Below, in pieces: positions 1-64,000 of a stretch of 64,000 nt of DNA. The stretch spans positions 1-64,000 of the forward strand of contig CACLEZ010000010.1 in assembly GCA_902606175.1 (NCBI GenBank), given 5' to 3'. Every line of letters starts with the position of its first letter. The first letter of the stretch is position 1. This DNA is from an uncultured SAR86 cluster bacterium (lineage in GTDB: Bacteria > Pseudomonadota > Gammaproteobacteria > Magnimaribacterales > Magnimaribacteraceae). The notes below the pieces were generated by a model. It did no database searches. It was not told the DNA's origin and was given only the letters and a program-made list of their open reading frames with translations. The position numbers were made by a program, and so were the translations under genes.

Positions 1-56
1 CAATAGGGAAAATTTATAAAACTTCTTCTTACTTAAACTATACTAATGAAGACAAC

Positions 57-1700
57 ATGAGTTACCAAGTTTTAGCTAGAAAATGGAGACCCAATGACTT
101 TTCAGAAGTCGTCGGGCAAGAACATGTGGTCCAGGCCCTATCCAATAGTTTAGATAATAAAAAGGTTCATCAGGCATTTGTTTTAAGCGGCACCAGAGGT
201 GTTGGAAAAACTACCATTGCAAGGATATTAGCTAAGAGTCTCAATTGTGAAGAGGGACTAGATTCTAAACCTTGCGGAAAATGTCCAACATGTTTATCAA
301 TTTCTGATGGAAGTTTTATGGATTTCCAAGAAATAGATGCTGCATCAAGCAGAGGAGTTGATGACACGAAACAACTTCTAGAAACAGTCATGCATATGCC
401 TAGTTCTTCAAGATATAAAGTATACCTCTTAGACGAAGTGCATATGCTTTCAACTCAAAGTTTTAACATGCTACTAAAAACTTTAGAAGAGCCGCCAGAG
501 CACGTTATTTTTATTTTAGCTACTACCTTACCTGAGAAAATTCCTGCTACTGTTCTTTCAAGATGTTTGCAATTCAATCTTAAAAATCTCACTAACAAAC
601 AATTAATAGATCGACTCTCTTATATTCTGAAAGAAGAGGACATCGATTTTGATATGAATGCTATAGAGCAAATAGCCAGAGCAGGAAGAGGAAGCTTGAG
701 AGATTCTCTAACAATTACCGATCAAGCCATTGCCTTTTGTGAAGGTAAGCTTTCAGATGAAGCTGTAGCTAATATGCTAGGTACACTTCCTACAGACAAT
801 GTACTTAAATTGATCAAAAATATTGCTCAAAGGGATCCAAAGTCTTTATTGAGCAATCTAAATGAAATTAACCAATTAAGTATTGATTATTTTAGGTTGA
901 TGGACTTAATTCTAGAAAATCTTCAATTACTATCTTTCGCCAAAGTTTCTGAAGAGATTCTTGATGAAATTGATCTCAATAAAGGGGAAGCATTGAAATT
1001 AATGGAGCTTCTTTCTGAAGAAGATCTCCAAATGTTATATCAAATAGGACTAATTGCTAAACGTGATATGGAATTAGCACCAAGCTTGTCTGGTGGTTTC
1101 GATATGGCTCTTCTCAGAATGGTTTCTTTTATTCCTAATGAAATGGAAGAAGTTAAAAAAAAAGTTGAGTCTTTAGAAGTAGAAAATAAAACTGATACTT
1201 TTACAAATATAACTAAAACTGAAAATTCAACTGAAGATTTAAAAGAAGAAAAAGAAGAAAAAGAAGAAATAAATCGAGATATTGAGGTAAAGAATAATCA
1301 AAAAATAGATATCAGTTCAACAAATTGGAAGGGAGTATTTGACCAATTAAAACTCGATCCGGGCACAAAGCAATTAGCTTCTCATTGTTCCTTCATTAAA
1401 TCTGATGAATCAGTAATTTATTTATCTATGCCTAGCGAAAAACTAAATGTTTTTAGCGGAAAACATAGAAAACAACTTCAAGATGCTCTTTCTTCTCACT
1501 TAAATACTCAATGTAACTTATTTTTAGAGGAGGGAGAGTACTCGGAGGAATCTCCAAATCAGATCAAGGAAGAAGAAAAAAGAAAAGAATTGAAACAGGC
1601 TCAAAGAGCAATTGAGGCAGATCCAAATGTTCAAAGTTTAGTTGAAGCTTTTGGAGCTAAGGTTGTTGAGTCGTCAATAGAACCTAGAACAGAAAAGTGA
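57..1700 (+). CDS. dnaX: DNA polymerase III subunit gamma/tau
   Basis: This is the clamp-loader ATPase that loads the sliding clamp at primed DNA. Walker A GTRGVGKT is at residues 45-52, a zinc module with Cys64, Cys73, Cys76 and Cys79 follows, and LLDEVHML carries Walker B. The collar domain runs to about residue 365, then a Lys/Glu-rich linker (about 367-420) leads to a tau-like C-terminal part. At 547 aa it is shorter than the 643-aa E. coli tau. The ATG at 57 is chosen because family members begin MSYQVLARKWRP. I see no Shine-Dalgarno; TATACT at 39-44 could be a -10 box. A run of nine A inside the linker may allow a shorter gamma product. The stop overlaps recR by 4 bases. Confidence 0.97.
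   Translation: MSYQVLARKWRPNDFSEVVGQEHVVQALSNSLDNKKVHQAFVLSGTRGVGKTTIARILAKSLNCEEGLDSKPCGKCPTCLSISDGSFMDFQEIDAASSRGVDDTKQLLETVMHMPSSSRYKVYLLDEVHMLSTQSFNMLLKTLEEPPEHVIFILATTLPEKIPATVLSRCLQFNLKNLTNKQLIDRLSYILKEEDIDFDMNAIEQIARAGRGSLRDSLTITDQAIAFCEGKLSDEAVANMLGTLPTDNVLKLIKNIAQRDPKSLLSNLNEINQLSIDYFRLMDLILENLQLLSFAKVSEEILDEIDLNKGEALKLMELLSEEDLQMLYQIGLIAKRDMELAPSLSGGFDMALLRMVSFIPNEMEEVKKKVESLEVENKTDTFTNITKTENSTEDLKEEKEEKEEINRDIEVKNNQKIDISSTNWKGVFDQLKLDPGTKQLASHCSFIKSDESVIYLSMPSEKLNVFSGKHRKQLQDALSSHLNTQCNLFLEEGEYSEESPNQIKEEEKRKELKQAQRAIEADPNVQSLVEAFGAKVVESSIEPRTEK
1155..1173 (+). other. Candidate slippage/frameshift site in dnaX (A9 run)
   Basis: Nine consecutive A (1155-1163) encode Lys367-369 exactly where the collar domain ends and the linker begins. 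A shift to the -1 frame meets TGA at once and a shift to the +1 frame meets TAG within four codons. Either would give a product of about 370 residues holding the ATPase and collar domains only, that is, a gamma-type subunit. A9 runs in dnaX of Thermus thermophilus act by transcriptional slippage (family knowledge). In an A-rich genome such a run can also be chance. Confidence 0.4.
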
Positions 1701-2311
1701 GTAAAGTTAGCCCTCTAGTAGATAGCTTAATAGAGGCATTTCAGTGCTTGCCTGGCGTAGGTCCTAAGTCAGCGCAGAGAATGGTTCTTCATCTTCTTGA
1801 AAGAAATAAGAATGCTGGCTTAATATTAGCAAATACGCTAAGTAATGCCTTGGAAACTGTAGATAAATGTTCTAATTGCAGAATATTTACTGAAGATGAG
1901 TTTTGCCAAATTTGTTCAAATGAAAAACGTAATAAGAAGCAGATATGTGTTGTTGAATCTGTTTCAGATGTATTTGCAATTGAGATGAGTAACCAATTTA
2001 CAGGTCAATATTTTATATTGCATGGGCACCTTTCACCGATTGACGATATTGGTCCTGAAGAGCTTGGACTTGAAAAACTATTTGCAAGAGCTAGGGAAGA
2101 GGGGATAGAAGAGATTATTTTAGCCACTAATTCAACCCTAGAGGGAGAAACGACATCTCATTTCATATATGACAAAATCAAGACTATAGAGAATCTGAAG
2201 GTTACAAAGTTAGCAAGGGGTGTTCCTTTAGGAGGTGAATTGGAGTATGTTGATAGAGGTACGATAATGCATGCATTTAGTGGAAGACAGAACATACGAC
2301 TTGAAGACTAA
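1697..2311 (+). CDS. recR: Recombination mediator RecR
   Basis: RecR works with RecO and RecF to load RecA on gapped DNA. The 204-aa length fits the family (about 200). The N-terminal helix-hairpin-helix (FQCLPGVGPKSAQRM) is followed by a zinc finger with Cys58, Cys61, Cys70 and Cys73, and a Toprim domain (VVESVSDVFAIE; ATNSTLEGETT). The start is GTG at 1697, inside the dnaX stop (GTGA), so the two genes are translationally coupled. The small ybaB gene that often sits between dnaX and recR in gammaproteobacteria is not here. Confidence 0.97.
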   Translation: MSKVSPLVDSLIEAFQCLPGVGPKSAQRMVLHLLERNKNAGLILANTLSNALETVDKCSNCRIFTEDEFCQICSNEKRNKKQICVVESVSDVFAIEMSNQFTGQYFILHGHLSPIDDIGPEELGLEKLFARAREEGIEEIILATNSTLEGETTSHFIYDKIKTIENLKVTKLARGVPLGGELEYVDRGTIMHAFSGRQNIRLED

Positions 2312-2719
2312 ATGAAGGTTTTCTTTGGTCTTCTTCTTACAACACTAGTAAATTTTACTTGTGGACTTACAGGTTTTTACATAGCGAGTACTTTCCTAAT
2401 TTCTTTTATTCCTCAACATCAAACTGCCATTACCACTTATGGCTACTTATGGAGTTTCCTTTTGAAATTTATGGTCATTCTGATGTTAACCTGGATAATG
2501 TTAAGAGTCATGTCTATGTTAGACACACCAAAAAAAAGAATATTATTTATTTTTCTTTTAGGCAGCTCCTTTACTATCTATAACGAAGTTGATATTTTTT
2601 GGTCTGATAATTCGCTAACTTGGAGTTTGGTAATAATTATTGGTGAATCCATAAATTGGCTAATAACAGGGTACTTATTGTCAAAGTTCGTAAAGCCAAA
2701 ACATTTAGGTGCTCTTTAA
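2312..2719 (+). CDS. Small multi-spanning membrane protein, unknown
   Basis: I do not recognise this 135-aa protein. Four hydrophobic segments are visible: residues about 3-30, 45-65, 75-92 and 103-124. A short positively charged loop (TPKKR) follows the second. It has no obvious catalytic motif. The ATG follows the recR stop with no gap, so it is probably the third gene of a dnaX-recR operon. Its composition resembles that of its neighbours. Confidence 0.75.
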   Translation: MKVFFGLLLTTLVNFTCGLTGFYIASTFLISFIPQHQTAITTYGYLWSFLLKFMVILMLTWIMLRVMSMLDTPKKRILFIFLLGSSFTIYNEVDIFWSDNSLTWSLVIIIGESINWLITGYLLSKFVKPKHLGAL

Positions 2720-2811
2720 AGAAAATATTCAAGTTTTAACTTCTTTAAATAAATATTTATGTTTTTTATTTACTCAGCAGTATCATAGATATCAAATAAT
2801 TTTTAAAATAT

Positions 2812-3381
2812 ATGAGTATTAAATCTGATAGGTGGATCAAAGAAATGGCAATTCATCACGAAATGATCAAACCTTTTGAATTGGAACAAGTGCGGTTCGG
2901 AAAAAATGAAGAGAAATTAATCTCATACGGTACTTCTTCATATGGCTATGATGTAAGATGTTCAAATGAGTTTAAAGTCTTCACCAATATCAATTCTGCA
3001 ACCGTTGATCCGAAGAGGTTTGATGAGGATAGTTTTGTTGATATTCAAAGTGAAGTTTGTGTAATTCCGCCTAATTCTTTTGCGCTTGCTAGTACTATTG
3101 AATATTTCAAAATCCCTAGAAATGTTTTAACTATTTGCTTGGGTAAATCTACCTATGCACGGTGTGGAATTATAGTGAACGTAACTCCTTTAGAACCAGA
3201 ATGGGAAGGCCATGTTACCTTGGAGTTTTCCAATACCACTAGCCTGCCTGCTAAGATTTATGCCAATGAAGGCGTGGCTCAGATGCTATTTTTAGAATCT
3301 GACGAAGAATGCGAAGTCAGTTACAAAGATAGAGGTGGAAAATATCAAGGCCAAAGAGGTGTAACTCTTCCTAAGGCCTAA
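2812..3381 (+). CDS. dcd: dCTP deaminase
   Basis: The enzyme deaminates dCTP to dUTP, the main route to dUMP for thymidylate synthesis. The 189-aa form resembles the Acinetobacter/Pseudomonas type. Recognisable family blocks are [13 protein letters not shown] near the N-terminus, [12 protein letters not shown] (substrate binding and catalytic region), [16 protein letters not shown] and the C-terminal [14 protein letters not shown]. It stands alone after a 92-base gap. Its last 4 bases overlap the convergent DUF3108 gene. No good ribosome binding site precedes the ATG. Confidence 0.97.
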
Positions 3382-4073
3382 CCTATCTCCTGAAAGTCTT
3401 TAATCTTTATTACGACTTCTCTATCATTTTTGTCATAAATTTTAATGACTGAGTAATCTAAATCAGGTGCTAACCAAAATACTTGCGAACGATCACTTTC
3501 GTCACTAAATTTTCTTGAAACTTTGTAAGCCTCATAGGTGCCAAAAGAAGTTTCAACAAATTCTTTTTCTTTATTTACATTGTAAATTCTATTTTTGATA
3601 ACACCTTTCCAATATACGACGTAAGAAATCTCATCAGGAATATTTTCTTCACCAAACTCTCTAAAGTCTAGACGTAATTGCAACGATGCCGAACTAGGGC
3701 CCAATACATTATCTTGGAGAGGAATAATTCCTTGATCTTTATTTTCAATAAATGAAACTTCATCTTTGCTCCAATTAAATTCAGCTGAAGCCTTAGACCT
3801 TCTGAATAATATTCTTTGATTAAATTTATAGTTTAGGGGTTTAATTTGATTATCAATAAGTTCAAAAACCTCAGATTCCTCCCTTCTGACTATTGAACCC
3901 CCATCCAATAAAGATGTTAACTTCCAAGAGCCATTATCTAGCTTGATCATTTCAACCTGCATTTCTCCTACATTACTTTCTAATGTAGCGCGAGAAGGTT
4001 TGATTTCTTCTACAGCTGATAATGTTTGGATTGATGCAGCAATTGTTAATGCCAAGGCGTGTATTATTTTCAT
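3378..4073 (-). CDS. DUF3108-family secreted protein
   Basis: This 231-aa protein begins with a signal peptide ([20 protein letters not shown]). The rest is beta-rich, with a pattern typical of DUF3108 periplasmic proteins: an early [12 protein letters not shown] block and a late [14 protein letters not shown]-like block near the C-terminus. The function of the family is unknown; an envelope role is assumed. It follows purN by 3 bases in a purM-purN-DUF3108 order that is common in gammaproteobacteria, although no link to purine synthesis is known. Confidence 0.8.
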
Positions 4074-4076
4074 TAT

Positions 4077-4682
4077 CTATGCTTGTTTAATTATTTCCCC
4101 GTCAGACAAATAGATTTTTTTATTTGCTATTTGATTAATAACCCATGGATAAAGCTTATGCTCTAATTCATGGATAGCTTTTTGCAGTTCATCTATATCT
4201 TTTGTTTCTACTTTTAAACGCGATTGGGCACATATTGGCCCTCCATCTAACGTATTGTCAACATAATGAACTGTAACGCCATGATATTCTTCATTATTAT
4301 CTAATACTCTTTTATGAGTATCTGTGCCTTTGTATTTAGGTAATAAAGAAGGATGAATATTTATTAACTTACCTGAGTATTTATTTACAAACAGGGGACT
4401 AAGAATTCTCATAAATCCTGCCAAAACAACTAAATCTGGTTTATATTTTTCCAGAGTTCCTATCAACTCCTTATCAAAGTCTTCCCTAGAAGGGAAATTA
4501 GTATGGTCTACAAAGAAATTATCAATATTTGCTTCTGAAGCTCTCTTTAATCCATATGCATCTTTTTTATTGCTCAAAACGCAAGACAGTTCAACCGTTT
4601 CGTCTGATTCGAATTTATCAATCATTGCCTGCAAATTAGAACCTCTGCCCGATATAAGTACAGCTACTTTAAACTTACTCAT
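4077..4682 (-). CDS. purN: Phosphoribosylglycinamide formyltransferase
   Basis: PurN transfers a formyl group from 10-formyl-THF to GAR in the third step of purine synthesis. The N-terminal VLISGRGSNLQAMID loop binds the phosphate. The catalytic residues are visible as Asn108 and His110 in INIHPSLLPKYKG and Asp146 in LDGGPI. The 201-aa length is normal. It lies 5 bases after purM on the same strand, so the two are co-transcribed. Confidence 0.97.
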   Translation of the reverse strand: MSKFKVAVLISGRGSNLQAMIDKFESDETVELSCVLSNKKDAYGLKRASEANIDNFFVDHTNFPSREDFDKELIGTLEKYKPDLVVLAGFMRILSPLFVNKYSGKLINIHPSLLPKYKGTDTHKRVLDNNEEYHGVTVHYVDNTLDGGPICAQSRLKVETKDIDELQKAIHELEHKLYPWVINQIANKKIYLSDGEIIKQA

Positions 4683-4687
4683 CAGAT

Positions 4688-5746
4688 TTAGACATATAAA
4701 ACTTGTGATTCGTTCGGTTCTTTTTCTTGAATTTTTCCAATGGTTTTTGCAAACAAAGATTGATTCAAGGCACCTAAAACATCCTCTTCATTTGATTTAT
4801 TTACAGAGATTATCAAACCTACACCGCAATTAAATGTATTAACTAGATTTTCTTTTGGCATACCGGTCGTTTCCATTAGCCATCTAAAATATTTCCCGGA
4901 AGGCCAATCATCAAAGTCATGCTCAATGATAGCCTTTTGATTTTCTCCAAGCATCCGTGGAATATTTTCATCGAATCCACCACCTGTTATGTGTGAGATG
5001 GCATTGATGCTTATTATTTTTTTTAAAGCTAAGATTTCATTGACGTACACATGAGTTGGTTTTAAAAGTATGTCTCCTAGTTTTTCATCATCAATTTTTT
5101 CTTCAAGATCAATATCAAAGTCATCTATAACCTTACGGATTAAAGAAAACCCATTAGAGTGAAAACCCGAAGATTCTATCCCAATTAAGATATCCTCATT
5201 TTTAGGGCCTTCTATGCCTAGAATTTCACCTTCCTCTACGACACCTAATGCAAACCCTGCAAGATCAAAACTATTTTCAGGAAAGGCACCAGGGTGCTCC
5301 GCTGTTTCACCACCTACCAAGGAACAATTTGCCAACTCACAACCTTTTGCAATCCCTTTGATGACATTTGTAGCTGTTTCAACTTTCAGCTTATCAGTTA
5401 CATAGTAATCTAAAAATACTAGTGGCTCAGCACCACAAACTATTAAATCATTGACACACATGGCCACGAGATCAATCCCAATAGTATCAAAGTTATTTAA
5501 TTCCTTTGCTATCTCAATCTTTGTTCCAACACCATCTGTGCAGGTCACTAAGATGGGGTTCTTTATATGTTTTGGTATTCTACTTAGAGCCGAAAATGAA
5601 CCGAGTCCACTTAAGATTTCTGGTCTTTTTGTTTTTTCTACAAAAGGCTTTATTTTGTCTACAAGAGCATAACCAGCTTCAACATCAACACCAGATTGTC
5701 TGTAGCTCAATTCTTTACGATTTTGTTCTTTATCTTCTGTAGTCAT
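4688..5746 (-). CDS. purM: Phosphoribosylformylglycinamidine cyclo-ligase (AIR synthase)
   Basis: PurM closes the imidazole ring to form AIR using ATP. The start region YRQSGVDVEAG, the VTCTDGVGTKIEIA block, the CVNDLIVCGAEPLVFLDY block and HITGGGFDENIPRML are all diagnostic. The 352-aa length is standard. It is the first gene of purM-purN-DUF3108. It diverges from the DUF2066 gene with only 64 bases between, so both promoters must lie there. No clear Shine-Dalgarno precedes the ATG. Confidence 0.97.
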   Translation of the reverse strand: MTTEDKEQNRKELSYRQSGVDVEAGYALVDKIKPFVEKTKRPEILSGLGSFSALSRIPKHIKNPILVTCTDGVGTKIEIAKELNNFDTIGIDLVAMCVNDLIVCGAEPLVFLDYYVTDKLKVETATNVIKGIAKGCELANCSLVGGETAEHPGAFPENSFDLAGFALGVVEEGEILGIEGPKNEDILIGIESSGFHSNGFSLIRKVIDDFDIDLEEKIDDEKLGDILLKPTHVYVNEILALKKIISINAISHITGGGFDENIPRMLGENQKAIIEHDFDDWPSGKYFRWLMETTGMPKENLVNTFNCGVGLIISVNKSNEEDVLGALNQSLFAKTIGKIQEKEPNESQVLYV

Positions 5747-5810
5747 CGACTTAGATTAAATTTTGTTTTATTTTATCAACCTTGGGTAAATACTTCTGAA
5801 TTAATTAAAG

Positions 5811-6821
5811 ATGTTACAAAAATTTATTTTCTGCATTGCATTTCTGCATATGACAGGCTTTGTTTCTTCCCAAGAAATATTCAGCTTAAAAAAGTCGTAT
5901 GATTCACAAGTTTTTATAGAAGGAACAGATCAGGTTTCAATTAAACAAGGAATGCAACTTGCTCTATCATCGTTATTAGTGAACCTCAGTGGAAATTCAA
6001 AAATAGTAAATGAAAAATCTATAAGGGTAATGATGGACGCTCCAGAAAAATATGTAACCCAATACAAATTAGGCACGGAAGATAAAAAAATTTATGCAAG
6101 TTTTATTTTTGAAGGCGACCTAATTAGATCTCATCTATCAGAAAACGAATTACCCCTTTGGCTGTCTAATGACAATTTAATTCTGTCTTATCTCCCATGC
6201 AAAGAAGAAAGCGATACCATTAAATCAGAAGAAGAAAATGAGAAATGTAATCAACTAGAAGAAATATTGAATGATTTGTCTATTAGGAGAAATTCTAAAA
6301 TTGCAAATCCATTAATGGATTTAAAAGATATCAATTATTTTGAATCTTTAGGATCAATATCAACAGAAAGATTTATGAAAAGAATATCCAGAAGATACGA
6401 AGTAGGTTCCTGGTTATTATGTTTTATCAAAGATGAATTTGGTCTTTTGTTAGATAATCCTAAATGCCTCTCGTCTCTGGGGAAACAGTCCTCTCCCTAT
6501 GAAGCCCTCAATGATTTATTGGATAAAGTTAATTCAAAAAAATCTCTAGTCGTAGATAAAAATATAAAAAATAAAACCTCTATTAGGGTCATTGGTATAA
6601 CTAATCTTGCAAATTTAGAAAATGTTTTGAATGACTTGAAGTCACAAGTACTTGTATATGGAGTCACTTTAAAAAAAGTTGAAGGAGATACTTTAGATAT
6701 CTTACTTTCACATTTTGGTAAATCAGAGGATCTCAAAAACCTACTAAATATCAATGATGATTTTAAAGGAATGGATAATAGTTCTGCGAAAGTGGTTTCT
6801 TACAAATATAATAATAGTTAA
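5811..6821 (+). CDS. DUF2066 domain-containing protein
   Basis: The 336-aa protein has a hydrophobic N-terminus (MLQKFIFCIAFLHMTGFVSS) that looks like a signal peptide. The following block, with TDQVSIKQGMQLALSSLLVNLSGN, matches the start of DUF2066 proteins, which are often encoded divergently from purM in gammaproteobacteria. The function is unknown. I chose the ATG at 5811 because the signal peptide starts there. It leads a plus-strand run with a CDP-alcohol phosphatidyltransferase and hda. Confidence 0.8.
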   Translation: MLQKFIFCIAFLHMTGFVSSQEIFSLKKSYDSQVFIEGTDQVSIKQGMQLALSSLLVNLSGNSKIVNEKSIRVMMDAPEKYVTQYKLGTEDKKIYASFIFEGDLIRSHLSENELPLWLSNDNLILSYLPCKEESDTIKSEEENEKCNQLEEILNDLSIRRNSKIANPLMDLKDINYFESLGSISTERFMKRISRRYEVGSWLLCFIKDEFGLLLDNPKCLSSLGKQSSPYEALNDLLDKVNSKKSLVVDKNIKNKTSIRVIGITNLANLENVLNDLKSQVLVYGVTLKKVEGDTLDILLSHFGKSEDLKNLLNINDDFKGMDNSSAKVVSYKYNNS

Positions 6822-6824
6822 GTC

Positions 6825-7370
6825 ATGTTATCTGCTATCCCAAACATCATCACGTCTTTACGATTTATTTTGGTTGTGCCAATAAGCTTTTATATTTATC
6901 AAGGCAATGATCTTTTGGCTTTGATTCTTTTTATAATAGCTGGTCTATCTGATGGTTTAGATGGGTATCTAGCGCGAAAATTTAATTGGCAAAGTGACTT
7001 TGGCCAATTTGCTGATCCATTAGCTGATAAATGCCTGATCATAGCAACCTTATTAGCTTTAGCCTTTTCAGACAAACTTCCTTTATGGTTTGTCTATATA
7101 ATCATTTCAAGAGATGGAATTGTATTGATAGGAGCAATGCTTCACCTTCTTCTTTTTAATAATAAACAAGCTCTATCTAATAGATGGGGGAAACATTACA
7201 CAGGATGGACAATAGCATTATTTATTATTCTTCTAATTCAATCTGCTTTTCAAATTTTACCTTTTTACTTTGAATGGGTAGCTATGACTGGGGTGATAAT
7301 TTTCACATTCTTAAGTCTTTTTAATTACTTTAAGAGCGAAGGGAAATTAATTTTTGAACAATTTTTATGA
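6825..7370 (+). CDS. CDP-alcohol phosphatidyltransferase family protein
   Basis: This 181-aa membrane enzyme joins a CDP-activated lipid to an alcohol. The full family signature is present: Asp43, Asp46-Gly47, Ala50-Arg51, Gly60, Asp64 and Asp68, which bind the metal and CDP. About five membrane segments follow. The size and position fit a phosphatidylglycerophosphate-synthase-like (PgsA-like) enzyme, but the acceptor alcohol cannot be read from sequence. It starts 3 bases after DUF2066 and overlaps hda by 4 bases (ATGA). Confidence 0.85.
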   Translation: MLSAIPNIITSLRFILVVPISFYIYQGNDLLALILFIIAGLSDGLDGYLARKFNWQSDFGQFADPLADKCLIIATLLALAFSDKLPLWFVYIIISRDGIVLIGAMLHLLLFNNKQALSNRWGKHYTGWTIALFIILLIQSAFQILPFYFEWVAMTGVIIFTFLSLFNYFKSEGKLIFEQFL

Positions 7371-8095
7371 GCGAATCACCTGATCAGCTTAGTTTAAATA
7401 TCAAACTTGATGACTCTGTAAGCTTGGATAAGTTTATTGAATGCGACAGTAATATAGATTGTTTAAACTTCCTCAGAAACACACTAAAAGAAGACTCTAT
7501 CTCAAATTTATTTTATATATGGGGTAGAGAAGGGGTAGGAAAATCTTACATTATGCAGGCCCTAAACAGAGAGTTTATCAATCTAGATAAAAGGACCTTT
7601 CATTTATCTCTCAATGATAAGAGAGTTTCATCTTATGAAATTCTGCAAAACCTAGAGTCCTTAGATGTGATACTAATAGAGAACATAGATAGTCTTCCAA
7701 AAGATGAAGAATGGGAAACTCAAATTTTTTCACTCATTAATAATGCCCTTACAAGCAAAATCAAAATTTATCTTTCTTCATGTAAAGTTTCAAAAGAACT
7801 GCAAATAAGCCTTAAAGATTTACAGTCAAGATTGTCCTATTTTACTGCGATCGAAATACCTGAAATTAGCAATGAAGAAAAATTAGATGCTTTATCTCAG
7901 TCTTCAGCTAGAAAGGGCATTGATTTGGATACAAAAACAAAAGAATTTATTATCAATAATACCTCTAGAGGCTTATCCGATTTGTTACAGCTCTTAAATG
8001 ATTTAGATGTGTATTCACTTAAGAAGAAGAAAAAAGTTACCCCATCACTTATAAGACAACTATTAAAAGTTAAATCGGACAATCCTCACAAATAA
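7367..8095 (+). CDS. hda: DnaA-related regulatory protein Hda
   Basis: Hda is a DnaA-like AAA+ protein that, bound to the sliding clamp, triggers hydrolysis of DnaA-ATP after initiation. The N-terminal QLSL (residues 7-10) matches the clamp-binding motif of Hda. Walker A is GREGVGKS (53-60), and VILIENIDSL resembles Walker B. At 242 aa it matches E. coli Hda (233) and lacks the DnaA DNA-binding domain. The order membrane gene-hda is common in gammaproteobacteria. Its 3' end overlaps sppA, which converges, by 26 bases. Confidence 0.88.
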   Translation: MSESPDQLSLNIKLDDSVSLDKFIECDSNIDCLNFLRNTLKEDSISNLFYIWGREGVGKSYIMQALNREFINLDKRTFHLSLNDKRVSSYEILQNLESLDVILIENIDSLPKDEEWETQIFSLINNALTSKIKIYLSSCKVSKELQISLKDLQSRLSYFTAIEIPEISNEEKLDALSQSSARKGIDLDTKTKEFIINNTSRGLSDLLQLLNDLDVYSLKKKKKVTPSLIRQLLKVKSDNPHK

Positions 8096-9905
8096 CGTAG
8101 ATTCCTTTTGGATCATTGAGTTGGTCTATGTCTTTTAGGGCATTTATTACATTTTTTAGTACGAAGTTATCTTTTATGTATGGGGGAATCATCCAACCAA
8201 CATAGCCTGAAAATCTTTTTACTAATTGAGCTCTCCAATCAACAGTTTGAATAGGATAGTAGGTTGAGTATTCAGTAATTTCTGCTAGTTCAGCAGCTCT
8301 TTTAATGGCCATTTTCAGATTTCCAATTTCATCAACTAAACCTAGATCTTTTGCCGAAGACCCGGCCCATACTCTACCTTGAGCAATTTGATCAACTTGA
8401 TCTATTGGAATATCTCTTGCTTCGCTTACTAATCCTATAAATCTTTTATAGCCATACTCTATTTCACTTTGGATTATCCTAGACAAACCTTCACTTAGAG
8501 GTTGAGTGATGTCTCCTGATAGGTTGATCTTTGAGGTTTTCACGCCATCACTGTTTATACCAATTTCGTTAAGAGCTCTATCAAATGTAGGAAGCAATCC
8601 AAAGATTCCTATAGATCCAGTTATAGTATTATGAGAAGCCCAAATTTCGTGCGCATTAGCTGAAATCCAATATCCACCGGAAGCAGCAACATTGCCCATG
8701 GAAGCAATTATTTTTAAACCCTTTTCTTTCGCTTCTAAAAGCTCTTGTCTAATTTGCTCTGAAGCAAATACTCCACCTCCACCTGAATCTACTCTAAGAA
8801 CAATTGCTTTAACATTTTCATCTTCATGTGCTTCCCTAATAAGTCTTGAGGTTGAATCCCCTCCAATTGTCCCTGGTGGTTGCACTCCATCAACTATGGT
8901 TCCTTTCGCAACTATGACCGCAATCTTATCTTTACCTTGCTGGTCTATTTTTTCTGAACGAATAAGTTGAAAATACTCGAAGCCAGAAATTCTAGCAAAA
9001 GACTTCTTATCTTCTGATTCACCAAATAATTCTTTAAGATAAGATCTTGTTTTTGTTCTAGGCAATAATTTATCTACAAAGCCATAATTAAGAAAAGCTT
9101 CAGATGTTGAGCCACTTTTATCAGTTAAAACTTTATCGGCATTATCAACCAGGTACTGAATTTCATTAGATGTCATTTCTCGATTCTTAGAAACTTCATC
9201 TTTATAAGAATCCCAAAGAACATTTAAGTATGCCAAATTAGCTTCTTTAGCTTCATTAGACATTTTGTTATCTAGATAAGGCTCCACTGCAGATTTATAT
9301 GTACCTACTCTGAAAACATTAAAATCTACTTTGATCTTATCAAGAAAAGATTTAAAGAATAATCTACTTCGTCCGAACCCGTCTATGCCGACCACTCCAT
9401 CATTATTCATAATTATCTCATCGGCATATGAAGCAAGATAATAGCCACTTCTAGAATAATAATCACCGACAGCAATTATGGTTTTACCTGAGTCTTGAAT
9501 TCTCTGTAGAGCAACTCCTACATCGTATAAAACAGCCTGCCCGGTCCCATCTATGTTATCTAGTCTCAAAAGGACATTTTGTACTCTTTCATCTTGGGCA
9601 GCAGATTCAAGAACTTCTAACAAGTCTCCAACATATAATTCCCTTGGCATATCACCACTCAGTTGATCAAAAGGATCATTTGATCCTGTAATTTGTTCAA
9701 CAATCGGCCCCATTGGGCTTATGACAAGTGCTTTATTAGTTGGATCTTTAAATTCATTTACAAACAAAGAGCTGATAAAAGAAAAAATTGAAATGATTAT
9801 GATGATTGAAAAAATTATGTTTAGTGATAAAAAAAATAATTTTCCTGAAAAAAGCCAAAAAAGTGGATTACTTTTAAATTTTTCAAAGAGAGTTTTTTGT
9901 TCCAT
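8070..9905 (-). CDS. sppA: Signal peptide peptidase SppA, long type
   Basis: SppA is a membrane serine protease that cleaves leftover signal peptides. One N-terminal membrane anchor (about 23-48) is followed by two tandem SppA domains, as in the 67-kDa E. coli type. The catalytic lysine is Lys204 in FRVGTYKSAVEP and the nucleophile is Ser409 in NVAASGGYWIS. The length of 611 aa is standard for this type. The 3' end overlaps hda. The upstream neighbour is the ArsC-like gene, 7 bases away. Confidence 0.95.
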   Translation of the reverse strand: MEQKTLFEKFKSNPLFWLFSGKLFFLSLNIIFSIIIIISIFSFISSLFVNEFKDPTNKALVISPMGPIVEQITGSNDPFDQLSGDMPRELYVGDLLEVLESAAQDERVQNVLLRLDNIDGTGQAVLYDVGVALQRIQDSGKTIIAVGDYYSRSGYYLASYADEIIMNNDGVVGIDGFGRSRLFFKSFLDKIKVDFNVFRVGTYKSAVEPYLDNKMSNEAKEANLAYLNVLWDSYKDEVSKNREMTSNEIQYLVDNADKVLTDKSGSTSEAFLNYGFVDKLLPRTKTRSYLKELFGESEDKKSFARISGFEYFQLIRSEKIDQQGKDKIAVIVAKGTIVDGVQPPGTIGGDSTSRLIREAHEDENVKAIVLRVDSGGGGVFASEQIRQELLEAKEKGLKIIASMGNVAASGGYWISANAHEIWASHNTITGSIGIFGLLPTFDRALNEIGINSDGVKTSKINLSGDITQPLSEGLSRIIQSEIEYGYKRFIGLVSEARDIPIDQVDQIAQGRVWAGSSAKDLGLVDEIGNLKMAIKRAAELAEITEYSTYYPIQTVDWRAQLVKRFSGYVGWMIPPYIKDNFVLKNVINALKDIDQLNDPKGIYVICEDCPI

Positions 9906-9912
9906 ATTCTTT

Positions 9913-10266
9913 TTAGTTTATTAAATTTAAGACATTTTCTGGAGGTCTACCTATGATAGCTTGATTGCTTGAAACAACAATTGGTCTTTCAATTAATTTT
10001 GGATTTTCAGACATAAGTTTAATAATTTTTGAGTCATCCAGAGTTCTGTCTTTCAAATTTAATTCTTTATACTCGACTTCACCTTTTCGAAGCAATTCTC
10101 TTGGTTCAATTCCTAAGAAATCCAAAATTTTCGTTAAATCAGATTCTGAAGGAGGCACTTCAAGATATAGAATGATTTGTGGGTCAATACCTTCCTGCTT
10201 CAAAAGATCTAATGTTTGTCTGGATTTACTACACCTAGGATTGTGGTAAATGATAAAATGTTTCAT
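9913..10266 (-). CDS. ArsC-family (glutaredoxin-type) reductase-like protein
   Basis: This 117-aa protein has the ArsC fold. Cys12 lies in YHNPRCSKSRQTLD, followed by a VPPSESDL block, LLRKGEVEYKEL and RPIVV, the last carrying the arginine that contacts arsenate in ArsC. It is shorter than E. coli ArsC (141 aa) because it ends soon after the NVLNLI helix. It may reduce arsenate with glutathione or do another thiol reaction; no ars operon is near. It diverges from the TlpA-like gene with 15 bases between the starts. Confidence 0.85.
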   Translation of the reverse strand: MKHFIIYHNPRCSKSRQTLDLLKQEGIDPQIILYLEVPPSESDLTKILDFLGIEPRELLRKGEVEYKELNLKDRTLDDSKIIKLMSENPKLIERPIVVSSNQAIIGRPPENVLNLIN

Positions 10267-10281
10267 ACAACAAAGAATAAA

Positions 10282-10746
10282 ATGACATTAAAAAATCCAT
10301 ATTACAAGACAAAGATTTTTTTATTTACAAATCTTATATTTATTTTAAGTGCTTGCTCAGAACCAGACTACAGGCTTGTTGATGGTGGTTCAGGGAAAGT
10401 GGATGATTTTTTAGGAAAATGGTTAATCGTAAATTATTGGGCAGACTGGTGCCCACCCTGTATTAAAGAGATGCCTGAACTTGAAAATTTCTATAATGAT
10501 AATAAAGCACAGGCTCTAGTATTAACTTATAACTTCGATAGACTTGAAGGTGAAGAGCTAGAAAATCAAATTATTAGATTCGGTGTTAATGTCCCAAGCA
10601 TTTTAAATGATCCTGGAGCATTGTTTGGATGGGAATCTCCATCAAGCTTACCAGCTACCTATGTTCTTGATCCCGAAGGCAAGCTCATCCACACATTAAT
10701 TGGACCTCAAACACAAGAGAGCCTTGAAGCTCTCATAACGCCTTAA
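10282..10746 (+). CDS. TlpA-like thioredoxin-fold lipoprotein
   Basis: A 154-aa periplasmic thiol-disulfide protein. I start it at ATG 10282, because the upstream in-frame ATG at 10216 lies inside the divergent ArsC-like gene and would place extra polar residues before the signal. From here a lipoprotein signal ends in LSAC (Cys25), and the active site WCPPC gives Cys57 and Cys60. A cis-Pro region (SLPATYVLDPEG) follows. The family reduces disulfides, for example in cytochrome c maturation; the partner is unknown here. Confidence 0.88.
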   Translation: MTLKNPYYKTKIFLFTNLIFILSACSEPDYRLVDGGSGKVDDFLGKWLIVNYWADWCPPCIKEMPELENFYNDNKAQALVLTYNFDRLEGEELENQIIRFGVNVPSILNDPGALFGWESPSSLPATYVLDPEGKLIHTLIGPQTQESLEALITP

Positions 10747-10752
10747 AAATAA

Positions 10753-11589
10753 CTATTTAATAAATATTTCTGGATTTATCGGTATACCCAGAAAATATAC
10801 CTCCCAATGTAGATGAGGTCCCGTTACCCTTCCTGTGCTTCCTACATATCCAAGAACCTCTCCTGCTATTAACGATTGGTTTATAACGACAGCCTCTTTA
10901 CTCATATGAGAATAACTACTCACTAAGCCATTTCCATGATCTAGGTAAACGACATTTCCTTTATAAAAGAAATTACCAATGAGAATTACTTTACCATCTA
11001 AAGGAGCTCTAATAGGTTCACCTTCATTGGCAGCAATATCCAAACCGATATGTCTATTCCTAGGCTCCCCATTTATGAACCTCTTTACACCAAATTCACT
11101 ACTAGTTATACCTGTGACGGGAATATCCATCTTTGTTTGCTTTAGATTTGAGGACGTTAAAGTATTTTTAGCGGTTAAACCTCGTAGGTATTCTCTTTCG
11201 ATTCTTTTTTTCATTGAACTTGGAGGATTGACTAAGTCTTTATTCTGTATCTGAATCCTCGATTCCCTATAAAATTTACTTTTAATACTTATTGAGTCGA
11301 TAAGTTCATTATTGAGAATTACTTCAATTTTATTCTTACTATAGGTAAGTGGAATTGGAGCAAGAATGTTCGCATTAAAATCTTCATCTCTACAAATGGT
11401 AAATTTTAGATTACCCATTTGTAATTTATTCTTTAAGTCTGAATCATTCGATTTCAGATAGTAGTTAACTAATCCTCCTGGATAATTATTATCCATTGGA
11501 AAAGAACAGCTTTCTGTTTTATTTAGAGAAGGAAGGTTTGCACAAGATGATAATAAGCATATCAATAAACCTAAAGACTTAGTCTTCAT
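10753..11589 (-). CDS. M23-family peptidase lipoprotein
   Basis: A LytM/M23 zinc peptidase-like protein of 278 aa acting on, or regulating action on, peptidoglycan. Starting at ATG 11589, a short lipoprotein signal ends in LSSC (Cys16). Zinc ligands are intact: His180 and Asp184 in RHIGLD and His259/His261 in GPHLHWEV. The catalytic domain forms the last 100 residues. The start overlaps the xseA stop by 11 bases, which favours this ATG over the upstream one at 11613. The longer N-terminal half is family-typical but not recognisable. Confidence 0.88.
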   Translation of the reverse strand: MKTKSLGLLICLLSSCANLPSLNKTESCSFPMDNNYPGGLVNYYLKSNDSDLKNKLQMGNLKFTICRDEDFNANILAPIPLTYSKNKIEVILNNELIDSISIKSKFYRESRIQIQNKDLVNPPSSMKKRIEREYLRGLTAKNTLTSSNLKQTKMDIPVTGITSSEFGVKRFINGEPRNRHIGLDIAANEGEPIRAPLDGKVILIGNFFYKGNVVYLDHGNGLVSSYSHMSKEAVVINQSLIAGEVLGYVGSTGRVTGPHLHWEVYFLGIPINPEIFIK

Positions 11590-12928
11590 CAATCTTATTA
11601 AGTATTTGAGCAAGAATTTCTCCTTTTTGAAATCTTGCTTTAATATTTTGATTAACCTTTAACTCTTCAGAAGAAGTAATAATTTTATTTTTATCATCTG
11701 TAATAATTGAGTAGCCTCTACCCAACACTGCTAAAGGGCTCACTGCTTCTAGAGTGTTGATATTCTTAAAGAAGCTTTTTTTAGATTTCTCAATATTCAA
11801 TTTAATTGAGTTAATAAGATTTAAAGAATTCTCGTTTATTTTTGTTTGCTTAAATTTGATTTCTATTGCGGGAGAAGAAGCCTTAAGTTGTGAGGTATTT
11901 CTCTCTAATCTATTTTTCTTATCTAAGGATATATTTATTAAAAGATCTTTCATCCTAGTTTCAAAATTATCTAATTTTTGTGACGTCTCTCTCAATTTTT
12001 CGCCGGGATGCCTTATGAGAGCCATTTTAAAATCAAGCACTTCTTTTAAAGCTCCAATCTTATTGAGTAAACTATTTTCAATATCTTCTTTATTTCTTGA
12101 GAAGGATTCCAATAAATTAGTATGATTTTGGCTTATTATTTCAGCGGCTGCAGATGGCGTTGGAGCCCTTAAATCTGAAACAAAATCGCTAATAGTAAAG
12201 TCAGTTTCATGGCCAATAGCACTAATTATAGGAAGTCGTGACTTTGAGATTTCTATTGCAACAGATTCCATATTAAAACACCACAAGTCTTCTATTGACC
12301 CTCCACCTCTAGCTAAAATAATCACATCAAAATTTTCTACTTCATTAGCTCTCCTTATTGCTTTAACAATTTCTTTATCTGCCGTTCTTCCTTGAACTTG
12401 CGATTCCACTAAAGTGAGTTTTATAAATGGCGATCTTCTTCTGAGCACATTTATAATGTCCTTAAATACTGCTCCAGTTTCCGATGTTATTGCAGCAACC
12501 GATAAAGGAAGTTCAGGAATTGATTTTTTTCTACTTTGATCAAAGAGACCATCATTTTCTAGCTTTATTTTTAGATCTTCAAAAGCTTTTAATAATGCCC
12601 CTTCACCAAAAACTTCGATGTGTTTAACATTAAATTGATATCTTCCTGAAGGTGCGTAAATACTGATATTGCCATTTAAAATTAATTCATCTCCAATCTT
12701 CGGATCAAATAAAACACTTTGGTTTTCAAATTTAAACATCACACAACTCAAAGAGGACTTTTTATCTTTTATGGTAAAGTACCAATGACCCGATCCATGA
12801 GCTGTAAAGCTGGAAATTTCGCCCTGTATCCAAACATTAGATAAATCCTTTTCTAATAAACCTTTAGCAAGATTATTAATGTCAGATACCGAAACAATTT
12901 CTTGATTATTTGAAGGAACTTGGCTCAT
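11579..12928 (-). CDS. xseA: Exodeoxyribonuclease VII large subunit
   Basis: XseA forms the catalytic part of exonuclease VII, which degrades single-stranded DNA. An N-terminal OB-fold (VWIQGEISSFTAHGSGHWYF) is followed by the catalytic region with AAITSETGAVFKDIINVL and ILARGGGSIEDLWCFN, then a long coiled coil. The 449-aa length is normal. The small subunit gene xseB is not in this window. The start is 24 bases from the divergent EamA-type gene, so a promoter must overlap coding sequence. Confidence 0.95.
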   Translation of the reverse strand: MSQVPSNNQEIVSVSDINNLAKGLLEKDLSNVWIQGEISSFTAHGSGHWYFTIKDKKSSLSCVMFKFENQSVLFDPKIGDELILNGNISIYAPSGRYQFNVKHIEVFGEGALLKAFEDLKIKLENDGLFDQSRKKSIPELPLSVAAITSETGAVFKDIINVLRRRSPFIKLTLVESQVQGRTADKEIVKAIRRANEVENFDVIILARGGGSIEDLWCFNMESVAIEISKSRLPIISAIGHETDFTISDFVSDLRAPTPSAAAEIISQNHTNLLESFSRNKEDIENSLLNKIGALKEVLDFKMALIRHPGEKLRETSQKLDNFETRMKDLLINISLDKKNRLERNTSQLKASSPAIEIKFKQTKINENSLNLINSIKLNIEKSKKSFFKNINTLEAVSPLAVLGRGYSIITDDKNKIITSSEELKVNQNIKARFQKGEILAQILNKIDED

Positions 12929-12952
12929 GTAACAAAAGTATAACTGAAGATT

Positions 12953-13828
12953 TTGAACGAAGAAAAAAATATATCGAGAGAGCTTATAAAAGGTATTTTC
13001 TTATTATTAGTCGGTGCTTTAATGTTGGGAGGTTCAGGAATTTTTGTAAAAATAAGTGAATCCTCACCTTCTTTGATTGCATTTTATAGATCTCTTTTTG
13101 CATTACCTTTTTTATATGTATGGATGAAATTTGAAGAAAGAAACAATTCTCCGGACATAACTTGGGACAAAAAAACATTTTTCTTTCTGTTATTAGGTGG
13201 ATTATGTTTTGCCTTAGATATGTCAATTTGGAATTGGTCTTTGTCCTTTACCTCAGTTGCCAATGCAACGCTCATGGCAAATATAGCACCAGTCTTTGTT
13301 GTTATCTTCGGGGTCTTATTTCTTGGCTACAAAATAGAAGTCTCTTTTATAATTATTTTATTGCTTGCCTTATTGGGAGTATTTCTTGTTGTTTTGCCAG
13401 GCGAACAAATAATGGTCTTCGGAGACTCATTGGGAATTCTAGCTGCAGTTTTTTATGCAGGATATATATTATCTATAAAAGATCTGACCAATGTTCTTCA
13501 ACCAGCAAAGACTCTCTTTTTGGTAACAATAATAACTACTCTTTGTTTGCTTCCCATTAGCTTGATGGAAGTGGATAGCTTGAGTCTAAGTAAATCAGAG
13601 TTTTTTATACTCATTTCTTATGCTATTTTTTCTCAAACTTTTGCACAAGGATTGATTACTTCAGGAATTTCAAGGGTTTCCGCTCATCTATCTTCGCTAG
13701 TGCTCTTGATGCAACCTGTTGCGGCTGCATTTTATGGATGGTTTTTTCTAAAAGAGTTATTAAGCCCTATGCAAATGGCTGGGGGATTAATAGTTTTGGC
13801 AGCTATTTATTTAGCTTCTAGAAAATAA
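12953..13828 (+). CDS. EamA/DMT-family transporter
   Basis: A 291-aa drug/metabolite transporter-type carrier with about ten membrane segments arranged as two EamA repeats; GSGIFVKISESSPSLIAFYRS in the first repeat and a C-terminal QMAGGLIVLAAIYL helix are typical. The substrate is unknown. The start given is a TTG at 12953 with a weak GAAG upstream; no in-frame ATG exists before the first helix, so the exact start is uncertain. The gene converges with the enoyl-CoA hydratase gene, leaving one base between stops. Confidence 0.82.
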   Translation: MNEEKNISRELIKGIFLLLVGALMLGGSGIFVKISESSPSLIAFYRSLFALPFLYVWMKFEERNNSPDITWDKKTFFFLLLGGLCFALDMSIWNWSLSFTSVANATLMANIAPVFVVIFGVLFLGYKIEVSFIIILLLALLGVFLVVLPGEQIMVFGDSLGILAAVFYAGYILSIKDLTNVLQPAKTLFLVTIITTLCLLPISLMEVDSLSLSKSEFFILISYAIFSQTFAQGLITSGISRVSAHLSSLVLLMQPVAAAFYGWFFLKELLSPMQMAGGLIVLAAIYLASRK

Positions 13829-13829
13829 G

Positions 13830-14624
13830 CTAATCCCATTTGGGCTCTCTTTTCTCAAGAAAAGCTGCTATACCTTCTTGGGCATCAGGACCTGCGAATG
13901 TTTCAGCACTCTTCTTTCCGAGATACGGAAGGGCTTCATCAAAATTCATAGCATCTTGATTAACATAAGCTTCTAAGCCGAACTGCATTGTTCCAGGTGC
14001 CAAGTTTGCTAGATCAGATGCTAGTTTATCAACAGTCTCATCTAACTGATCGCTAGGTACTGATTGATTAATCAAACCCCATTCCTCAGCCTTCTTAGAA
14101 TCAATTGCTTGACCTCTCATGCAAAAATCTAATCCAGCTCTTTTTGGCATAACTCTAAATAATCCAGCCATTACCATATGAGGCCACACACCTCTTAGAA
14201 TCTCTGGAGCTGAGAACTTAGCCTCCTCAGTTGCAATAGCATGTGTGCAATTTGTAACCATTAAAAGGGCGCCAGCATGAACTGAGCCTTGTATCTTACA
14301 AATTACAGGTTTGTATAAATGTCTAATGAGAAGACTAATATCATCAGATCCCTCTATTTTGGGCACGTTTGATTCAGCTTTTTCTCTTCTAAGATCTGCA
14401 CCTGCACAAAACACATCTCCTTCAGCACCTATTATCACAACTCTGATTTCCCTCTCTTGTTTTGCATAAGATAATGCATAACAAATTTCATTCATCATTA
14501 CGTTATTGAGCGCATTTTTCTTTTCAGGCCTATTAAGGGTGATGGTGAGTACATTATTTTCTACATTTATTTTTGTAGCTTGAAATATTAATCCTTCAAG
14601 AGATAATTTATTTTCCATAGTCAT
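13830..14624 (-). CDS. Enoyl-CoA hydratase/isomerase family protein
   Basis: A crotonase-fold enzyme of 264 aa. The N-terminal LNRPEKKNALN and FCAGADLRRE blocks are the classic CoA-binding and oxyanion region. It is the last gene of a four-gene operon with carboxylase subunits and an AtuA-like protein, one base after the latter. By context it would hydrate the carboxylated enoyl-CoA product, as AtuE does for isohexenylglutaconyl-CoA, but a LiuC-like (methylglutaconyl-CoA) role is also possible. Confidence 0.88.
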   Translation of the reverse strand: MTMENKLSLEGLIFQATKINVENNVLTITLNRPEKKNALNNVMMNEICYALSYAKQEREIRVVIIGAEGDVFCAGADLRREKAESNVPKIEGSDDISLLIRHLYKPVICKIQGSVHAGALLMVTNCTHAIATEEAKFSAPEILRGVWPHMVMAGLFRVMPKRAGLDFCMRGQAIDSKKAEEWGLINQSVPSDQLDETVDKLASDLANLAPGTMQFGLEAYVNQDAMNFDEALPYLGKKSAETFAGPDAQEGIAAFLEKREPKWD

Positions 14625-14625
14625 A

Positions 14626-16395
14626 TTAATTTTTTAAATAATCGGGAATCTCAATATCCTTAGCTCTTAAGTATTCGCCCAAAGATTTTGCTTGGCCGTC
14701 TAAACGAGTCGAAGAGGAAACTCCATCTTGTAAGATGTCATGAACATAGAAGTTCAGAGAGAGTATATTGGGTAGCTCGTACCTATCAATTTCGTATTGG
14801 TTTAGATCTGGCAATAGCTCCTTAAGCTTTTCTACTGAAAGAAATTCATACAGATATGAATAAGCCTCTTGATTTTTAGCCCAAACACCTAAATTTGCGC
14901 ATCCCCCTTTATCTCCAGATCTAGTTCCATAAAGACTTCCAAATTTTGCCTTAGAAACATTTTCGTAAGATGGCAATTCATTTTCATAAGGTTCCTTTTG
15001 GTAATAGGTTTCTTCAAAATCCAGCTGACTAGTTGGTTCAATTTCTATTGTTTTACCTTCAAAATGAACATTTTCTTTTATAAATTTACTATCGATTAGA
15101 GCAGGCCAATATTGAATATACGGACCTGAAGGCATTCCGGATCTACCTGTATAACCGGGGATGCTCGCCAAACCTAATTCAACTATCTTTGCACTAAAAA
15201 GTCGTCCAACAAGTTCTGGATTTTGTGACATTACAGAAATTCTTAGAGATGCTTGTGCCTCTTCATTAGATATCGGATTATCATGATCTGTCCTGATGAG
15301 CTGAATATCAACATGATCAAATTGATCCTTCCCTCCAACGTTATCAAATATTAGATCTGTCACTAGTTTAGCTTTATCTTCTATATCAATTCCTGTTAAA
15401 AGAATTTCTGTTCCATTTCTAAAACCACCGGCAAGGTTAACGCAAACTTTATGAGTTTTTGGAGCACTTGAACCTCTGCATCCGCTAACAAAAACTCTAT
15501 CTTCTGCTTCTTGTTCCATCTTCAGGGTATCAAAGTGTCCAATAACATCAGGATTCATATAAGCAGGTGAACCAATTTCATATAAAAGTTGTGCAGTTAC
15601 AGTGCCTACTGATACTAACCCACCAGTCCCAGGATGTTTTGTTACGGTAAAACTTCCATCCTCATATATTTCAGCAATTGGATAACCAATATTGAAGAAA
15701 GAGGGGACTTCATGAAAAAAAGAGTAATTACCACCAGTCGCTTGGGCTCCACATTCTATTATGTGACCAGCTGCTAAAGCACCTGCCAGAGCGTCAAAAT
15801 TATCCCTAGACCAATTATATTTCCAAGCCGCAGGACCAATCACTACTGCAGCATCGGTCACTCTAGGGCATACAACTACATCAGCACCATTATCTAAGGC
15901 TTCTTTTATACCCCAGGCACCGAAATATGCATTTGCTGTCAGAGGTGTTTTTGAGTAATCATGTAGTGAAGTACCCTTTTCCATATTAGCTAGAGGCTCA
16001 TTAGCTTTCTTTAACTCCTCAAACCTTGGAATAAGATCATCTCCATCAATATAAGCAACCTTTAGATCTAAATTTAATTCTTGAATAATTTCCTCAATTT
16101 TATTTGCCATAGAGGAGGGATTTAGGCCTCCTGCATTGGTGACTATTTTTATATTTTTTTCTTGGCAAGTCTCAGCTACATCTTTAAATTGTTTTAAGAA
16201 GGTTCCTACATATCCTTGATCTTCTCCTCTGTTCATCTTTTGGTTGTAGAGGATTGTCATAGTTAGTTCAGCTAGATAGTCACCTGTTAAGACATCTATA
16301 GGTCCGCCCTCAACCATATCCTTTGCGGCTGAAAGTCTATCTCCATAAAAACCACTACAGTTTCCTATGATTATTTTATCTTTAGAGTTTGCCAT
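14626..16395 (-). CDS. AtuA-like protein (DUF1446 family)
   Basis: A 589-aa protein of the acyclic terpene utilisation AtuA / DUF1446 family. Recognisable blocks are GNCSGFYGDRLSAAKDMVEG at the start, KIVTNAGGLNP, GAWGIKEALDNGADVVVCPR and a C-terminal SKAKFGSLYGTRSGDKGG segment belonging to the second domain. The biochemical role of AtuA is not settled; it is needed for growth on citronellol or geraniol in Pseudomonas. It lies between the biotin carboxylase and the hydratase with gaps of 4 and 1 bases. Confidence 0.85.
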   Translation of the reverse strand: MANSKDKIIIGNCSGFYGDRLSAAKDMVEGGPIDVLTGDYLAELTMTILYNQKMNRGEDQGYVGTFLKQFKDVAETCQEKNIKIVTNAGGLNPSSMANKIEEIIQELNLDLKVAYIDGDDLIPRFEELKKANEPLANMEKGTSLHDYSKTPLTANAYFGAWGIKEALDNGADVVVCPRVTDAAVVIGPAAWKYNWSRDNFDALAGALAAGHIIECGAQATGGNYSFFHEVPSFFNIGYPIAEIYEDGSFTVTKHPGTGGLVSVGTVTAQLLYEIGSPAYMNPDVIGHFDTLKMEQEAEDRVFVSGCRGSSAPKTHKVCVNLAGGFRNGTEILLTGIDIEDKAKLVTDLIFDNVGGKDQFDHVDIQLIRTDHDNPISNEEAQASLRISVMSQNPELVGRLFSAKIVELGLASIPGYTGRSGMPSGPYIQYWPALIDSKFIKENVHFEGKTIEIEPTSQLDFEETYYQKEPYENELPSYENVSKAKFGSLYGTRSGDKGGCANLGVWAKNQEAYSYLYEFLSVEKLKELLPDLNQYEIDRYELPNILSLNFYVHDILQDGVSSSTRLDGQAKSLGEYLRAKDIEIPDYLKN

Positions 16396-16399
16396 ATAT

Positions 16400-18322
16400 T
16401 TAGTTATCTACGACCATTAATAGAGCACCATTCTCTAATTGATCATCCTTTTTAATTAAAACTTTGGTAACCTTACCATCTTCAGAAGCTTTAACCTGAT
16501 GTTCCATTTTCATGGCTTCTAGTATCACGAGGGTATCTCCCTTTTTAACTTTCGAGCCTACCTTAACTTTTAAATCAATAACTTTTCCTGGCATGGGTGC
16601 AATTAATCCACCGGCCTGAATCTCTGAGCCAGGCAGGGTAAATCTAGGCAATATTTTAAAGAGAGCATCACCCCATGGCCCATGCACAACGATGTTGTCA
16701 TCAGCTTGAGTAATTTTTGAATAGAATCTTGAAGAGTTTATTTCAATATCTATACCGGATGGTGTCCAGTCTATAACTTTTGCAGTTGTTTCCTCATTTA
16801 CCGCAAAAGACCCATCTCTATTAGACTTATAAGTTACTTCAACTTCATTATCTAAATAACTTAGAGTTATTTTTTGTCTTGGAAGACGCGAGTTTCTCCA
16901 ACCAGTTGGTATTTCTTTTAGGATATTGGCATTTTCCCTATTTTGACCTTGAATCCACAAAGCTGCTGCTGAGGTTGCATTTTCTAAAGAAGATCCTTTG
17001 AGAACAACTGCTCTTTGAGGATTAGTTTTTTCAATGAAGTCTGAAGTTGTTTTACCTTTTAAAAAGTCTTCTGACCTCAATGAAGCTACTAAAAAATCTC
17101 TGTTGGTAGTTACTCCACCAATGTGCAAGCTTTCTAGGGCTAAGGCAAGTTTATTTGCTGCATCCACTCTGGTTTTGCCTTTAGTTATAACCTTTGCAAG
17201 CATTGGATCGAAATCCGTACCTACTACTGATCCTTGTTCTATACCTGTATCCCATCTTGCATCTATATTGACATCACTTTCATAAGCAATAAGAGTTCCT
17301 GTCGCAGGTAAAAAGTCATTAGAGGGATCTTCTGCATATAATCTGGCTTCTATAGATGAACCATGCCAAGTAATATCATCTTGAGAATAGCCAAGCTCTT
17401 CTCCTCTAGCAATACGCAATTGTTCATAGACTAAGTCTTTTCCTGTAACTTCTTCGGTGACAGGATGCTCAACTTGTAATCTGGTATTAACTTCTAAAAA
17501 CCAGAACTCTCCTGTCTTATCATCTACTAAAAATTCAACAGTACCTGCGGACTCATATTTCAGTTTTTTAGCAAGCTTAATTGCTGCATCACCCATTGCA
17601 GCTCTCATCTCCGAATCAACTCTCGGAGAAGGAGATTCTTCTATGATCTTTTGATGTCTTCTTTGTATAGAGCATTCTCTCTCACCAAGGTGGACTACAT
17701 TTCCTTGAGAATCTCCTAAAATTTGAATTTCAATATGTCTTGAAGAGGCTACATATCTTTCTATAAAGACTCGATCATCTCCAAAACCAGTTTTAGCTTC
17801 TCTTTGAGCTCCAGCAATTGCTTCTTTGAGGTCTTTTTTATCCTCAACTATCCTCATACCTTTTCCACCACCACCTGCTGCAGCTTTTATGAGGATTGGA
17901 TAGCCTATGGTGTTTGCTTTTTTAGGATCAGTAGTCATTGGTAGAGTAGGGACTCCGGCCTTTTCAGCTATATCTTTAGCTTTCAACTTATCTCCCATTG
18001 AAGTTATAACTCTTGAATTAGGTCCTACCCAAATCAAGCCCTCTTTTTGAACAGCTCTGGCAAACTTTGCATTCTCAGACAGGAAACCATAACCGGGATG
18101 AATTGCTTCTGCACCGGTTTGTTTGGCAGCATTTATTATTTCGTTACCATTTAGGTAAGAGTCACTTAACTTTATGGCTTGATCTGCCATTTGAACAAAC
18201 GGCGAATGGGTATCCGCCTCTGTATAGACAGCAACACATGAAATGCCCATTTCATGAGCAGTTTTGATAATCCTGCAAGCTATTTCACCTCTATTGGCTA
18301 TTAATAATTTATGAAAAGTCAT
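16400..18322 (-). CDS. Acyl-CoA carboxylase alpha subunit (biotin carboxylase + biotin carrier)
   Basis: This 640-aa subunit carboxylates its own biotin using ATP and bicarbonate. The start FHKLLIANRGEIACRI and KAAAGGGGKGMRI are the biotin carboxylase ATP-grasp motifs, with FLEVNTRLQVEHPVTE the catalytic region. The C-terminal biotinyl domain has EAMKMEH, the lysine being biotinylated. The architecture matches AtuF, LiuD and PccA. The start overlaps the beta-subunit stop by 4 bases (ATGA). The substrate is set by the beta subunit and cannot be fixed from this chain. Confidence 0.93.
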   Translation of the reverse strand: MTFHKLLIANRGEIACRIIKTAHEMGISCVAVYTEADTHSPFVQMADQAIKLSDSYLNGNEIINAAKQTGAEAIHPGYGFLSENAKFARAVQKEGLIWVGPNSRVITSMGDKLKAKDIAEKAGVPTLPMTTDPKKANTIGYPILIKAAAGGGGKGMRIVEDKKDLKEAIAGAQREAKTGFGDDRVFIERYVASSRHIEIQILGDSQGNVVHLGERECSIQRRHQKIIEESPSPRVDSEMRAAMGDAAIKLAKKLKYESAGTVEFLVDDKTGEFWFLEVNTRLQVEHPVTEEVTGKDLVYEQLRIARGEELGYSQDDITWHGSSIEARLYAEDPSNDFLPATGTLIAYESDVNIDARWDTGIEQGSVVGTDFDPMLAKVITKGKTRVDAANKLALALESLHIGGVTTNRDFLVASLRSEDFLKGKTTSDFIEKTNPQRAVVLKGSSLENATSAAALWIQGQNRENANILKEIPTGWRNSRLPRQKITLSYLDNEVEVTYKSNRDGSFAVNEETTAKVIDWTPSGIDIEINSSRFYSKITQADDNIVVHGPWGDALFKILPRFTLPGSEIQAGGLIAPMPGKVIDLKVKVGSKVKKGDTLVILEAMKMEHQVKASEDGKVTKVLIKKDDQLENGALLMVVDN

Positions 18323-19974
18323 AGTCTGTATACTCCATATCCAGGTGAACCTTCGATATTTCTTCCATTAACTAAAGACAGACACATTCCCAGCACTGTA
18401 CGTGTATCTCTAGGATCTATAATCCCATCATCACTAATTGCACCAGTTGCTCTTAAGGCTAGAGAACCTTCCTCTTGTGCCTTTTCAGCAAATGCAACCA
18501 TTTTGGCATCTTCTTTTTCATCAAATTTTTCTCCAGTTCGTGCGGCTCTAGCTCTACGAACTATCGACATTACTCCTGCAATTTGTTGAGGGCCCATAAC
18601 TGCAACCTTCGCTGTCGGCCATAAAAAGGTAAATTTATTATCATAAGCTCTACCCGACATTGCATAAGTTCCTGCCCCGTAACTTGCCCCTAAAATAATA
18701 GTGAGATGTGGAACGGTCGAGTTCGAAACGGAATTTAAAAATTGAGCACCTCTTTTAATTTGACCAGCTTGTTCATAGTCTTTTCCAACTACAAAACCCG
18801 TAATGTTGTGCAGAAAGATAATAGGTATGTCTATTTGATTACATAATTGCACAAATTGACCACCCTTTGCTGCTGTATCTGGAAAAATAGGCCCATTATT
18901 TCCCAATATACCAACTGTATATCCATGGATAGTTGCGAAACCGCATATTAAGGTGGGCCCAAATAAAGGTTTAAATTCTTCAAATCTAGAGCCATCAGTA
19001 ATACGTCCAATAACTTCCCTAACATCAAGAGGTCTTTTTAAATCTGGGTCAACTAACCCCAAAAGATCTTCAGTATCTAGAATTGGATCATCAGCTTTCA
19101 TAGTAGGCTCTTTACCTTCTTTCCTCCAATTTAAGTGAGACACAACTTCTCTTCCTATCCTTAGAGCATCCATTTCATCTTCAGCAAGATAATCCGCTAG
19201 TCCTGAAACTTCGGCATGCATTTGTCCTCCACCAAGGGTTTCATCGTCTGATTCTTCCCCAGTAGCCATTTTTACAAGTGGTGGACCGCCAAGAAATACT
19301 TTAGATTGCTTCTTAATGAAAATATTATAATCAGACATGCCAGGTTGATAGGCCCCTCCAGCTGTAGAAGAACCAAAAACAATTGATATAGTTGGGATTC
19401 TTAATTTTGATAGTTCAGTAACTTCGTAGAAAGTTCTTCCTGATTCAGCAAAGTGACCAGCGCCTAATATAGTTCCAGCTGCACCTTTTTTACCTTTGCC
19501 TCCGCCCATTCTCAAATCTCCGCCAGCCGATTCCACAAATTGAACATAAGGAATTTTATTGACTCTCGAAATTTCCATTGCCCTAGACCATTTCTTACCT
19601 GAAAAAGCATGCATAGCACCAGCCAGAACAGTAGGATCATTTGCAAAAATAACTACTTCTGTTCCTGCTACTATTCCAATGCCTGCAACTGCACCTCCTC
19701 CAACAGGATAATCAGATGCATAAGCTGCTAAAGAGCTTATCTCTAAGAATGGTGTATCGGGGTCTAAAAAGTTCGCAATTCTATCTCGGACAGACATTTT
19801 GCCTCTAGCGGCTAGCCTCTCATGGTGGTGCATTCCTCCACCAAGTTCAACGTAATCAAGTAAGTCTTCAATGCCATCAAGTTTTTCTAACATAGCATCT
19901 TTATATTGATTAAATTCATCAGATTTATTGTCGATGTTAGTATCCAAGGCAGGTGCTAAAAGGGTATTTTTCAT
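18319..19974 (-). CDS. Acyl-CoA carboxylase beta subunit (carboxyltransferase)
   Basis: This 551-aa chain transfers the carboxyl group from biotin to an acyl-CoA. Typical blocks are HHERLAARGKMSVRDRI, FGSSTAGGAYQPGMSDY, VFLGGPPLVKMATGEE and GFVVGKDYEQAGQIKRGAQ. It heads the operon with the alpha subunit, AtuA-like protein and hydratase. Context suggests a geranyl-CoA-like (AtuC) or methylcrotonyl-CoA-like (LiuB) substrate. A glycine/lysine-rich stretch at residues 156-167 (MGGGKGKKGAAG) sits where related enzymes have an acyl-pocket loop. No clear ribosome site precedes the ATG. Confidence 0.92.
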   Translation of the reverse strand: MKNTLLAPALDTNIDNKSDEFNQYKDAMLEKLDGIEDLLDYVELGGGMHHHERLAARGKMSVRDRIANFLDPDTPFLEISSLAAYASDYPVGGGAVAGIGIVAGTEVVIFANDPTVLAGAMHAFSGKKWSRAMEISRVNKIPYVQFVESAGGDLRMGGGKGKKGAAGTILGAGHFAESGRTFYEVTELSKLRIPTISIVFGSSTAGGAYQPGMSDYNIFIKKQSKVFLGGPPLVKMATGEESDDETLGGGQMHAEVSGLADYLAEDEMDALRIGREVVSHLNWRKEGKEPTMKADDPILDTEDLLGLVDPDLKRPLDVREVIGRITDGSRFEEFKPLFGPTLICGFATIHGYTVGILGNNGPIFPDTAAKGGQFVQLCNQIDIPIIFLHNITGFVVGKDYEQAGQIKRGAQFLNSVSNSTVPHLTIILGASYGAGTYAMSGRAYDNKFTFLWPTAKVAVMGPQQIAGVMSIVRRARAARTGEKFDEKEDAKMVAFAEKAQEEGSLALRATGAISDDGIIDPRDTRTVLGMCLSLVNGRNIEGSPGYGVYRL

Positions 19975-20363
19975 ATCTTGACTGTATAATGCTCTCCAAA
20001 GCGCTCTTTTAAAAATTGTCCAAAAATAAGTTAACGAATATTAACAATTGAGAGTTAGTAACAAAAGGATATTTTTCTAAAATTACTCATGCAAGCTAAT
20101 CGTTTTCATATAGGAATGGTCGTGGAAGAAATCAATAGGAATTCTTTTGATACTATCTTATTAAATAAATCCAAAAAGAAAGCTAAAGGCATAGAGGAAA
20201 TTACTTTTGCTTACTACATTATTCTAAGAGCAGAAGACATTGCTTCAAAAGAAGAATTTCCACTAAGAAAATTCTAATTTTTCTAAAGGATATATAAATA
20301 TCTATTTCGATTAAAAATATCTATGAATTTATATATACTCATTACTACTTCTTGGAGAGAATT
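19975..20363. other. Divergent intergenic region, mostly non-coding
   Basis: This 389-base gap separates the carboxylase operon (leftward) from the monooxygenase gene (rightward) and should hold both promoters. It contains one doubtful 62-codon ORF. Close to the monooxygenase start there is a direct repeat AAATATCTAT at 296-305 and 315-324 of the 20-kb block (20296-20305 and 20315-20324), and TATACT at 20334-20339 could be a -10 box. I see no terminator or RNA gene in it. Confidence 0.5.
20089..20277 (+). CDS. Doubtful small ORF, 62 aa
   Basis: An ATG-started frame of 62 codons in the gap before the monooxygenase gene. The peptide is soluble and mixed-charge, with a basic patch (LLNKSKKKAKG). 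I recognise no family. No convincing ribosome site precedes it, and in this A-rich sequence an ORF of this length can occur by chance. It may be real, or the region may simply be regulatory. Confidence 0.28.
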   Translation: MQANRFHIGMVVEEINRNSFDTILLNKSKKKAKGIEEITFAYYIILRAEDIASKEEFPLRKF

Positions 20364-21968
20364 ATGAGTAATGTTAATGAGGTAAAAGAATTTGATGCTG
20401 TAATAATTGGTGCTGGATTTGCAGGAATTTATCAACTTCTTAAACTTAGAAGACTTGGATTGAATGTAATTATTTTAGAAAAGGCTGATCAAATTGGAGG
20501 AACTTGGCACTGGAATAGATATCCTGGAGCTAGATGTGACATTCCGTCTTTAGAATACTCATACCAATTTGATGAAAGCTTGCAACAAGAATGGAATTGG
20601 ACTGAGAAGTATTCAGCACAACCAGAGATCCTTGAATATTTGAACCATGTTGCTGATAGGTTTGAGTTAAGAGATGGCATTCAGTTTGAGGAAGAGGTAC
20701 AGAGTGCTAAATTCAATGAGGATAACTTAAAATGGAATTTGAGTACCAATAAAGCTACATACCAAACAAAATTTTGTATTTTTGCTACAGGTTGTTTATC
20801 TGTTCCTAATAAACCCAATTTTGATGGTATAGAAAACTTTGAAGGAGAATTACTTCAGACGTCAAATTGGCCTCACGAAGAACAGGATTTCACTGGACGG
20901 AAAGTTGCGATTATTGGAACAGGATCTTCTGCGATACAGTCGATACCCATTATTGCTGAACAAGCAGAAGAGCTATATGTTTTTCAAAGAACACCCAATT
21001 ATTCAATACCATCCAATAATGGTCCGATGGATAAGAGCATAGAGAAAGAAATTAAGGCTAGATATTCAGAATTTAGACAAGAAAACTATTTGAATGGTTT
21101 TGGTATAGCGGGTATTTCTGATGAATCTTTAATTGCTGAAACTGAGTTAGAAGAGGTACACCAGCAACTTGAAGAAAATTGGCAAAGTGCCGGACTTGGT
21201 TTTTTTGGAGGATATGCCGATATCCCTATTGATAAAGGAGCAAATCAAGTAGCTGCAGAGTTTGTACGAAATAAAATCAAAGAAATTGTTAAAAACCCTG
21301 ATACCGCTTCATTGCTTTGTCCGGATTATCATATCGGAGGTAAAAGGTTATGTGTTGATACGGGTTATTTTGAAACATTCAATAGAGAGAATGTTCATTT
21401 AATAGACTTGAAGGCAAATCCAATACAAACAATAAATTCTAATTCAATTGAAGCACATAAAAGTTATGAAATAGATACTTTGATATTAGCTACAGGTTTT
21501 GATGCTATGACTGGTGCTCTTACAAATATTGATATTACCGGAAGAGAAAATATTAAGTTAAAAGATCAATGGGAGGAGGGAGCAAAATCATATCTGGGAA
21601 TAGGTATTTCAAACTTTCCAAATCTTTTTACTATTACCGGACCTGGGAGCCCATCAGTCTTATCTAATATGATGCCCTCTATAGAACAGCATGTTAACTG
21701 GATAACTGATTGCATAGATTGGATGATTCAAAATGATAAAGCTGTTATAGAGTCTTCTGAAACAGCTGAAGAAGAATGGATGTCTTTGGTAAATGAAATA
21801 GCAGATATGACGGTTTTCACGGATACAAAGTCCTGGTATAACGGATCTAACATTGAAGAAAAGGCAAAGGCGTTTTTACCTTTCATTGGTGTTCCTGTTT
21901 ATACGGAGATGATTGAAGAGGTAGTTAATGAAGACTACAAAGGTTTTATATTTGATAGGATGAACTAG
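20364..21968 (+). CDS. FAD-dependent Baeyer-Villiger-type monooxygenase
   Basis: A 534-aa class B flavoprotein monooxygenase. The start is ATG 20364, preceded by GGAGAG at 20354-20359; an earlier in-frame TTG at 20352 is inside that ribosome site. The first Rossmann motif GAGFAG (16-21) binds FAD and the second GTGSSA (185-190) binds NADPH; GGTWHWNRYPGARCD is typical of the cyclohexanone monooxygenase group. The fingerprint FxGxxxHxxxWP reads FEGELLQTSNWP, so the central His is Gln165. It probably oxidises a ketone or heteroatom; the substrate is unknown. Confidence 0.9.
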   Translation: MSNVNEVKEFDAVIIGAGFAGIYQLLKLRRLGLNVIILEKADQIGGTWHWNRYPGARCDIPSLEYSYQFDESLQQEWNWTEKYSAQPEILEYLNHVADRFELRDGIQFEEEVQSAKFNEDNLKWNLSTNKATYQTKFCIFATGCLSVPNKPNFDGIENFEGELLQTSNWPHEEQDFTGRKVAIIGTGSSAIQSIPIIAEQAEELYVFQRTPNYSIPSNNGPMDKSIEKEIKARYSEFRQENYLNGFGIAGISDESLIAETELEEVHQQLEENWQSAGLGFFGGYADIPIDKGANQVAAEFVRNKIKEIVKNPDTASLLCPDYHIGGKRLCVDTGYFETFNRENVHLIDLKANPIQTINSNSIEAHKSYEIDTLILATGFDAMTGALTNIDITGRENIKLKDQWEEGAKSYLGIGISNFPNLFTITGPGSPSVLSNMMPSIEQHVNWITDCIDWMIQNDKAVIESSETAEEEWMSLVNEIADMTVFTDTKSWYNGSNIEEKAKAFLPFIGVPVYTEMIEEVVNEDYKGFIFDRMN

Positions 21969-21971
21969 CGA

Positions 21972-22163
21972 CTATACAAAGATATAAGTATTTAGGAGCA
22001 TTGCTCCTCCCATAAATACAAGGCAAGCCGCCTGGACGACAGTAGGAATCACTACAAACATCACAAGAGGGTTAAAATTCATCTTATTCATATAATCTTC
22101 CTCCCTCCAGTCTTGATAAGTACTTTCATCGGCCTGTTCTTTCACAATTTTTAATCTTGACAT
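21972..22163 (-). CDS. Small single-span membrane protein
   Basis: A 63-aa protein with a charged N-terminal half (ESTYQDWREEDYMNKM) and one or two hydrophobic C-terminal stretches (about 31-62). It is not a family I recognise. It follows the pseudoazurin gene by 3 bases on the same strand and its stop abuts the monooxygenase stop. The close spacing suggests co-transcription with the copper protein. Confidence 0.6.
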   Translation of the reverse strand: MSRLKIVKEQADESTYQDWREEDYMNKMNFNPLVMFVVIPTVVQAACLVFMGGAMLLNTYIFV

Positions 22164-22166
22164 AAT

Positions 22167-22604
22167 TTATATCCTTGAAAGATAGTCATCTAACCTTCCT
22201 TGATTCATCAGAAATGTTTTTTTGTAAGACTCAGCTTTTGCTCTGATTGAGTTAATATTAGAAGAAGATTCAACTTTTATAACTCCTATCATGGCCATCA
22301 TATTGTGAGGAGTGCATTGATAGACATAGACACCTTCTTCAGTCAAAGTGACTTCTATATCTTGATTCATAGCACCTACCCAAGGTTCAGCTCCTTCTGG
22401 AATCATGCCTTCTACCGAGGAAGAATTGTGTGCAACATCTGTAGCGACAAATTTTACTGTGTCACCTTTTTTGATGGAAAGAACTGCTGGCTCAAAAACC
22501 ATCATCCCTTCCTTGCCCGCATTAAGCATTTTCACAACGTGATCTTGCGAGAAGGCCGAGAGGGTGTATAGAGAAAGAAATAGTGTAAATGCGAGCTTTT
22601 TCAT
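22167..22604 (-). CDS. Pseudoazurin-like cupredoxin
   Basis: A periplasmic type I copper electron carrier of 145 aa. A signal peptide of about 20 residues (ending SAFSQ) is followed by a cupredoxin fold. The copper ligands are His59, Cys97, His100 and Met105 in VAHNSSS and YQCTPHNMMAM, with exactly the spacing of pseudoazurin. The extra 30 C-terminal residues are charged and helical. Partners could be a nitrite reductase, an oxidase or a methylamine-type dehydrogenase; none is in the window. A -10-like TATAAT lies 6 bases before the ATG. Confidence 0.9.
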   Translation of the reverse strand: MKKLAFTLFLSLYTLSAFSQDHVVKMLNAGKEGMMVFEPAVLSIKKGDTVKFVATDVAHNSSSVEGMIPEGAEPWVGAMNQDIEVTLTEEGVYVYQCTPHNMMAMIGVIKVESSSNINSIRAKAESYKKTFLMNQGRLDDYLSRI

Positions 22605-22610
22605 GCGCGC

Positions 22611-22616
22611 ATTATA
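22611..22616 (-). promoter_or_regulatory. -10 box immediately before the pseudoazurin ATG
   Basis: Read on the minus strand the sequence is TATAAT, then GCGCGC, then ATG. With the usual 6-7 bases from -10 to the start of transcription, the message would begin at or next to the A of the start codon. No Shine-Dalgarno is present. The -35 region is poor. Confidence 0.4.
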
Positions 22617-22647
22617 TACTAAACTTATTATTATGTATAAGTTATAT

Positions 22648-23817
22648 TTATACTATATCGAAAGTTAATCCAGCTTTTTTTATCAGTCTATCAATTAACT
22701 TTTCACCCATCGATGGTGCAGGAGTATATATACCGCCTGCAAGATTTGAACAGTCTTGAACGAGGCAAAGGGCACTTTCAGCAATCATTTTTGATGTTGA
22801 TCCATAACCTGGATCCATATCTCCAGTTACTCTAGCTCCTATTGATCCCTCTTCTAGATCAGCAAAAAACAAGACATCGTAGTTTCCTTGCTCTCTAGAC
22901 TCCTTGGAAGGGCCTTCACCGGGTTGAGGTACATTACCACCACCCATCGGGTTTCCTGAAGACATTGCTTTAGCTATCTGCTCTCCTTCATCACCTTCTC
23001 CTGCGATCATCATCTCGTCATAACAAAAATCCTTGCCATAAGCATGATCCAACAACGCATTTGATCTGTGTATATTTTTTGTATTTATCGGAGCCATTAC
23101 AAATGGTGCCAACCACATATTCATTTTTTCATCTAGAAGAGGTTTGGAATCATCAAGCTGTGATGGTCCTTCAAATCCTTCCGTTAATGAAAAGGGATTT
23201 GCTAATACTTTTATTAGTTCAGGTTTTTCTTTGAGAGTTGACATCGTTGCACCTAGAGATGCAATTGTTCCACCGGAAAATTCTCCGTTCATCGCTTTAA
23301 CTCTTCCCCTAACATGTGGAGCTGGTTTCCCAAACTTTTCCTTTGCAGCATTTTGTACAAAATAGACCCCCAAATCAAAAGGAATACTGTCAAAGCCACA
23401 AGAAAACACAAGTCTGGCTCCAGATTTTTGAGCCGTTTCTTTATGAGCATTTATCATTTCGTACATCCAACCGGGCTCTCCTGTTAGATCAACATAATCT
23501 GTTCCGTTTTTAGCACACGATTCTACTAATTTTGAACCGTAGAGCTGGTAAGGACCTACTGTGGTTAATATACACTTAGCTGAAGTTGTCATTTTGTCTA
23601 GAGAATCTAGATCAGTGCTATCTACTTCTAGTATTGTTATATCTTCATTGAGGTTTAGATCTTTTTTTACCTCGAGAAGTTTCTCAGTATTTCTGCCGGC
23701 AATTGCGTATTTGATGGATTGATCATCTCCATACTGATCATGCACATATTCTGCTACTAATTTACCGGTATAACCACTTGCTCCAAAAATTACTACATCA
23801 AATTCTCTATCAGACAT
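22648..23817 (-). CDS. Saccharopine dehydrogenase-like / trans-acting enoyl reductase family protein
   Basis: A 389-aa NAD(P)-binding protein. The N-terminal Rossmann motif VVIFGASGYTGKLVAEYV is typical of the saccharopine dehydrogenase superfamily, and TTVGPYQLYGSKLVESCA plus YVDLTGEPGWM match the group often annotated as trans-acting enoyl reductase. The substrate is unknown; relatives reduce lipid intermediates. A good ribosome site (GGGAGAA) precedes the ATG. It lies 43 bases upstream of pseudoazurin. Confidence 0.85.
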   Translation of the reverse strand: MSDREFDVVIFGASGYTGKLVAEYVHDQYGDDQSIKYAIAGRNTEKLLEVKKDLNLNEDITILEVDSTDLDSLDKMTTSAKCILTTVGPYQLYGSKLVESCAKNGTDYVDLTGEPGWMYEMINAHKETAQKSGARLVFSCGFDSIPFDLGVYFVQNAAKEKFGKPAPHVRGRVKAMNGEFSGGTIASLGATMSTLKEKPELIKVLANPFSLTEGFEGPSQLDDSKPLLDEKMNMWLAPFVMAPINTKNIHRSNALLDHAYGKDFCYDEMMIAGEGDEGEQIAKAMSSGNPMGGGNVPQPGEGPSKESREQGNYDVLFFADLEEGSIGARVTGDMDPGYGSTSKMIAESALCLVQDCSNLAGGIYTPAPSMGEKLIDRLIKKAGLTFDIV

Positions 23818-23904
23818 TTTTTCTCCCTTATTCTATGTATAAAACTATTTTACATGACATAATCTATGGATAAACATAAAGGTTGCCAGTCAATAGGATT
23901 CAAC

Positions 23905-24327
23905 ATGAAATATCTACATACAATGCTCAGAATAAAAGATGAAGAAACTTCGTTGAAGTTTTTTATTGATGCTCTTGGTCTTAAAGAAATTAGGAGAATA
24001 CCTGTCGAAGAAGGTAGATTTACACTTTTCTTTTTAGCTGCTGAAGGCAATGAGGAGTCACAAATAGAACTTACTTATAATTGGGATGGTGATGATCTAG
24101 GTGAGGGATCTCGAAACTTTGGCCATTTAGCTTACCAAGTGGAAAATATCTATGATGTCTGTCAAAGACTTAAAGAAAAAGGGGTAGAAATAAATAGGCC
24201 TCCTAGAGATGGGAGGATGGCTTTTGTAAAGTCTCCAGATAATATTTCTATTGAAATATTACAAAAGGGAGATGCACTTGAGCCTGTAGAACCTTGGCTA
24301 TCAATGGAAAATATTGGAACCTGGTAA
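23905..24327 (+). CDS. Glyoxalase/VOC family protein (lactoylglutathione lyase-like)
   Basis: A 140-aa protein of the vicinal oxygen chelate fold, close in layout to glyoxalase I. Metal-ligand candidates are the His in KYLHTMLR, the Glu in SQIELTYN, the His in NFGHLAYQV and the Glu in ISIEIL, the full set of four. The start is ATG 23905, preceded by AGGA at 23895-23898; the upstream in-frame ATG at 23866 has no ribosome site. It probably detoxifies methylglyoxal with glutathione, but other VOC reactions cannot be excluded. Confidence 0.85.
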   Translation: MKYLHTMLRIKDEETSLKFFIDALGLKEIRRIPVEEGRFTLFFLAAEGNEESQIELTYNWDGDDLGEGSRNFGHLAYQVENIYDVCQRLKEKGVEINRPPRDGRMAFVKSPDNISIEILQKGDALEPVEPWLSMENIGTW

Positions 24328-24362
24328 CAAGATCTACTTTTAAACTAAAACGAAAAGTTAAT

Positions 24363-24623
24363 TTAATTAAGGTTCCTTATTCGGATCTCTTCTTTCATCC
24401 AATCAATTACTATATTTAATCTATTTTCAAGATCAGTTACATGCTCAGCTAAAAGACCCGAAGCATCTGTTACGTTATTCATTGTTTCGGCATGTTGAAT
24501 TAGGGTAATAATATTGTTACTGATTTCAAGCTGTTGAGCTTGCAAATCTTGAATTGTGCTTTCGAGATTTTCTATTTTTTTTTCTAATTCTACTATCTGA
24601 GCTTTTAATAATTTTTCAGTCAT
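24363..24623 (-). CDS. Small coiled-coil protein
   Basis: An 86-aa protein, almost wholly heptad-patterned helix (residues about 3-50: LKAQIVELEKKIENLEST and on), then a second short helix. I recognise no family. It overlaps the upstream secreted-protein gene by 8 bases and closes a minus-strand small-gene run. It resembles in style another short coiled-coil protein at 27288-27518, sharing the KIENLE pattern. Confidence 0.65.
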   Translation of the reverse strand: MTEKLLKAQIVELEKKIENLESTIQDLQAQQLEISNNIITLIQHAETMNNVTDASGLLAEHVTDLENRLNIVIDWMKEEIRIRNLN

Positions 24624-25041
24624 TTCCTAGTGTAGTTAGATTTGGACTAAAGCCTCCTTTGAGTCTCCAGTTTCCGTCTTTGTTTACAAGTAAATAAGTT
24701 ACGTCACTCGTTAAAATAATTTCATTATCCTTATCCAATCTTGAAAAATTTACTTGAACCATAGAAGTATCATCATCATTGTAGAGAACTTTAGAGGTAT
24801 TAATTTTTGAATAAGACCATCCGTCTTTTTTTAAACCATTAAAATTTATCGCATCGCTATATTTTTCTTCCAGGACGGCATTCTTTCCCATGATATATAT
24901 GAAGGGAGAGTCAGAATTTTTGTTAATAGCCAAAATATCTTCATTATTAAAATCCTCAAAGAACACTTTTACGGTTTCCTCTGGACCGGCGCTTAGATGA
25001 CCTAAAAGAATTAAGCTAAATAAGAAAAAAACTTTTTTCAT
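24616..25041 (-). CDS. Secreted NTF2-like protein, unknown
   Basis: A 141-aa protein with a signal peptide (MKKVFFLFSLILLGHLSAG). The mature part has the look of an NTF2/SnoaL-like fold: an initial helix (ETVKVFFEDFNNED), a middle strand region and final strands (DVTYLLVNKDGNWRLKGG). This family link is by pattern only. I start at ATG 25041, which overlaps the RidA-like stop (ATGA); a longer frame to 25062 lacks support. Confidence 0.7.
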   Translation of the reverse strand: MKKVFFLFSLILLGHLSAGPEETVKVFFEDFNNEDILAINKNSDSPFIYIMGKNAVLEEKYSDAINFNGLKKDGWSYSKINTSKVLYNDDDTSMVQVNFSRLDKDNEIILTSDVTYLLVNKDGNWRLKGGFSPNLTTLGND

Positions 25042-25427
25042 TTTTCTATATGTGCGATGCATTTAATTTCAATTTTAAGGTTTGGCTGAACAAGAGCGTT
25101 TACACCTATCAATGTTTGGGAGACTTCAGGCTTACAACCATAAATTTTTTCTCTTTCGGCGAAGATCTCTGATACGTTTTCCATGCACTCATCAATGTCG
25201 GTTACAAACCAGGTTTCATCAACTACATTTTCAAGAGTTCCTCCAAAATGATTTAAAATTTTTAAAATATTCTCGTAACACACGATCATCTGACTTTTTA
25301 AATCATCAGGTGTGTTCCCATTATCATCGACAGCAATTTGTCCTGCCATTGTAAGTACGTTACCCACTTGCACTCCTTGTGAAAAAAAGTCTGCATAAGG
25401 GCCTTCTCTTAATAATTTCTTTTCCAT
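25038..25427 (-). CDS. RidA-family protein lacking the catalytic arginine
   Basis: A 129-aa YjgF/YER057c/UK114-fold protein. Family blocks are GVQVGNVLTMAGQIAVD, the long central helix with CYENILKILNHFGG, and a C-terminal KIEIKCIAHIEK. True RidA enzymes have an Arg before the SxxxV-type strand that binds the imine; by my alignment that position is Gln104 here. It is therefore probably not a 2-aminoacrylate deaminase but one of the Rid-like groups of unknown role. It starts directly after the stop of a 27-aa ORF. Confidence 0.85.
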   Translation of the reverse strand: MEKKLLREGPYADFFSQGVQVGNVLTMAGQIAVDDNGNTPDDLKSQMIVCYENILKILNHFGGTLENVVDETWFVTDIDECMENVSEIFAEREKIYGCKPEVSQTLIGVNALVQPNLKIEIKCIAHIEK

Positions 25428-25511
25428 TTATGCTCCAAAAATTGTTACAAGAATTATTCCAAAAAATAATGCCAAGATAATCGATTTGAAGTCTTTTCTA
25501 ATCCGATTCAT
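25428..25511 (-). CDS. 27-aa single-span membrane peptide
   Basis: A very short ORF, ATG to TAA, giving a peptide with a basic N-terminus (MNRIRKDFKS) and one hydrophobic helix (IILALFFGIILVTIF). It overlaps the end of the upstream 65-aa gene by 14 bases, and its TAA is followed at once by the ATG of the RidA-like gene. The interlocked stop-start arrangement and the classic positive-inside helix argue that it is translated. There is no other evidence. Confidence 0.45.
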   Translation of the reverse strand: MNRIRKDFKSIILALFFGIILVTIFGA

Positions 25512-25695
25512 ACATCTCTCTCATCTTTAACATATCATCTATATGTTTCTTATCTTCTTCAGAAGGTAATTCCTTTTCGCTTTTGCTATTGTCCAATAGC
25601 TCAGCAACTTTATCTTTTCCTTTCCGAAGCTCCTTGAGTAAGTAAATTATGAGGACTGTATTTAGGATGCTTATAATAAGTATTAAATAAAGCAT
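25498..25695 (-). CDS. Small membrane-anchored protein
   Basis: A 65-aa protein with one N-terminal membrane helix (LYLILIISILNTVLIIYLL) and a charged, helical cytoplasmic tail rich in Lys and Glu. I recognise no family. It lies 27 bases downstream of a secreted-protein gene and overlaps the next 27-aa ORF, in a minus-strand small-gene run. Confidence 0.6.
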   Translation of the reverse strand: MLYLILIISILNTVLIIYLLKELRKGKDKVAELLDNSKSEKELPSEEDKKHIDDMLKMREMYESD

Positions 25696-25722
25696 TGGAT
25701 AATCAAAGAAAATCTATCTCAA

Positions 25723-26097
25723 TTACTGTATCAGGAAACCACTTCTAGAAAGATTTACTCTACATTCAGCCATAGAAGCTTCTAAATCTGCTTCAGGTGT
25801 ATTACCTTTTGTAGCTTCTTCAAAATACTCTGTGAATTCTTGTGCAAAGTCAGGGAATGAAGGAGATCTTCCAATCCAATAAACAGTTGTTATGTCTTGA
25901 CGTTCTATAGGTTGCCATATTTCGGCACGGTAGTCCCAGCCTTTACTTTCAAGTACTTCATTAAACTCATCTTTTATAGATGTAATCTTATCCAATGAAC
26001 AATTATCATTAAGCTTCATTTCTACCACATCTCCATACTCACTGGCACTTATTAGAAAAGAGGCCATTGATAAAAGAACAATAGTAAATAGTTTCAT
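25723..26097 (-). CDS. Secreted small protein, single repeat unit
   Basis: A 124-aa protein with a signal peptide (MKLFTIVLLSMASFLISAS). The mature part has the order: DNC-x-LD motif, helix (KDEFNEVLESKG), strand, DITTVYWIGRSPSFPDF, helix (QEFTEYFEEA) and a final Cys. The same order occurs twice in the upstream secreted protein at 26246-26986, so this looks like a one-unit member of the same local family. The function is unknown. Confidence 0.7.
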   Translation of the reverse strand: MKLFTIVLLSMASFLISASEYGDVVEMKLNDNCSLDKITSIKDEFNEVLESKGWDYRAEIWQPIERQDITTVYWIGRSPSFPDFAQEFTEYFEEATKGNTPEADLEASMAECRVNLSRSGFLIQ

Positions 26098-26197
26098 ATT
26101 TTCTCCTAAATTAATTTGAATCTAAAAATCTTTAAGTTCTTAGTTATAACTTCCTTAATAAAAAAATTCAATAACTAATACCAAAGGGTTTTAAAAG

Positions 26198-26222
26198 AAA
26201 AAGGCCCTCTAAGGACCTTTTT
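26198..26222 (-). terminator. Rho-independent terminator-like hairpin
   Basis: The arms AAAAAGG and CCTTTTT, with one inner mismatch followed by three more pairs and a short loop, form a hairpin flanked by A and T runs. It lies 24 bases past the stop of the secreted repeat-protein gene on the minus strand, and so probably ends that message before the next gene at 26097. Being symmetrical, it could work in either direction. Confidence 0.65.
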
Positions 26223-26245
26223 CAGTTAAAAAGAAATAGTAGTAT

Positions 26246-26986
26246 TTATCCTCTCATAGATAAACCAACATACTCTCTTGGATTAGAACAAGAAAAGCCT
26301 TCTAAATTCTGAGCGGCTTCTGAATCTTGCAGTTTATCCCAGAATAATTCTCGGTTGACTCCCATAGCATCAATTGAAGAGGTATAAAGTAGTCTGACAA
26401 AATCTGCATCACCATCATAACCTGATCCTGGAAAAATCATTTTTCTTCCAACCGTATCACCTTGAGATTGAGCATAAACAGCAAAGTCCATATACAGGTC
26501 ATATACTTGTCTGCCATTGTAACCCTCATCAAATTTACAATCGGAATAGACAGCCATCATCATATCTCCTTCTTCAGGATCATTAGGAGTTGAGACAACC
26601 CACTGGAAAGTACTCATTTGCCTATTGTTTGTGACTGGCAAGCTCTTTAGTAGTTGAGATCCTCCTTGAGTCATCCAGGCGTTTAACGCAGCATATTGGG
26701 CTGACTGAGTTGGGAAGTTATTTACCCAAACCACATCCGTCGAAGAAAGATCAGAATGAAAATACGGAGTCAGGATCCCAATGGTCATATCATCATAAAC
26801 GCCTTTATCTTCTGCCCAATCTGCAAACTTACCGTACCATTTTGTAAGATCATCTAAATCCTTACCTCTATTGAATTGGCCAATGTAGTACTCAGCAGCA
26901 TTGCCTTGAGGTTCATATCTGTATTCGTCTTCTTCTGCAAAAAGACCAATAGAAAATACCAACACGAAACCTAATATATATTTCAT
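26246..26986 (-). CDS. Secreted two-repeat protein, unknown
   Basis: A 246-aa protein; I start at ATG 26986, preceded by GGGAGAA, where a signal peptide begins (MKYILGFVLVFSIGLFA). A longer frame to 27106 adds an unsupported basic segment. Two units of about 65 residues can be seen: helix LDDLTKWYGKFADWAEDKG with DVVWVNNFPTQS, and helix VYDLYMDFAVYAQSQGD with DFVRLLYTSSIDAM. A DCKFD motif precedes the second unit, like DNCSLD in the neighbouring 124-aa protein. No known family or catalytic motif is recognised. Confidence 0.7.
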   Translation of the reverse strand: MKYILGFVLVFSIGLFAEEDEYRYEPQGNAAEYYIGQFNRGKDLDDLTKWYGKFADWAEDKGVYDDMTIGILTPYFHSDLSSTDVVWVNNFPTQSAQYAALNAWMTQGGSQLLKSLPVTNNRQMSTFQWVVSTPNDPEEGDMMMAVYSDCKFDEGYNGRQVYDLYMDFAVYAQSQGDTVGRKMIFPGSGYDGDADFVRLLYTSSIDAMGVNRELFWDKLQDSEAAQNLEGFSCSNPREYVGLSMRG

Positions 26987-27072
26987 AAAATTCTCCCATG
27001 AATGATTGTTTAATTGGAAAAAAAAATGATAAAGGTTATGCAGGAGAAAATATATATCTTTCTTTATTATTT

Positions 27073-27246
27073 TTATCTGGCCCTGATACTTTTTTCCATT
27101 CCGCAATTAGGGCATTTGTATTTGTATTTTAAGGAGATAGCAGCATCCAAAAAACTGTTAATTCTCTCAAGCTTCACATCGCATCGAGTGCAGTAATATA
27201 TGTTCTTATACTGTTTTCTAAACCAAGATAAAATCTTTTTAAACAT
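27073..27246 (-). CDS. 57-aa zinc-ribbon protein
   Basis: A short ORF with a basic N-terminus (MFKKILSWFRKQYKN), a first knuckle YYCTRC, a 20-residue middle and a second knuckle KCPNCG, ending SIRAR. The CxxC...CxxC pattern is that of a zinc ribbon of four cysteines, so it may bind nucleic acid or a protein. I recognise no named family. It is shorter than common gene-calling cut-offs. A plus-strand ORF of 60 codons overlaps it but looks like its shadow. Confidence 0.6.
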   Translation of the reverse strand: MFKKILSWFRKQYKNIYYCTRCDVKLERINSFLDAAISLKYKYKCPNCGMEKSIRAR

Positions 27247-27287
27247 AAAAAACTAAGAATTGGCTGGATATATCGTAACTAACATAT

Positions 27288-27518
27288 CTAGTTGAGATCA
27301 TTGTCCTTTTTTCTGTATTCCCAGAATGTATCTGCATGTAAAAAAGTATCATTGGCATAATCTCTAATTTCTTTAAAGTTCATATCCACTGCATCAAATA
27401 CTTGTTTCCACTGACTTTGCTCTCTTTCAAAAGCTTTGCTCAATGCTTCCTTAATCTCATTAATAGAACCTTCTAGATTTTCTATCTTATTTTCTATCCT
27501 CTTAATATCATCATCCAT
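27288..27518 (-). CDS. Small coiled-coil protein
   Basis: A 76-aa protein, helical through its length, with heptads in residues about 3-33 (IKRIENKIENLEGSINEIKE) and two Trp residues further on. A ribosome site (AAAGGAG) precedes the ATG by a suitable distance. I recognise no family. It lies 41 bases upstream of the zinc-ribbon ORF on the same strand, and the two may be co-transcribed. Confidence 0.6.
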   Translation of the reverse strand: MDDDIKRIENKIENLEGSINEIKEALSKAFEREQSQWKQVFDAVDMNFKEIRDYANDTFLHADTFWEYRKKDNDLN

Positions 27519-27598
27519 AGCTAATAACTCCTTTATCTCTAAAAATTCTTTATAACTGTATTCTATCTTAATTAAGAGTCATTATTAGGAGCCTGCTA

Positions 27599-27627
27599 GT
27601 GACTTATATATATTTGATCACTATAAT
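27599..27627 (+). promoter_or_regulatory. Promoter of tRNA-Val
   Basis: A -35 box GTGACT (27599-27604), a spacer of 17 bases and a perfect -10 box TATAAT (27622-27627) lie just before the tRNA, which starts 12 bases past the -10. GTGACT matches the consensus TTGACA at four central positions. Confidence 0.65.
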
Positions 27628-27639
27628 TTCGTTTCTTCT

Positions 27640-27715
27640 GGGCGATTAACTCAATTGGTAGAGTGCCACCTTTACACGGTGGAAGTTACAGGTTCAAGTC
27701 CTGTATCGCCCACCA
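27640..27715 (+). tRNA. tRNA-Val (anticodon UAC)
   Basis: A complete cloverleaf: acceptor arms GGGCGAT and ATCGCCC, anticodon stem CCACC/GGTGG around the loop TTTACAC (anticodon TAC), and a T arm with GGTTCAAGTCC. The 3' CCA is encoded (27713-27715). A strong promoter precedes it. It stands alone. Confidence 0.97.
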
Positions 27716-27723
27716 TTAAAAAT

Positions 27724-29943
27724 CTAATTCTCAAACCAACCTAGGGGTATTTGTTGCTGCGGATTAAAAACTTTAGATCCAAAAAGGGGCCTAGCTACTG
27801 CAGCCTTGTCAATTTCACTTTGATCGATATGCTCGCTGGGTATTAATTTAAAAACATCTAATCCACGTTTTATTTCTGTTCCGTATATGTAACCTTCGTA
27901 ATAATAAGCAGACCAGTAACCTCCCATAACTAAAAGCTCATCGTCTATTGGTCCTCTGTCAAAGAATGCAATTTCTTTTGGATTTGATGAATCGGTAAAG
28001 TCCATCAACGATATACCTCCCTGGTACCAAGCCTGCACAAATATATCTTTATCCGGTATAGGTATAAGAGAACCATTATGTGCAACACAGTTTTCAGTTT
28101 CTAGTTGCGGAGCAGGCATTTTGAAGTGACTTCGAAATTCTAGTTTCTTATCTACAATATCGTAAATCGCATTTGCACCCCAATCCAGTGGATCCCATGC
28201 TCTACATCTTGCTCTTCCACCACCACCCCATTCGTCTGTAAAAATTACTTTTGTTCCATCATTATTAAACGTTGCTGAATGCCAGTAAGCAAAGCCTGTA
28301 TCTGTAACGACATCTATTCTCTGAGGATTATATGGATCGGTAATATCAAAAAGAATGCCATTACCAGAGCAGGCACCTGCAGCAATATTGGCTGTTGGAT
28401 AGACAGTAATATCATGACATTGATCTGTACGTCTGGTTTCCTGTGTTTCGTCACCATGATCTCCTCCAGTCCACAATCCACCTAATGCACCTGTTTGAGA
28501 ATCAGCAAAAACAGCCGGACTGCTAACAATTTTAGATTCAGAAGGATTTAATACAGGAATTTCTATTACATCAATTCTGAATAAAGCAGTTCTATTATCA
28601 CCAGCTATATTACCAATACATTCTTCCATTTCTTCTTCATCTCTTACGCTAGCTGTTCCAGAGTTGTAGACAATTATTTTTCCATCTTCTTCTGGACCTG
28701 ATACAACAGAATGCGTGTGAGATCCTCTGCAAGTCTGGACAGCACCAACTTGCTTTGGTCTTTCTAAATTTGATATATCAAAAATTCTTAATCCTCTAAA
28801 TCTCTCAGGACTCGCTTCTTTAGAAACTCCTTCAAGACCACAATCTAGTCGACTTCTAGTTTGTTCCACTGACATTATGAGAATATCTCCAACTATAGAC
28901 ACATCTCCTTGTCCTCCTGGACATACTACTGATGATATAAGACTTGGTATTCCGTCAGTTTGTATTTCGTAAATATTGAAACCATGATAACTTCCAGCCA
29001 CTAAAATATTATCTCTAAAGGCCATATCAGTGCTTGCAAAACTAAGAATTGGCCATCTAAGAGAACTAGACATCTCTTCGATAGTTCTTACTTTTTGGTC
29101 TTTCTTACTATCTTTCTCTATTCTTTTTATCCCTTTACCTTCAGGGTTTTCTGGATCAAAGAAGCCAATAGGTTTCTTTAGAGATGTGACCAACTTTAGA
29201 TTCTGGATAGACTCACCAGCATCATATAGACCTGGTTCAAGATTAGATCTGGGATCATCGGAGAGATTCACTAAAATGCCATTCATTCTTTCTATTTCTA
29301 CACCTTGGTCATTGATCAATTCAGAAATAAATTCATCTAGAGATGAGTCAAAAGAGTTACCTGGAAATTCTTTAAGAGTTTTGACCATTTCCAAAGCACC
29401 ATCGTGGTGATTGATCATTAACTGTAAAAATAATTTGTCGAAAGAAGTGCTTTTTGACGCTCTAAGCTCTTTCAGTTCCTCACTAGATGCCATACCTGCC
29501 ATTTTCATATGTTTATGCTCTTGCATTTGTTCATGACTAGAAAGATTTTTATTTTCTCCTCTCGATTCAAGCCAATTTTCCATGAAATCAATTTCATCCT
29601 CCTGGGAAATGTCAATTCTATCTGCCAGATCTAAGATAGTTTGATTATTAGTTCTTTCTGCTGATAGTTCTGACATCAGAATTGCCTGTTGATGATGAAC
29701 GATCATTCCCTGTAAAAAGTCCACATCGGCTTGTACATATGAAGTGCCAGCTATATTAGTTGCCTCTAACGGATCTAGTGTTTTTGAATCCTCTCCTGGA
29801 GCTCCTGGTTGAATAATAGAATGTGAAGAAATGTTTTCAATTATTGTTACTTCATCACTAACAGTAGAAATATCATTATCATTCTCTGTATCTGTGCAAC
29901 CAACTGTAATTAAAATTGATATTAAAAAAATTATTTTTCGCAT
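27724..29943 (-). CDS. DUF305 / LVIVD beta-propeller lipoprotein
   Basis: A 739-aa exported protein, with a lipoprotein signal ending LITVGC (Cys16). The N-terminal third is a DUF305 (ferritin-like, four-helix) domain with MIVHHQQAI and MINHHDGAL, His pairs that in some DUF305 proteins bind metal, plus a Met/His-rich link (EHKHMKMAGM). From about residue 290 to 700, repeated blocks such as LRIFDISNLERPKQVG and GILFDITDPYNPQRI are LVIVD-type propeller blades. A surface metal-related or sensing role is likely; the reaction is unknown. Its 3' end is 8 bases from tRNA-Val. Confidence 0.8.
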   Translation of the reverse strand: MRKIIFLISILITVGCTDTENDNDISTVSDEVTIIENISSHSIIQPGAPGEDSKTLDPLEATNIAGTSYVQADVDFLQGMIVHHQQAILMSELSAERTNNQTILDLADRIDISQEDEIDFMENWLESRGENKNLSSHEQMQEHKHMKMAGMASSEELKELRASKSTSFDKLFLQLMINHHDGALEMVKTLKEFPGNSFDSSLDEFISELINDQGVEIERMNGILVNLSDDPRSNLEPGLYDAGESIQNLKLVTSLKKPIGFFDPENPEGKGIKRIEKDSKKDQKVRTIEEMSSSLRWPILSFASTDMAFRDNILVAGSYHGFNIYEIQTDGIPSLISSVVCPGGQGDVSIVGDILIMSVEQTRSRLDCGLEGVSKEASPERFRGLRIFDISNLERPKQVGAVQTCRGSHTHSVVSGPEEDGKIIVYNSGTASVRDEEEMEECIGNIAGDNRTALFRIDVIEIPVLNPSESKIVSSPAVFADSQTGALGGLWTGGDHGDETQETRRTDQCHDITVYPTANIAAGACSGNGILFDITDPYNPQRIDVVTDTGFAYWHSATFNNDGTKVIFTDEWGGGGRARCRAWDPLDWGANAIYDIVDKKLEFRSHFKMPAPQLETENCVAHNGSLIPIPDKDIFVQAWYQGGISLMDFTDSSNPKEIAFFDRGPIDDELLVMGGYWSAYYYEGYIYGTEIKRGLDVFKLIPSEHIDQSEIDKAAVARPLFGSKVFNPQQQIPLGWFEN

Positions 29944-30042
29944 CTTTGTAACCTCTGTAAAACCTTTAACTTAGATCTTCTTTAACACTTCATATTCATT
30001 CATTGCCTTTTTCATAATGCATATAAATGACTTATTCTTGAT

Positions 30043-31887
30043 CTAACCTTCTTCTAATTTTTGATTTAAATCAAGCCATTGCTCTTCAGATAGTTCTATT
30101 TCATTTGTCAGACTGACTTGATCTCTTAGCAATGTATGAAAATCTAAGTCCTCATCTTTTTCATAAGACTTAGGATTATTTAAGTATTCCTCAACTTCTT
30201 TTAATTTCCTATTTAGCCGTTTTAATATTTTTTCTAATGAAATTATTTCATTCTTTATTTCTTTTCGATCTAACCTAGGCAAACCCTTTTCTTCATTTTC
30301 CTGTTTTTTGCTTCTAGGTGAAGAACTTTTCAAGACTGATCTTCTATAATCTTCTAAATCTCCTTTAAAATTATCCAAAATACCGTTATCTATTATTAGA
30401 AACTCGTCTACGGTATTCGACAAAAGGTGTCTATCATGAGAAATAAGGAGTATTGCACCTCCGAATCCTTGAAGAGCAACTGTTAAAGCTTGTCGCATAT
30501 CCATATCCAGATGGTTGGTAGGTTCATCCATTAGTAATAGATTTGGCTTTTGAAAAGCAATAATAGAAAGCGCTAATCGAGCTTTCTCACCGCCAGAAAA
30601 GTTTTTTATCGTATCTTTGGTCTTATCGCCAGTAAAATTAAAACCACCCAGAAAACTTCTTATTTCTGACTCTGTTGCTTCTTCATCAACTTTAATAAGA
30701 TGATCAATGGGACTCTGATCTAGATTGAGATCATCAACTTGGTGTTGTGAAAAATATCCAACTTTTAAATTTTTCCCCTCGAACTTGCTGCCTTTCAAAA
30801 GTGGTAATTCACCTTTAAGACTTTTTACAAAAGTGGATTTTCCCGCACCATTAACACCTAGCAATCCAATTCTATCTCCTGGACGTAGTGATATTTTGAC
30901 GTTACTTATGATTGAAGTCTCATATCCAAGGTGAGCATCTTCTAGAGTTATTAGTGGATTTGAAATCTTACTCGTTTCCGGTATTTTAAACTTAAATGGA
31001 GAATCGATATGGGCTGGGGCTATTAACTCCATTCTTTCTAATGCCTTGATACGACTTTGAGCTTGTCGAGCCTTCGTTGCTTTCGCTTTAAATCGTTTCA
31101 CAAAGTCTTGCATATGTGAAATTTCTTTTTGCTGCTTAGAATAATTACTTTCTATCTCGGCAAGTTTTGCAGCCTTTCGTACTTCAAATTGAGAGTAGTT
31201 ACCTTTGTAAAGCTCAATTGTTTCATTATGAATATGAGCAATAAAGTTAACGCATTCGTCTAAAAATTCCCTGTCGTGTGAAATGAGTAACATTGCTCCT
31301 TTGAAAGATTTAATCCAATTACTTAACCAAATTATTGCGTCTAAATCTAAATGGTTTGTTGGTTCGTCTAAAAGCAGCAGATCGGAGGGTTGCATGAGCG
31401 TTTTAGCGAGATTTAGCCTAACCCGCCAACCTCCTGAAAAATCTTTAAGAGTTTTAGAAAATTCTTCTTCAGAAAATCCTAAACCTACCAGTAGTTTTTC
31501 TGCTCTAGATTTAGCAGTAAACCCATCAAGGTCTTCAAGTTGAGAATGAAGTTCTCCTAGAGAGTCATACTCTTCATTAGACTCAGCATCTGAAATTGCT
31601 TTTTGAATCTCCACAAGTTTTTCGTCACCACTGATAACATAATCTAAAGCTTTTTCATCAGTTCCAGGAATTTCTTGAGCCATACAAGCTACTTTTAAAT
31701 CCGGAGGATAATTGCATTGCCCTTGATCCGAATCAAATTCACCTAGAATCATCTTAAAGAGGCTCGTTTTTCCGGTTCCATTAGCACCAACTAGTCCAAC
31801 TTTATTATTTCTATGCACAGTAAAACTTACATCTTCAAATAAAAGATTTGAACCTCTCCTTAGAGATAGATTATTAAATGAGAGCAT
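30043..31887 (-). CDS. ABC-F family ATPase (YheS/Uup-like)
   Basis: A 614-aa soluble protein with two ABC ATPase domains and no membrane part. Walker A motifs are GANGTGKT (34-41) and GVNGAGKST in the second half; signatures are FSGGWRVRLNLA and FSGGEKARLALS, each followed by LLLDEPTNHLDL or LLMDEPTNHLDM. A linker with basic residues lies between. ABC-F proteins act on ribosomes in the E-site. The C-terminal coiled coil and overall length resemble YheS most. It is preceded and followed by about 100-150 bases of non-coding DNA. Confidence 0.9.
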   Translation of the reverse strand: MLSFNNLSLRRGSNLLFEDVSFTVHRNNKVGLVGANGTGKTSLFKMILGEFDSDQGQCNYPPDLKVACMAQEIPGTDEKALDYVISGDEKLVEIQKAISDAESNEEYDSLGELHSQLEDLDGFTAKSRAEKLLVGLGFSEEEFSKTLKDFSGGWRVRLNLAKTLMQPSDLLLLDEPTNHLDLDAIIWLSNWIKSFKGAMLLISHDREFLDECVNFIAHIHNETIELYKGNYSQFEVRKAAKLAEIESNYSKQQKEISHMQDFVKRFKAKATKARQAQSRIKALERMELIAPAHIDSPFKFKIPETSKISNPLITLEDAHLGYETSIISNVKISLRPGDRIGLLGVNGAGKSTFVKSLKGELPLLKGSKFEGKNLKVGYFSQHQVDDLNLDQSPIDHLIKVDEEATESEIRSFLGGFNFTGDKTKDTIKNFSGGEKARLALSIIAFQKPNLLLMDEPTNHLDMDMRQALTVALQGFGGAILLISHDRHLLSNTVDEFLIIDNGILDNFKGDLEDYRRSVLKSSSPRSKKQENEEKGLPRLDRKEIKNEIISLEKILKRLNRKLKEVEEYLNNPKSYEKDEDLDFHTLLRDQVSLTNEIELSEEQWLDLNQKLEEG

Positions 31888-32038
31888 AAAATTTGCTTGC
31901 GGATTGTAGCAAATATTATCTTCTAAATTTCGAAATAAGATACAACATCGACAGTTAAGCTAGTAAAAAGAATGAGTTCATATAAGATTCTTAGATTAAA
32001 CTACTGAAATAAAGGTTCTAAATTTCTTCATCTAAAAA

Positions 32039-32230
32039 ATGCAATATATCGAAGGCACCATTCATGACCTGCTAATTTTTATAATCATGATTATTTTAGG
32101 AGGATTGACCTGGTTCTGCATAAATAAGCTTTTATCTAGTTTGATTACAAACCAAAGAATCACTGAGATTGTATCTATTATCTGTGGACTTTCTGTAGGC
32201 GTGTATATTATTAACGAGTTCTTGCTCTAA
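32039..32230 (+). CDS. Small two-span membrane protein
   Basis: A 63-aa peptide with two hydrophobic segments (residues about 10-33 and 42-62) joined by a short polar loop with a few charges. I recognise no family. No clear ribosome site precedes the ATG, so reality is uncertain. It stands upstream of the MHS transporter gene, with 41 bases between. Confidence 0.45.
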   Translation: MQYIEGTIHDLLIFIIMIILGGLTWFCINKLLSSLITNQRITEIVSIICGLSVGVYIINEFLL

Positions 32231-32271
32231 TCCTCTATATACAGGGTGAAATTTCAGTTTATTATTAGATT

Positions 32272-33579
32272 ATGAGTAATACACAAAAAGAATCCAATAT
32301 AAGAAAAGTAGCTTTGACATCTTTGTCTGGCACTAGTATCGAATGGTATGACTTCTTTTTATACGGCGCTGCAGCAGGTTTAGTATTTCCAAAACTCTTT
32401 TTTGGAGAAGTTGATCCAACTACTGCATTAGTCTTATCTTTTATGACTTTTGCAGCAGGATTTATAGCTAGGCCTATCGGAGGAATTGTCTTCGGTCATT
32501 TTGGAGACTTGATAGGAAGAAAGAAGACTTTAGTGATAGCTTTAATGCTTATGGGCATTTCTTCGACTCTTATCGGGTTATTACCCACCTATGACACTAT
32601 AGGAATAGTTGCTCCTATATTACTTACTACCTTAAGATTTTGTCAGGGTATTGCAATAGGAGGGCAGTGGGGCGGTGCTATGTTGTTGGTCACTGAGAGT
32701 GCTCCAAGTAATAGGAGAGGCTATTATGGTGCTTATGCTCAAGCTGGAGCTCCTGTTGGAGTAATTCTTGCGAATATAGCCTTTATCTCAGTAAGTATGC
32801 TTACATCAGAAGAAAACTTCTTGTCATGGGGTTGGAGAATTCCTTTTCTTATAAGTTTTGTTCTAGTAATTATCAGTATGTACATACAACTCAATTTAGA
32901 AGATACAAAAGCTTTTAAAGATCTTGAAGCAATGAAGTCATCTGATGATAGTAGTCCAAAAGTTATAAAATCATCTCCAATTTTAGAAGCCTTAAGAAGA
33001 TATCCTAAAAGGATTTCACTGGCTGCGGGAGCTTTCCTTTCAGTACAAGTAACCTTCTATATATTAGTGGCATTTATCCTTGCCTATGGCGTTCAGACTA
33101 CTGACTTGTCTAGAAATGATCTTCTTATGGCTGTTTTAATAGGATCTGCATTAATGGTACCAACGCAATTTATGTTTTCAGATTACTCCGATAAAAATGG
33201 AAGAAAAGGAATCTTTATGACCGGAGCTGCCTTAACAGCGCTATGGTCCTTTGCCCTGTTCCCTCTTATAGACACAGGGAATTTTTATTTAGTTATATTA
33301 GGTGTGACTGGAGGATTAGCCTTTTTAGGTATGATGTATGGTCCTCAAGCAGCCTTTTTTGCTGAATTATTTTCTACAGAAGTTAGATACTCCGGTGCTT
33401 CTCTCGGTTATCAAATTGGAGCAATTATTGGAGGTTCTTTTGCCCCTACAATTGCAACACTTCTTTGGAAAAATTATGATATTTTTTGGGTGTCTGTATA
33501 TATAGCCTTTGCTTCCATATTGTCTTTAATATCTGTTTACTTTTTAACTGAAACCTATAAATCAGACTTGAATGAATAG
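32272..33579 (+). CDS. MFS transporter, metabolite:H+ symporter (MHS) type
   Basis: A 435-aa carrier with twelve membrane segments. The start SLSGTSIEWYDFFLYGAAAG and the loop GHFGDLIGRKK are classic for the MHS group (ProP, ShiA, KgtP). The size is normal. Substrates in this group include osmolytes, aromatic acids and dicarboxylates; the exact one cannot be told. It converges with the iron ABC transporter ATPase gene, with 3 bases between. Confidence 0.9.
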   Translation: MSNTQKESNIRKVALTSLSGTSIEWYDFFLYGAAAGLVFPKLFFGEVDPTTALVLSFMTFAAGFIARPIGGIVFGHFGDLIGRKKTLVIALMLMGISSTLIGLLPTYDTIGIVAPILLTTLRFCQGIAIGGQWGGAMLLVTESAPSNRRGYYGAYAQAGAPVGVILANIAFISVSMLTSEENFLSWGWRIPFLISFVLVIISMYIQLNLEDTKAFKDLEAMKSSDDSSPKVIKSSPILEALRRYPKRISLAAGAFLSVQVTFYILVAFILAYGVQTTDLSRNDLLMAVLIGSALMVPTQFMFSDYSDKNGRKGIFMTGAALTALWSFALFPLIDTGNFYLVILGVTGGLAFLGMMYGPQAAFFAELFSTEVRYSGASLGYQIGAIIGGSFAPTIATLLWKNYDIFWVSVYIAFASILSLISVYFLTETYKSDLNE

Positions 33580-33582
33580 AGT

Positions 33583-34233
33583 CTAAATTAAATTACCTTT
33601 TTCCATTCTTAACTGTTTGTCAGTCATGACCTCAGCTTCATAAACATCGTGAGTGACTAAAAGAATGCTAGAATTCCTCTCAGAAAAAACCTTCGATACT
33701 TCCTCATATAGACTTTTTCTAAGCTCTTCATCTAACGCACTAAAAGGTTCATCTAACATTAGTAAATCTGGATTCGGTGCGAGAGATCGAGCAAGTGCAA
33801 CTCTTTGTTGTTCTCCTCCAGATATTTCATGAGGGTACTTATTCTTAAGAGAATCTATTTTTAAAAGTTCTAGAAGATCAAATACAATTTTGTTTTTATC
33901 TTTATCTCTATGAATACCAAAACAAATATTTTCATAAACTGACAAATGAGGAAAAAGCGCTTTTTCTTGGACAACGAGTCCAACATTTCGTTTTTCAGGA
34001 GAAATGAATATTTTATCACTGGTCATAACTTCGGCTTTCTTAATAATCTCACCGCTATTTGGTTTTTCTAACCCAGCAATAAGTCTTAATAAAGTACTTT
34101 TTCCGCATCCCGAAGGACCCAATATTGAAACTCTTTCTCCGACTGAAATATTTAAACTAAGATCTTTTATTGTTAAGTCAGACTTTCCATAAGCATGATT
34201 CAAGTCTTTAATTTCTAAGATTAAGTCATCCAT
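33583..34233 (-). CDS. Ferric iron ABC transporter, ATPase
   Basis: A 216-aa ABC ATPase, third gene of an iron importer operon. Walker A is GPSGCGKST (39-47), the signature ISGGEQQRVALARSLA, and Walker B LLMLDEPFSALD. It is shorter than FbpC (about 350 aa) because it lacks the C-terminal regulatory domain. It follows the permease by 4 bases. Function is assigned from the operon. Confidence 0.88.
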   Translation of the reverse strand: MDDLILEIKDLNHAYGKSDLTIKDLSLNISVGERVSILGPSGCGKSTLLRLIAGLEKPNSGEIIKKAEVMTSDKIFISPEKRNVGLVVQEKALFPHLSVYENICFGIHRDKDKNKIVFDLLELLKIDSLKNKYPHEISGGEQQRVALARSLAPNPDLLMLDEPFSALDEELRKSLYEEVSKVFSERNSSILLVTHDVYEAEVMTDKQLRMEKGNLI

Positions 34234-34237
34234 TTGC

Positions 34238-35842
34238 TTAATTGGGTCTAGATGATCTTATCATTTTTGAGAGAAATATTATGGGAATCAATCCAATAAT
34301 GACTATAGCAATAGCAGGTGCCGCCGCTTGCAACATTCTTTCTTCAGAGGCATAGGTATATGTTGAAACGGCTAATGTTTCAAAATTAAATGGCCTTAGT
34401 ATAAGAGTAGCGGGTAATTCTTTCACAACATCAGACATCACAAGTAAAACTGAAGTTAATAAAGCGGTTTTCATTAGTGGAGAATGCACATTGATCAACA
34501 TGCGCCAACCCGATATTCCAAGCAATCTAGACGATTCATCCATCGAATTACTAATTCTTTGGTAACCAGATTCTATAGAGGAATTTGCGAGTGCATAAGT
34601 TTTTATGACGTAAGCAATCATCAAACCAAAGATTGAGCCAGTCAATACAATATCTAAACCAGAGAATAAAAAAGTATCAAGATATACCATCAACTGAACC
34701 ATACCCACGGCAAGTATTAAGCCTGGCACGGCGTAACCTAATGACAATAGTGAACTTAATTTCTCAACCCATTTATTAGGTTTAAATCTGACTGAAAAGT
34801 TTATTAATAGAGCTAATCCAGCACAAATTATACCTGTACCTAAAGATAGGCTGAGCGTGTTCATTGCATTACCAATAAATCTATCATTGAAGAAGCCTAG
34901 GTTAACTTCGTAAGCCCAAAAGCTAAGTTCAACTATCGGAACGATGAAGCCTATAAAAATTGGAATAAAACAAATCAAGAATGCTATTAATGCCTTAAAA
35001 CCTTGCAGATTATCCTCAAGATTGGGCGAGAAATTTGAATTATTAGATGTGTAAATTGACCCGCCCCGACTATTTTTTTCTATCAGATAAAATACACCAA
35101 TAATAATAAGCAATAAAGAAGCTAGTTGCATTGCAGTTTGTAGATCATACAAGCCATACCAAGTTCTAAATATACCTGTGGTAAAAGTCTCAATTGCAAA
35201 GTGATCAACTGCACCGAAGTCAGATAAAGTTTCCATGATCACTAACATAATACCAGCTATAACAGCCGGTCTTATCATGGGCAATGCAAGCTTGTAAAAC
35301 ACTTGTAATTGATTGAGGCCTAGCAATCGTGAGGCTTCTTTCATTGATTTTGATTGATTGATTAGAGCACTTCTAGAGACTAGGTAAACATAAGGGTAAA
35401 GAGTAAAGGCGAATACTATTATTGCTCCATACATATTCCTCACATTTGGGAAGAAAACGAAATCATCCCTGAGACCAAACAAATATCTAATTAAATTATT
35501 GGCATCGCCATATGGATCAAATAGTCCAGTAAAAGTATAGGCCAAAATGTAAGGAGGTATAGACAATGGAAGAATCAAAGCCCACTCAAAGATATTCTTA
35601 CCTATAAAGTTGTAGTTTGTAACAGTCCAGGCAGTCACTGTTCCAATAATGAATACTAAGAATGCAACTCCAATTACTAATATTAGTGACGAATTTACAT
35701 AGTCTAAAAGAACAAATTCATAAAGATGAGACCAATTATCAGAATAATTCCCAAGTAAACTTGATAAAACTATTACTAGAGGAGCAGTAAAGATAATAAG
35801 GACTGCAAAGGGGAAAAGTCTCCAGGAAGATATAGTGTTCAA
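34238..35842 (-). CDS. Ferric iron ABC transporter, permease (FbpB-like)
   Basis: A 534-aa inner-membrane permease made of two fused permease halves, the form usual for FbpB/SfuB. Each half has an ABC-interaction loop: ASRLLGLNQLQVFYKLALP and SSRLLGISGWRMLINVHSP, which are EAA-loop-like. About twelve membrane helices are visible. It lies 46 bases downstream of the binding-protein gene and 4 bases before the ATPase gene. Confidence 0.9.
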   Translation of the reverse strand: MNTISSWRLFPFAVLIIFTAPLVIVLSSLLGNYSDNWSHLYEFVLLDYVNSSLILVIGVAFLVFIIGTVTAWTVTNYNFIGKNIFEWALILPLSIPPYILAYTFTGLFDPYGDANNLIRYLFGLRDDFVFFPNVRNMYGAIIVFAFTLYPYVYLVSRSALINQSKSMKEASRLLGLNQLQVFYKLALPMIRPAVIAGIMLVIMETLSDFGAVDHFAIETFTTGIFRTWYGLYDLQTAMQLASLLLIIIGVFYLIEKNSRGGSIYTSNNSNFSPNLEDNLQGFKALIAFLICFIPIFIGFIVPIVELSFWAYEVNLGFFNDRFIGNAMNTLSLSLGTGIICAGLALLINFSVRFKPNKWVEKLSSLLSLGYAVPGLILAVGMVQLMVYLDTFLFSGLDIVLTGSIFGLMIAYVIKTYALANSSIESGYQRISNSMDESSRLLGISGWRMLINVHSPLMKTALLTSVLLVMSDVVKELPATLILRPFNFETLAVSTYTYASEERMLQAAAPAIAIVIIGLIPIIFLSKMIRSSRPN

Positions 35843-35888
35843 TTTTAAATTTAAAAACGTTTGTAATTAAGCTTAAACTAGAAAAGAG

Positions 35889-36908
35889 CTATTTCCAACC
35901 AGACCTATCCATAAGTTTTACTGCATAAGGATTAAGTTCACCAAAACTTCTCACAGAAGTTTGATCTTCTTTGAAGTCTGTTCCAAACCCTGCTATCTCA
36001 CCACTGGGTGCAACATCATTAAGAACTGAATATTCATATGATTTATCAATCATATATTTTTGTACTCTTTTTGAAATTAAAAATTCAATGAAAGAATTAG
36101 CATTATCTTTATTTGGTGCATTTTTTAATATACCAGCCCCACTTATATTGATATGAGCTCCTCTATTATCTTGATTTGGGAAAATCATTTTTACTTTCTT
36201 TGCGGCTTCTAGTTGTTCTTGCCCAGCAGACCCAGAAAGCATTATCCCTATGTAATAGCTATTTGCTATGGCTAAGTCTGCCTCTCCATTTGCTACTGCT
36301 ATTATTTGTGATCTGTCATTACCTTGTGGTTTTCTTGCAAAATTACCAACTAATTTTTTGGCCCATTTTTCAGTTGCTTCTTCTCCTATATTTTTTATCA
36401 ATGATGCAACTAAAGATTGGTTGTACATATTATTGGAACTTCTAATAACAATTTTTTTATTCCATTTTTGATCCGCTAAGTCTTCGTAATTAAAATTCTC
36501 TACTAGTTCATCAGAGATATTCTCTGGATTGTAAAATATAACCCTGGCTCTTTTAGCTATAGCTGTCCACTCATCATTTGGACCTCTGAGATTTTCAGGA
36601 ACCTCAGTGAGCACCTTTTCAGACTGAATGCTTTGAAACAAACCTTCTTTTTGAACTTTCCAAAGATTTCCTGCATCTACGGTGAAAAAGATGTCAGCAG
36701 GTGAGTTTTTACCTTCCGCCTTAAGTCGCTGTAACAGGGCACTGCCTTTTCCAGAGATGATATTAACTTTTATACCGGTCTCTTCTGTAAATTCTTCGTA
36801 AAGAGCGTCATCTGAATCATAGTGTCGAGATGTGTATACATTTACTTCATCAGCAGTAACTAAATTAACAAAAAAGGCAAAAAGCAAAATCAGTTGAATT
36901 TTCTTCAT
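35889..36908 (-). CDS. Ferric iron ABC transporter, periplasmic binding protein (FutA/FbpA-like)
   Basis: A 339-aa protein with a signal peptide (MKKIQLILLFAFFVNLVTA). The mature start EVNVYTSRHYDSDDALYEEF and the adjacent tyrosines in ANSYYIGIMLSG are hallmarks of the FbpA/FutA1 ferric-binding family. It leads an operon with the permease and ATPase. A perfect Fur-like palindrome overlaps its putative promoter, so it should be repressed when iron is sufficient. Confidence 0.92.
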   Translation of the reverse strand: MKKIQLILLFAFFVNLVTADEVNVYTSRHYDSDDALYEEFTEETGIKVNIISGKGSALLQRLKAEGKNSPADIFFTVDAGNLWKVQKEGLFQSIQSEKVLTEVPENLRGPNDEWTAIAKRARVIFYNPENISDELVENFNYEDLADQKWNKKIVIRSSNNMYNQSLVASLIKNIGEEATEKWAKKLVGNFARKPQGNDRSQIIAVANGEADLAIANSYYIGIMLSGSAGQEQLEAAKKVKMIFPNQDNRGAHINISGAGILKNAPNKDNANSFIEFLISKRVQKYMIDKSYEYSVLNDVAPSGEIAGFGTDFKEDQTSVRSFGELNPYAVKLMDRSGWK

Positions 36909-36926
36909 GGTTAGAATTTTACTTTA

Positions 36927-36943
36927 TTGAGAATGATTCTCAA
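36927..36943. promoter_or_regulatory. Fur box (17-bp perfect palindrome)
   Basis: TTGAGAATGATTCTCAA is a perfect 8-1-8 inverted repeat, very close to the Fur 7-1-7 consensus TGATAATNATTATCA (two symmetrical differences). On the minus strand it covers the -35 (TTGAGA, 36938-36943) and spacer of a promoter whose -10, TAAAAT, is at 36916-36921. That -10 lies 7 bases before the ATG of the iron-binding-protein gene, so Fur would block RNA polymerase. Confidence 0.8.
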
Positions 36944-36950
36944 ATAGAAT

Positions 36951-38279
36951 TTACTTTCTATGAACTATTACTGGTAGATCTGTAATCCCTCTAATAAAAC
37001 TTGAGTTGAGATATCTAGTTTCTCCTACAGTTTCAATATATGAAAACCTTTTTAAAATTTCTTCCCAAAGAATCTTTAGTTGAAGATCAGCGAGCCTATT
37101 GCCAAGGCATCTGTGGATTCCGAAACCAAAGGAGATGTGTTGCCTCGCGTCTTCTCTTTCGACATTAAGTGCATCAGGATTTTCAAATTTATTAATATCT
37201 CTATTTGCCGATGTGTACCAGATTGCAACCTTGTCCCATTTTTTAATTTTCTTTCCTCCAATTTCAACATCTTCCATTGCTGTTCTACACATGTGTCCAA
37301 CAGGACTTTGCCATCTGATAATCTCAGACACCATATTTCCTATTAAATCATTGTTAGCTTGAACTTTAGCTAACTGCTCTGGAAATTGATTAAAGGCTTT
37401 AATGCCGCCACTCATCGAATTTCGAGTAGTATCATTTCCTGCCACTATTAAGAGAATTACATTTCCTAAAAATTCATTGGGTGTCATATTTTTGGTATTT
37501 TCACCTCGAGCGAGCATTGAAATAAGATCATTTCCATCACTACCATTTGCCTTCCTTTCTTCCCATATTGAATTGAAGTATTCAAAACATTTCCAAAGTT
37601 CTTGAAAACCTTCTTCAGGAGTCTCAAAAAAATCTGGATCCGTTATTCTCTCAACCGTATCTGACCAATGAATCAGTTTTAATCTATCTTCTTGCGGGAC
37701 ATCAAATAACGTAGCTAACATTCGGCTAGTTAGCTCTATAGATACCTTATCAACCCAATTGAAAGTCTCTCCATCAGGAAGTGCATCAAGAATACTTTCG
37801 GTCCTTTCTCTTATTAATTGCTCAAAATTTCCTAAATGACCCTGAGTAAACATCGGCGCTACCACCTGTCTTTGGTCGGTGTGAATAGGCTGATCTTGCA
37901 TAATGAACATAGGTAGATGAAATATTGCATCTGGCGGCTCGGACATTGGCTGTCCACCGAGTCTAATTCCACCATTCATAATGTCAGATGAAAATGTTTT
38001 ATGATTCATATCAATAGCTTTTACATCTTCATATCCTGAGATAGACCAATAAGGACCTGCTTGACTATCTTCAGTGAAGTGAACAGGACTCTCTTCTCTT
38101 AATCTTTTAAATACGTCAATATCAAGATTCTTTCCAAACCAATCATTATTAGCAGGATTGATTTTATCGATATCAACAGAGTAAGGATCAATATCGTCTG
38201 GCAATCCCCACTTAGCTTTAATGTCTGCATTTGATATATTTTCAATATCAAGAATATTATCTTTTTGATCTGTACTCAT
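36951..38279 (-). CDS. Cytochrome P450, CYP153-like
   Basis: A 442-aa soluble haem monooxygenase. The I-helix motif is VAGNDTTRNSMSGG and the haem ligand is Cys391 in FGFGIHRCLGNRLADLQ; ExxR lies in the K helix region (SEIIRWQ). The phrases GNDTTRNSMSGG and FGIHRCxGNRLA are typical of CYP153 terminal alkane or fatty-acid hydroxylases, so terminal hydroxylation of a lipid or alkane is likely. No ferredoxin or reductase is next to it. It shares the strand with the iron operon, ending 42 bases before it. Confidence 0.85.
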   Translation of the reverse strand: MSTDQKDNILDIENISNADIKAKWGLPDDIDPYSVDIDKINPANNDWFGKNLDIDVFKRLREESPVHFTEDSQAGPYWSISGYEDVKAIDMNHKTFSSDIMNGGIRLGGQPMSEPPDAIFHLPMFIMQDQPIHTDQRQVVAPMFTQGHLGNFEQLIRERTESILDALPDGETFNWVDKVSIELTSRMLATLFDVPQEDRLKLIHWSDTVERITDPDFFETPEEGFQELWKCFEYFNSIWEERKANGSDGNDLISMLARGENTKNMTPNEFLGNVILLIVAGNDTTRNSMSGGIKAFNQFPEQLAKVQANNDLIGNMVSEIIRWQSPVGHMCRTAMEDVEIGGKKIKKWDKVAIWYTSANRDINKFENPDALNVEREDARQHISFGFGIHRCLGNRLADLQLKILWEEILKRFSYIETVGETRYLNSSFIRGITDLPVIVHRK

Positions 38280-38353
38280 TTGAAATACATTATCTCAAAA
38301 GATATTGATTATTGTTATAAAGTTTTTTTTTAATATGTTTTAAAATATAACTA

Positions 38354-39031
38354 ATGATAATAGGAATCTTATTTTTTCTAATTGTCTTTGTTATTCCCAA
38401 ATTTTGGCTTTCGTATTCAATGAAAAGTAATGACAAAGAACTCACAAATATGCCATTCAATGCAGAAGAATTCGGAAGGCTTATTTTGGAAGAAAATAAT
38501 TTAAAAGACGTAAAGATCGTAGAATCCTCAATGGTAGATCATTATGATTTAAATGATAAAACCGTAAGGGTTCAAGAAGGTAGGTTATCAAAAAAAAGTT
38601 TAACTTCTTTAACTATAGTTTGTCATGAAATAGGACATGCAATACAACATAATGAAGAGTATGGTCCGTTAGTTCGCAGAACAAATATAGTAGAAAAGAC
38701 TCAGTGGATTTCAAAACTTGGAGGAATAATACTCTACAGTGGCCTTCCACTCATATTAGCGACAGGTTCGTTCGGTCTTATCAAAATTTGCCTCATTTTT
38801 GTCATATGCTCGGTTCTACTTGGAGTTTTGATTCACTTAATAACCTTAGATGTGGAGATTGATGCAAGCTTCAGACGAGCTATGCCTATTATTAGAGAAA
38901 AGATACCTGAACAATATCATGCTAATTGTAGCAATGTGCTCAAAGCAGCTGCTTTTACTTATGTTATTGGTGCACTTACAAGTTTCTTGTCCCTTCGATA
39001 TTTGTGGTTACTCGTTTCGAGAGTACGTTAG
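38354..39031 (+). CDS. YugP-like zinc metallopeptidase, membrane
   Basis: A 225-aa membrane protein with the metal site HEIGHAIQH beginning at His91 (HExxH). N-terminal helix (1-20), and three hydrophobic helices in the C-terminal half. This matches the neutral zinc metallopeptidase family typified by YugP, whose substrates are not known. It diverges from the P450 gene. The stop faces a secreted-protein gene on the other strand, 4 bases away. Confidence 0.82.
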   Translation: MIIGILFFLIVFVIPKFWLSYSMKSNDKELTNMPFNAEEFGRLILEENNLKDVKIVESSMVDHYDLNDKTVRVQEGRLSKKSLTSLTIVCHEIGHAIQHNEEYGPLVRRTNIVEKTQWISKLGGIILYSGLPLILATGSFGLIKICLIFVICSVLLGVLIHLITLDVEIDASFRRAMPIIREKIPEQYHANCSNVLKAAAFTYVIGALTSFLSLRYLWLLVSRVR

Positions 39032-39035
39032 AAAT

Positions 39036-39278
39036 TTAATCTAACTTCTCTTCAAAGTCACAGACCATTTTAGCCTCAACAGATCCAACAACAGCCAAGT
39101 TTACTTTTGCACGACCTTCCATAGATCCGGAAACTAGACATTTCTCAAGACTTTCTTGAATAATCTCTCTAACGATCTGAGTTAACTCCTCAACTGTTAA
39201 GTCACTAACTGTTTTTTCCTCCGTTGATAAGATATTGAAGCTTACGAGTAAAATTGCACAAATTAATTTCTTTTTCAT
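39036..39278 (-). CDS. Small secreted protein with two cysteines
   Basis: An 80-aa protein with a signal peptide (MKKKLICAILLVSFNILS) and an acidic, helical mature part. Two later cysteines (in EKCLVSG and KMVCDFEE) may form a disulfide. I recognise no family. It lies 4 bases downstream of the photolyase-like gene, so the two are probably one transcript. Confidence 0.6.
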   Translation of the reverse strand: MKKKLICAILLVSFNILSTEEKTVSDLTVEELTQIVREIIQESLEKCLVSGSMEGRAKVNLAVVGSVEAKMVCDFEEKLD

Positions 39279-39282
39279 ATTT

Positions 39283-40788
39283 TTATTTAGTATTTTCTTT
39301 TATAAATTTTTCAGCACTTGCAAATATGTTCTTCTTTCTCACAGGATCCAATCTATCTAAAGTTCTGGTGAGAAAGCTCATTCTGGCATTCTTTTCAAAG
39401 AAGTTTCTATGTTTCTCTGTAAATCTCCAATAGAGTCCATCAACGGTATCATTCCATTCTCCTTTTTTGTAATTGCTCATTTTCATCATATAGTTGGAAC
39501 CGCATGTATAAGGTTTAGTAGACATTAATCCACCGTCTGCAAAGGTTGCCATCCCATATACATTGGGCACCATCACCCAGTCTGATGAATCAATATACAT
39601 TTCCATAAACCATTTATAGATTTCATCAGGATGAATTTCGCACATATTCATTAGATTACTGATAATCATCAGTCTTGGTATGTGATGATTGTAGCCATCT
39701 TTAAGAACACTTTTTATGCAATCATCAAGAGGAACAATACCAGTCGTTCCGTCATACCAACTTTCGGAGAGTTTGTTGGTGTGATTCCAATAGTTACTTT
39801 TAAGTTGGAATTCACTTTGATCTTGATATATACCTCTTATAAATTCTCTCCATCCTATTAACTGCCTTATGAAACCTTCTAATGAATTCAGAGGTACTTC
39901 AAATTTACTTATATGTTTATTAATAGATTTTAAAATTTCCTTAGGAGTTATAAGTCCTAGGTTTAAAGAAGAACTAATGCAACTATGAAAAAGAAAATTT
40001 TCTTCATTCAACATTGCATCTTCGTATAAACCAAAGTTATTGAATTTTATTTCTAAAAAGTTTTTAAAATGTTTATTGGCTTGTTCTCTTGTTACTGGAA
40101 ACCAAAAATTTTCTAATAATCCTGGATGATCAGAAAAATATATTTCAATGATTTGGACAATATCATCGTGATGCTTTGATTTTCGATAGGAGGGTTGAGT
40201 AGGCAGTTCTATGTCTTTTGGAAATTTTTTTCTGTTTTCTTCGTCAAAGGACCACTTGCCGCCTTCAGGATTTCCTTCTTCATCCACAAGAAGATTTAAT
40301 CTTTGTCGAGATTTCTTATAGAAATTTGCCATCCTATATTTACTGCTATCTCCTTGAAATTCTCTTAATTCCTCTCTTGAAAAGAGAAACATAGGTGACT
40401 TGATAAATTCTATTTCTATTTCAATCTCTTTAAAGTAATTGATAGATTCTTCCTCGAAAAGTTTATCCTCAATCTCGTAAATATTAATTTTGTCAAAACT
40501 ATGTTCTTTTAGAAAAGCACCAAAATTTTCAAAGTAACTTTTTGAAACTTCCAGGGTTTCTAGTTTGTTGTAGTGAACATTTATGCCTTTGTCTATTAAT
40601 GTATCTTTGTATTCCCTCATAGATGTCAAAAATAGATAGAGCTTCAATTTATGATGTTTTTGGTATGTACATAGTCCAAAGTCCTCAGACATATATACAT
40701 CTGTGCAACCTTTTTCTAATAACTCGTCTGGATTGAAAAGTTGATTACCTAGAATTAAAAAAAGATTTCTACCGTTATTGGTTGTCAT
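39283..40788 (-). CDS. Cryptochrome/photolyase-family protein (FeS-type clade, cluster cysteines missing)
   Basis: A 501-aa protein of the deoxyribodipyrimidine-photolyase-related family (the PhrB/CryB type). Matching blocks are LFLILGNQLF at the start and, in the FAD domain, DGYNHHIPRLMIISNLMN, YKWFMEMYIDSSDWVMVPN and FADGGLMSTKPYTCGSNY. PhrB has a 4Fe-4S cluster held by one Cys in the helical region and three Cys in a DYCxxC...ACPFN segment; here that segment reads NYKKGEWNDTVDGLYW, with no cysteine. It may be a cluster-free DNA repair photolyase, or a light sensor. No DNA test is possible from sequence. Confidence 0.82.
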   Translation of the reverse strand: MTTNNGRNLFLILGNQLFNPDELLEKGCTDVYMSEDFGLCTYQKHHKLKLYLFLTSMREYKDTLIDKGINVHYNKLETLEVSKSYFENFGAFLKEHSFDKINIYEIEDKLFEEESINYFKEIEIEIEFIKSPMFLFSREELREFQGDSSKYRMANFYKKSRQRLNLLVDEEGNPEGGKWSFDEENRKKFPKDIELPTQPSYRKSKHHDDIVQIIEIYFSDHPGLLENFWFPVTREQANKHFKNFLEIKFNNFGLYEDAMLNEENFLFHSCISSSLNLGLITPKEILKSINKHISKFEVPLNSLEGFIRQLIGWREFIRGIYQDQSEFQLKSNYWNHTNKLSESWYDGTTGIVPLDDCIKSVLKDGYNHHIPRLMIISNLMNMCEIHPDEIYKWFMEMYIDSSDWVMVPNVYGMATFADGGLMSTKPYTCGSNYMMKMSNYKKGEWNDTVDGLYWRFTEKHRNFFEKNARMSFLTRTLDRLDPVRKKNIFASAEKFIKENTK

Positions 40789-40818
40789 TGCAAAATGTTG
40801 GGCGCAAAAGTTTTCAAA

Positions 40819-41154
40819 TTAATTCAAACGGTATTTGAAGTTTATTTGAAATTCATTATTTTGTTCAAAATATTGATTATTGGCAAAATCATCTTGAGCA
40901 GGTTGTTTTAAGAAATCTATAGTAAATTTCCTTTCAACTGTCTCATTGATGAAATCGGCTTCTTCAGAATCATCACCAATATTCATGACAAAATAGGCAA
41001 TTAATCCTACTGCAACAATTGCGCCTGCAGCAGAACTACTTCCACCGTAACCACCATCATCATCTCCTGATGAAGGATTTTCACTTCCTCCATGATAGCT
41101 AGCAAGAGCCAGATTCGAAGTTATTGAGAACAATAATATAAATAAGTATTTCAT
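40819..41154 (-). CDS. Secreted Gly/Ser-rich small protein
   Basis: A 111-aa protein: signal peptide (MKYLFILLFSITSNLALAS), a low-complexity Gly/Ser/Asp stretch, one hydrophobic helix (AAGAIVAVGLIAYFVMNI), then a soluble tail ending FQINFKYRLN. The tail has a beta-strand pattern ending in an aromatic-rich end, but is far too short for a barrel. I recognise no family. The region upstream suggests a promoter about 110-130 bases away and a long leader. Confidence 0.6.
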   Translation of the reverse strand: MKYLFILLFSITSNLALASYHGGSENPSSGDDDGGYGGSSSAAGAIVAVGLIAYFVMNIGDDSEEADFINETVERKFTIDFLKQPAQDDFANNQYFEQNNEFQINFKYRLN

Positions 41155-41387
41155 AAATATTTCCTTACATTAGTTCTGAGCGTCTAAGTTCTTAACCGAA
41201 AATGTAAGTGCCCTTACAATTTGTAGAACGAAGCAAAGCAGATTATTTAGTTGAGCAACAAGCAACACTGAACGCGCTCGTATATTATAAATATTTCTTC
41301 GTGTTATAGATATACGAATATAGCTATTATTGAATTTTTTTGATTTAAAAACCTATGATAATATGGCAGAAAATCAGCTAATAATTA
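41155..41387. other. Intergenic region with divergent promoters and a long leader
   Basis: On the minus strand, TATAAT (41284-41289) is followed by ATACGAGCGCGTTCAGTG; the transcript would run about 110-120 bases before the 41154 start codon, giving an unusually long 5' leader with Thr/Cys-like repeats of TTGCTTGTTGC. On the plus strand TTGAAT (41330-41335) and TATGAT (41354-41359), 18 bases apart, could be the promoter of the Rieske gene. I see no ORF or convincing riboswitch fold in it. Confidence 0.4.
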
Positions 41388-42587
41388 ATGCACAAAAACG
41401 AACAGATGCGCCTGCTAAGAGGCTTAATGCATCACTTAGATAACAAAACCAATATCGATGCTGGGGGCATAATTAGAACTCCTGCAGATACTTATACTTC
41501 GGAAGAAAGATTCGATATGGAGTGGAATACCTTTTTTCAAGACTATCCTCAAATAGTAGGAATGTCTGGAGATCTGCCAGGACCTGATACTTTCTTAACA
41601 ACTGAGGATTTCGGCGTACCAGTCTTAGCTGTGAGGGATAGCAGTGGTAAATTTAAGGCTTATGCTAATGTCTGTTCTCACAGAGGTGTAACAGTCGAGT
41701 CAAATAAAAGGGGTGAAAAAACCAGATTTTCTTGTCCTTTTCACGGTTGGACTTTCAATAATGATGGCGAGCTCATAGGTTATCCAAAAAAAGATCAATT
41801 CGGAGAGATAGATAAAGCATGCTATGGACTTAAGGAGTTACCGGCCACTGAGAAATTCGGGTTTCTATGGGTTCATCCTTCAAGAAATGGCACGATTAAT
41901 TTCGATGAATTACTCGGAGAAGACCTAGTTAAAGAATTTGAATCTTGGAACTTTGAGAGTTTAGTTTTCGAAAACCAAGAAGAATATGTCACTGATATGA
42001 ATTGGAAATTAGCGATTGATACATTTGGCGAAACCTATCATTTTTCTGTTCTGCATAAAGACTCTCTTCACGAAGTATTTCATGGAAACTGTCAAATGTT
42101 CGATAACTTTAAACGTAATGGAAGGTTGATATTGTGCAGAAGGGCAATAGATGAAATGAGAAAATTGCCAGAATCTGATTGGAATATCTGTGCTGGTACA
42201 TTACCTGTATATTACCTTTTTCCTAATATTATATTTATGCCGACACAAGAAGGCGCCTTCCTAGTACAAGAATACCCAATAGAAAATTCACCGCATAAAA
42301 GTGTTTCTAAAATTTCATTTTATTTCTATCCACATGTTTTAGAGCATGTTAAACAGCTTGAAAAGCAGGGTGTTAATGGAAAGGAACTGCTTCAAGAGCA
42401 ATACAATGGATTTGCCTCAGTAATTAGAGATGAAGATTATGTTGCAGCAGCCTCATCTCATAAAGGTCTAAAATCAGGGAATATCGATTATTTAACATTT
42501 GGTAAAAATGAGCCTGCTCTTCATCATTATCATAATACATATCGTGAGGCTTTAGGCCTTCAATCATTACCTCTAGAAGAAGCTTAG
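41388..42587 (+). CDS. Rieske [2Fe-2S] oxygenase alpha subunit
   Basis: A 399-aa non-haem iron oxygenase. The Rieske cluster site is Cys96-His98 and Cys116-His119 in CSHRG and CPFHGW. The mononuclear iron site is in WKLAIDTFGETYHFSVLH, with His218 and His223. It is a ring-hydroxylating-type or related Rieske oxygenase for hydroxylation or demethylation. No beta subunit, ferredoxin or reductase is near. It is followed 3 bases later by an ABC transporter gene pair. Confidence 0.9.
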   Translation: MHKNEQMRLLRGLMHHLDNKTNIDAGGIIRTPADTYTSEERFDMEWNTFFQDYPQIVGMSGDLPGPDTFLTTEDFGVPVLAVRDSSGKFKAYANVCSHRGVTVESNKRGEKTRFSCPFHGWTFNNDGELIGYPKKDQFGEIDKACYGLKELPATEKFGFLWVHPSRNGTINFDELLGEDLVKEFESWNFESLVFENQEEYVTDMNWKLAIDTFGETYHFSVLHKDSLHEVFHGNCQMFDNFKRNGRLILCRRAIDEMRKLPESDWNICAGTLPVYYLFPNIIFMPTQEGAFLVQEYPIENSPHKSVSKISFYFYPHVLEHVKQLEKQGVNGKELLQEQYNGFASVIRDEDYVAAASSHKGLKSGNIDYLTFGKNEPALHHYHNTYREALGLQSLPLEEA

Positions 42588-42590
42588 AGA

Positions 42591-43334
42591 GTGAATATTC
42601 TCGAAGTTAGAGATTTAGAAAAGTCTTATACTGACCCCGAGTCTGATCAAAACTTAAAAGCTGTTGACGGTATTTCTATTACACTCGAGGAAGTCCAAAT
42701 TTATGGAATATTGGGACCTAATGGGGCAGGGAAAACTACAACATTAGAAATGATAGAAGGCTTAACTGACATAGACGGAGGTTATGCTGCTGTGAATGGA
42801 ATAAATGTTGCGGATAATCCCTTTGCAGTTAAAGAAATCATAGGAGTACAACTTCAATCAAACGAATATTTCGATTCCTTAAGTCTTAAAGAATTGCTGG
42901 TACTTTTCGGCAAGCTTTACCAAAATAATGTTGATCCCAAACATCTCCTTAACAAAGTGGACCTTTTAGATAAGATAAACTCAAATCCTGAAGAACTATC
43001 GGGTGGTCAGAAACAGAGATTTTCCATTGCATGTGCTTTAGTCAATGAACCAAAAGTTCTTTTTCTCGATGAGCCAACTACTGGCTTAGATCCTCAAGCC
43101 AAACATAATCTCTGGGAGTTAATAAAAGAATTAAATCTTTCAGGAATGACAATTATTCTTACAACTCACAATATGGAAGAGGCAGAAAACCTTTGCCACA
43201 AAGTAGCCATTATGGATAAAGGCAGGATTATAATTGAAGGAAATCCTAAAGATTTAATAGACAAATATGATAAAGAGGATGGGAATCTTGAGAATGTTTT
43301 TTTGTCATTAACTGGCAAAGAGCTTAGAGATTAA
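42591..43334 (+). CDS. ABC exporter ATPase
   Basis: A 247-aa ATPase of the ABC-2 exporter type. Walker A is GPNGAGKTT (42-50), signature LSGGQKQRFSIA, Walker B FLDEPTTGLDPQ. The C-terminal extension is short, as in CcmA-type ATPases. The start codon is GTG at 42591, 3 bases after the Rieske stop. It pairs with the permease gene directly after it. The cargo is unknown. Confidence 0.92.
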   Translation: MNILEVRDLEKSYTDPESDQNLKAVDGISITLEEVQIYGILGPNGAGKTTTLEMIEGLTDIDGGYAAVNGINVADNPFAVKEIIGVQLQSNEYFDSLSLKELLVLFGKLYQNNVDPKHLLNKVDLLDKINSNPEELSGGQKQRFSIACALVNEPKVLFLDEPTTGLDPQAKHNLWELIKELNLSGMTIILTTHNMEEAENLCHKVAIMDKGRIIIEGNPKDLIDKYDKEDGNLENVFLSLTGKELRD

Positions 43335-44423
43335 ATGATTACTTCCTTGCAGTTGCATTTATCCAAGGTTTTTTTAAAGATATTCTTAAGAAATAGACAA
43401 GCTATTTTATTCAGTCTTTTTTTTCCACTCATATTCATCGGAGCCTTTTCTTTTTCAGGAAGTGAACCTCAGCCATTTCTTATCGGAGTAGAAGATAAAT
43501 CCAATTCACCTTTTTCTTATGAATTTATAGAAAACTTAGAACAAGAAGATTTATTTACTTTGATCAGCGGAGATTTTGAAAAACTCAAAATATCTCTGGA
43601 AGAGGGCGATGTAGATGGATTTATTGTGATTCCTAAGAATTTTGAAGAAATCGAAAATTTAGATGCATTGAAATTTTATGTAGATGCTTCACAAGCCAGA
43701 CAAGCAAGCATTATCAAGCAAGCCATAGATAGATCTCTTGTTTCTATAGAAAGGAATATAAGAAATATGTCTCCTTTATTTTCTGTTGAATTGGAAGATG
43801 TGAAATCAAGAAATCAAAGATATATAGATTTCTTACTTCCTGGATTATTAGCTTTTATGATCATGAATTTGAGCATAGCTGGATCAGGATTCAATATTGT
43901 GGAATATAGAAGAAGGGGAATACTTAAACGATTATTTGTAACACCAATCAGGCCTAGAGACTTTATGATTAGTATTGTTTTAGCCAGAATGGCCATCGTT
44001 CTCGTTCAACTTTCGGTTGTTTTATCGATAGCGTTATTTTTATTAGATATAAATATTATTGGTAGTTATATTTCGTTTTATTGCGCTGTGATTCTTGGAA
44101 CTCTTATTTTTCTATGTATTGGCTTTGCACTTGGAAGCCTTGCAAAGACTCAAGAAGGTATCAGGCCCGTCGTAGGTTTAGTTACATTTCCCCAGGTTAT
44201 TCTATCTGGAGTATTTTTCCCTATCAGTTCGATGCCTGAATTAGTTCAACCAATTGTTTACTCTTTACCGTTAAGTTCAGTTGTTTCCTCTTTAAGAGAA
44301 ATTGCTAATGATGGTGCCAGTCTTTTCTCTTTTAGTACCTCAACTATAGGGCTAGTCATCTGGGTAATGATTGCTTTTTTTATTTCAATAAGATTCTTTG
44401 TTTGGAAAGAAGTAGCCAGATAA
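43335..44423 (+). CDS. ABC-2 type exporter permease
   Basis: A 362-aa membrane protein: one N-terminal helix, a large extracytoplasmic loop of about 150 residues, then five helices (FLLPGLLAFMIMNLSIAGSG and following). This is the layout of the ABC-2/DrrB-like or LinK-like permeases. It starts on the base after the ATPase stop and so forms an operon with it. Confidence 0.9.
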   Translation: MITSLQLHLSKVFLKIFLRNRQAILFSLFFPLIFIGAFSFSGSEPQPFLIGVEDKSNSPFSYEFIENLEQEDLFTLISGDFEKLKISLEEGDVDGFIVIPKNFEEIENLDALKFYVDASQARQASIIKQAIDRSLVSIERNIRNMSPLFSVELEDVKSRNQRYIDFLLPGLLAFMIMNLSIAGSGFNIVEYRRRGILKRLFVTPIRPRDFMISIVLARMAIVLVQLSVVLSIALFLLDINIIGSYISFYCAVILGTLIFLCIGFALGSLAKTQEGIRPVVGLVTFPQVILSGVFFPISSMPELVQPIVYSLPLSSVVSSLREIANDGASLFSFSTSTIGLVIWVMIAFFISIRFFVWKEVAR

Positions 44424-44502
44424 TCATTTAATTTTAAAAATATCGTTTTGAAAGAGTTAAAATAGAAATATTCCATAAATCTCATTTAAGAAGGCAAAAA
44501 AA

Positions 44503-44946
44503 TTGTTCCAAAGTGTTAATTACAAGAATCCACGAAAATTATTAAATTCGTGGGAAGCTCAAGCTTTAGCTACTTTGACAGCAAAGAATTTACCTAATTC
44601 CTTCAAGGCAGTCTCAGAGATTATGCATGACGAAACAAAAGATATTGAAGTGCGAACAGCATCAGAAATACTCTTTTGGGGAAGAGTTTGGCGCCAGTCT
44701 AAGACCAAAGAAGAGGTGATAACTTCATGGGAAAGAATCTTAAGATTAATAAAGCACTCTAACTATCAAGGAATAGCAACTTTTGATGAAGGAAAGGCAT
44801 CAATGGAAGGATTTGATGAAAGAGTTGATTTGCCCGTTACAGAAAGGATTCAAGAGCTTACTGAAGAGGGTCTATCACCAGAAGAAATCATTATGCGAGG
44901 TTTTAGTTTTGAAAAGGTAAATGAAGCTTTAAAAAATGGCTCATAG
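44503..44946 (+). CDS. Conserved-looking protein of unknown function
   Basis: I do not recognise this 147-aa protein. It starts at TTG 44503 with an excellent Shine-Dalgarno, AAGAAGG (44488-44494), 8 bases before. It is soluble and helical, with several Trp residues ([27 protein letters not shown]) and a C-terminal [19 protein letters not shown] segment that could be a helix-turn-helix-like tail. The stop overlaps the DUF2256 ORF by 11 bases. Confidence 0.65.
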
Positions 44947-45076
44947 TAAACTAACACTAGAAACAAAAATTTGTGCTAACTGCAAAAGACCTTTTTCATG
45001 GAGAAAAAAATGGGAAAGGAATTGGGAAGATGTAAGGTTTTGTAGTCAGAGATGTAAAAGAGAGGGGAAATGTTGA
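44936..45076 (+). CDS. DUF2256 zinc-ribbon-like mini protein
   Basis: A 46-aa ORF with four cysteines: CANC near residues 13-16 and a distal CSQRC (36-40), with the conserved [21 protein letters not shown] phrase between. This is the DUF2256 family pattern. The role is unknown; relatives are often found near photolyases or other light-related genes. Its start lies inside the upstream gene and its end inside the next (overlap of 7 bases), so translation is likely coupled. It is too short for common gene callers. Confidence 0.85.
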
Positions 45077-45468
45077 GAGTAGATAAAATTATATTAGCAA
45101 TACTTGCCATTGAGCATTTAGGCTTTGGCATCTATGGCTTTTATTCTCCAGAAGGTATTGCTGAACTAACTGGCTATGCACTAAATAGTGAATTTGCTTA
45201 TTCTGAAATAAGGGCTTACTACACTTTAATTTCAGGATTAGGACTTATGGCCTTTTTGGCAATTTTCATTCATAAGCTCGCAAGGCAAACCTATATCCTT
45301 TTTTCGTTCATGTTTGGTTGTATTTTCCTAGGAAGGCTTGCTAATTATCTTCTCACTGGACAGATGGATAATTCTATTATGATTGCCATGATTGCAGAAG
45401 CCTTAGTGATAGTCTTATCGCTTTGGAGACTTGCTTCTTCTAAAGATAGATCACCTGTAGAAGTTTAA
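45070..45468 (+). CDS. DUF4345-like membrane protein
   Basis: A 132-aa protein with four hydrophobic segments (about 5-25, 48-66, 74-92 and 100-120). The order [14 protein letters not shown] in the second segment and LANYLLTG near the end resembles DUF4345 proteins. Function is unknown. It overlaps DUF2256 by 7 bases and abuts the next gene. Confidence 0.65.
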
Positions 45469-45690
45469 ATGAGCTCCAATACCATTACACTTATATTTTG
45501 CTTAGGCGGTATAACCTTTCTATTTAATTGGTTGTTCGTACTTCATTGGTATTTCAAAAATAATTCGTTACAAATAACTAACAAAATCCAGCTTACAAGA
45601 ATCTTCTTAGCCTGTTTTTTTATTTCCATTTTTGGAGTTTTAACGACTGGTGTTATATTTGTTTCGGCTTTGATGTTTTCCCACGGTTAA
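45469..45690 (+). CDS. Small two-span membrane protein
   Basis: A 73-aa protein with hydrophobic segments at about 4-25 and 42-70 and a short polar loop between. I recognise no family. Its ATG directly follows the stop of the DUF4345-like gene, and QueH begins 13 bases later, so it belongs to the same transcript. Confidence 0.6.
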
Positions 45691-45703
45691 AGAATTTAAA
45701 AGT

Positions 45704-46372
45704 ATGGACAATAAATATTCACTTGATAATTTTTCGAGACCTAACTTAGAGCTACCAAAACAAAATTCTAAGCTGCTTCTTCATAGTTGTTGCGCACCTT
45801 GCGCAGGAGAAATAATGGAAGCCGTTGCAGCATCGGATATTGAAACTACTGTTTATTTTTACAATCCTAATATTCATCCCGTTGAGGAATATGAAATAAG
45901 AAAAGATGAGAATAAAAGATTCTGTGATGCCTTAGGATTTAAATTTATCGACGCTGATTATGATAAAGAAAATTGGTTCGAGCGAATAAAAGGTCTTGAG
46001 AATGAACCAGAAAGAGGGGAAAGATGCACAAAATGCTTTGATATGAGGTTCGAAAGGTCAGCGCTATATGCCAGTGAAAATGATTATGCTGTTTATGCCA
46101 CAACACTAGGTATCTCAAGGTGGAAAGATATGAAACAAATAAATGATTCCGGTCATAGAGCAGCAGAAAGGTATGACCAAGTCAGTTATTGGGATTTTAA
46201 TTGGAGAAAGCAAGGAGGATCCTCAAGAATGATTGAAATATCTAAAAGAGAAGAGTTTTATCAGCAGGAATATTGCGGTTGCGTTTATAGCTTAAGAGAT
46301 ACCAATAAATGGCGTAAAGAGAACAACAGGCCGAGGATAAAACGCGGTATAAAATATTATAATATTTCATGA
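45704..46372 (+). CDS. queH: Epoxyqueuosine reductase QueH
   Basis: QueH reduces epoxyqueuosine to queuosine in tRNA, the last step of queuosine synthesis, in place of the cobalamin enzyme QueG. The family pattern [16 protein letters not shown] gives Cys29, Cys30 and Cys33; [12 protein letters not shown] and [10 protein letters not shown] supply the further conserved cysteines. The 222-aa length fits. It overlaps the peptidase E gene by 4 bases. Confidence 0.93.
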
Positions 46373-47064
46373 AACACATTATCGCGATTGGTGGCGGGGG
46401 TTTTGGAAGAAATCCAGGTGAAGGTTTAATAGAACAATATATTTTGGATCAGACTGGTAAGGATCAGCCAAATATATGCTTTATACCAACTGCAACAGGA
46501 GACAATGAAGCTTACAAGGTTAATTATTACAGTACTTTTTCAAAGTTACACTGTAATCCAGTTCATTTAGATTTTTTTAAAAGAACTCCAGATCTTGAAA
46601 AGTTAATTGGTGAGCAAGATGCTATCTTTGTTGGGGGTGGTAATACTAAGAGTATGTTGGCCGTCTGGAAAGATTGGGGATTGGATAACTTGCTTCAAAA
46701 AGCTTACGAAGCTGGAGTTGTTATGAGTGGAGTTAGTGCTGGTGCTAACTGTTGGTTTGAAAGAGCCGTGGTTGACTCTTGGGAAGATGAGCTAAAGATT
46801 ATTGATTGTATGGGATTTGTGAAAGGAAATTTTTGTCCACATTATGATGAAGAACCTCAGAGAAGACCTTCAGTTAAATCTTTTCTTGAAGAAGGAATTA
46901 TAAATGCGTGTTATGCCTCCGAAGGTAATGCAGCCCTTCATATTAAAGACGATGATGATTATTTGTCCGTTGATTTCGGCAAACAAAAACAGTCTTATCT
47001 AGTTTCACTCTCCCAAGGGAAAGTATCAGAAGTTGCTTTTGAATCTCTTTCTTTGAAGGCCTAA
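46369..47064 (+). CDS. Peptidase E (S51) family protein
   Basis: A 231-aa protein of the class-I glutamine amidotransferase-like fold. The nucleophile Ser lies in the elbow VSAGANCWF, preceded by [14 protein letters not shown]; the CPHYDEE block supplies the catalytic His. The family cleaves Asp-Xaa dipeptides or cyanophycin fragments. It is coupled to QueH by an ATGA overlap; the two reactions have no obvious link. Confidence 0.85.
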
Positions 47065-47101
47065 AAAACTAAAAAGTAATCTCTCAAAAGTATATAACTC
47101 C

Positions 47102-47110
47102 TGTTAGAAT
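47102..47110 (+). promoter_or_regulatory. Extended -10 promoter of tRNA-Asp
   Basis: TG (47102-47103), one base and TAGAAT (47105-47110) form an extended -10 motif; the tRNA starts 14 bases past it. The -35 region is weak. Confidence 0.45.
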
Positions 47111-47123
47111 GCTTGAGTTCTAT

Positions 47124-47201
47124 GGACCGGTAGTTCAGTTTGGTTAGAACGCCGCCCTGTCACGGCGGAGGTCGCGAGTTCGAGTCTCGTCCGGTCCGCC
47201 A
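47124..47201 (+). tRNA. tRNA-Asp (anticodon GUC)
   Basis: A complete cloverleaf: acceptor arms GGACCGG and CCGGTCC, anticodon stem CCGCC/GGCGG around loop CTGTCAC (anticodon GTC), and a T arm with GAGTTCGAGTCTC. The 3' CCA is encoded (47199-47201). It stands alone, 59 bases after the peptidase gene. Confidence 0.97.
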
Positions 47202-47252
47202 TTCTTTTCATTCAGGGTTAACACGCAAATAAATTATCAATAGAATGAAGAT

Positions 47253-47717
47253 ATGAAAACCTTAATTTTTATTGGTGCGCTATTAATTTCTCAAGTTTCC
47301 AATGCTGAATACTTAAAGGGTCTGAAAATAAAAAAAGTAGTCGACGGAGATACTGTGCATGTCTTTTATCAAGATGAGCTTTATAAAATCCGACTCACAG
47401 AGATCGATGCCCCTGAAAGAGATCAACCTTATGGGAACAATTCAACCGAATATTTAAAAAGTCTTTTGAAAGAGGGAATGGTTGATGTTGATATCTCTGG
47501 TACAGATAGATACGGAAGAAAACTAGGAAGATTGTATTGGCGAGGGATGGATATTAATCGTGAGCTTGTATCAGCTGGTTATGCTTGGGTATACGATCAA
47601 TATGTAACTGATAATTCATTTTATGAAAACCAATCAAAAGCAAAGAATACAAAAAAAGGCTTATGGGAAGATCAAAACCCACTAGAACCATGGAATTGGA
47701 GAAAGTTAAAAAACTAA
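47253..47717 (+). CDS. Thermonuclease-family (SNase) secreted nuclease
   Basis: A 154-aa protein with a signal peptide (MKTLIFIGALLISQVSNA) and the staphylococcal nuclease fold. VVDGDTVHVF, RLTEIDAPE, DRYGRKLGRLYW and the C-terminal KGLWEDQNPLEPW are the calcium and phosphate binding signatures. It would degrade DNA or RNA outside the cytoplasm, perhaps to scavenge phosphate. Confidence 0.9.
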   Translation: MKTLIFIGALLISQVSNAEYLKGLKIKKVVDGDTVHVFYQDELYKIRLTEIDAPERDQPYGNNSTEYLKSLLKEGMVDVDISGTDRYGRKLGRLYWRGMDINRELVSAGYAWVYDQYVTDNSFYENQSKAKNTKKGLWEDQNPLEPWNWRKLKN

Positions 47718-47747
47718 TTTTTGGAAGGAAGCTTATTTATCTAAAAA

Positions 47748-47776
47748 TTGTTAAGGCAATCTAACCCATTTATAAT
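47748..47776 (+). promoter_or_regulatory. Promoter of the 47795 membrane-protein gene
   Basis: TTGTTA (47748-47753), a 17-base spacer and a perfect TATAAT (47771-47776) fit a sigma70-type promoter. A Shine-Dalgarno AAGGGAGA follows, then ATG at 47795. Confidence 0.6.
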
Positions 47777-47794
47777 GGTTTAAGGGAGAATCAT

Positions 47795-48121
47795 ATGAAA
47801 TGGTCCTATACAAATGGAAAGCTCAATGTCAGTTCTGAAGAGATCGATCAACAATTCCTGCTAAAAGAACTCATTGAAGAAGCTTCTAGACACCAGGCTT
47901 ACAAGAAAAAAATATTCTCTTTATTTCTGGTAATTTCATTATTATTGTTTTTTATGCAGAGCTATGGAGGCGATATCCCTTCTAATGCATCTACGTATTT
48001 TTATATAGGATATCTAGCAACTCCACTGATCATTTCAGGCTTTATCTCTTCTATCTGCTATGTGCTAATGAGAAAGCCTCCCAAGCAAGTCAGACGACTC
48101 AATAAATATTTTAAGGACTAG
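47795..48121 (+). CDS. Two-span membrane protein, unknown
   Basis: A 108-aa protein with a soluble N-terminus (about 40 aa), a helix (KKIFSLFLVISLLLFFMQ), a short loop and a second helix (YFYIGYLATPLIISGFISS), ending in a basic tail. I recognise no family. It has its own promoter and ribosome site. Its 3' end overlaps the convergent SDR gene by 4 bases. Confidence 0.65.
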   Translation: MKWSYTNGKLNVSSEEIDQQFLLKELIEEASRHQAYKKKIFSLFLVISLLLFFMQSYGGDIPSNASTYFYIGYLATPLIISGFISSICYVLMRKPPKQVRRLNKYFKD

Positions 48122-48921
48122 TAAAAAGTCCTTGCAGAACCTCCGTCTACTTGAACTGCTAGACCGGTCATATAATCTGCTTTCTCAGAAGCCAAGAAAG
48201 TTATCAATCCAGCTAAATCTTCCGCTTCCCCAACTCTCTTCATTGGAATATTATCGGCAATGGTTTTTTCTATTTCTTCTTTACTTAAACCAGAAGATGA
48301 AGATTGAGATTCTAAAATCGCTTCCACCCTTTCTGTTTTCGTATAACCAGGACAAACTGTATTAACCGTTATACCATGAGCCGCTAATTCATCTGCCAGT
48401 GCTTTTGCCCATCCAAGAACACCCATTCTAAGGCTGTTAGATAGGAATAATCCGTTTACAGGAGTTTTTACAGATACCGAGGAAATATTAATTATACGCC
48501 CCCAGCCATTCTCTTTCATGTTTGGTATTACAGCTCTTGAAAGACGAACTGCAGACATCATTGTTGAATTGAATGCATTTTGCCAATCTTCATCAGAAAT
48601 TTGCTCAAATGAACTTGGTGGTGGGCCCCCAGTATTATTTACTAGTATATCGACTGACCCAAGTCTACTCTCGACTTCTTGAAAGAACCCATTAATCTCC
48701 TCTGCCGAATCAAGATTAACCTGTAAAGATACTACTTTGATATTTTGTTCAGTCCTTTCAAGTATTTCTTCCTTAACTTTATTAATTTTATTTAAATCCC
48801 TTGAACAAATTGCTAGGTTTACTCCCTCCACTGCTAGGTCCATGGCAGCAGCCTTACCCAATCCTTGGCTAGAGGCACAAACAATTGCATTCTTACCTTT
48901 AAGATTTAAATTCATATTCAA
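48118..48921 (-). CDS. Short-chain dehydrogenase with altered YxxxK
   Basis: A 267-aa SDR-fold protein. The cofactor motif GKNAIVCASSQGLGKAAA and VNNTGGPPP are present, and the catalytic Ser lies in NISSVSV. The catalytic Tyr-x-x-x-Lys positions, aligned by the following KALADELA helix, read SNSLR: Ser for Tyr and Arg for Lys. This form is known in a subgroup of SDR proteins, which may be altered enzymes or have another role. C-terminal VDGGSARTFY closes the protein. Confidence 0.85.
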   Translation of the reverse strand: MNMNLNLKGKNAIVCASSQGLGKAAAMDLAVEGVNLAICSRDLNKINKVKEEILERTEQNIKVVSLQVNLDSAEEINGFFQEVESRLGSVDILVNNTGGPPPSSFEQISDEDWQNAFNSTMMSAVRLSRAVIPNMKENGWGRIINISSVSVKTPVNGLFLSNSLRMGVLGWAKALADELAAHGITVNTVCPGYTKTERVEAILESQSSSSGLSKEEIEKTIADNIPMKRVGEAEDLAGLITFLASEKADYMTGLAVQVDGGSARTFY

Positions 48922-48993
48922 AATTTACAGTTAACCCTTATATTAATCAAATTATTCAGTATCATTGATAACAGTAAATTTACAGGGAAAAAT

Positions 48994-50373
48994 ATGCTCA
49001 AATCTAAATCTATTTTCTTTTTTATATTATCTTTATTTAGTCTGTCTATCGTTACTAGTTCGTATGAAGCTGATCAGGCCAATATGTCATATGAAAGGCT
49101 ACAGAAAATTGCACCTACTTTGAGTGAATTGTATTTAGAGAAAGGAAAGTTTCCTGGATTTGTCTCTGCTGTAGCTAGAAAGGGTAAAGTTGTTCATTAC
49201 GAGACAATTGGCTTTGCTGATGTAGAAACCGGTGAAAGTCTAAAAAAAGATTCTCTTTTTAGAATCTACTCAATGAGCAAACCAATTACTGGAGTAGCTC
49301 TCATGATTCTTTTAGAGGAAGGGAAAGTTAGGCTAAATGATCCAGTTTCACTTTACATACCAGAATTTGCTGAAACAAAAGTTCTTGTTGTAGAAGAAGA
49401 TGGTTCCACAAATCTTGTTGAACAAGCTAAAAAAATAACCTTAAGGGATCTCGCAACCCATACATCAGGTTTAGCTTATGACTTTACTGCCAATGAGCAG
49501 CTCGCAAAAATATATAGGGAAAAGAATTTAAGTCCTTACTTTTCCATAAATAATGTAACTGAAGAAAGTTTCAAAAACGGAATAATTGCAGCAAATAAAC
49601 CCTTTGTGGACATATGTAGTTTTGCTGAAGCATTAGCAACTGAAGCTCCGCTAATGCATCAACCTTCAGCTAACTATACATACTCAGTTGGAATGGATGT
49701 TTTAGGTTGTGTAGTTGAAAGAGCTTCAGGAATAAGATTTGATAAATTTCTTGAAGAAAAGATTTTTAATCCTTTAAACATGAAGGATACTTTTTTTTCA
49801 GTGCCTGAATCAAAAAGAGACAGATTCACAACTTTATATGCCGAGGTAAAAGATCTTAGAAGATACTTCCCTGAACTTGATGAAAGATTACCTAAAGATT
49901 TAACAATGTTGAGAGTAGATGGAATGCAAAATAGTGCGTACTTTCAGGAGGCTACCGTTTTTGATGGAGGTTCAGGTTTAGTTTCTTCTGCAGAAGATTA
50001 TCTAAAATTTGCACAAATGCTTCTAAATGGAGGCAAGCTTGGTGATGTAAGAATTATTAGCCGTAAATCAGTTGAACTTATGTCTGGCAATCATTTACCA
50101 GATACCTTTTCTTCAGACGCATATTTAGAAACTGCAGGAGGATACAGAAGAGGAGCTGGAATCGGCTTAACCGTAGGAGTTTTAACTGATCCGGCTAAAG
50201 CCGGACAGTATGGTTCAAAAGGAATGTTTTTTTGGGGTGGAGCTGCGTCGACCATTTTCTGGATAGATCCGGAAGAAGAGCTTGTGGCTGTTCTTATGAC
50301 CCAAGTCTTAGGAAGTTCGGAATTATTGAGAGAGACATATTCGGCATTAGTCTATCAAGCCATAGATGATTAA
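48994..50373 (+). CDS. Beta-lactamase-fold serine hydrolase
   Basis: A 459-aa exported hydrolase with a signal peptide (first 23 residues). The SxxK motif is Ser93-Met-Ser-Lys96 in RIYSMSKPITG, the Tyr motif lies in YTYSVGMDVLG, and AGIGLTVGVLTDP is near the third active site region. The fold is class C beta-lactamase / EstB esterase / D-aminopeptidase type. A ribosome site (CAGGGAA) precedes the ATG. The substrate is unknown. It is next to the gamma-glutamyltransferase pair. Confidence 0.88.
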   Translation: MLKSKSIFFFILSLFSLSIVTSSYEADQANMSYERLQKIAPTLSELYLEKGKFPGFVSAVARKGKVVHYETIGFADVETGESLKKDSLFRIYSMSKPITGVALMILLEEGKVRLNDPVSLYIPEFAETKVLVVEEDGSTNLVEQAKKITLRDLATHTSGLAYDFTANEQLAKIYREKNLSPYFSINNVTEESFKNGIIAANKPFVDICSFAEALATEAPLMHQPSANYTYSVGMDVLGCVVERASGIRFDKFLEEKIFNPLNMKDTFFSVPESKRDRFTTLYAEVKDLRRYFPELDERLPKDLTMLRVDGMQNSAYFQEATVFDGGSGLVSSAEDYLKFAQMLLNGGKLGDVRIISRKSVELMSGNHLPDTFSSDAYLETAGGYRRGAGIGLTVGVLTDPAKAGQYGSKGMFFWGGAASTIFWIDPEEELVAVLMTQVLGSSELLRETYSALVYQAIDD

Positions 50374-50431
50374 TTAATCGTTCTTTATAATGACAATACG
50401 CAGATCTATATACGCAAAATAGCTTTTGATT

Positions 50432-52147
50432 ATGAAAAACTTCTTTATCTACTTTTTGAGCATTACCTTTATAGGGCAAATCCAGTCCATAGATCTTCCT
50501 ATTATCGAATATCAATCTATCAATCATCCGATTATAGGCGATGAGGGGATGGTTGTTTCTCAAAGAATGATCGCTAGTCAAGTCGGAGCTTCTATTCTTA
50601 GACGAGGTGGAAATGCAGTAGATGCAGCAGTAGCTACAGGACTAGCCTTAGCGGTTGTATTACCTAGAGCAGGAAATATTGGAGGTGGTGGCTTTATGGT
50701 TATACATCTCAAAGATCAAGATAAGAGTTTGACCATAGATTACAGAGAAAAAGCACCAGCTGCTGCTTCTAGAGATTTATTTCTAGATGAAAATGGAGAT
50801 TACGATAGAAACAAAGCTCAGTTTTCTCTTTTATCAGCAGGTGTTCCAGGTTCTGTAGCTGGTTTCTATCATGCTTTAACTAAATACGGCACGCTTACTT
50901 GGCAAGAAGTGATGCAACCATCTATTAAATTGGCAGAAGAAGGTTTTGAAATCCCTCATGATTTAGCAAATACACTAGCTTCAAAACGTTACAGAGAAAG
51001 ATTATCTTCTGATCCTGCTGCCTCTAAAGTCTTTTTTAAATCAGATGGCAGTCTTTATGAGGCTGGAGAAATTCTTATACAAACAGACCTTGCATCTACC
51101 CTCAAACAAATAAGCAAATACGGTCCTGATGCTTTTTATCGTGGAGATATAGCCAAGCTTATTGTTAAAGAAATGGAAACAAATGGAGGCTTAATCACTC
51201 TTGAAGATTTGGATAATTACAACATAGTTGAAAGGCAACCACTCACTGGAAATTATAGAGATTTTAAAATTGTATCTATGCCGCCTAGCAGCTCAGGTGG
51301 AACTCACTTAGTACAAATGCTAAATATGCTCGAAGAGTTTCCCATCAAAGAAATGGGCTTTGGAAGTTCAGAAGGTATTCACATTCTCGCTGAGATTATG
51401 AAAAGAGCATATGCGGATAGAAGTAAGTATTTAGGCGATAGCGATTTTTATGAAGTACCTTCAAGCCTTACAAGTAAAGAATATGCAAAATCTTTGAATT
51501 TAGACATTTCCAAAGACAAAATAACTCCTTCAAGTGAAGTTTCTCCAGGCGATCCTTATCCGTATGAAAGTCCTGATACAACTCATTTTTCTGTTATGGA
51601 TGCTTACGGAAATGCTGTTTCTAATACATACACCATTAATTTTTCTTATGGCTCGGGAAAGATGATTCCAGGAACGGGCATGTTAATAAATAATGAAATG
51701 GATGATTTCTCATCCAAGCCTGGAACACCTAATGGATATGGTTTACTTGGATCTGAAGCTAATGCAATAGAAGGGAATAAAAGACCTCTTTCGTCGATGA
51801 CTCCAACAATTATTTTTAAAAATGATGAACCTTTTGTGATTTTAGGAAGCCCGGGAGGGAGTAGGATTATTACTACAGTGCTGCAAGTTGCTATTAATGT
51901 AATGGATCATGAAATGAATATAGCTCAAGCAGTTCATAGCCCACGCATTCATCATCAATGGTTACCCGAAGTATTGATGATAGAAAAAGGATTTGGTACT
52001 GACACTGAAACACTTTTAAAGCAAAAAGGTTATAGATTATATCCCTCATCAACAATGGGCAGCGTTCAGGCGATCATGAAAGAGGGGAATTATTTCTATG
52101 GTGTGGCTGATCCAAGACGACCTAGTTCTGGAGTTGCAACTCCTTAA
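50432..52147 (+). CDS. Gamma-glutamyltransferase, first copy
   Basis: A 571-aa secreted Ntn-hydrolase that transfers or hydrolyses the gamma-glutamyl group of glutathione and peptides. I start at ATG 50432; an upstream in-frame TTG at 50426 adds two residues. A hydrophobic N-terminus (KNFFIYFLSITFIG) is a signal peptide. The autocleavage site is the first Thr of PDTTHFSV (Thr383). NIGGGGFM and the C-terminal GSPGGSRIITTVLQ are typical. The second copy follows after 9 bases. Confidence 0.93.
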   Translation: MKNFFIYFLSITFIGQIQSIDLPIIEYQSINHPIIGDEGMVVSQRMIASQVGASILRRGGNAVDAAVATGLALAVVLPRAGNIGGGGFMVIHLKDQDKSLTIDYREKAPAAASRDLFLDENGDYDRNKAQFSLLSAGVPGSVAGFYHALTKYGTLTWQEVMQPSIKLAEEGFEIPHDLANTLASKRYRERLSSDPAASKVFFKSDGSLYEAGEILIQTDLASTLKQISKYGPDAFYRGDIAKLIVKEMETNGGLITLEDLDNYNIVERQPLTGNYRDFKIVSMPPSSSGGTHLVQMLNMLEEFPIKEMGFGSSEGIHILAEIMKRAYADRSKYLGDSDFYEVPSSLTSKEYAKSLNLDISKDKITPSSEVSPGDPYPYESPDTTHFSVMDAYGNAVSNTYTINFSYGSGKMIPGTGMLINNEMDDFSSKPGTPNGYGLLGSEANAIEGNKRPLSSMTPTIIFKNDEPFVILGSPGGSRIITTVLQVAINVMDHEMNIAQAVHSPRIHHQWLPEVLMIEKGFGTDTETLLKQKGYRLYPSSTMGSVQAIMKEGNYFYGVADPRRPSSGVATP

Positions 52148-52156
52148 AATAACTTC

Positions 52157-53860
52157 ATGATAAAAAGTTATTTTCCTTATCTTCTTTTATTATTACTTTC
52201 TTTTGACGGCCTATCGCAAACAAGAACTCAAACAACTCTAGATTATCAAAATAGAATCCATCCAGAGATATCCAGTGACTTTATGGTGGTGTCACAAAAT
52301 ACTCATGCCACCGAGGCAGGTTATGAAATACTTATAAAGGGAGGAAATGCAGTAGATGCTTCAGTTGCTGTTGGCTTTGCTTTAGCTGTTACTCTTCCTA
52401 GAGCAGGAAACCTAGGAGGTGGCGGATTCGTTTTAATTTATGACAAAGAGAAAGATGATGTCACTTCAATAGATTATCGATCTGCAGCTCCAAAATCAGC
52501 AACAAGCGATTTATTTATCCAAGATAATAGTGTTGTAAGGTTTGGTCACCTAGTAAATGCAGTACCTGGATCTGTGGCTGGTCTACTTAAAGCTCATCAG
52601 GATCATGGAACTATGCCGTTGGCAGACTTGCTGATGCCTGCCATTAGATTGGCAAGAGATGGCTTTGAAGTTACTCATGATTTAAATTATGTCTTAGAGT
52701 GGGGAAAGGAGTCTATGCTCTCTAATGAAGCATCCAACAACAAATTCTATAGTGCCAATAAAGATCCTATAGAAATTAAAAGTAATTTTAAACAGCCTAA
52801 CTTAGCCAAAAGTTTGTTTATGATTAGCAAGAAGGGTGCTGATGTATTTTATAGAGGTGAAATAGCTAAATGGATTTCTGAAGAATCTTTAGCTAATGGA
52901 GGATTAATAACTCTAGAAGACATGGCTTCTTATGAAGCTAAATACAGAGAGCCTATTGAGACTTCCTATAGAGGCTATAAAGTAATTTCTATGGCTCCTG
53001 CAGCTAGTGGAGGTTTAGTTTTACTTCAAACTTTAAATATTTTAGAAAATTTTGATTTAAAAGATTCAGGACATAATTCAGCTAAAACAATTCATATTCT
53101 TTCTGAAGCAATGCAAAGAGCCTATGCGGACAGAGCGGAGTATCACGGAGATCCTGATTTTTATGATGTACCAATTAAGCAGATTTTAAGTAAAAAATAT
53201 TCTAAAGATTTATCCGATCAAATAAGTGGAATGAGAACTCCTGACGGACAGATTTATGAGGGCGATCTAAAGAAATATGATGAGAGTCCAGATACTACCC
53301 ATTTCTCGGTTATAGATTCCAAAGGGAATGCTGTTTCAAATACCTACACCTTAGGTTCTTCTTTTGGTTCCGGCGTAACCATCAAAAAAGCCGGTTTCCT
53401 AATGAACAATCAAATGAGAAACTTTTCTCATTTTTACGGAAGAGACGATATGCAATACGGTACAAGTGAGGCCAATAAACTTGAACCAGGTAAGAGAATG
53501 ATAAGCACACAAACACCTACACTTGTTTTTGATCCTAAAGGTGATCTTTTTATGATTTTAGGTTCACCAGGGGGTGGTCGAATTCCTAATATCATTACTC
53601 AAGTCATTAGTAATGTTATTGATCATGAGATGAGTTTTACTGAAGCAATGATAGCCCCAAGGATAAATCAAAGATTAGAAGGTAATCTTCAATTAGAGAC
53701 TGGCTTTAGTCCGGATACTATTAGTTTGCTGATCGAAAGGGGGCACAAAGTTGAAAGCTCTAATACCATGGGTAGCGTGCAAGCTATCTTTTTAGACCAA
53801 GGAAATATATTTGGAGTAGCTGATACCAGAAGGCCCGGAGCTCTAGCGAAAGGCAATTAA
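52157..53860 (+). CDS. Gamma-glutamyltransferase, second copy
   Basis: A 567-aa paralogue of the upstream enzyme with a signal peptide (IKSYFPYLLLLLLSF). The cleavage Thr is in ESPDTTHFSV; NLGGGGF and GSPGGGRIPNIITQ are conserved. The two copies are similar throughout (for example RAGN(I/L)GGGG and TMGSVQAI), so a tandem duplication is likely. Their C-termini differ. It overlaps the end of the convergent SLC13 gene by 4 bases. Confidence 0.93.
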   Translation: MIKSYFPYLLLLLLSFDGLSQTRTQTTLDYQNRIHPEISSDFMVVSQNTHATEAGYEILIKGGNAVDASVAVGFALAVTLPRAGNLGGGGFVLIYDKEKDDVTSIDYRSAAPKSATSDLFIQDNSVVRFGHLVNAVPGSVAGLLKAHQDHGTMPLADLLMPAIRLARDGFEVTHDLNYVLEWGKESMLSNEASNNKFYSANKDPIEIKSNFKQPNLAKSLFMISKKGADVFYRGEIAKWISEESLANGGLITLEDMASYEAKYREPIETSYRGYKVISMAPAASGGLVLLQTLNILENFDLKDSGHNSAKTIHILSEAMQRAYADRAEYHGDPDFYDVPIKQILSKKYSKDLSDQISGMRTPDGQIYEGDLKKYDESPDTTHFSVIDSKGNAVSNTYTLGSSFGSGVTIKKAGFLMNNQMRNFSHFYGRDDMQYGTSEANKLEPGKRMISTQTPTLVFDPKGDLFMILGSPGGGRIPNIITQVISNVIDHEMSFTEAMIAPRINQRLEGNLQLETGFSPDTISLLIERGHKVESSNTMGSVQAIFLDQGNIFGVADTRRPGALAKGN

Positions 53861-55302
53861 AGAAGAAAGTAGGGCACAGAAACAACTGCAACAAAAGAGA
53901 CAATAATTATTCCTAAGATATTTATCAGGAATCCTGCTCTAGCCATTTGGGGAACTCTTATTAAACCTGATCCAAATACAATTGCGTTAGGAGGTGTTGC
54001 TACAGGTAACATAAAGGCACAACTAGCTGCTAAACCTACAGCAGCAGTTAATAGAATAGGATTAAAATCAGACTGAATCGCAACAGCAGCTACAACAGGA
54101 AGAAAAGTAGCTGTCGTAGCCAAGTTGGATGTAAGTTCTGTCAAAAACAGAATCATCGTGACCACTAAAACAACTAGTAATACTAAATTAATACCTTCCG
54201 GAAGTAGATTACCCATCCATATAGCTAAACCGGTAGTTTGAACTGCATTTGCAAGACTAAGACCGCCTCCAAATAACACTAAAAGACCCCAAGGAACATT
54301 CTCTTGCGCGTCTTGCCATTCTAATAATCCACCTTTTTTTTCTTTATCTCCGCTAGGAACAAGAAATAAGGCCAATGAAGCAATCATTGCTATACCGGCA
54401 TCAGAGAGACCCTCTAAGAAAGAAATATTATCTATCAGAGTTCTAAACATCCATGCAGCAGCCGTAAGAATAAATACCAATAAAACTTTATATTCAGGAC
54501 CTCTTAAAGAGCCTAATTCTTCCTTCATATCTGATAATAGTGCGATTGTTTCAGTGGAAGTTTCAAATTTAACTTTGAAAATTATTCTGGTTAAGACCAA
54601 CCAACTGCAAGGTAGCATCACAGCACTTAATGGAACTCCAACTTTCATCCAATCTACAAAGCTGATATCCAATCCATAGTTATCTGCCATGAAGGCTGCA
54701 AGCATTCCATTTGGACCTGTACCAATAAGAGTCGACATGCCTCCGATGGTAGCTCCATATGCAATTCCTAGAAGCAAGGCAAGTTGGAAATTCTCCGTTT
54801 CTTTTTCGCTCAAACCCTTAACTGTTTCTTTTACAACTGTGATTACAGCAAGACCAATAGGTAGAAGCATAATAGTTGTAGCTGTATTCATTACCCACAT
54901 ACTTATAACAGCAGCAGTCACCATGAAGCCTAGTATTAAAGAAGCACCATTTGATCCTGCATTATTGAGGACGAATAAAGCAATTCTTTTGTGTAGATTC
55001 CATTTTTGTATAGCAGTAGCAATTAGGAACCCCCCAAGGAATAGATAAACTATCTTATTAGCATAAGGATTGGCTGCATTTTGAATATCAACTATTCCCA
55101 ATAGAGGAAATAATGCTAACGGAACTAGGGCTGTTACAGCCACAGGAACTGCTTCAGTTGCCCACCATGTACCCATTAGTAAAAATATAGCTGCAGTTCT
55201 ATGGGCTTCACTTGAAAGACCTTCAGGAGTAGGGAGAGCAAGAACTATTAATGCTATCAAAAGCCCAAGAACAAAGCCTTTATTTTCAAGTAAGAAATTC
55301 AT
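53857..55302 (-). CDS. SLC13/DASS-family transporter
   Basis: A 481-aa inner-membrane carrier. The start has GLLIALIVLALPTPEGLSSE and TWWATEAVPVAVTALVPL, typical of the divalent anion:Na+ symporter family. The motif IGGMSTLIGTGPNG and TELTSNLATTATFLP are the two SNT-type substrate loops. Di- or tricarboxylates are the usual cargo; sulfate is also possible. Confidence 0.92.
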   Translation of the reverse strand: MNFLLENKGFVLGLLIALIVLALPTPEGLSSEAHRTAAIFLLMGTWWATEAVPVAVTALVPLALFPLLGIVDIQNAANPYANKIVYLFLGGFLIATAIQKWNLHKRIALFVLNNAGSNGASLILGFMVTAAVISMWVMNTATTIMLLPIGLAVITVVKETVKGLSEKETENFQLALLLGIAYGATIGGMSTLIGTGPNGMLAAFMADNYGLDISFVDWMKVGVPLSAVMLPCSWLVLTRIIFKVKFETSTETIALLSDMKEELGSLRGPEYKVLLVFILTAAAWMFRTLIDNISFLEGLSDAGIAMIASLALFLVPSGDKEKKGGLLEWQDAQENVPWGLLVLFGGGLSLANAVQTTGLAIWMGNLLPEGINLVLLVVLVVTMILFLTELTSNLATTATFLPVVAAVAIQSDFNPILLTAAVGLAASCAFMLPVATPPNAIVFGSGLIRVPQMARAGFLINILGIIIVSFVAVVSVPYFLL

Positions 55303-55317
55303 ATCTATATTCTAAAT

Positions 55318-55344
55318 AAAAAAGGGAGTAATAACTCCCTTTTT
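55318..55344 (-). terminator. Rho-independent terminator-like hairpin
   Basis: GGGAGT, loop AATA, ACTCCC, flanked by A6 and T6: a perfect intrinsic terminator. It lies 15 bases past the TonB receptor stop on the minus strand and just upstream of the SLC13 start. Being symmetrical, it could act on both strands; here it probably ends the receptor message. Confidence 0.85.
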
Positions 55345-55358
55345 ACATTTACCAATGA

Positions 55359-58277
55359 TTACATTTTTAGCCTAAAGTCTAAGTAATAATTCCTTCCATA
55401 ATCTTGGTGAGCATCAGCAAAGAAACCATAAAATCTATCTGCCAGAGGAGCTCTTTCGTCATCTATATTCTTCACTGCTAATTTTATCCTTGCTTCATTG
55501 TCTCCAATATCAAAATTATAATATACAGATGCATTCACAGTCCTCATTGACGGTATTACATACCTTGTCCCATCTGATCTTGTCTCGCTATTCTGATAAA
55601 AATCACCTTTTTTGAGACTAGAAATTTGAGCACCCCAATCACCATATCTGTAGTTGAGTTTCATACTAGTTTTCTTGATATAGTTACCATCAAGCCCTGC
55701 TAAGTCACCAAATCCTGACAAAGTAATATTGAAAGGTATCTGTCCACTTTGCTGCGCCTCAACCAGTTTTGCATACTCTGCAGTCGGTTCTTGAGTGAAT
55801 TCATCTGTTTCAGAATAATTGATAGATAATTTAAAACTACCAACATCAGTATCAAGATCATAGTAAAGACCAATATCCTCTCCTGATATTGTTCTAGTTG
55901 CAGCGTTTGCATAAGGATCTCTAACTATTAGAGCCTCTCCCACCGGACATATTCCAGCATTGGCGAAGGCAGCCAGTTCATCTGCACCATAAGAAGAAGA
56001 ATCATCTCTTGATACATTTGGATTGTTATAAGCATCACAATTATTTGGGCCATAATTAATGAGATTTATTAAATCATTAACAACTTGATTTGATCTTCCC
56101 AAGAGAACGATAGTATTTTCTTTTTCTATTTCCCATGAGTCATAAGTTAGCATCAGCCCATCAACAATTTCAGGAGTCCAAACAATTCCTAAAGAGTAAT
56201 TATCTGATTCTTCAGGTTTTAGATCTGGATTACCTATTCTAAAGCTTTGCAGTTGATATCTGTCGTCTAAAGCGAAATCATTGCTTCCACCGATATATTC
56301 TCCAACAGCATCATCCACATTTCCGTAACGTGTAACGTACAGTTGATTTTTCTGTATCAGATTAGGAACTCTAAATGAGGTAGAGAAGGAACCTCTCAGA
56401 GAAACATTCTCAGAGACATCCCATCCTAAAGCTAGTTTCCCAACAGTAGATGAATCTGTATCATCTGGATCTTCATGACGTAGGGCAATTTGAGATTCAA
56501 TATTCTCTGATAGAGGAACTATAAATTCCGCAAAAATTGAATTAGTTTCTCTTTCACCTTTTGTATCAGCAGTAGGACTTGATCCCAATACATCGCCTAT
56601 GAAAGGGAAGGTAAGACCTGTAATAGTAGATGAGAATCTTGTAGTTCCATCTAACCTTGGATCTCTATCATCAGAATATTCCTCTTTCCTATATTCATAT
56701 CCAATCAACATGGCAACAGGACCTGCTGGCATATTAAATATCTCAGGATTGGATGCTTTAAAGTCAAAAGAATTTAACTCACTAGTGTCATTTCTGAAAA
56801 CATCTATTATTGCAGGAGCCAATGCAGTTTTTACATCAGACGAGAAAATGTTTATAGCATTAGATGTTGAGTCGGCTAATCCAGCTTCTAGTAAACTATT
56901 GGAAAGTCTATTTTGTGTAAAATCTTCAGACTCAGCTTTCGAGCTTAATATAGCCGTCTCCCAATCCCAACCTGAATCTGTTGTTCCTCTTAAACCAATA
57001 AGAAAACGAGATGTCTCCTTTTCAACATTAATGATTCTTGGTCCAATATCAGGTCTCCAGTTATCAATTCTTATATTTTTATTAGAACTACTGTTGTCAG
57101 CATTTATGCCAAGCAAATTTGTATAGTAATAATCTGGACCTATATTCAATAACGCAGTTGAAAAGTCTCCAGCCGGTTCTTTCAATCTTCTGTAATCCGA
57201 GTTGTATTGACCTAGTTCAGCAAAAAGCTCATTACCATTTTGAAGTTCATGATTTATAAAAATAAAAGTATTGTCTCTTTCTAACTCTCCTCTGTAGTCT
57301 CTGAACTGACCTGGATTGATGTAGTATTCTCCGTTTGCTAAAGAAGTTGTATCAACACCTAAACAAGTTCCGTATCCTGTATCTATAGAATCAGATCTTG
57401 AACATCTTGGGTCTGTTGAAGGCATTATCTGAATCTCACCCCTGCTGTCACTGTAGTCAGTTGTTCCTCTAAGATCTAATTGAGCCCACTTTCCCGAATA
57501 TCTATTATTGAATGAGCTATCATTAGCCCATAGAGAATCGGAAGGTATCCATTTTCTGTGATCTGAGTCACCCCATCTTGGATCTTCGGAAGCAGCTATA
57601 GAATCTCTATCATAAAAATCAAACATGATTGAAACATTTGTTCTTCCTTCATTTAAATCGGCTCCATATTTAATTTGAACCCTTTCATCATTAGCATCAA
57701 AATGATCATAGCCATTACCTCTAAAAGATACTTCGAAACCAGTATAATCGGTATCAAGAACATTATTTACAACCCCGGCCACTGCATCAGCTCCGTAGAT
57801 AGCAGAAGCTCCATCCTTTAATAGTTCAACTCTATCAAGAGCATTTGAAGGAATTAAGTTGGAGTTCACTGACATTGTTGGCACGAAGTCACCGCCTAGC
57901 AGTTCAGTTTGATAACCCGCATTATTTACTAGTCTCCTGCCATTCAAAAGAACAAGTGTGTTTCCAACTCCCATATTTCTGAGGTTGTATGCACCTACGT
58001 CTCCTCGTGCAGAATTTACCCCACCAGAATCAGATTCAGCTTCTGTGAAGTAGTTTAAGCCTTGTTCTGCAATATTTTCCATCAACTCTGTTCCATCTTC
58101 TGGACCAATTGCATCAATATCTTCAGATGAAAGAATCGTCACAGGCAAAACACCTGTTATCTTTGCTCCTTTTATTTGTGAGCCGGTTACCACTACCTCT
58201 TCTACTTCCTCTTCAGCAAAAAGAATTCCAAAAGTATTGAGTAGCCCTAAAAACACTATTATTGTAATTTTTTTCAT
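55359..58277 (-). CDS. TonB-dependent outer-membrane receptor
   Basis: A 972-aa outer-membrane receptor for active uptake. I start at ATG 58277, preceded by GGGG; an in-frame TTG 12 bases upstream is the other option. A signal peptide precedes EEEVEEVVVTGSQI (TonB-box-like region), then the plug (VTILSSEDIDAI, GVGNTLVLLNGRRLVNNAG) and a 22-strand-type barrel with GNPDLKPEESDNYSLGIVW and the last strand YYLDFRLKM, which ends in Met rather than the usual Phe. The substrate is unknown. Confidence 0.93.
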   Translation of the reverse strand: MKKITIIVFLGLLNTFGILFAEEEVEEVVVTGSQIKGAKITGVLPVTILSSEDIDAIGPEDGTELMENIAEQGLNYFTEAESDSGGVNSARGDVGAYNLRNMGVGNTLVLLNGRRLVNNAGYQTELLGGDFVPTMSVNSNLIPSNALDRVELLKDGASAIYGADAVAGVVNNVLDTDYTGFEVSFRGNGYDHFDANDERVQIKYGADLNEGRTNVSIMFDFYDRDSIAASEDPRWGDSDHRKWIPSDSLWANDSSFNNRYSGKWAQLDLRGTTDYSDSRGEIQIMPSTDPRCSRSDSIDTGYGTCLGVDTTSLANGEYYINPGQFRDYRGELERDNTFIFINHELQNGNELFAELGQYNSDYRRLKEPAGDFSTALLNIGPDYYYTNLLGINADNSSSNKNIRIDNWRPDIGPRIINVEKETSRFLIGLRGTTDSGWDWETAILSSKAESEDFTQNRLSNSLLEAGLADSTSNAINIFSSDVKTALAPAIIDVFRNDTSELNSFDFKASNPEIFNMPAGPVAMLIGYEYRKEEYSDDRDPRLDGTTRFSSTITGLTFPFIGDVLGSSPTADTKGERETNSIFAEFIVPLSENIESQIALRHEDPDDTDSSTVGKLALGWDVSENVSLRGSFSTSFRVPNLIQKNQLYVTRYGNVDDAVGEYIGGSNDFALDDRYQLQSFRIGNPDLKPEESDNYSLGIVWTPEIVDGLMLTYDSWEIEKENTIVLLGRSNQVVNDLINLINYGPNNCDAYNNPNVSRDDSSSYGADELAAFANAGICPVGEALIVRDPYANAATRTISGEDIGLYYDLDTDVGSFKLSINYSETDEFTQEPTAEYAKLVEAQQSGQIPFNITLSGFGDLAGLDGNYIKKTSMKLNYRYGDWGAQISSLKKGDFYQNSETRSDGTRYVIPSMRTVNASVYYNFDIGDNEARIKLAVKNIDDERAPLADRFYGFFADAHQDYGRNYYLDFRLKM

Positions 58278-58309
58278 ATTTTTCCCCAAAACAGACTGAA
58301 CGCGCTAAT

Positions 58310-58338
58310 AATTTAATAAAACTTCACTCAAAAGTCAC
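58310..58338 (-). promoter_or_regulatory. Promoter of the TonB receptor
   Basis: On the minus strand, GTGACT (58333-58338), a 17-base spacer and TAAATT (58310-58315) form a promoter; the -35 matches that of the tRNA-Val promoter. It is followed by ATTAGCGCGTTCAGTC, sharing AGCGCGTTCAGT with the promoter region near 41273. Confidence 0.5.
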
Positions 58339-58369
58339 TAAAAGTTGTATAGAATTAATTAAGTAAGTT

Positions 58370-59266
58370 ATGGAAAAAAAATACATATTATCCATGGATG
58401 GAGGAGGCGTAAGAACTCTAGCTTCTATTACATTTTTGAAGCGGCTTGAAATTGCATTAAAAACAAGAATTGCAGATAAGTTTGACTACTTCATAGGGAC
58501 ATCTGCAGGAGCTGTTTCATGTTTAGCTTTAGCTGTTAATGAAGCAAAAGTTATTGATTTAGAGGATATTTGGGCACCAAGAAATATAAATAAAACTATG
58601 AGCAACTCTTCCTGGGAAAGTAAATTTGGATTACTTCAAGGAAGACCTAAATACGATAATGTCGGCAAACTTTTTGTCTTAAAGAAATATTTCGGTAAAA
58701 GCATCATGATGGATGCAAAAAAACCTGTAGCAGTAACAAGCTATGACATAGAAAAACGTAAACCTGTTTTAATAAGATCTTATTCTGAAGAGGATAGTCA
58801 TATTAAAATTATTGATGCGGCAAATGCTACCAGTGCCGCTCCAATCTATTTCCCAACAGCAAAAGTAGAAGATAGATACTTGATAGATGGAGCTATTGTG
58901 GCTAATAATCCAGTCCTTCATGGTTACGCTGAAGCTGTAAAATTATTTCCAGATACCGAATTGAAAGTTTTAAGTGTAGGAACAGGTTTAAGCAAAAGAC
59001 CCTTAAAAGGTGAAGCTTCACAAAATTGGGGAGTTGTTGGATGGATGATGCATGATTTATTTGGTCTAATGGTTGAAAGTAGCCTTGACCATGAATTGGC
59101 AGGAGATTTGATTGGTCAAAATTATTTGAGAGTAAATTCTCCTCTAGGAACTGTTAATAGAAGGTTAGATGATAAAAGAGAAGGAAACATCAAAAAAATA
59201 GTCGCAATGGGTGAATCTTGGTGGGAAGAGTTTGGAACAAAGGCAGTTAACTTGCTTAGCTCATGA
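58370..59266 (+). CDS. Patatin-like phospholipase
   Basis: A 298-aa serine lipase of the patatin fold. The oxyanion motif DGGGVR is at residues 10-15, the nucleophile Ser45 lies in GTSAG, and the catalytic Asp is in LIDGAIVANNP. It would release fatty acids from membrane or other lipids. No signal peptide is seen, so it acts in the cytoplasm or is exported another way. It overlaps the M48 protease gene by 4 bases. Confidence 0.93.
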   Translation: MEKKYILSMDGGGVRTLASITFLKRLEIALKTRIADKFDYFIGTSAGAVSCLALAVNEAKVIDLEDIWAPRNINKTMSNSSWESKFGLLQGRPKYDNVGKLFVLKKYFGKSIMMDAKKPVAVTSYDIEKRKPVLIRSYSEEDSHIKIIDAANATSAAPIYFPTAKVEDRYLIDGAIVANNPVLHGYAEAVKLFPDTELKVLSVGTGLSKRPLKGEASQNWGVVGWMMHDLFGLMVESSLDHELAGDLIGQNYLRVNSPLGTVNRRLDDKREGNIKKIVAMGESWWEEFGTKAVNLLSS

Positions 59267-60690
59267 AAATTTATTTTCTCCTATTATTGCTCATCGTTTC
59301 TCTTGTAAGTTGTGCAGTAAATCCTGTAACAGGTAAGCAGGATTTTGTAATGATTAGTGAGGAACAAGAGATTCAGATGGGCAGAGAATACAATTCTCAA
59401 ATACTCAAAATGAATCCAGTTTATCAAGATCAAAAACTTCAAGACTATGTCCAGTCAATCGGAGAATCTCTTGCCTTGAAGAGTCATAGACCAAACCTCA
59501 TTTATAGATTCACTGTACTGGATAGTCCAGACATCAATGCTTTTGCATTGCCAGGAGGTTACATATATATCAATCGTGGATTAATGAGTTATTTTTCTAG
59601 TGAAGAAGAATTGGCAGCTGTATTAGGCCATGAAATCGGTCATGTCACTGCAAGGCATAGTGTAAGACAGTATTCACAATCTCAATTAATGGGCATTCTT
59701 TCAGCAGCTATTGAAATTAACTCTGGTAGAACGGCAGGTAATATAGCTAATTTGGCCTCGGGGGCACTTCTTTCTGGTTATGGAAGAGAGATGGAACTAG
59801 AAGCTGACGATTTAGGAGCTCAATATATCTATCAGGATGGGTATTCTCCTCAGGGTATGTATGACGTGCTATCAGTGCTCAAAGATCAAGAAACTTATTC
59901 AAAGAAGATAGCTGAGCAAAGAGGGCAAGAACCAAGAAGCTATCACGGAGTTTTCGCAAGCCATCCATCAAACGATCTTCGTCTTCAAGAAGTTTTAGAT
60001 AATGTGAGTAATACTTATCAAAAAGGAAATAAAAAAACAAAAGATATCTATCTTGAAAAGATAGAAGATATGGTCTTTGGTGATTCAGAACAATCCGGCA
60101 TTAGGAGAGATAATAAGTTTTATCATGGTCCTTTAAATCTTTTCATGTCCTCTCCTGAATCTTGGGAAATTATCAATACACCTAATCAACTCATTTTTAT
60201 GTCGCCTTTTGGAGAAGCAGTTTTGCAGATGACTCTTGAAGATTTAAATTTTAAAGAGTCTCCAGAAAGTTATTTGAGACGTTTTGCCTCAAATACATAT
60301 GACGATAAGAGTTTAAAAGTGAATGGATTTGAAGGATTCACTGCTAAGACTTATAGGAATGGAAAAGAAACTAGGATAGCAGTTATATTTAAGGATGATC
60401 AAGTTTTCCAATTTTTAGGTTATTCAAAAAATGATTATTCTAATATCTCACAATTTGATGCAGAATTTCTAAACATCATTAATTCTTTTAGGAATTTAAT
60501 AGCAGAAGAGCGAGTTCTATCTAAGCCACTAAGACTGAAAATTTATAAAGTCAAAGAAGGAGATAGTTACAAATCTCTTGCCTCTAAAAGCAGTATAAAT
60601 ACCAATGCAGAAGACCAGTTGCGTCTTATCAATGGCGATTATCCTGACAAAACGCTCAAAGTTGGAAGATTAATTAAGATCGTTCAGTAA
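59263..60690 (+). CDS. M48-family metalloprotease lipoprotein with C-terminal LysM-like segment
   Basis: A 475-aa exported protease. The lipoprotein signal ends LVSC (Cys17). The zinc motif is His123-Glu-Ile-Gly-His127, with the third ligand in GREMELEADDLGA. This is the BepA/YfgC-like group that edits outer-membrane proteins. The last 50 residues (VKEGDSYKSLASKSS and NGDYPDKTLKVGRLIKIVQ) look like a LysM-type peptidoglycan-binding tail. The start overlaps the patatin stop (ATGA). Confidence 0.9.
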   Translation: MKIYFLLLLLIVSLVSCAVNPVTGKQDFVMISEEQEIQMGREYNSQILKMNPVYQDQKLQDYVQSIGESLALKSHRPNLIYRFTVLDSPDINAFALPGGYIYINRGLMSYFSSEEELAAVLGHEIGHVTARHSVRQYSQSQLMGILSAAIEINSGRTAGNIANLASGALLSGYGREMELEADDLGAQYIYQDGYSPQGMYDVLSVLKDQETYSKKIAEQRGQEPRSYHGVFASHPSNDLRLQEVLDNVSNTYQKGNKKTKDIYLEKIEDMVFGDSEQSGIRRDNKFYHGPLNLFMSSPESWEIINTPNQLIFMSPFGEAVLQMTLEDLNFKESPESYLRRFASNTYDDKSLKVNGFEGFTAKTYRNGKETRIAVIFKDDQVFQFLGYSKNDYSNISQFDAEFLNIINSFRNLIAEERVLSKPLRLKIYKVKEGDSYKSLASKSSINTNAEDQLRLINGDYPDKTLKVGRLIKIVQ

Positions 60691-60691
60691 A

Positions 60692-61450
60692 CTAAAGAGG
60701 ATTTATCAGGTGACCGCCATCTACAGGGATTATTGAACCTGTCATAAAAGCTGAAGCCTCACTTGATAAGAGTAATAATACGCCATCAAGATCCGACTCT
60801 AAGCCCAATCTATTCATAGGTATATTTTTGATATAGTTTTGACCATCAGTTGTAGCAAAAAAATCGTCATTTATTTCAGTTAAAATGTAACCTGGAGCAA
60901 TTGCATTTACCCTAATATTCAATCTCGCTAGCTCTAATGCCATACTTTTCGTTAGTTGAACTAAACCTGCCTTAGCTGTTGCATAACTTGCAAGATTGAG
61001 CCCCACTCTTAGACCGAGAATTGAAGCAATATTAATAATACTGCCTCCTTTTTTATCTTTAATTAAATGATCTGTGAAGTTCTTTGCAACCCTATATGCA
61101 CCATTCAGATTAGTTTCAAGAACATAGTTCCAACTTTCCTCATCTAAATCTTTAAACCTCTTTGGATCAGATGTCCCTGCATTGTTGATTAATATATCTG
61201 CGGAGCCAATTGAAGACTCCACTTTAGAAAAGAAATTTGAGACACTTTCTTCAGAAGTCACATCTAATGGCAGCACAAGTACTTCACCATCAATTTCATC
61301 CTTGAGTTTTTCTAAGTTTTGCATTCTTCTTGCGCAGATAACTAAATTTGCACCAGCTGCAGATAGTGTTTTAGCAAAGTGTTTACCAAGACCTGAAGAC
61401 GCTCCTGTAATAATTGCAGTTTTCCCATCTAAATTAAATATATCTTTCAT
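60692..61450 (-). CDS. Short-chain dehydrogenase, catalytic residues intact
   Basis: A 252-aa SDR. The cofactor motif is GASSGLGKHFA (TIIGASSGLG-type), with NNAG and the catalytic YATAKAG block (Tyr-x-x-x-Lys) present. It ends in VDGGHLINPL. It follows the HDAC-like gene by 2 bases, so it is probably part of the glutamine-synthetase/HDAC operon. The substrate is unknown. Contrast with the SDR at 48118. Confidence 0.88.
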   Translation of the reverse strand: MKDIFNLDGKTAIITGASSGLGKHFAKTLSAAGANLVICARRMQNLEKLKDEIDGEVLVLPLDVTSEESVSNFFSKVESSIGSADILINNAGTSDPKRFKDLDEESWNYVLETNLNGAYRVAKNFTDHLIKDKKGGSIINIASILGLRVGLNLASYATAKAGLVQLTKSMALELARLNIRVNAIAPGYILTEINDDFFATTDGQNYIKNIPMNRLGLESDLDGVLLLLSSEASAFMTGSIIPVDGGHLINPL

Positions 61451-61452
61451 AA

Positions 61453-62553
61453 TTATTTTATATTTTTGAGTAATTTCTCTACTTCTTTTATCAAGCTATC
61501 TTGATGGGGTTGAAGCTCTTGCTGACCAAGGTTTCCGATGATTCTTTGAAACGGGTCTTCAATACCCATATTTTCTTTAGCTAGAGTTTCGATTACTGAG
61601 TGCGCAAAGAAGGGCACGGTCGCTGCACTATAACCACCTTCATGGGTCATAAGAATTTTTCCATTACAAACTTCGTCAGCTATTTTCATTAGTTTCTGTG
61701 TTAGAGATTTAAATCCTTCACCAGTCATCATTTGTCTACCAATAGGATCACCTGCACCTCCATCAAAACCTGAAGGCACAATGATTATTTCAGGTTTATA
61801 TTTTTCAATCGCCGGTATTACCACCCGATCAAACGCCGCTTCATAAGCTCCAACACCAGAACCAGGAGGTAGAGGAATATTAATATTATAACCAGCTCCT
61901 TTTTCTTCCCCATTTTCAGAGACAAGACCAGAATTAGTCGGGAAATTTCTATCTTGATGAATAGAAATTGTTAAAGCATTAGAGTCATTATAAAAAGCAG
62001 CTTGCGTTCCGTTTCCATGATGCACATCCCAGTCAATAAAAGCTATTTTGTGTAGATCTTTATTTTTAAGAGCATGCTTGCCGGCAATAGCGGCATTACC
62101 AAAAATACAAAACCCCATAGCTTTATTCGGCATAGCATGGTGACCAGGAGGTCTTACTAAAGCATATGCATTATTAACCTTTTCGTCTATCACATGGTCA
62201 ATAGCTTCAATGACCCCTCCAGCAGAGAGCAAAGCAATATCAAAACTACCAATTCCAGTCGGTGTCGTGATACCCGCATCAATATTTATGGATTCATTAA
62301 GTGATTTAATATACTCAAAATGATTTTCAGTATGAAATAACAAAATTTCATCTTTAGTTGCCTTTCTGGGAGTTATTTGAAAAAGTTTTTCATAAAGGCC
62401 TGAAACTTCCATTAAGTTTTTGATTCTCCTTTTTGCATCAGGATTCTCTGAATGTTGAAAGGGCTCAACTGGAAAGCCATAGGGCACATAATCAGCATGA
62501 TTCCCAGTGTCATGCCAAAGATAAAGCTCGTGAAATACTATTCCTGTTTTCAT
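61453..62553 (-). CDS. Histone-deacetylase-like / acetylpolyamine amidohydrolase
   Basis: A 366-aa zinc amidohydrolase. VRPPGHHAMPNKAMGFCIF carries the paired His active site, and IDWDVHHGNGTQAAFY supplies the metal Asp and His. GGAGDPIGRQMMTGEGF carries a further Asp, and HEGGYSAATVP is near the C-terminus. Bacterial members remove acetyl groups from polyamines or similar amines. Its position next to a glutamine-synthetase-like gene supports a polyamine role. Confidence 0.88.
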   Translation of the reverse strand: MKTGIVFHELYLWHDTGNHADYVPYGFPVEPFQHSENPDAKRRIKNLMEVSGLYEKLFQITPRKATKDEILLFHTENHFEYIKSLNESINIDAGITTPTGIGSFDIALLSAGGVIEAIDHVIDEKVNNAYALVRPPGHHAMPNKAMGFCIFGNAAIAGKHALKNKDLHKIAFIDWDVHHGNGTQAAFYNDSNALTISIHQDRNFPTNSGLVSENGEEKGAGYNINIPLPPGSGVGAYEAAFDRVVIPAIEKYKPEIIIVPSGFDGGAGDPIGRQMMTGEGFKSLTQKLMKIADEVCNGKILMTHEGGYSAATVPFFAHSVIETLAKENMGIEDPFQRIIGNLGQQELQPHQDSLIKEVEKLLKNIK

Positions 62554-62555
62554 TG

Positions 62556-63953
62556 TTATATTATTTCAAAGTATCTATCTAACTCCCATAGAGAAATTTC
62601 ATCAGACTCAAAAAAGCTTTTATTTTTCTGGAATTCTTTAAATTCCCAAATCCTAGTGTTTGCAAAATGTTTAACAAATGTTTCTCCAAAAAGATCTTTG
62701 GCTGATTCTGAATTCTTAAAAAGATTTGCTGCTTCACCCAAATTAGAAGGTACTTGATATTTTCGTTCTAGATTTAAATCATATGCACCACCTAAAGTTT
62801 CCTCGGTAGGATCAATTTTCTCTTGAATCCCAAGAAATCCTGCACCTAATGTTGCAGCAAGCGCAAGATACGGGTTGGAATCTGCACCCGGCAGTCTATT
62901 TTCAATCCTTTGACTGGTGGAATCACCTTTTATAGCTCTGAACGCTGTTGTTCTATTTTCAATTCCCCAAGTCATATTTATTGGAGCCCATGCTCCAGGG
63001 CAAAGTCTTTTATAGGAATTTACGGTAGGTGCAATCATTATAGAAAACTCTCTCATATATTTTTGTAAACCTCCAATAAAGTATCTTAATTGCTCCGGAA
63101 GTTCTTTTTGACTAGATGCGAATAGCGATTTTCCTTCAAGATCTTGAAGGGAAGTGTGAATATGACCAGATTGTCCAGGATACTTATCTGACCATTTCGC
63201 CATAAAATTTGCCATAAGATCATTTTTTTGAAACAGAACCTTAGAGAAAGTCTTAAATAAAGTTGCTTTATCAGCGGCATTTAGCGAATCATCTACAGTT
63301 ATAGCTGCCTCTATCACTCCAGGTCCTGTTTCAGTATGGAGACCTTCGAGATGCATATCCATATCCATACATAAATTCAACAATTCATTATAAAGGTGAG
63401 ACTCAACAGAGCTCCTTAGTATCGAATATCCAAACATTCCTGGAGTGAAATTAATAAGATTTGAATAATTTTTACTCCTTATAGAATGAGGTGTTTCATT
63501 AAAAAGAAAAAATTCATATTCAAAAGCAGACTTTGATCTTATTCCTACATTTTCCATATTATTAATGATTTTATTAAGCAAACCTCTAGGACACACTTCA
63601 TCTTCGGATAATTCTGCTAGAAAGAATGGAATATTCTCTTCAAATGGATTGATCCTTCCGGATTCAGGAATAATATTTGCTTTAGCATCAGGAAATCCTG
63701 AGTGCCATCCTGTATAAAGATTGTCCACTGATTCATTCTTAAGTTCATATAATTCATCATTGCTATCCCAACCAAATATTACATCGCAAAATCCAAAACC
63801 TTTTTTTGAAGATTTAATAAATTTATCTACATGCATATATTTTCCTCGGAGAATGCCATCTATATCCGTTAGTCCAACTTTGACATACTCTGTTTTAGAA
63901 GAATCTAAAAACTTTTTTACATCCTCTGCTGACTTTAATTTTCTAATCTTCAT
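62556..63953 (-). CDS. Glutamine-synthetase family protein (gamma-glutamylpolyamine synthetase-like)
   Basis: A 465-aa member of the glutamine synthetase family, of the PuuA/GlnA-like type. VGLTDIDGILRGKYM marks the PuuA-like N-terminal region; EYEFFLF, GPGVIEAAI and SGHIHTSL bear metal and glutamate ligands. PAWAPINMTWGIENRTTAFRAI and RLPGADSNPYLALAA are typical. It likely joins glutamate to an amine. It leads the HDAC-SDR operon. A ribosome site (AGGAAGGA) precedes the ATG. Confidence 0.88.
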   Translation of the reverse strand: MKIRKLKSAEDVKKFLDSSKTEYVKVGLTDIDGILRGKYMHVDKFIKSSKKGFGFCDVIFGWDSNDELYELKNESVDNLYTGWHSGFPDAKANIIPESGRINPFEENIPFFLAELSEDEVCPRGLLNKIINNMENVGIRSKSAFEYEFFLFNETPHSIRSKNYSNLINFTPGMFGYSILRSSVESHLYNELLNLCMDMDMHLEGLHTETGPGVIEAAITVDDSLNAADKATLFKTFSKVLFQKNDLMANFMAKWSDKYPGQSGHIHTSLQDLEGKSLFASSQKELPEQLRYFIGGLQKYMREFSIMIAPTVNSYKRLCPGAWAPINMTWGIENRTTAFRAIKGDSTSQRIENRLPGADSNPYLALAATLGAGFLGIQEKIDPTEETLGGAYDLNLERKYQVPSNLGEAANLFKNSESAKDLFGETFVKHFANTRIWEFKEFQKNKSFFESDEISLWELDRYFEII

Positions 63954-64000
63954 GATTCCTTCCTGATGGTTTTAGCGTAAAAAAATACAAACTGTTAGAA

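Follow-up and report, generated by a model that had tools for sequence, protein, structure and literature searches.

In Thermus, the making of tau and gamma from one dnaX gene goes together with mRNAs that vary in their number of A and with the presence of both proteins in the cell at about 1:1; the slippage at this gene is said to have been reported by Larsen et al. in 2000. Published passages on Thermus thermophilus dnaX describe a single tau frame, an uninterrupted A9 run, near stops in both other frames and a truncated gamma-type product (PMC5009743, PMC1088944). Escherichia coli makes a gamma lacking domains IV and V by -1 frameshifting at codon 428, where the heptamer A_AAA_AAG combines six A with one G and is accompanied by an SD-like element about 10 nt upstream and a strong stem-loop. 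In Chlorobi and others, dnaX carries a poly-A run of 7-10 and lies in two frames, an arrangement for which sections of Antonov et al. (2013) propose transcriptional slippage (PMC3711429). In Caulobacter, a gamma-type protein arises by proteolysis of tau, as outlined in part of a review (PMC5009743). Passages of a 2012 review hold that most bacteria besides enterobacteria and Thermus keep no dnaX frameshift signature and may lack gamma (PMC3290774), and the importance of gamma outside enterobacteria is an old dispute.

The dnaX gene considered here lies at the start of the window, that is, the whole 64,000-nt stretch of DNA analysed, from a 1.32-Mb assembly of SAR86, which the NCBI taxonomy places in the Gammaproteobacteria. 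Its features are collected in Table 1. A frame at 1697-2311 overlaps the end of dnaX and is presumably recR, given the customary arrangement of these genes and the appearance of its protein. The Pfam matches for the AAA ATPase, the lid and domain III together cover residues 20-366, the last being the C-terminal end of PF12169 (gamma/tau domain III), so that by Pfam boundaries the A9 run sits exactly at the junction of domain III and the linker. The run is in phase (GTT AAA AAA AAA GTT). Behind it, the -1 frame reads AGT TGA and closes after two codons, the +1 frame reads TTG AGT CTT TAG and closes after four, and tau itself is a single open frame through the run, in the window as in all relatives except L201. 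The preliminary description had thus read the anatomy correctly: nine A at the junction of collar and tau linker, both wrong frames stopped within four codons, and a gamma-type product of 370 residues, as the -1 stop predicts.

Table 1. Features of the dnaX locus in the window
Feature	Position	Strand	Basis
dnaX, full-length tau frame (547 aa; 547 codons from ATG)	57-1700	+	NCBIfam gamma/tau, E = 2e-186
Clamp-loader part: AAA ATPase, lid and domain III (residues 1-366)	57..1154	+	Pfam; match to 1jr3
A9 run, codons 367-369, putative transcriptional slippage site	1155..1163	+	sequence; conservation in SAR86
TGA, stop of the -1 frame (mRNA with one A extra); predicted product of 370 residues	1166..1168	+	sequence
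TAG, stop of the +1 frame (mRNA with one A less); predicted product of 372 residues	1174..1176	+	sequence
Linker found in tau only, Lys/Glu-rich	1164..1316	+	translation; lies between Pfam domains III and V
Tau domain V, polymerase alpha-binding (residues 421-541), missing from gamma	1317..1679	+	Pfam PF12170

We propose that RNA polymerase would add or drop A while copying an unbroken row of nine template T (ten or eleven in some relatives). An mRNA whose number of A is unchanged, or changed by three, would be translated into full-length tau, whereas every other mRNA would meet a stop only a few codons later and so yield gamma, of 370 residues if the mRNA carried A10 (or after a -1 shift) and of 372 if it carried A8. 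This gamma would be the complete three-domain clamp-loader ATPase minus the linker and minus the polymerase-binding domain. Residues 1-361 of the window's DnaX match residues 1-362 of the 373-residue E. coli gamma chain in 1jr3 (E = 7.6e-105), from which it follows that a 370-residue gamma would comprise the whole ATPase and collar, without the tau linker and with almost nothing extra; the predicted gamma matches the crystallised E. coli construct. We estimate at roughly three in four the probability that the A9 run serves programmed transcriptional slippage yielding tau and gamma, as in Thermus dnaX. We infer that slippage occurs, that it is RNA polymerase and not the ribosome that would slip, that tau and gamma would be made in some ratio as a result and that gamma would be used in clamp loaders.

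A first line of evidence is conservation. The order-level set held 203 genomes, with a dnaX match at E<=1e-100 in 121, of which 120 cover the junction; for family f4, 17 genes were read from 21 genomes at E<=1e-30. The gene of G019 (L249) ends before the junction and is excluded from the resulting 137, and one linker (L012) contains an N. An uninterrupted run of A9-A11 lies at the junction in 136 of these 137 SAR86 genes, in 18 of 19 genera and in all four families. In the window's own genus, 12 of 19 genomes gave a match covering the junction, and A9 is present in all 12, with protein identity down to 70% and with changed flanks. The persistence of the run and its close stops in close relatives, which the preliminary description had named as a check, is thus observed both in the genus and across SAR86. 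Within family f1, A9 or A10 occurs in 22 of 23 genes; A9-A11 lies within 35 codons past the collar motif in 13/13 genes of f2, 84/84 of f3 and 17/17 of f4, the site being defined as whichever A run is longest over those 35 codons, a definition that favours long runs. The start of the run varies from nt 1018 to nt 1118 of the gene, its phase may be 0, 1 or 2, and the peptides encoded include KKKV, KKKP, QKKKT, EKKNL, SKKKS and VKKKP. Since its place, phase and peptide all drift, it is the nucleotides that appear to be conserved. Stops follow within 10 codons in the -1 frame and within 16 codons in the +1 frame at all 135 sites examined.

Several members of the order deserve separate mention. 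G034, the sole member of its own genus (g7) in f1, carries the only SAR86 dnaX read that has no A run at the junction (L028), and this gene has no in-frame A_AAA_AAG either. G034 is nested among f1 carriers on the dnaX tree, and the absence looks like a loss; it is a natural experiment on doing without gamma, or on making it in another way. In G187 (L201, family f4), the frame is shifted directly behind an A10 run, at about nt 1044 of the gene, so that standard decoding would end in a gamma-sized protein and slippage would be needed for tau, as in the dnaX split over two frames that Antonov et al. (2013) describe; an assembly error may equally be the cause, and the dnaX copies of the other f4 genomes read are intact. 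In f2 (L077-L089), DnaX has just 487-491 residues or so and the linker from A10 to the next domain is very short, with A10 kept in all 13. In two further f4 genes, L194 (G199) and L203 (G186), A9 lies nearer the collar than in other f4 members and there are more runs of 8-9 A, as if the site were moving.

Within a single genome, an A9 run is unremarkable. The window's own genome has 57 A9 matches on both strands, and classification of 32 distinct runs puts 22 on the sense strand of an open frame of at least 60 aa, which disposes of the idea that A9 is a unique feature of this genome. Other long open frames there with a sense-strand A9 or A10 are L118, L123, L127, L133 and L142. Some such runs are thus put up with in coding frames of the genus, a point against the proposal. 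The earlier remark that A runs are common here is half true: the genome holds many, but the window has four A9 runs against 12.9 in dinucleotide shuffles. The suggestion that the place of the run is hard to ascribe to chance finds its basis in SAR86 as a whole, where conservation in 136 of 137 genes exceeds chance. When the codon order of the linkers was shuffled, A>=9 was expected in 1.19 of 19 genera, and with synonymous shuffling in 8.3, against 18 observed; the shuffled linkers were searched with the same site definition. In the protein-aligned comparison of lysine columns in f1, which is free of the longest-run bias and excludes L028 and the partial L013, the three columns at the site never use AAG (21/21 each), whereas AAG does occur in 11 of the 12 conserved lysine columns compared elsewhere. 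Across the 137 genes, 136 A>=9 runs fall at the site and 11 elsewhere, 9 of these within about 115 nt behind it, and no T>=9 run occurs anywhere in them. To judge from these patterns, selection is acting on the nucleotides of the run.

The coding sequence of the genus tells the same from the other side. In the window, a 288-kb contig of G001 and 400 kb of G013, with genes of at least 120 aa called mechanically, runs of A>=9 are depleted (13 against 42.2 expected), as are those of T>=9 (4 against 18.9), with the caveats that the window and the G013 parts share gene content and that dnaX is itself among the counted runs. A8 is not depleted (112 against 106.5 expected), A or T runs of 6-8 lie close to the expectation from codon use, and no run of ten or more was found in this material. 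Baranov and colleagues, in a section of their paper (PMC1088944), take a threshold in run length as a sign that runs of nine are slippage-prone. Because A>=9 is depleted elsewhere and kept at the junction, the genus seems to avoid such runs yet to retain the one in dnaX. A genome-scale control is small: two A9 runs of G001:C1 lie in genes that are matched (55% identity, 70% length) within the retrieved portion of G013, and one of the two is kept, that in dnaX. Among the A9-bearing frames of the window's own genome, dnaX alone has a close counterpart in G001:C1. The stops carry less weight than had been supposed. They are present, but out-of-frame stops are dense throughout these genes, and with L201 and the run-less L028 excluded neither frame taken singly has a nearer stop than elsewhere in the genes (-1, p = 0.51; +1, p = 0.07). 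The nearness of both stops jointly is modestly above background (Fisher p = 6e-4 over 18 genera). Stop proximity as strong evidence was therefore rejected, and joint nearness kept as modest support.

The short product could instead come from the ribosome, by -1 frameshifting at A_AAA_AAA within the run, in the manner of E. coli, or by sliding on AAA. Every A9-A11 run contains this heptamer, several f4 runs read A_AAA_AAA_AAG, a -1 stop is always near, and E. coli does frameshift at the related A_AAA_AAG. However, a heptamer needs no floor of nine A, and run-bearing genes never have fewer, which favours RNA polymerase, as does the finding that phase and order of stops vary by genus while both frames are closed early; that the stop reached first differs between genera is unexpected for a purely -1 ribosomal shift. 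A_AAA_AAG, the shiftiest bacterial site, is not in frame in the window, although A_AAA_AAA is. The stimulators point in the same direction, the structural part of this argument being weak: an SD-like core lies upstream at only 25 of 136 sites, where the background is 9.4% per 16 nt, and in the genus at 2 of 12, and the 60 nt downstream fold at 0 to -10.2 kcal/mol (-5.6 in the window) against -20 to -23 in E. coli. The structure argument uses this difference in absolute stability alone, as the shuffle z-score of the downstream fold (mean -0.03 over 18 genera, with at most four genes per genus) had no power, the E. coli positive control giving -0.58 and 0.19, and RNAalifold, run without a positive control, returned no structure in five genera. 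A tRNA-Lys with a CTT anticodon also stands against ribosomal slippage: G013 encodes both the CTT and the TTT form (L288, L296), a condition tied to the use of slippage in Thermus in part of a review (PMC5009743). G013 is a reduced genome and still has the two lysine tRNAs. We regard a ribosomal origin of the short product as improbable, and ribosomal slippage on A_AAA_AAA may add to a product made by RNA polymerase.

That the run has nothing to do with recoding, being a lysine-rich hinge in AT-rich genomes that is written in AAA by chance and kept for the protein, seems to us less probable again. The linker is indeed rich in Lys and Glu, the peptide never has fewer than two lysines, the minimum that an A9 can encode, and synonymous shuffling alone produces long runs in a good part of the genera. 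The near-complete occurrence across genera nevertheless goes well beyond that expectation, and neither the avoidance of AAG in f1 nor the changes of phase and peptide, the depletion of such runs elsewhere and the absence of T>=9 fit a hinge kept for its amino acids; the run is found, moreover, in genes with 44-57% G+C. Least credible of all is a contingency locus, at which replication slippage would switch tau at the DNA level. Homopolymers as long as this one do mutate, and the one assembly with a shifted frame at the junction (G187) would fit, but the tau frame is open in the DNA through the site in every other run-bearing gene, and tau is expected to be essential. What we see is a real slippage signature, conserved across the order, that most likely makes gamma by transcriptional slippage; the device of Thermus would then operate in a further lineage, and here and there in other families of E. 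coli's class.

Outside SAR86, dnaX could be read in 42 genes of other class families, which contain only four A>=9 runs, all at the junction. A strict pattern (A9 at 8-68 nt past the collar motif) was found in 13 of 369 class genomes, 12 of 368 outside SAR86, in families f69, f77, f89, f112, f115, f134 and f135; the reversed pattern occurred in 0 of 369, and so did the T9 version of the strict pattern. Such counts are lower bounds: a differing motif hides SAR86 families f2-f4 from the pattern, which also overlooks L258, a carrier of family f6 found by reading dnaX. Eleven of the 12 genomes outside SAR86 were confirmed as dnaX frames (L179 gave no row), and L152 was unreadable as dnaX. In a phylum sample, 3 of 398 genomes matched: the window's own, one already seen and one of a new family, f189. 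The resolved carrier genes have 36-57% G+C and a tau frame open behind the run. On a dnaX tree of 82 proteins, a minimum of nine gains or losses is required, and starred (well-supported) branches force five of them; the method is quick and the SAR86 branches are long, and since the rows were partly chosen for the run, the count is uninformative on frequency; the rows L180 and L261 were left out, their start motif not being found.

That genomes of 0.7-1.8 Mb, which evolve fast, keep the signature in 136 of 137 dnaX genes, and that it recurs in other families, speaks for selection on a truncated DnaX. We lean towards a wider view, in which slippage-made gamma would be ancestral and order-wide in SAR86, and this way of making it would have come or gone several times within Gammaproteobacteria, each time where domain III ends; gamma would then be the minimal clamp-loader ATPase, a short DnaX would be under selection in these genomes too, and the E. 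coli signal would be one of several interchangeable devices in its own class. If this is true, a short DnaX is maintained even in some of the most streamlined genomes of the ocean.

The literature that we searched on dnaX slippage or frameshifting and on SAR86, covered in part (including PMC5009743, PMC3711429, PMC1088944, PMC3017870 and PMC3290774), does not report the SAR86 dnaX site in the portions covered. Among the systems described, the two-frame dnaX of Chlorobi differs in that tau itself needs a slip, whereas in SAR86 tau is the unslipped product. The Caulobacter route is post-translational and requires no slippage run, unlike SAR86, which has one. E. coli shares with the window the gene, the class and, as predicted, the kind of product, a gamma without domains IV and V; the window has its A9 at codon 367, followed by a far weaker fold than in E. 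coli, and SD-like cores are few in its genus. Natural E. coli gamma extends to the frameshift at codon 428, and the gamma predicted for the window ends at 370-372. The likeness to Thermus thermophilus drawn in the preliminary description holds for the uninterrupted length of the run, its indifference to phase and the stops in both frames, but not for position: the Thermus run, in a different phylum, lies seven-eighths of the way through the gene according to the relevant passage (PMC1088944), whereas here it lies two-thirds of the way, at the end of domain III. The SAR86 relatives extend the run to as many as 11 A, against nine in Thermus, where slippage has been measured, while the SAR86 site is known from its sequence. 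Of the known systems, Thermus dnaX is thus the one whose device we believe SAR86 to use.
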